A stretch of 10,720 bases of DNA from Holosporales bacterium (GTDB lineage Bacteria > Pseudomonadota > Alphaproteobacteria > RUG11792), in the NCBI GenBank assembly GCA_031260085.1, contig JAIRKP010000061.1:1-10720 (forward strand). The letters are read 5' to 3'. Each line of letters opens with the position of its first letter. Position 1 is the first letter of the stretch. Shown in pieces: positions 1 to 10,720 of this stretch. The notes under the pieces are model-generated. The model did not search any database and was not told the DNA's origin. It was given only the letters and a program-made list of their open reading frames with translations. The position numbers were made by a program, and so were the translations under genes.

Positions 1-640
1 ATTAACAATAGCTAATGTCACGGCAAGTTCAAAAGCTGTAACGCTAAACAGCAATTAGGATTTAGGGGGCAAAATTCTATACCACAAAGACCGTTATCTA
101 CAATACGGCAGTACTCCGAAATCAGTTGCTGAGACCGTCAATCTGGAAGTTAGCGAGTATTTGGTTGGGGTATCCAACATCAGTAAGAGACCCGTTCGCA
201 GCCGCGATTTTTTCATTTGGGCTCGCATTGGAAGCGGTAAGAAACCTTGACTCACTAACTGGGATAAACTCAAATGAGCCAGAATTAGCGCGGGCAATTG
301 CAGATCTTGCCCAAGATTTACCTACCTGGATAGAATCAGAAGACGAAACTAACTCTTTAATGCAGACATAACAGCCGAGATTACTGACCCTCAACGTCGA
401 CAATTGGTAGACATCTTAAACGGTTTGGTTGTAAGCGCTACAGAATGTTATGCGGTACCTGGCGACAAACGCTATGAGCCAACTACGCCAATCGAAGGCC
501 CTTTAATAGCCACGATAAAAGCAGTAGTTATTCTCCCAGATATCCGACACAAATTGAAGCAAACCATAAACAAGGTTCAGCTTTGGGTCCCTTGGAAGCA
601 TTAGTAGTGGATCTAAGTGAAGTTGATGGTGAATATATAT
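1..640 (+). pseudogene. GC-richer relic of an unrecognised gene, broken by frameshifts
   Basis: No intact gene covers this stretch, but protein-like reading frames follow one another on the plus strand. One runs about 56-190 (it includes YHKDRYLQYGSTPKSVAE), the next continues to 371 (AAAIFSFGLALEAVRNLD, then PELARAIADLAQDLPTWIE), the next runs about 365-604 (DITAEITDPQRRQLVDILNG, VILPDIRHKLK), and a last piece follows at about 580-650 (LGPLEALVVDLSEVDGEY). The switches at about 190, 365 and 580, plus a stop near 56, would be three frameshifts and one nonsense change. Base composition is about 45% G+C by eye, clearly above the AT-rich genes beside it, so it may be acquired. It converges on the end of obgE and may continue beyond the left edge. 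I do not recognise the protein. An antisense frame (403-122, 93 codons) is also open, so the strand is an inference. Confidence 0.35.
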
Positions 641-648
641 ACCCTATA

Positions 649-1650
649 CTACCATTTGTCGTTTTTACAATTTACGAATTTGGAGGCATAGTTTATTACT
701 TCTTTGCATCCAGAATTCATTACGGCTGATATTGTGAAAATTTCTAGTTTTGTTTGAGCTTTTAGTTTCTTCTTGATTCTTTCAATTTTGGTTTCTTCTG
801 TAACATCTGACTTGTTTAACACAATAATTTCGGGTTTATCATAAATTATATTTCCATATAATTCGAGTTCTTTTCTGATGGTTATATAATTCGAAACTGG
901 ATCATCTTGCGAAGCATCGATAATATGCAGTATTACTGAACATCGTTCGACGTGAGCCAAAAATCTATCACCGAGGCCTTTCCCAAGGTGCGCATTTTCG
1001 ATCAATCCGGGTATATCGGCTATGATGATTTCTTTATCATTAAAACTTACCATGCCGAGCTGAGGTGTTATAGTCGAAAACGGGTAGTCTTCGATTTTTG
1101 CTTTAAGGTTAGTCACCGCTGAGATAAACGTCGATTTTCCAGCGTTTGGCATGCCGACAATTGCAATATCTGCAATTAACTTCAGCTTCAACCAAATCCA
1201 TTTTTCTTCGCCTTCAGTTCCCGGAGTCGTTTTTCGTGGAGATTGATTTGTTGAGCTTTTAAAAGCAGCATTCCCAGCGCCCCCCCTTCCTCCTTCTGCT
1301 AAAAGAACCACTTGACCTTCTTCTAACAAATCTGCTATCTCCGTGAATTTATCCTCATCTAAAATTTGAGTTCCTATCGGCACTTTTAAAATTATATCTG
1401 TTCCAGATTTTCCAGTTTTATTTTGCCCTTCGCCGTGATTACCTTTTTTTGCTTTAAAATGCTGTTTATATCTATAATCTATTAATGTGTTAACGTTATT
1501 TACAGCTAATGCATATATTGAGCCGCCATGCCCTCCTGAGCCTCCGTCAGGGCCTCCAAATTCTATAAACTTTTCCCTACGAAAGCTGAGACATCCATCT
1601 CCACCATCTCCTGCTTTTATATATATTTTAGCTTCATCTAAAAATCTCAT
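649..1650 (-). CDS. obgE: Obg family GTPase, ribosome assembly
   Basis: Encodes a 333-residue Obg (CgtA) GTPase, an essential large-subunit assembly and stress-linked G protein that works in the cytoplasm on the 50S particle. The glycine-rich Obg fold occupies residues 1-158, with typical segments such as AGDGGDG, GGPDGGSGGHGG and AEGGRGGAGNAAF. The G domain follows: P-loop GMPNAGKST at 166-174, switch I DYPFSTITP at 188-196, DIPG at 212-215, NKSD at 279-282 and SA at 308-309. The protein ends soon after the G domain, so the optional C-terminal OCT domain is absent, as in many alphaproteobacteria. It starts 3 bases after the recR stop with no clear Shine-Dalgarno site, so translation is probably coupled to recR. 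The usual rplU-rpmA neighbours are not here. All GTPase motifs are intact. Confidence 0.97.
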   Translation of the reverse strand: MRFLDEAKIYIKAGDGGDGCLSFRREKFIEFGGPDGGSGGHGGSIYALAVNNVNTLIDYRYKQHFKAKKGNHGEGQNKTGKSGTDIILKVPIGTQILDEDKFTEIADLLEEGQVVLLAEGGRGGAGNAAFKSSTNQSPRKTTPGTEGEEKWIWLKLKLIADIAIVGMPNAGKSTFISAVTNLKAKIEDYPFSTITPQLGMVSFNDKEIIIADIPGLIENAHLGKGLGDRFLAHVERCSVILHIIDASQDDPVSNYITIRKELELYGNIIYDKPEIIVLNKSDVTEETKIERIKKKLKAQTKLEIFTISAVMNSGCKEVINYASKFVNCKNDKW

Positions 1651-1653
1651 AAT

Positions 1654-2247
1654 TTAAACATCTCTTCTTTGGCTAAATGCAGCTATTATCGTTCCATCGT
1701 CAAGATTTTCCAATTCTCCACCTATCGGAATTCCATGCGATAACGTTTTTATTTTTGTTTTCAAATCTTTCAATTTTTCATTAATGAAAAACATTGTAGT
1801 TTGCCCATCCATATCGGCGCTCATAGCTATTATGACCTCTTCCACATTATCATTTTTTACTTTACTATAAAGTCCAATTATATCCAAATCGTCAGGTTTT
1901 ATGCCAGATATAGCGGATAATTTCCCGCCTAAAACATGATATCTGCCTCTAAAAGCTCCAGATCTTTCAATCGCCCATAAATCCGAAACATCGGCAACAA
2001 CGCATATAACTTGCTTATCTCTCTTAAGATCTGAGCAAATAGAGCAAGGCGAATGCGTGTCTATATTGTTACAGGATTTGCAGATTTTGGCTTCCTTAAA
2101 GACATTAACAAGAGAGCTGACTAATTGCTCCATAATCGTATTTTTTCTATTTAAAAGATAAACAACAATACGAGCAGCAGATCGGTTCCCCAAGCCAGGC
2201 AGTTTACTTATGATTGATATGAGTTTATTTAACTCGCCACTTGGCAT
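1654..2247 (-). CDS. recR: Recombination mediator protein RecR
   Basis: Encodes a 197-residue RecR, the DNA-clamping partner of RecO (and RecF) that helps load RecA on gapped single-stranded DNA. The helix-hairpin-helix is visible at residues 15-26 (KLPGLGNRSAAR). The zinc finger is CKSC and CSIC, with Cys56, Cys59, Cys68 and Cys71. The Toprim region spans about 80-160 and contains LWAIERSGAFRGRYHVLGG, followed by the C-terminal HGIPIGGELE signature (171-180). Length matches the family. One oddity: the first Toprim strand reads VVADVSD, where relatives usually have VVED or VVEE, so the acidic residue at position 85 is alanine. The start ATG lies 4 bases after the aroK stop. No strong Shine-Dalgarno site is seen, which suggests coupling within the aroK-recR-obgE cluster. 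Confidence 0.96.
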   Translation of the reverse strand: MPSGELNKLISIISKLPGLGNRSAARIVVYLLNRKNTIMEQLVSSLVNVFKEAKICKSCNNIDTHSPCSICSDLKRDKQVICVVADVSDLWAIERSGAFRGRYHVLGGKLSAISGIKPDDLDIIGLYSKVKNDNVEEVIIAMSADMDGQTTMFFINEKLKDLKTKIKTLSHGIPIGGELENLDDGTIIAAFSQRRDV

Positions 2248-2251
2248 ATAT

Positions 2252-2863
2252 TTAGACAGATTTTAGAACGTGATAATCCGGATATTCATTTTTTATAAAT
2301 TCGCTAATAGCTATAATTACACGATCGACAGTGATGTTTGCGGGTTCATCATAAGTTTTAACGCATACATTCGATTCTTCGAAAATGGGATAATACCGAT
2401 TCATCATTTCAATTAAGACCTCTTCTTCTTTTCCAGCCTCAAGAAGCGGGCGATCTTTTCTTCCTGATACTCTTGCTAAAAGAGTTTGAATATCTGCTTT
2501 TAACCAAACTGAAATGGATTTCTCCTTGATCAATTTTCTGGTTTCCCCATAAGTAAAAGATAGACATCCAGTTGCTATCACTTGAACTTGCTGAGCAAGC
2601 AATCTCGTAATTACTTTATATTCTCCAGATTCCAATGCTCCTTGGCCGTATATCGATTCTATATCTCCAATGGAACACCCTGCGGCCTCTGTAACCTCTT
2701 GATCAGAATCACAAAACGGCAAATCGAATCTTTTAGCTAATCGCTTTCCAATACTCGTTTTTCCACATCCCATAAGCCCAACAAGAACGACCGGTTTGGG
2801 AGGCACAAAGCTAACAAGAGGAGCCGTGGGTCTATTAGGTGTGTTTTCACTATAGTTTGTCAT
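2252..2863 (-). CDS. aroK: Shikimate kinase family protein with altered active site
   Basis: Encodes a 203-residue P-loop kinase of the shikimate kinase family, which normally phosphorylates shikimate at the 3-hydroxyl on the way to chorismate. After a 24-residue leader come VVLVGLMGCGKTSIGKRLA (Walker A GLMGCGKT, 29-36), the CDSD motif at 51-54 (the substrate-binding aspartate), RKDRPLL in the lid (135-141) and RYYPIFEE near the end (156-163). Overall the fit to alphaproteobacterial AroK is close. However, the usual AFRDGE shikimate-binding motif reads ALESGE (76-81), so the arginine is lost, and the glycine triplet ATGGG reads ATGCL (97-101). Kinase activity is therefore doubtful. It is the first gene of a tight minus-strand cluster with recR and obgE. 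No other shikimate pathway gene is in the window. Confidence 0.88.
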   Translation of the reverse strand: MTNYSENTPNRPTAPLVSFVPPKPVVLVGLMGCGKTSIGKRLAKRFDLPFCDSDQEVTEAAGCSIGDIESIYGQGALESGEYKVITRLLAQQVQVIATGCLSFTYGETRKLIKEKSISVWLKADIQTLLARVSGRKDRPLLEAGKEEEVLIEMMNRYYPIFEESNVCVKTYDEPANITVDRVIIAISEFIKNEYPDYHVLKSV

Positions 2864-2881
2864 TTTTCATCATTAGCTCCT
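2850..2881 (-). promoter_or_regulatory. aroK ribosome binding site overlapping a 7-codon leader ORF
   Basis: On the minus strand an AGGAG (2881-2877) precedes aroK, but its spacing to the aroK ATG (2863) is 13 bases, which is long. It is better placed for tandem ATG codons at 2873 and 2870 in another frame, which open a short frame reading MMKNDKL and stopping at 2850, inside aroK. Either the ribosome binds here and reaches aroK by overlap or reinitiation, or the spacing is simply poor. The bases are seen directly; the regulatory reading is inference. Confidence 0.4.
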
Positions 2882-2915
2882 AAAATTACCTCAATTAAAA
2901 TGCATATTACTTTAT

Positions 2916-2928
2916 GAGTATGATACTC
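2916..2928. promoter_or_regulatory. Perfect 13-bp dyad upstream of aroK
   Basis: The sequence GAGTATgATACTC is a perfect 6-1-6 inverted repeat, 53 bases upstream of the aroK start. It overlaps a plausible -10 hexamer for the minus-strand operon, so it could be an operator for a dimeric repressor. No regulator is encoded nearby, and a chance palindrome cannot be excluded in AT-rich DNA. The half-site GAGTAT also occurs in the arms of repeat B. Confidence 0.3.
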
Positions 2929-2950
2929 GAAAACCTATATACATATGCAA
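2920..2950 (-). promoter_or_regulatory. aroK: Possible promoter of the aroK-recR-obgE cluster
   Basis: Reading the minus strand, TTGCAT (2950-2945) could be the -35 and TATCAT (2925-2920) the -10, separated by 19 bases, which is long. The -10 matches the sigma-70 consensus at five of six positions. It lies about 57 bases before the aroK start and overlaps the 13-bp dyad. Weak evidence in AT-rich DNA. Confidence 0.25.
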
Positions 2951-3007
2951 GAAAAAAATCATAATCTTAATTTAGTAATCAAGACGTTTTCATGCTATGA
3001 AGATGTT

Positions 3008-3042
3008 GTGTATATTGGAAAATTCCGATTTTCGATATACAC
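3008..3042. repeat. Long hairpin at the left edge of hairpin cluster 1
   Basis: Outer arms GTGTATAT (3008-3015) and ATATACAC (3035-3042) pair perfectly, and inner arms GAAAAT (3018-3023) and ATTTTC (3028-3033) pair around the loop TCCG. The two stems are joined by a small internal asymmetry (TG against G). It resembles the long hairpins at 3240-3274 and 3362-3392, which also have an outer stem, a small mismatch and an inner AT-rich stem. There is no T-tract, so it is not a typical terminator. Confidence 0.7.
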
Positions 3043-3132
3043 CTACATGGACGCGATTAACCAAAGTTTCTTTGGGTAAAATCTTCGATTTTGCAATAAA
3101 TCTTTGATTTATTATAATCGCGCCTGCATGGA
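3042..3132. repeat. Imperfect 10-bp direct repeat flanking cloverleaf 1
   Basis: CCTACATGGA (3042-3051) and CCTGCATGGA (3123-3132) differ at one base and immediately flank the cloverleaf-forming element at 3052-3122. The placement is that of a target-site duplication. The second cloverleaf is likewise flanked by similar octamers, CCCCGTGG and CCCCGCGG. Origin by insertion is an inference. Confidence 0.45.
3052..3122. repeat. Cloverleaf-forming element, copy 1
   Basis: An outer stem CGCGATTA (3052-3059) with TAATCGCG (3115-3122) encloses three hairpins, each with a 3-base loop: CCAAAG-TTT-CTTTGG (3061-3075), AAAATC-TTC-GATTTT (3078-3092) and AATAAATC-TTT-GATTTATT (3095-3113). Only one or two bases lie between stems. 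The same plan occurs in inverted order at 3281-3353. Because both strands can fold, it could act as a DNA cruciform with a four-way junction or as an RNA structure if transcribed. It is not a tRNA: arm sizes, loop sizes and conserved bases do not match. Confidence 0.75.
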
Positions 3133-3161
3133 GATGTTCGTTTATGTTTAACACTCTAAAA

Positions 3162-3177
3162 TGTTCCACGTGGAACA
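3162..3177. other. parS: parS-type centromere site
   Basis: TGTTCCACGTGGAACA is a perfect 16-bp palindrome. It differs from the widespread chromosomal ParB-binding consensus TGTTTCACGTGAAACA only by one symmetrical pair of changes, a variant found in natural parS sites. ParB binds such sites near the replication origin to segregate the chromosome (established for the family). No parA, parB, gidA or gidB gene is in the window, and I see no cluster of DnaA boxes. It sits between the two inverted hairpin clusters, in non-coding DNA. A spurious minus-strand frame beginning with residues FHVEH arises from reading through it. Confidence 0.8.
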
Positions 3178-3225
3178 ATTGAAATTTTATTACCTCAAAG
3201 TGCTCGAAAATTATATCAAAATATT

Positions 3226-3274
3226 ACCAATTCTTGGTTGCGGTGACAGAAAATCTCCGATTTTCTATCACCGC
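3226..3274. repeat. Two adjacent hairpins opening hairpin cluster 2
   Basis: A small hairpin ACCAA-TTC-TTGGT (3226-3238) is followed after one base by a long one. The latter has CGGTGA (3241-3246) pairing with TCACCG (3268-3273), a C-A mismatch, then AGAAAATC (3248-3255) pairing with GATTTTCT (3259-3266) around the loop TCC. An extra G-C pair closes 3240 with 3274. No T-tract follows, so a terminator is unlikely. Confidence 0.7.
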
Positions 3275-3280
3275 CCCGTG

Positions 3281-3353
3281 GCGCGATTATGCTAAATCTT
3301 TGATTTAGCGCAAAATCGAAGATTTTGCCCGAAGTTTCTTCGGATAATCGCGC
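3281..3353. repeat. Cloverleaf-forming element, copy 2, perfect four-way junction
   Basis: A perfect 10-bp outer stem, GCGCGATTAT (3281-3290) with ATAATCGCGC (3344-3353), encloses three abutting hairpins: GCTAAATC-TTT-GATTTAGC (3291-3309), GCAAAATC-GAA-GATTTTGC (3310-3328) and CCGAAG-TTT-CTTCGG (3329-3343). Every base of the 73 is either paired or in one of three 3-base loops; no base at the junction is unpaired. Its arms appear in reverse order to copy 1, so the two are inverted copies. Differences between them are paired on both sides of each stem (for example CCGAAG/CTTCGG against CCAAAG/CTTTGG). Confidence 0.8.
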
Positions 3354-3361
3354 CCCCGCGG

Positions 3362-3392
3362 TCGTTTCTCAAATCGTAGATTTGCGAAACGA
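3362..3392. repeat. Long hairpin at the right edge of hairpin cluster 2
   Basis: TCGTTTC (3362-3368) pairs with GAAACGA (3386-3392), then a T-C mismatch, then CAAATC (3370-3375) pairs with GATTTG (3379-3384) around the loop GTA. The plan, with outer stem, single mismatch and inner stem closing on ATC-N3-GAT, is the same as in the hairpin at 3240-3274. No T-tract follows. Confidence 0.7.
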
Positions 3393-3774
3393 GATGTGTA
3401 TTATCAATAGCGATAGCGTAATGAGTATTAGACCTTGGGTCCGAAAAGAGAACTGACAACTATTCACTGTTCAGCGTCTGTTAAGACTTATATACCTTCT
3501 TTGATTTTTCTGTGCTTCATTTTCTCTTATTGATAAATGCAGAGAATATAAGGCTTTATGGCTAGAATATCAACAAAGGATATCTGTTTTAATCCTTCAT
3601 AATGATTCTATTATTCGTGTTATTGCTATAATTCTGATTCTAAAGGTTTCAAGAAAAGTCTATTATTAAACCTCCTTGAAATTAAATAAATGTTTCCTCA
3701 ATCAGAATACTAAATCCCAATCAACTTGCCTTACCCCAAAGATGTTACCTATTATTGTTCTGAAACAGCTTAGC
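3393..3774. other. Non-coding AT-rich spacer
   Basis: I see no credible gene in this stretch. It holds one small hairpin, GACC-TTG-GGTC (3431-3441), and a plus-strand open frame of about 55 codons (3505-3669) that lacks an ATG, GTG or TTG start and has no recognised similarity. It separates the parS and cloverleaf region from the first A-B composite. Confidence 0.5.
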
Positions 3775-3814
3775 AGTCTGTCAAGGAGGAGAACGAAGTG
3801 ATCCTTGACAGACT
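3775..3814 (+). repeat. Repeat A, copy 1
   Basis: A 40-bp palindromic unit with perfect 13-bp arms, AGTCTGTCAAGGA and TCCTTGACAGACT, around a 14-base centre GGAGAACGAAGTGA. An exact reverse-complement copy is at 5904-5943 and a direct copy, differing only at its last base, is at 10669-10708. It is followed after four bases by repeat B, forming an A-B composite. No ORF for a transposase is present, so it resembles a REP- or MITE-like non-autonomous repeat. Confidence 0.9.
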
Positions 3815-3818
3815 ATTG

Positions 3819-3856
3819 GCGCGAGTATGGTATAATTTATTTTACCATACTCGCGC
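3819..3856 (+). repeat. Repeat B, copy 1
   Basis: Perfect 14-bp arms GCGCGAGTATGGTA (3819-3832) and TACCATACTCGCGC (3843-3856) surround an AT-only 10-base centre. The same arms recur at 5862-5900, in damaged form at 6351-6382, and truncated by the window edge at 10713. The stem is GC-rich at its base but lacks a T-tract, so it is not a standard terminator. Confidence 0.9.
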
Positions 3857-3866
3857 TCCGCGGTAA

Positions 3867-3890
3867 CCTGAAAAGCTTGTGCTTTTTAGG
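3867..3890 (+). repeat. Hairpin in the rne upstream region
   Basis: CCT (3867-3869) and AGG (3888-3890) enclose a G-T apposition and the stem AAAAGC (3871-3876) with GCTTTT (3881-3886), loop TTGT. It lies 146 bases before the rne start and directly after repeat B copy 1. If rne is transcribed from upstream it would be in the leader RNA, where RNase E genes are often self-regulated. That role is inference. Confidence 0.5.
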
Positions 3891-3974
3891 CAATAAAGTT
3901 ATGCTTCAGAAATTTGCTGTTATATCCATGATTTTGTGATAGTATGAGAAATATACGGTTTTGCGTTGCAAATC

Positions 3975-3980
3975 TATAAT
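3975..3980 (+). promoter_or_regulatory. rne: Possible -10 element for rne
   Basis: An exact TATAAT lies 56 bases upstream of the rne ATG. No convincing -35 hexamer is found at the expected distance, so this is a weak call in AT-rich DNA. Confidence 0.2.
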
Positions 3981-4036
3981 AAGTTATATATTGAGCTGTT
4001 TCGCCAACGGCTTTACGATTGAGGTTTTTATTAAAT

Positions 4037-5824
4037 ATGGCTAGTAGATTATTAATTGACGCGCATTACGCGGATGAAACAAGAATAGCAATGATAGATG
4101 ATCAAGGAAAATTAGAGAACTTTGAATCTGAACACGGTGAAAAAAAGGCTATTAAAGGAAATATTTATCTTGCGAAAATAGTTAGAATAGAGCCATCTAT
4201 TCAAGCTGCTTTTATAGATTATGGCAATGATAGGCATGGATTTCTGCCTCTTTCGGAAATTCATTATGACTATTTTAATAAAAATATAGCAAAAGCTACT
4301 GAAGATGATAATTTAGAAAATCCTGACTCAACTGAAGTAAAAAAATACTTTCCGAATTATAAAATACAAGAAGTTATATCTTTAAAACAAATTATATTAG
4401 TTCAAGCGCAAAAAGAAAATCGTGGAAATAAGTGTGCTTATTTTACGACATTTATAAGTCTGCCAGGAAGATATTGCGTCTTAGTGCCCAATCCTACGAG
4501 ATCAACATGTAGCGGTGTTTCTAAAAGATTAGCTTCAAATGAGAAAGATCGATTACGAGAAATAATATCTTCATTAAATGTCCCTGAAGGAATGAGCTGC
4601 ATAATAAGAACAGCCGGAGAAAACCGAACTAAGCAAGAGATAAAGAGAGATTTTGAATATTTAATGAGACTTTGGAATGAAATTAGAGAAACGACCACTG
4701 CTGCAAAGGCTCCGGCTATGATTTATGAGGAAGGTAATATAATAAAAAGAACTATTAGAGATCTTTATAAAAGAACATCTGATAAAATTCTTATTCAAGG
4801 TCAAGATGCATATAAAGATGCCAGAACATTTATGAAAACATTTATCCCAAGTCATGTAAAAAAAATAGAGTTATATAAAGATACCGCAATAAATCTTTTT
4901 CAAAAATATGGCATTGAAGACAAAATAAACGAACTTTTAAACCCAGTGGTGCCATTGCCATCTGGGGGAACTATTGTTATCAATACAACAGAAGCATTGA
5001 CTGCAATCGATGTTAACTCGGGCAAATTAAAGACAGAGCGAGCCATAGAAGATACGGCCCTTAAAACGAATATTGAAGCTGCATACGAGATAGCAAGACA
5101 ATTAAAATTAAGGGATATAGCAGGAATCATAGTTATAGATTTTATAGACATGATAGAGCGTAATTCTATTTCTAAAATCGAAAAGGTTTTTAAAGACGCT
5201 ATTAAAGACGATTATTCGAGCTTACAAATAGGAAAAATTTCGCAATTCGGATTGCTCGAAATATCCCGGCAAAGGCTCCGGCAGAGTTTATCGGATTCTA
5301 ATTTTGTGGTATGCCAGCATTGTCGTGGCTCTGGGAAGGTTTTCTCGAATGAAAGCTCGGCGCTCTCGATACTAAGAAAAATAGAGAATTTTCTGATTAA
5401 TAATAAACCAAAATCAGTTCTTGTTGAAGTTGCAGATGGAATAGATTTATTCATTCTTAATACAAAAAGAAAGTTGATTATCGATATGGAAAATATGCAT
5501 AAAACAAATATAGAAATATGGAGAAATCCATCTTTTTTAGTTCATGAATGCAATTTCAAAGTTAAAAACTCGCCAACAAATAGTATCGATACTTCAGAGA
5601 ATACATCAGATGAAAAGAAGCAAACTGAAAATCTGCGTAGTCCATATTTTGTTAAAAGAACAAAATATACCACACTAGACTACTCTAAATTGCAAAATAA
5701 AAATAATATAAAAAAACAACCTTCTATTGAAACCCCACACCCAGCCGTAACAAAACAGGAAGATCAGGTAGAATATTATAAACACAAGAAACGCTCTGGC
5801 TGGATACGGAAAATGTTCGGGTAG
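4037..5824 (+). CDS. rne: Ribonuclease E/G family endoribonuclease, compact form
   Basis: Encodes a 595-residue RNase E/G, the single-strand endonuclease that initiates mRNA decay and processes rRNA and tRNA precursors. The ATG at 4037 is preferred over an upstream TTG at 4019 because the family begins with residues like MASRLLIDA; a GAGG lies 12 bases before it. The S1 domain spans about 36-145 and carries an insertion rich in Asn, Asp and Glu (80-107). GVSKRL is at 160-165 and IRTAG at 190-194. Catalytic Asp325 (in AIDVNSG) and Asp368 (in VIDFIDM) equal E. coli D303 and D346 with a constant shift of 22. The zinc link CQHCRGSG puts Cys426 and Cys429 at the same shift. The C-terminal tail is only about 85 residues, hydrophilic and disordered-looking, and ends in RSGWIRKMFG. 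That ending resembles the GW motif by which alphaproteobacterial RNase E binds PNPase. The gene is bracketed by inverted A-B repeats. Confidence 0.96.
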   Translation: MASRLLIDAHYADETRIAMIDDQGKLENFESEHGEKKAIKGNIYLAKIVRIEPSIQAAFIDYGNDRHGFLPLSEIHYDYFNKNIAKATEDDNLENPDSTEVKKYFPNYKIQEVISLKQIILVQAQKENRGNKCAYFTTFISLPGRYCVLVPNPTRSTCSGVSKRLASNEKDRLREIISSLNVPEGMSCIIRTAGENRTKQEIKRDFEYLMRLWNEIRETTTAAKAPAMIYEEGNIIKRTIRDLYKRTSDKILIQGQDAYKDARTFMKTFIPSHVKKIELYKDTAINLFQKYGIEDKINELLNPVVPLPSGGTIVINTTEALTAIDVNSGKLKTERAIEDTALKTNIEAAYEIARQLKLRDIAGIIVIDFIDMIERNSISKIEKVFKDAIKDDYSSLQIGKISQFGLLEISRQRLRQSLSDSNFVVCQHCRGSGKVFSNESSALSILRKIENFLINNKPKSVLVEVADGIDLFILNTKRKLIIDMENMHKTNIEIWRNPSFLVHECNFKVKNSPTNSIDTSENTSDEKKQTENLRSPYFVKRTKYTTLDYSKLQNKNNIKKQPSIETPHPAVTKQEDQVEYYKHKKRSGWIRKMFG

Positions 5825-5861
5825 TTAAAATGAATTTGCTAGAAGGACTTTATGCTTCCGG

Positions 5862-5900
5862 GGCGCGAGTATGGTATAGATATTATACCATACTCGCGCC
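5862..5900 (-). repeat. Repeat B, copy 2
   Basis: Perfect 16-bp arms GCGCGAGTATGGTATA (5863-5878) and TATACCATACTCGCGC (5884-5899) enclose a 5-base centre GATAT, with one more G-C pair outside (5862 with 5900). It starts 37 bases after the rne stop. Compared with copy 1 the arms are the same but the centre differs in length and sequence. Confidence 0.9.
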
Positions 5901-5903
5901 TAT

Positions 5904-5943
5904 AGTCTGTCAAGGATCACTTCGTTCTCCTCCTTGACAGACT
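5904..5943 (-). repeat. Repeat A, copy 2, inverted
   Basis: An exact reverse complement of the 40-bp unit at 3775-3814. With repeat B copy 2 it forms a composite in the opposite orientation to copy 1, so rne lies between two inverted composites. In the plus-strand direction its centre contains TCTCCTCCTT, which includes the anti-Shine-Dalgarno core. Confidence 0.9.
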
Positions 5944-6330
5944 GGTCTCATGTAGTCTCTCGGCCGAGCAGAGTATTCAAGTCAGTTTCACCCAGAGGTT
6001 CCAAATTCGAGAGCTCCCCCGTCCAAGGTGCGCAAGAAATTTGGGAGGTAATACGCAGTCTTACCCTCATCAGAGGTCCAGGCCCACATGGACCCCGGAT
6101 TCCAAGCTCTGAGATCAGCCTTAGCTACAAGCTTTGTCGTGGCTGTAGGCGGCAAGACAGTCAATGCGGTAATTCCCTTGGGAAATAGGTCGATAACCCT
6201 CCAGGCTTCGACAAGATGCTCTAAGCCCAGGTACACCACCCCAGCAAAAGAGGTATAAATTGCCCCATGTGATCAAAGTTACTTTGGAAGGGCACGTATT
6301 CGGCCCAATTAGCGACGGAGTAGCTTTATA
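5944..6330 (-). pseudogene. GC-rich relic of an unrecognised gene
   Basis: This roughly 390-base stretch is about 50% G+C by eye, unlike its AT-rich neighbours. The most protein-like frame is on the minus strand, 6239 down to 5988 (83 codons, with GLEHLVEAWRVIDLFPKG, LRAWNPGSMWAWTSDEG and YYLPNFLRTLDGGALEFG). It has no good start, and a stop lies just upstream. A different minus-strand frame with protein-like content (NWAEYVPFQSNFDHMGQF) ends at 6221 and overlaps it, as if a frameshift near 6230 broke one gene. A plus-strand frame (5934-6188) is also open but begins inside repeat A. It lies between repeat B copies 2 and 3. Product unknown; strand and coding status are inferred. Confidence 0.3.
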
Positions 6331-6350
6331 TTTTCAAAATACCCACGCGA

Positions 6351-6382
6351 GCGCGAGTATGGCATAGATATTATACTCGCGC
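6351..6382. repeat. Repeat B, copy 3, damaged
   Basis: The left arm GCGCGAGTATGG is kept, but aligned with copy 2 there is one T-to-C change and a 5-base loss (ACCAT) from the right arm, leaving ten paired bases (6351-6360 with 6373-6382). No repeat A is next to it. It sits between the GC-rich relic and the NhaD-like gene. Confidence 0.8.
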
Positions 6383-6425
6383 CCGCGCTCAAAATTAGAA
6401 TCTAAGCAAGCGACATAATTTAGAG

Positions 6426-6431
6426 TATAAT
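6426..6431 (+). promoter_or_regulatory. Possible -10 element for the NhaD-like gene
   Basis: An exact TATAAT lies 31 bases upstream of the TTG start. No clear -35 is found at 16-18 bases, so the call is tentative. Confidence 0.25.
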
Positions 6432-6462
6432 GTTGTAAAGTTAATATTTTTTACGACTAACA

Positions 6463-7743
6463 TTGAATATTTTTGAAACACTATTACTTACGTTCCCGCT
6501 AATTTTAGTTCTATTATCAATAGCGTTTATGCCTCTCATGTTCTCTAAATTTTGGCATAAAAATGAATTTCGAATACTTTCGATAATAACGATATGCTCC
6601 ATTATTTTAATGTTCTTAATTTTAGACAATACTTGCAAAATTCTAAACCATGCAATTATTGAAGATTATGTGCCATTTATTATAACTTTATTTACTTTGT
6701 ATTTATTATCTCATGGCATTCATATAAAAATTAAATTATCATCTGGAACAAAGCAAAATGCGTTGTTTCTTATAATAGCTAGTATCTTTTCGTCAATCAT
6801 AGGAACAACAGGAGCATCTATGTTGCTTTTAAGGCCATTTCTAGAGATGAATAAAAATCGGCAAAAAAAGACGCATTTGTTAGTATTTTTCATATTCTTA
6901 GTTTCGAATATTGGAGGCCTTTTGACGCCACTCGGGGATCCGCCGTTGCTTTTAGGATATTTGCATGGCATTGAGTTTTCTTGGTTTTTTAAAAATTTGG
7001 TTTTTTATTGGCTTTTATACATTTTTACTTGTGTTTTAATTATGGTTTTCGTAGATAAACATATAATCAAAAATGAAAAAAATATTAAAGTTGACGAAAA
7101 ATTTGAATTAAAGATTACAGGTATAGGAAATATATTTTTAACTATTCTTACCGTGTTTGTTTTATTTATTGATTTCGACTTTGTCAATAAAAGCAATATA
7201 CCGCAGATTTACCTCAAATGCAGTTTATTATTAATATTTTGTTTAATTTCATTTGTTTATTCAAAGAAAGTTAATCACGAAAAGATAGACTTTGCGCCAT
7301 TCTCGGAAGTTGCGAAAACGTTTTTAGTTATATTTATAGTAATAGCGCCTGTTTTGCATATATTAGAAACAAATTCGCATATTATTCATGAATATATACG
7401 AAATATTAGCAAAGGCTCTGATGAATCTATAGTATATTTTTGGTTATGTTCTTTGACTTCTTCTTTTTTGGATAATGCACCGTCGTATCTGTTGTTCTTT
7501 AATATGGCTGGCGGAAATGCAAATGAGCTTATGAATGTCTATCCGAATATTTTGCAAGCTATTTCAATTAGCGCAGTTGTTATGGGCGCTATGACGTATA
7601 TAGGAAATGCACCAAATATGATGGTGAGATCAATCGCTCTTAAAAAAGGAATTAAAATGCCTTCATTTATAGGATATATATTATGGTCATGTTTAGTTAT
7701 ATTGCCAATAAGTTTTTTTATATCTTTTATTTTATATAAATAA
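6463..7743 (+). CDS. nhaD: NhaD-like sodium:proton antiporter (CitMHS-type membrane protein)
   Basis: Encodes a 426-residue inner-membrane protein with about eleven or twelve hydrophobic segments (near 5-27, 37-55, 70-88, 99-118, 138-166, 178-197, 223-239, 251-266, 286-301, 324-346, 363-384 and 401-424). Conserved motifs of the ion transporter superfamily are clear: GTTGASMLLLRPFL (114-127), LTPLGDPPLLLG (154-165), FLDNAPSYLLFF (335-346) and GNAP (381-384). Rickettsial and chlamydial genomes carry similar proteins annotated as Na+/H+ antiporter NhaD or putative citrate transporter. Transport of Na+ or Li+ against protons is the likely role, but the substrate cannot be read from sequence. The start is TTG at 6463; an in-frame stop lies close upstream and no Shine-Dalgarno site is seen. 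It is monocistronic, or reads on towards carD after 129 bases. Confidence 0.85.
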   Translation: MNIFETLLLTFPLILVLLSIAFMPLMFSKFWHKNEFRILSIITICSIILMFLILDNTCKILNHAIIEDYVPFIITLFTLYLLSHGIHIKIKLSSGTKQNALFLIIASIFSSIIGTTGASMLLLRPFLEMNKNRQKKTHLLVFFIFLVSNIGGLLTPLGDPPLLLGYLHGIEFSWFFKNLVFYWLLYIFTCVLIMVFVDKHIIKNEKNIKVDEKFELKITGIGNIFLTILTVFVLFIDFDFVNKSNIPQIYLKCSLLLIFCLISFVYSKKVNHEKIDFAPFSEVAKTFLVIFIVIAPVLHILETNSHIIHEYIRNISKGSDESIVYFWLCSLTSSFLDNAPSYLLFFNMAGGNANELMNVYPNILQAISISAVVMGAMTYIGNAPNMMVRSIALKKGIKMPSFIGYILWSCLVILPISFFISFILYK

Positions 7744-7872
7744 GTATATAAAACATAATTAGAATTTGTATAAGTATTATTATCTATTTTGGATTGCAAT
7801 ATTATGCCCTTGATTTTTTATTGTATTTGTGTTACTAATTATTAACGCTTATTAAATTTTGTTGATGTTATT

Positions 7873-8370
7873 ATGGCGCAAAAGAAGCTTTTTGAAATAG
7901 GTTCTTGGGTGGTTTATCCATCACATGGGGTTGGAAAGATCGATAATATAGATAAGTTTGATATCGAAGGACAAGTAGTCGAGTTTTTTGTGATATCATT
8001 TCAGAAAAATAAATTGGTCTTAAAACTTCCGGTGCAAAAAGCTTTAAAAGCCGGTTTGCGGAAAATAATTACTAAGCAGGAAATGCAAAAAGCATTGGAT
8101 GTTCTGTTTCAGAAAGTTAAAAAACGCAAATTAATGTGGAGCAAGAGAGCTCAAGAATACGAAACAAAAATAAACTCGGGAGATCCAATTGCAATTGCTG
8201 AGGTTGTTCGTGATTTATATAAAGATGGCCGAGATTCAATACAATCTTTTAGCGAAAAGCAAATATATCAAATCGCTATTGAAAGATTGGCAAAAGAGGT
8301 TTCAATAGTAGATCAAATAGAAGAAGAAGAAGCCATAAAAAAACTAGAGATGATTTTACAAGCTGCTTAG
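7873..8370 (+). CDS. carD: CarD/CdnL family transcription regulator
   Basis: Encodes a 165-residue CarD/CdnL protein, which binds the RNA polymerase beta subunit and stabilises open promoter complexes, especially at rRNA promoters. The N-terminal RNA polymerase interaction domain is seen at about 6-65 (FEIGSWVVYPSHGVGKI, then KLVLKLPVQKA). The C-terminal helical DNA-binding domain follows, with the conserved Trp89 in KRKLMWSKRAQEYE and the usual NSGDPIAIAEVVRDLY (101-116). Length is standard for the alphaproteobacterial form. The ATG at 7873 gives the family N-terminus; no Shine-Dalgarno site is visible. A weak promoter, TTGATT (7810-7815) with TACTAA (7833-7838) at 17 bases, lies upstream. 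lptD follows after 44 bases and may be cotranscribed. Confidence 0.95.
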   Translation: MAQKKLFEIGSWVVYPSHGVGKIDNIDKFDIEGQVVEFFVISFQKNKLVLKLPVQKALKAGLRKIITKQEMQKALDVLFQKVKKRKLMWSKRAQEYETKINSGDPIAIAEVVRDLYKDGRDSIQSFSEKQIYQIAIERLAKEVSIVDQIEEEEAIKKLEMILQAA

Positions 8371-8414
8371 TTTTTGTATAAAATAAGAATAACATTATTT
8401 TTCAAAAAAGTTAA

Positions 8415-10583
8415 TTGAAAAGGATTTTTATTTGCGTTGTTGTAGTATTTATTGTTTTTTCATCCAAAACATTTGCGGAAATAATACTTGATGCAAAAAT
8501 TATTTCAATAGATAAAGCCTCTGATACCGTATCAGCGAGCGGCGAAGTCGTCGTTATTCAAGAATTGAATAACAATATTCGGGAACTTCATTGTGAAAAA
8601 ATTGAATATAATGGAAAAACCAAAGAGCTGAAGCTAATCGGGGATTCAATGATAAAAGAACCTACCGGAGAGATTGTGTGGGCTAAAAGCGCTATTATCG
8701 ATACAAAACTAAAAAATGCAATAATAAGAGCGCTAAAAGTTGTTTTGACAGATAATTCAAAAATCAGAGCAGAAATAGGAACAAAAGTCGGCGAAATATA
8801 CACATTTGAAAACGCAAGCTATACCCCGTGCAAAGAATCGAGCTGCGTTCTGCCATTATGGGATCTGGCTGCCGAGAGAGTTGTTTATGATGTTAAAAAA
8901 AAGGCGTTTATATATCACAACGTAAAGCTCAGAATGAAAGGACACACAATTGCATTTCTTCCATATTTTAAACATCCGGCTTTTGGTATAAAAAGACAAA
9001 CAGGATTTTTGTCGCCAATTATAAATTCAAATAATGATGCAGGATTATTTGTTGGAATTCCGTATTATATAGTTCTTGATGAGCATAAAGATTTAAAACT
9101 TACTCCATTTTTTAACACGCACAATAGAGCCTTTATGTCAGCGAAATATAGACAATCTTTGGTCAAAGGAGATTTTACCGTTGATGGCAGTTTTTTGACA
9201 AAAGCAAAAAAACGAAACAATACACCAATAGAAGAACAAAAAACAAGGTGGCATATTAATACTCTTTTTAAATCCTACAACATTGACAATAGGAGAATTA
9301 CATTAAAAATCGATAGAGTCAGCGATGTTACGTATAAGATGAAATACCCAGTTTCTGATGATTATTACGGCGGCATAATCAAAAGAAAGGGGACAGAATC
9401 AAAATTTGCTGTCGATTTTTTTGATAATAATTATTTTGTAACAACAGATTCATACATATTTCAAACTCCTGACAAAGATACTGCGCCTATTCTTATTCCT
9501 CATTTTAATGCGAATTATAGAACTACAGATACAGGCTCAGGTATAGCAGAAGTTAACAGCGATGTTTTGTGTTTAGCTAGGGAGACCTCCAATTTACCTG
9601 AGGCTGCAAAAAGAATGTTTAGAACATCAAATAATATTAAATGGGCGAAAGAGGTTCCCGTGAACAACGTTTTAATTGATATTTCGAGTGGGCTCAGGCT
9701 AGATGCTTATAGTTTCGATCGTGATAATGAATTAACTCAGTATAAAGCATATCCAATCTTAGAAAATCAGATTAGTGGATTTTTGCCATTGTCAAGCGCT
9801 ATGTCAGATAAATCGTATAGATCGATATGGGGGCCTAAGGCGGCTGTGTCTAGCATTGAATCACTTAGTAAACGCAAACAATTAAACGTAAACGAAGATT
9901 CGGTATTCAGTAGTTTTGATGATTTGAACATTTATCAAATCAATAGATTCGGCATGTATGATAAAATAGAGAATGGAGAAAAAATAGCAGCTGGAATTGA
10001 AAACTCAATATACAACTCAGAAAGGAGAGTAATCAATTTTTTTATTGGTAAATCTCATGAGATCGGAAATAGAAATAAAGGAGATGGAAAAAATTCAACA
10101 GTCGGTAGATTTATAATAAAACCATCCGAAGTTCTTTCACTTAGATCCAGGTTTGTGGGTGTTCCATTTGTTGAAAAAATAAAACTACTTGAATCAGGAA
10201 TGAATGTGGAAATAGGTAAAATTTCGACAGGCGTGGGTTATTTGTATGATTCTAGAATAAACTCATACAGAAAGACATCCCTCTCGCAATTTGGTCTGTT
10301 TTTCGGAGTGAAAATGACGCAATATTGGAATCTTAGCTTATCGCAAATAATTAATATGAAAAAAGGACATGGGCATCGCAATCTCTCAAGAGGAATCTTT
10401 ATAGACTATAAAGACGAGTGTTTCGGCTTATGTTTCGGAGTTTATACATCAAAATACAAGGATAAAGATGTTTCACCGCAAACTGGCTTTATGATAGCTA
10501 TTTTGTTTAAAAATTTAGCAAACATAGGCGGGGGTAACGTCAAGAATCATATATACGCATCGACATTAGGCAAAGTCGCGTGA
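8415..10583 (+). CDS. lptD: LPS-assembly outer membrane protein LptD
   Basis: Encodes a 722-residue LptD, the outer membrane beta-barrel that, with LptE, inserts lipopolysaccharide into the outer leaflet. A signal peptide covers about 1-21 (KR, then a hydrophobic core, ending KTFA before EIILDA). The periplasmic OstA/LptA-like jellyroll spans about 25-180 (repeats such as VSASGEVVV and KTKELKLIGD). The family signature FLPYFKHPAFGIKRQTGFLSP is visible around 181-201, shown here as FLPYF and KRQTGFLSP, and starts the barrel domain. Paired cysteines Cys139/Cys144 and Cys669/Cys673 (in DECFGLCFG) probably form the disulfides between jellyroll and barrel that LptD needs. The start is TTG at 8415, preceded by an in-frame stop and no good Shine-Dalgarno site. 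It follows carD by 44 bases. After its stop come 85 bases without a gene, then repeat A. Confidence 0.94.
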   Translation: MKRIFICVVVVFIVFSSKTFAEIILDAKIISIDKASDTVSASGEVVVIQELNNNIRELHCEKIEYNGKTKELKLIGDSMIKEPTGEIVWAKSAIIDTKLKNAIIRALKVVLTDNSKIRAEIGTKVGEIYTFENASYTPCKESSCVLPLWDLAAERVVYDVKKKAFIYHNVKLRMKGHTIAFLPYFKHPAFGIKRQTGFLSPIINSNNDAGLFVGIPYYIVLDEHKDLKLTPFFNTHNRAFMSAKYRQSLVKGDFTVDGSFLTKAKKRNNTPIEEQKTRWHINTLFKSYNIDNRRITLKIDRVSDVTYKMKYPVSDDYYGGIIKRKGTESKFAVDFFDNNYFVTTDSYIFQTPDKDTAPILIPHFNANYRTTDTGSGIAEVNSDVLCLARETSNLPEAAKRMFRTSNNIKWAKEVPVNNVLIDISSGLRLDAYSFDRDNELTQYKAYPILENQISGFLPLSSAMSDKSYRSIWGPKAAVSSIESLSKRKQLNVNEDSVFSSFDDLNIYQINRFGMYDKIENGEKIAAGIENSIYNSERRVINFFIGKSHEIGNRNKGDGKNSTVGRFIIKPSEVLSLRSRFVGVPFVEKIKLLESGMNVEIGKISTGVGYLYDSRINSYRKTSLSQFGLFFGVKMTQYWNLSLSQIINMKKGHGHRNLSRGIFIDYKDECFGLCFGVYTSKYKDKDVSPQTGFMIAILFKNLANIGGGNVKNHIYASTLGKVA

Positions 10584-10668
10584 TATAGAATGATGGTTAC
10601 ACTTGCAAAGAGAACTCATTGCAGGTGGTTGGAGATTTCGAAGTCAACCTCTAGATAGATGAATGCAT

Positions 10669-10708
10669 AGTCTGTCAAGGAGGAGAACGAAGTGATCCTT
10701 GACAGACA
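10669..10708 (+). repeat. Repeat A, copy 3
   Basis: Matches copy 1 at 39 of 40 bases; only the last base differs (A for T). It has the same orientation as copy 1 and is followed after four bases by the start of repeat B, so the A-B composite recurs downstream of lptD. The preceding stretch 10584-10668 is again less AT-rich than lptD and has no gene. Confidence 0.9.
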
Positions 10709-10712
10709 GAGG

Positions 10713-10720
10713 GCGCGAGT
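10713..10720 (+). repeat. Repeat B, copy 4, cut by the window edge
   Basis: GCGCGAGT, the first eight bases of the repeat B left arm, placed after repeat A copy 3 as in the composite at 3775-3856. The rest lies outside the window. Confidence 0.7.

Follow-up and report, generated by a model that had tools for sequence, protein, structure and literature searches.

A four-way-junction palindrome as one exchangeable core of a lineage-restricted repeat mosaic in a Holosporales bacterium

Rickettsia palindromic elements are palindromic repeats of reduced alphaproteobacteria that are often located inside reading frames. They are mentioned in PMC3733652. REPINs, BIMEs and GTAG REPs are extragenic palindromic mosaics with compensatory stem changes, and are often restricted to one lineage (PMC3116915, PMC3733652). 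In the organelles of Volvox carteri, short intergenic palindromes with loops of usually 3-5 nt are nested into larger, sometimes tRNA-like folds and occur in many copies (PMC2670323), and hairpin elements of sponge mitochondria show a few complementary stem substitutions, variable loops, and double or triple hairpins (PMC2800124). Matched arms with inverted loops are also produced by template-switch mutation at short inverted repeats (PMC8794818, PMC8604942). The repeat described here, referred to as the cloverleaf, shares these features apart from the location inside reading frames.

The window analysed, a stretch of 10,720 nucleotides, belongs to the assembly of a Holosporales bacterium (613 kb in 118 contigs, 64% complete). 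A perfect four-way junction with stems of 10, 8, 8 and 6 bp and 3-base loops had been predicted at 3281-3353, and this geometry was confirmed: the four helices comprise 32 pairs, all Watson-Crick, with zero unpaired bases at the junction (Table 1). The outer stem (3281-3290/3344-3353) can be extended by one pair (3280/3354). As single-stranded DNA, positions 3276-3358 fold at -29.7 kcal/mol compared with a shuffle mean of -9.8 (z -9.0), and none of 200 shuffles folded as well. A scan for abutting branched palindromes (abutting arms, outer stem of at least 6, inner stems of at least 5) returned three in a 103-kb sample of the bacterium's own genome and none in five first-order shuffles; a larger sample of the same genome contained nine distinct examples, all of the cloverleaf family, and 119 loci of other genomes (1.02 Mb, including a sample of the congener) contained none. 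Across 19 of 20 aligned copies, the outer stem continues outside the 73 bases to a moderate extent (39 of 76 cells paired versus 30.4 with swapped flanks, p 0.009). The extended stem was considered as a palindromic target site, a candidate that was set aside at this moderate level of pairing.

Table 1. Positions of the cloverleaf, its arms and the neighbouring repeat hairpins in the window.
Feature	Position	Strand	Basis
Cloverleaf core, 10-bp outer stem around three abutting hairpins	3281..3353	+	read from sequence, pair check, DNA fold
Arm 1, GCTAAATC-TTT-GATTTAGC, 8 bp, loop TTT	3291..3309	+	
Arm 2, GCAAAATC-GAA-GATTTTGC, 8 bp, loop GAA	3310..3328	+	
Arm 3, CCGAAG-TTT-CTTCGG, 6 bp, loop TTT	3329..3343	+	
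Second core copy, diverged and inverted; 29 Watson-Crick pairs, 1 G.T, 2 unpaired	3051..3123	-	covariance model, pair check
Flanking hairpin adjoining second copy	3008..3042	.	read from sequence; paired in fold of locus L023
Flanking hairpin, AAATCnnnGATTT tip, one side of core	3240..3274	.	fold and tip search
Flanking hairpin, AAATCnnnGATTT tip, other side of core	3362..3392	.	fold and tip search
Partner hairpin (label SGTC) AGTCTGTCAAGG...CCTTGACAGACT of the simple-core family	3775..3814	-	
Simple hairpin core, family A (GCGCGAGTATGGTA...TACCATACTCGCGC)	3819..3856	-	
Family A hairpin core	5862..5900	+	
SGTC partner hairpin	5904..5943	+	
Shortened family A hairpin	6350..6382	+	

The second copy in the window had likewise been predicted, as an inverted version in which stem differences are paired and loops are flipped. 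This copy is real, and the named paired changes and flipped loops are present, but two unpaired positions (T.T where the outer stem meets the junction, and C.A in arm 2) and one G.T had been overlooked. Both copies share a single gap, flanked by divergent genes for shikimate kinase and RNase E/G. The RNase E/G gene lacks an accompanying aroK in the congener contig examined, and that gene was not seen at the examined loci of named relatives that carry aroK-recR-obg; thus, the insertion site is not comparable with relatives. Among the matches listed, the closest to the Obg protein of the window is from Holosporales bacterium Rs511_bin80 (76%), and the next listed are from other Holosporales or alphaproteobacterial bins, one of them titled roe deer rectum. 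Judged by these record titles, the host is likely a gut-associated alphaproteobacterium with a small genome.

Two further features of the window lie apart from the cloverleaf itself. Between the two copies, at 3162-3177, is the palindrome TGTTCCACGTGGAACA, which we take to resemble the chromosome-partitioning site parS. Across 34 genomes, exact copies number 22 in the own genome, six in the congener, 10 in G012, 134 in G010, two in G046 and zero in the other 29. This dispersed parS-like palindrome seems to merit separate study, above all for its 134 copies in G010. Further along, a GC-rich island at 5945-6340 (about 0.5, versus 0.25-0.32 further out) adjoins a family A hairpin unit; its two short overlapping ORFs had no Pfam match, and the island may be foreign DNA or what is left of a gene.

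A covariance model built from the 20 aligned copies located the cloverleaf at at least 30 distinct places in its own genome (E<=1e-3; 50 rows, both strands counted once), a lower bound given that 141 of 869 candidates were scored. Of the 30, 22 span the full model with at least 62 bits, and eight are partial or decayed. BLAST recovers most of these places and adds a few fragments. The element is therefore a dispersed repeat with further copies, as had been anticipated. Copies in relatives, for which the same search had been proposed, did not follow. The congener (G001) gave no copy by covariance model (with at most 141 candidates scored) or by BLAST, and 33 other genomes gave one weak covariance match (G016, E 3.4e-4) at a depth of at most 141 candidates per genome, so that these absences are not exhaustive. 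The G016 match was rejected as a cloverleaf, since its sequence, when read, looks unrelated. BLAST with the cloverleaf returned no match in 58 other genomes, congener included, an exact 28-base pattern of arms 2 and 3 had no match in the named genomes or viral contigs, and no plasmid match was obtained at E 1e-5. The original prediction had counted a lack of conservation in close relatives, and unpaired stem changes there, against itself; both were encountered in part, with no copy found in the congener and with unpaired changes among the copies, including two in the second copy of the window.

Only one of 28 examined copies overlaps an ORF of at least 100 aa, and one further copy has no ORF in its short stretch. 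Among the 14 copies with ORFs on both sides, five are divergent (two of these being the window pair in its single gap), seven are tandem and two are convergent. The cloverleaf is best read as a non-coding, lineage-restricted repeat, with nearly all examined copies intergenic. Several copies lie at or near contig ends (C18:13, C31:4 and the end of C49) in an assembly of 118 contigs and 64% completeness, and the pattern might on that account be put down to repeats collapsed or misjoined in a fragmented metagenome bin. Such an artefact is extremely improbable, given that most full copies are inside contigs and have differing flanks and differing point changes.

The cloverleaf does not stand alone. 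Copies read with their flanks are mostly bordered by other hairpins, and the outer stem mostly has GGGG before it and CCCC after it. One flanking module, recognised by AGATATCCAATTGGAGTCACAG, was read at 16 distinct places, where its neighbour is the cloverleaf in seven cases, a family A core in one (C56), an unrelated core in one (C88), a contig end in one and no recognised core in six. Beside this module the cloverleaf is oriented arm-3-first in four of seven cases and arm-1-first in three. At L146:8748-8792 the same type of site holds a single hairpin in which the outer stem carries an arm-1-like tip; arms 2 and 3 are missing. Furthermore, arms 1 and 2 both carry the tip AAATCnnnGATTT, as do flanking hairpins with differing lower stems that are still largely paired. 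The palindrome mosaic has several exchangeable cores, of which the cloverleaf is one, and cores stand in either orientation beside a given module.

The recurrence of one tip raises the question of a dispersed protein-binding site, in which AAATC-N3-GATTT would be a putative palindromic operator or nucleoid-protein site carried in hairpins. This tip occurs six times in the window compared with 0.07 expected, and at 46 distinct places in the sampled sequence of the own genome (a sample enriched by the inclusion of element loci) compared with one in a 159-kb sample of the congener. The repeat cluster at 3079-3383 contains all six tips of the window, and cloverleaf arms or other hairpins contain most of the 46, so the copy number of the tip follows that of the repeat. 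A role as a binding site is accordingly very unlikely to account for the element.

The simple-core family of the mosaic, family A (GCGCGAGTATGGTA...TACCATACTCGCGC), has 66 copies in the sampled sequence, of which 50 are followed within a few bases by the partner hairpin AGTCTGTCAAGG...CCTTGACAGACT. Relative to the partner, the family A loop is forward in 33 of these 50 units, symmetric in 14 and flipped in three. This two-hairpin unit is also present in the congener, where its stem base differs but is again largely self-complementary (five loci and further hairpins of the sample), in keeping with repeat-wide turnover. G018, a more distant relative, has the partner hairpin, with six of 15 matches 97-100% identical over 34-39 bases. 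At its locus L191 (G018:C84; 500-539 and 2868-2905) identity of the partner hairpin between the two genera reaches 100%, compared with 56% for their RNase E/G proteins. Such identity across genera, as read from the sequences, is suggestive of either strong constraint or a recent exchange. A count of perfect hairpins (stem of at least 12, loop of 3-15) gave 40 in 103 kb of the own genome, 14 in 159 kb of the congener and five in 203 kb of loci of other relatives, an excess of about fourfold over the congener; limiting loops to 3-8 gave a tenfold excess, which is overstated because the family A loops of the congener are longer. TTGACA and TATAAT were noted by eye in the family A and partner unit at a spacing of about 20, and a promoter reading was considered. 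In partner-anchored copies, single-sided changes on the anchored strand comprise 17 A.C and four G.T, an asymmetry that could be due to mutation bias or to selection on the opposite strand.

Two-hairpin units of kept polarity are what a strict transposase-mobilised miniature element might look like, whether REPIN or IS200/IS605-derived, with a Y1 tyrosine transposase moving hairpins in trans. Partial Y1_Tnp matches were found in the own genome and in G018 and G001, the two relatives in which the partner hairpin or a counterpart of it occurs, and REPINs too show compensatory changes and have been drawn with a 'clover' fold (PMC3116915). Against this, all four Y1_Tnp matches of the own genome are partial, the stretch on C1 has many stops in all frames, and the 64%-complete assembly yielded no full Y1 domain, no target duplication and no Y1_Tnp match at a cloverleaf place. 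A hairpin scan of three Y1 fragment sites placed a family A hairpin near one of them, and none of the three coincides with a cloverleaf place. Y1 was found in 15 of 34 genomes searched, and in 12 of these 15 neither family A nor its partner was matched; the distribution of Y1 genes across the family is scattered and does not follow that of the repeat. Full-length Y1 domains are present in the relatives G011, G013 and G016. Inspection by eye also revealed no GTAG tetranucleotide shared in the flanks of 29 and 20 copies, nor a GTAG end motif beside the stems. Because the GTAG tag was not seen and an intact associated transposase was not found, the cloverleaf was not filed as a REPIN, and strict mobilisation of this kind is considered rather unlikely. 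The broken IS200-like Y1 fragments themselves are at L131:2638-2838 (G000:C1), L032 and L034, the C1 fragment lying about 370 bases from a family A hairpin. A relative genome, G006, has 89 Y1_Tnp matches, many with internal stops, and represents a large, largely decayed IS200-like burst.

The variation of stems and loops among copies is the evidence on which the origin of the fold turns. Of the 639 stem cells in the 20 aligned cloverleaf copies, standard pairs occupy 614 and the other 25 are unpaired, so that pairing is not inviolate. The claimed excess of paired stem changes was borne out: seven of 32 pairs have changed on both sides, compared with a shuffle mean of 2.2, and none of 500 shuffles reached this value (the shuffles ignore kinship among copies). 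Paired double changes occupy 15 of the 639 cells, eight of them at one pair. The 66 family A copies contain 15 cells with complementary double changes where 0.2-0.6 would be expected from change rates; nine of these are transversions, and the 15 cells reduce to eight distinct types, some shared by descent, with five cells representing one change. In the 50 partner-anchored copies there are five complementary double changes versus 28 single-sided ones. Many paired changes are shared by descent, and independent events are therefore few.

The flipping of loops as units, also foreseen, is evident in the distances from the consensus. Loop 3 (n=20) lies at distance 0 from TTT in nine copies, 1 in six, 2 in none and 3 in five, four of which are exactly AAA; loop 2 (n=18) lies at distance 0 in eight copies, 1 in nine, 2 in none and 3 in one, which is exactly TTC. 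Loops 2 and 3 switch to their reverse complements as units without intermediates, unlike what point mutation produces. Three of the four AAA copies may share descent, while in the subfamily of the L007 copy that copy alone has loop 3 flipped. Loop 1 has no single consensus; T-n-T is found mostly in one subfamily and A-n-A in the other, with exceptions.

The strong fold (z -9.0) and the excess of paired changes would also be explained by a functional structured RNA, or by an element that stabilises or terminates mRNA, with the fold under selection. When the outermost pair is included, single-sided G.T changes in the cloverleaf exceed A.C changes by 13 to six. Seven of the G.T changes come from that pair, and outside it the counts are equal, at six and six. 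RNA selection would predict more G.T than A.C, and for this reason the fold is taken to be mainly a repair product. Furthermore, no Rfam match lies at the cloverleaf, a scan of the host intergenic region detected no T-run terminator, convergent genes are not preferred (two of the 14 copies with ORFs on both sides), no cloverleaf was found in the congener, and cores are swapped beside one module. Maintenance of the fold as RNA is distinctly unlikely, and covariation in dispersed repeats should be treated with caution, as it is not proof of functional RNA. The loop flips and the transversion-type paired changes point to template-switch repair over selection on the fold.

The preferred explanation is that the cloverleaf belongs to a lineage-restricted, non-coding mosaic palindrome in which template switching re-matches stems and flips loops and cores, and whose modules spread as transposase hairpin substrates or by recombination, with no host function needed; as a whole it is held to be somewhat better than an even proposition. 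During replication, DNA polymerase would switch templates between the arms of an inverted repeat, which would re-match the stems and invert loops and cores, and the perfect fold would be mainly a mutational product of this arm homogenisation and spacer inversion. Modules might have spread as single-stranded hairpin substrates of a transposase that has since decayed or is missing from the assembly, or through recombination among repeats, and the element would be a selfish or neutral non-coding repeat. Template switching between short inverted repeats both matches arms and inverts the spacer according to PMC8604942, which also cites bacterial data as showing that it favours transversions, and compensatory changes with inverted loops are attributed to it in hairpins (PMC8794818). 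This one process could account for the paired transversions, the jumps of loops and the two orientations of cores within their outer stem. The cloverleaf has arms matched by paired changes, with unpaired ones as well, and spacers inverted as units. Against template switching, its arms measure 6-8 bp and in yeast spacer inversions were seen only with arms over 9 bp (PMC8604942), while loop inversions tied to compensatory changes were extremely rare in a study of rRNA (PMC8794818). Decayed copies are common, and the unpaired stem cells (25/639) also count against this explanation.

Junction resolution by itself gives hairpin ends, not inversions, and for homologous recombination 6-8 bp is a short arm length. 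The flips are nevertheless reverse complements at the level of both loop and core, and could be ascribed to arm recombination, cruciform processing or a site-specific recombinase instead of template switching; in chloroplast DNA, homologous recombination has been held responsible for small inversions between short inverted repeats (PMC12928735). With template switching, a single process both inverts the spacer and matches the arms (PMC8604942, PMC8794818), and such a separate origin of the flips is very improbable, slightly more so than the protein-binding reading. Cruciform resolution, to which the flips had originally been assigned, is not needed, given that template switching is published as yielding arm homogenisation together with spacer inversion (PMC8604942). 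Between the two causes first offered for the persistence of the fold, templated repair is favoured by the loop flips and paired transversions, and selection less so in view of the equal G.T and A.C counts (6 vs 6). Templated repair is thus favoured over both cruciform resolution and selection. A broader formulation, put forward tentatively and regarded as doubtful, is that of a hierarchical palindrome that evolves as a structure: the fold would persist while hairpins are gained and lost at junctions, each level (loop or whole core) would invert alone, and the stem sequence would turn over across the whole repeat family, its pairing restored by template switching. The number of copies is enough to separate selection on the fold from template-switch repair, two causes that are usually confounded for perfect stems.

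Compared with the described systems, no named family matches, in line with the original prediction: Rfam searched over the window at E<=1 gave two matches, both away from the cloverleaf and far below gathering scores, and no description of the family was found in the titles and abstract starts of the literature searched. The cloverleaf differs from Rickettsia palindromic elements in that almost all copies are intergenic (1/28 overlapping an ORF). It resembles REPINs in being a short palindrome with many extragenic copies (at least 30 places, 1/28 overlapping an ORF), but lacks a visible GTAG and a detected intact RAYT, and its core closes into a four-way junction that bears three arms with triloops. 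The sponge elements are mitochondrial, and the available text describes single or tandem hairpins, none enclosed in an outer stem (PMC2800124). Template switching is a mutation process, not a repeat family, and in yeast its spacer inversions needed longer arms (PMC8604942). The nested palindromes, short loops and intergenic position of the Volvox repeats are all found in the cloverleaf, a likeness of form only; the Volvox repeats belong to an organelle, not a bacterium, and exchangeable cores or loop flips are not described in the accessible part of that report (PMC2670323). On this comparison, the element is closest in form to the nested palindromes of Volvox and to REPIN/BIME mosaics, and is, in its form, a bacterial equivalent of the palindromes nested in algal and sponge organelle DNA.
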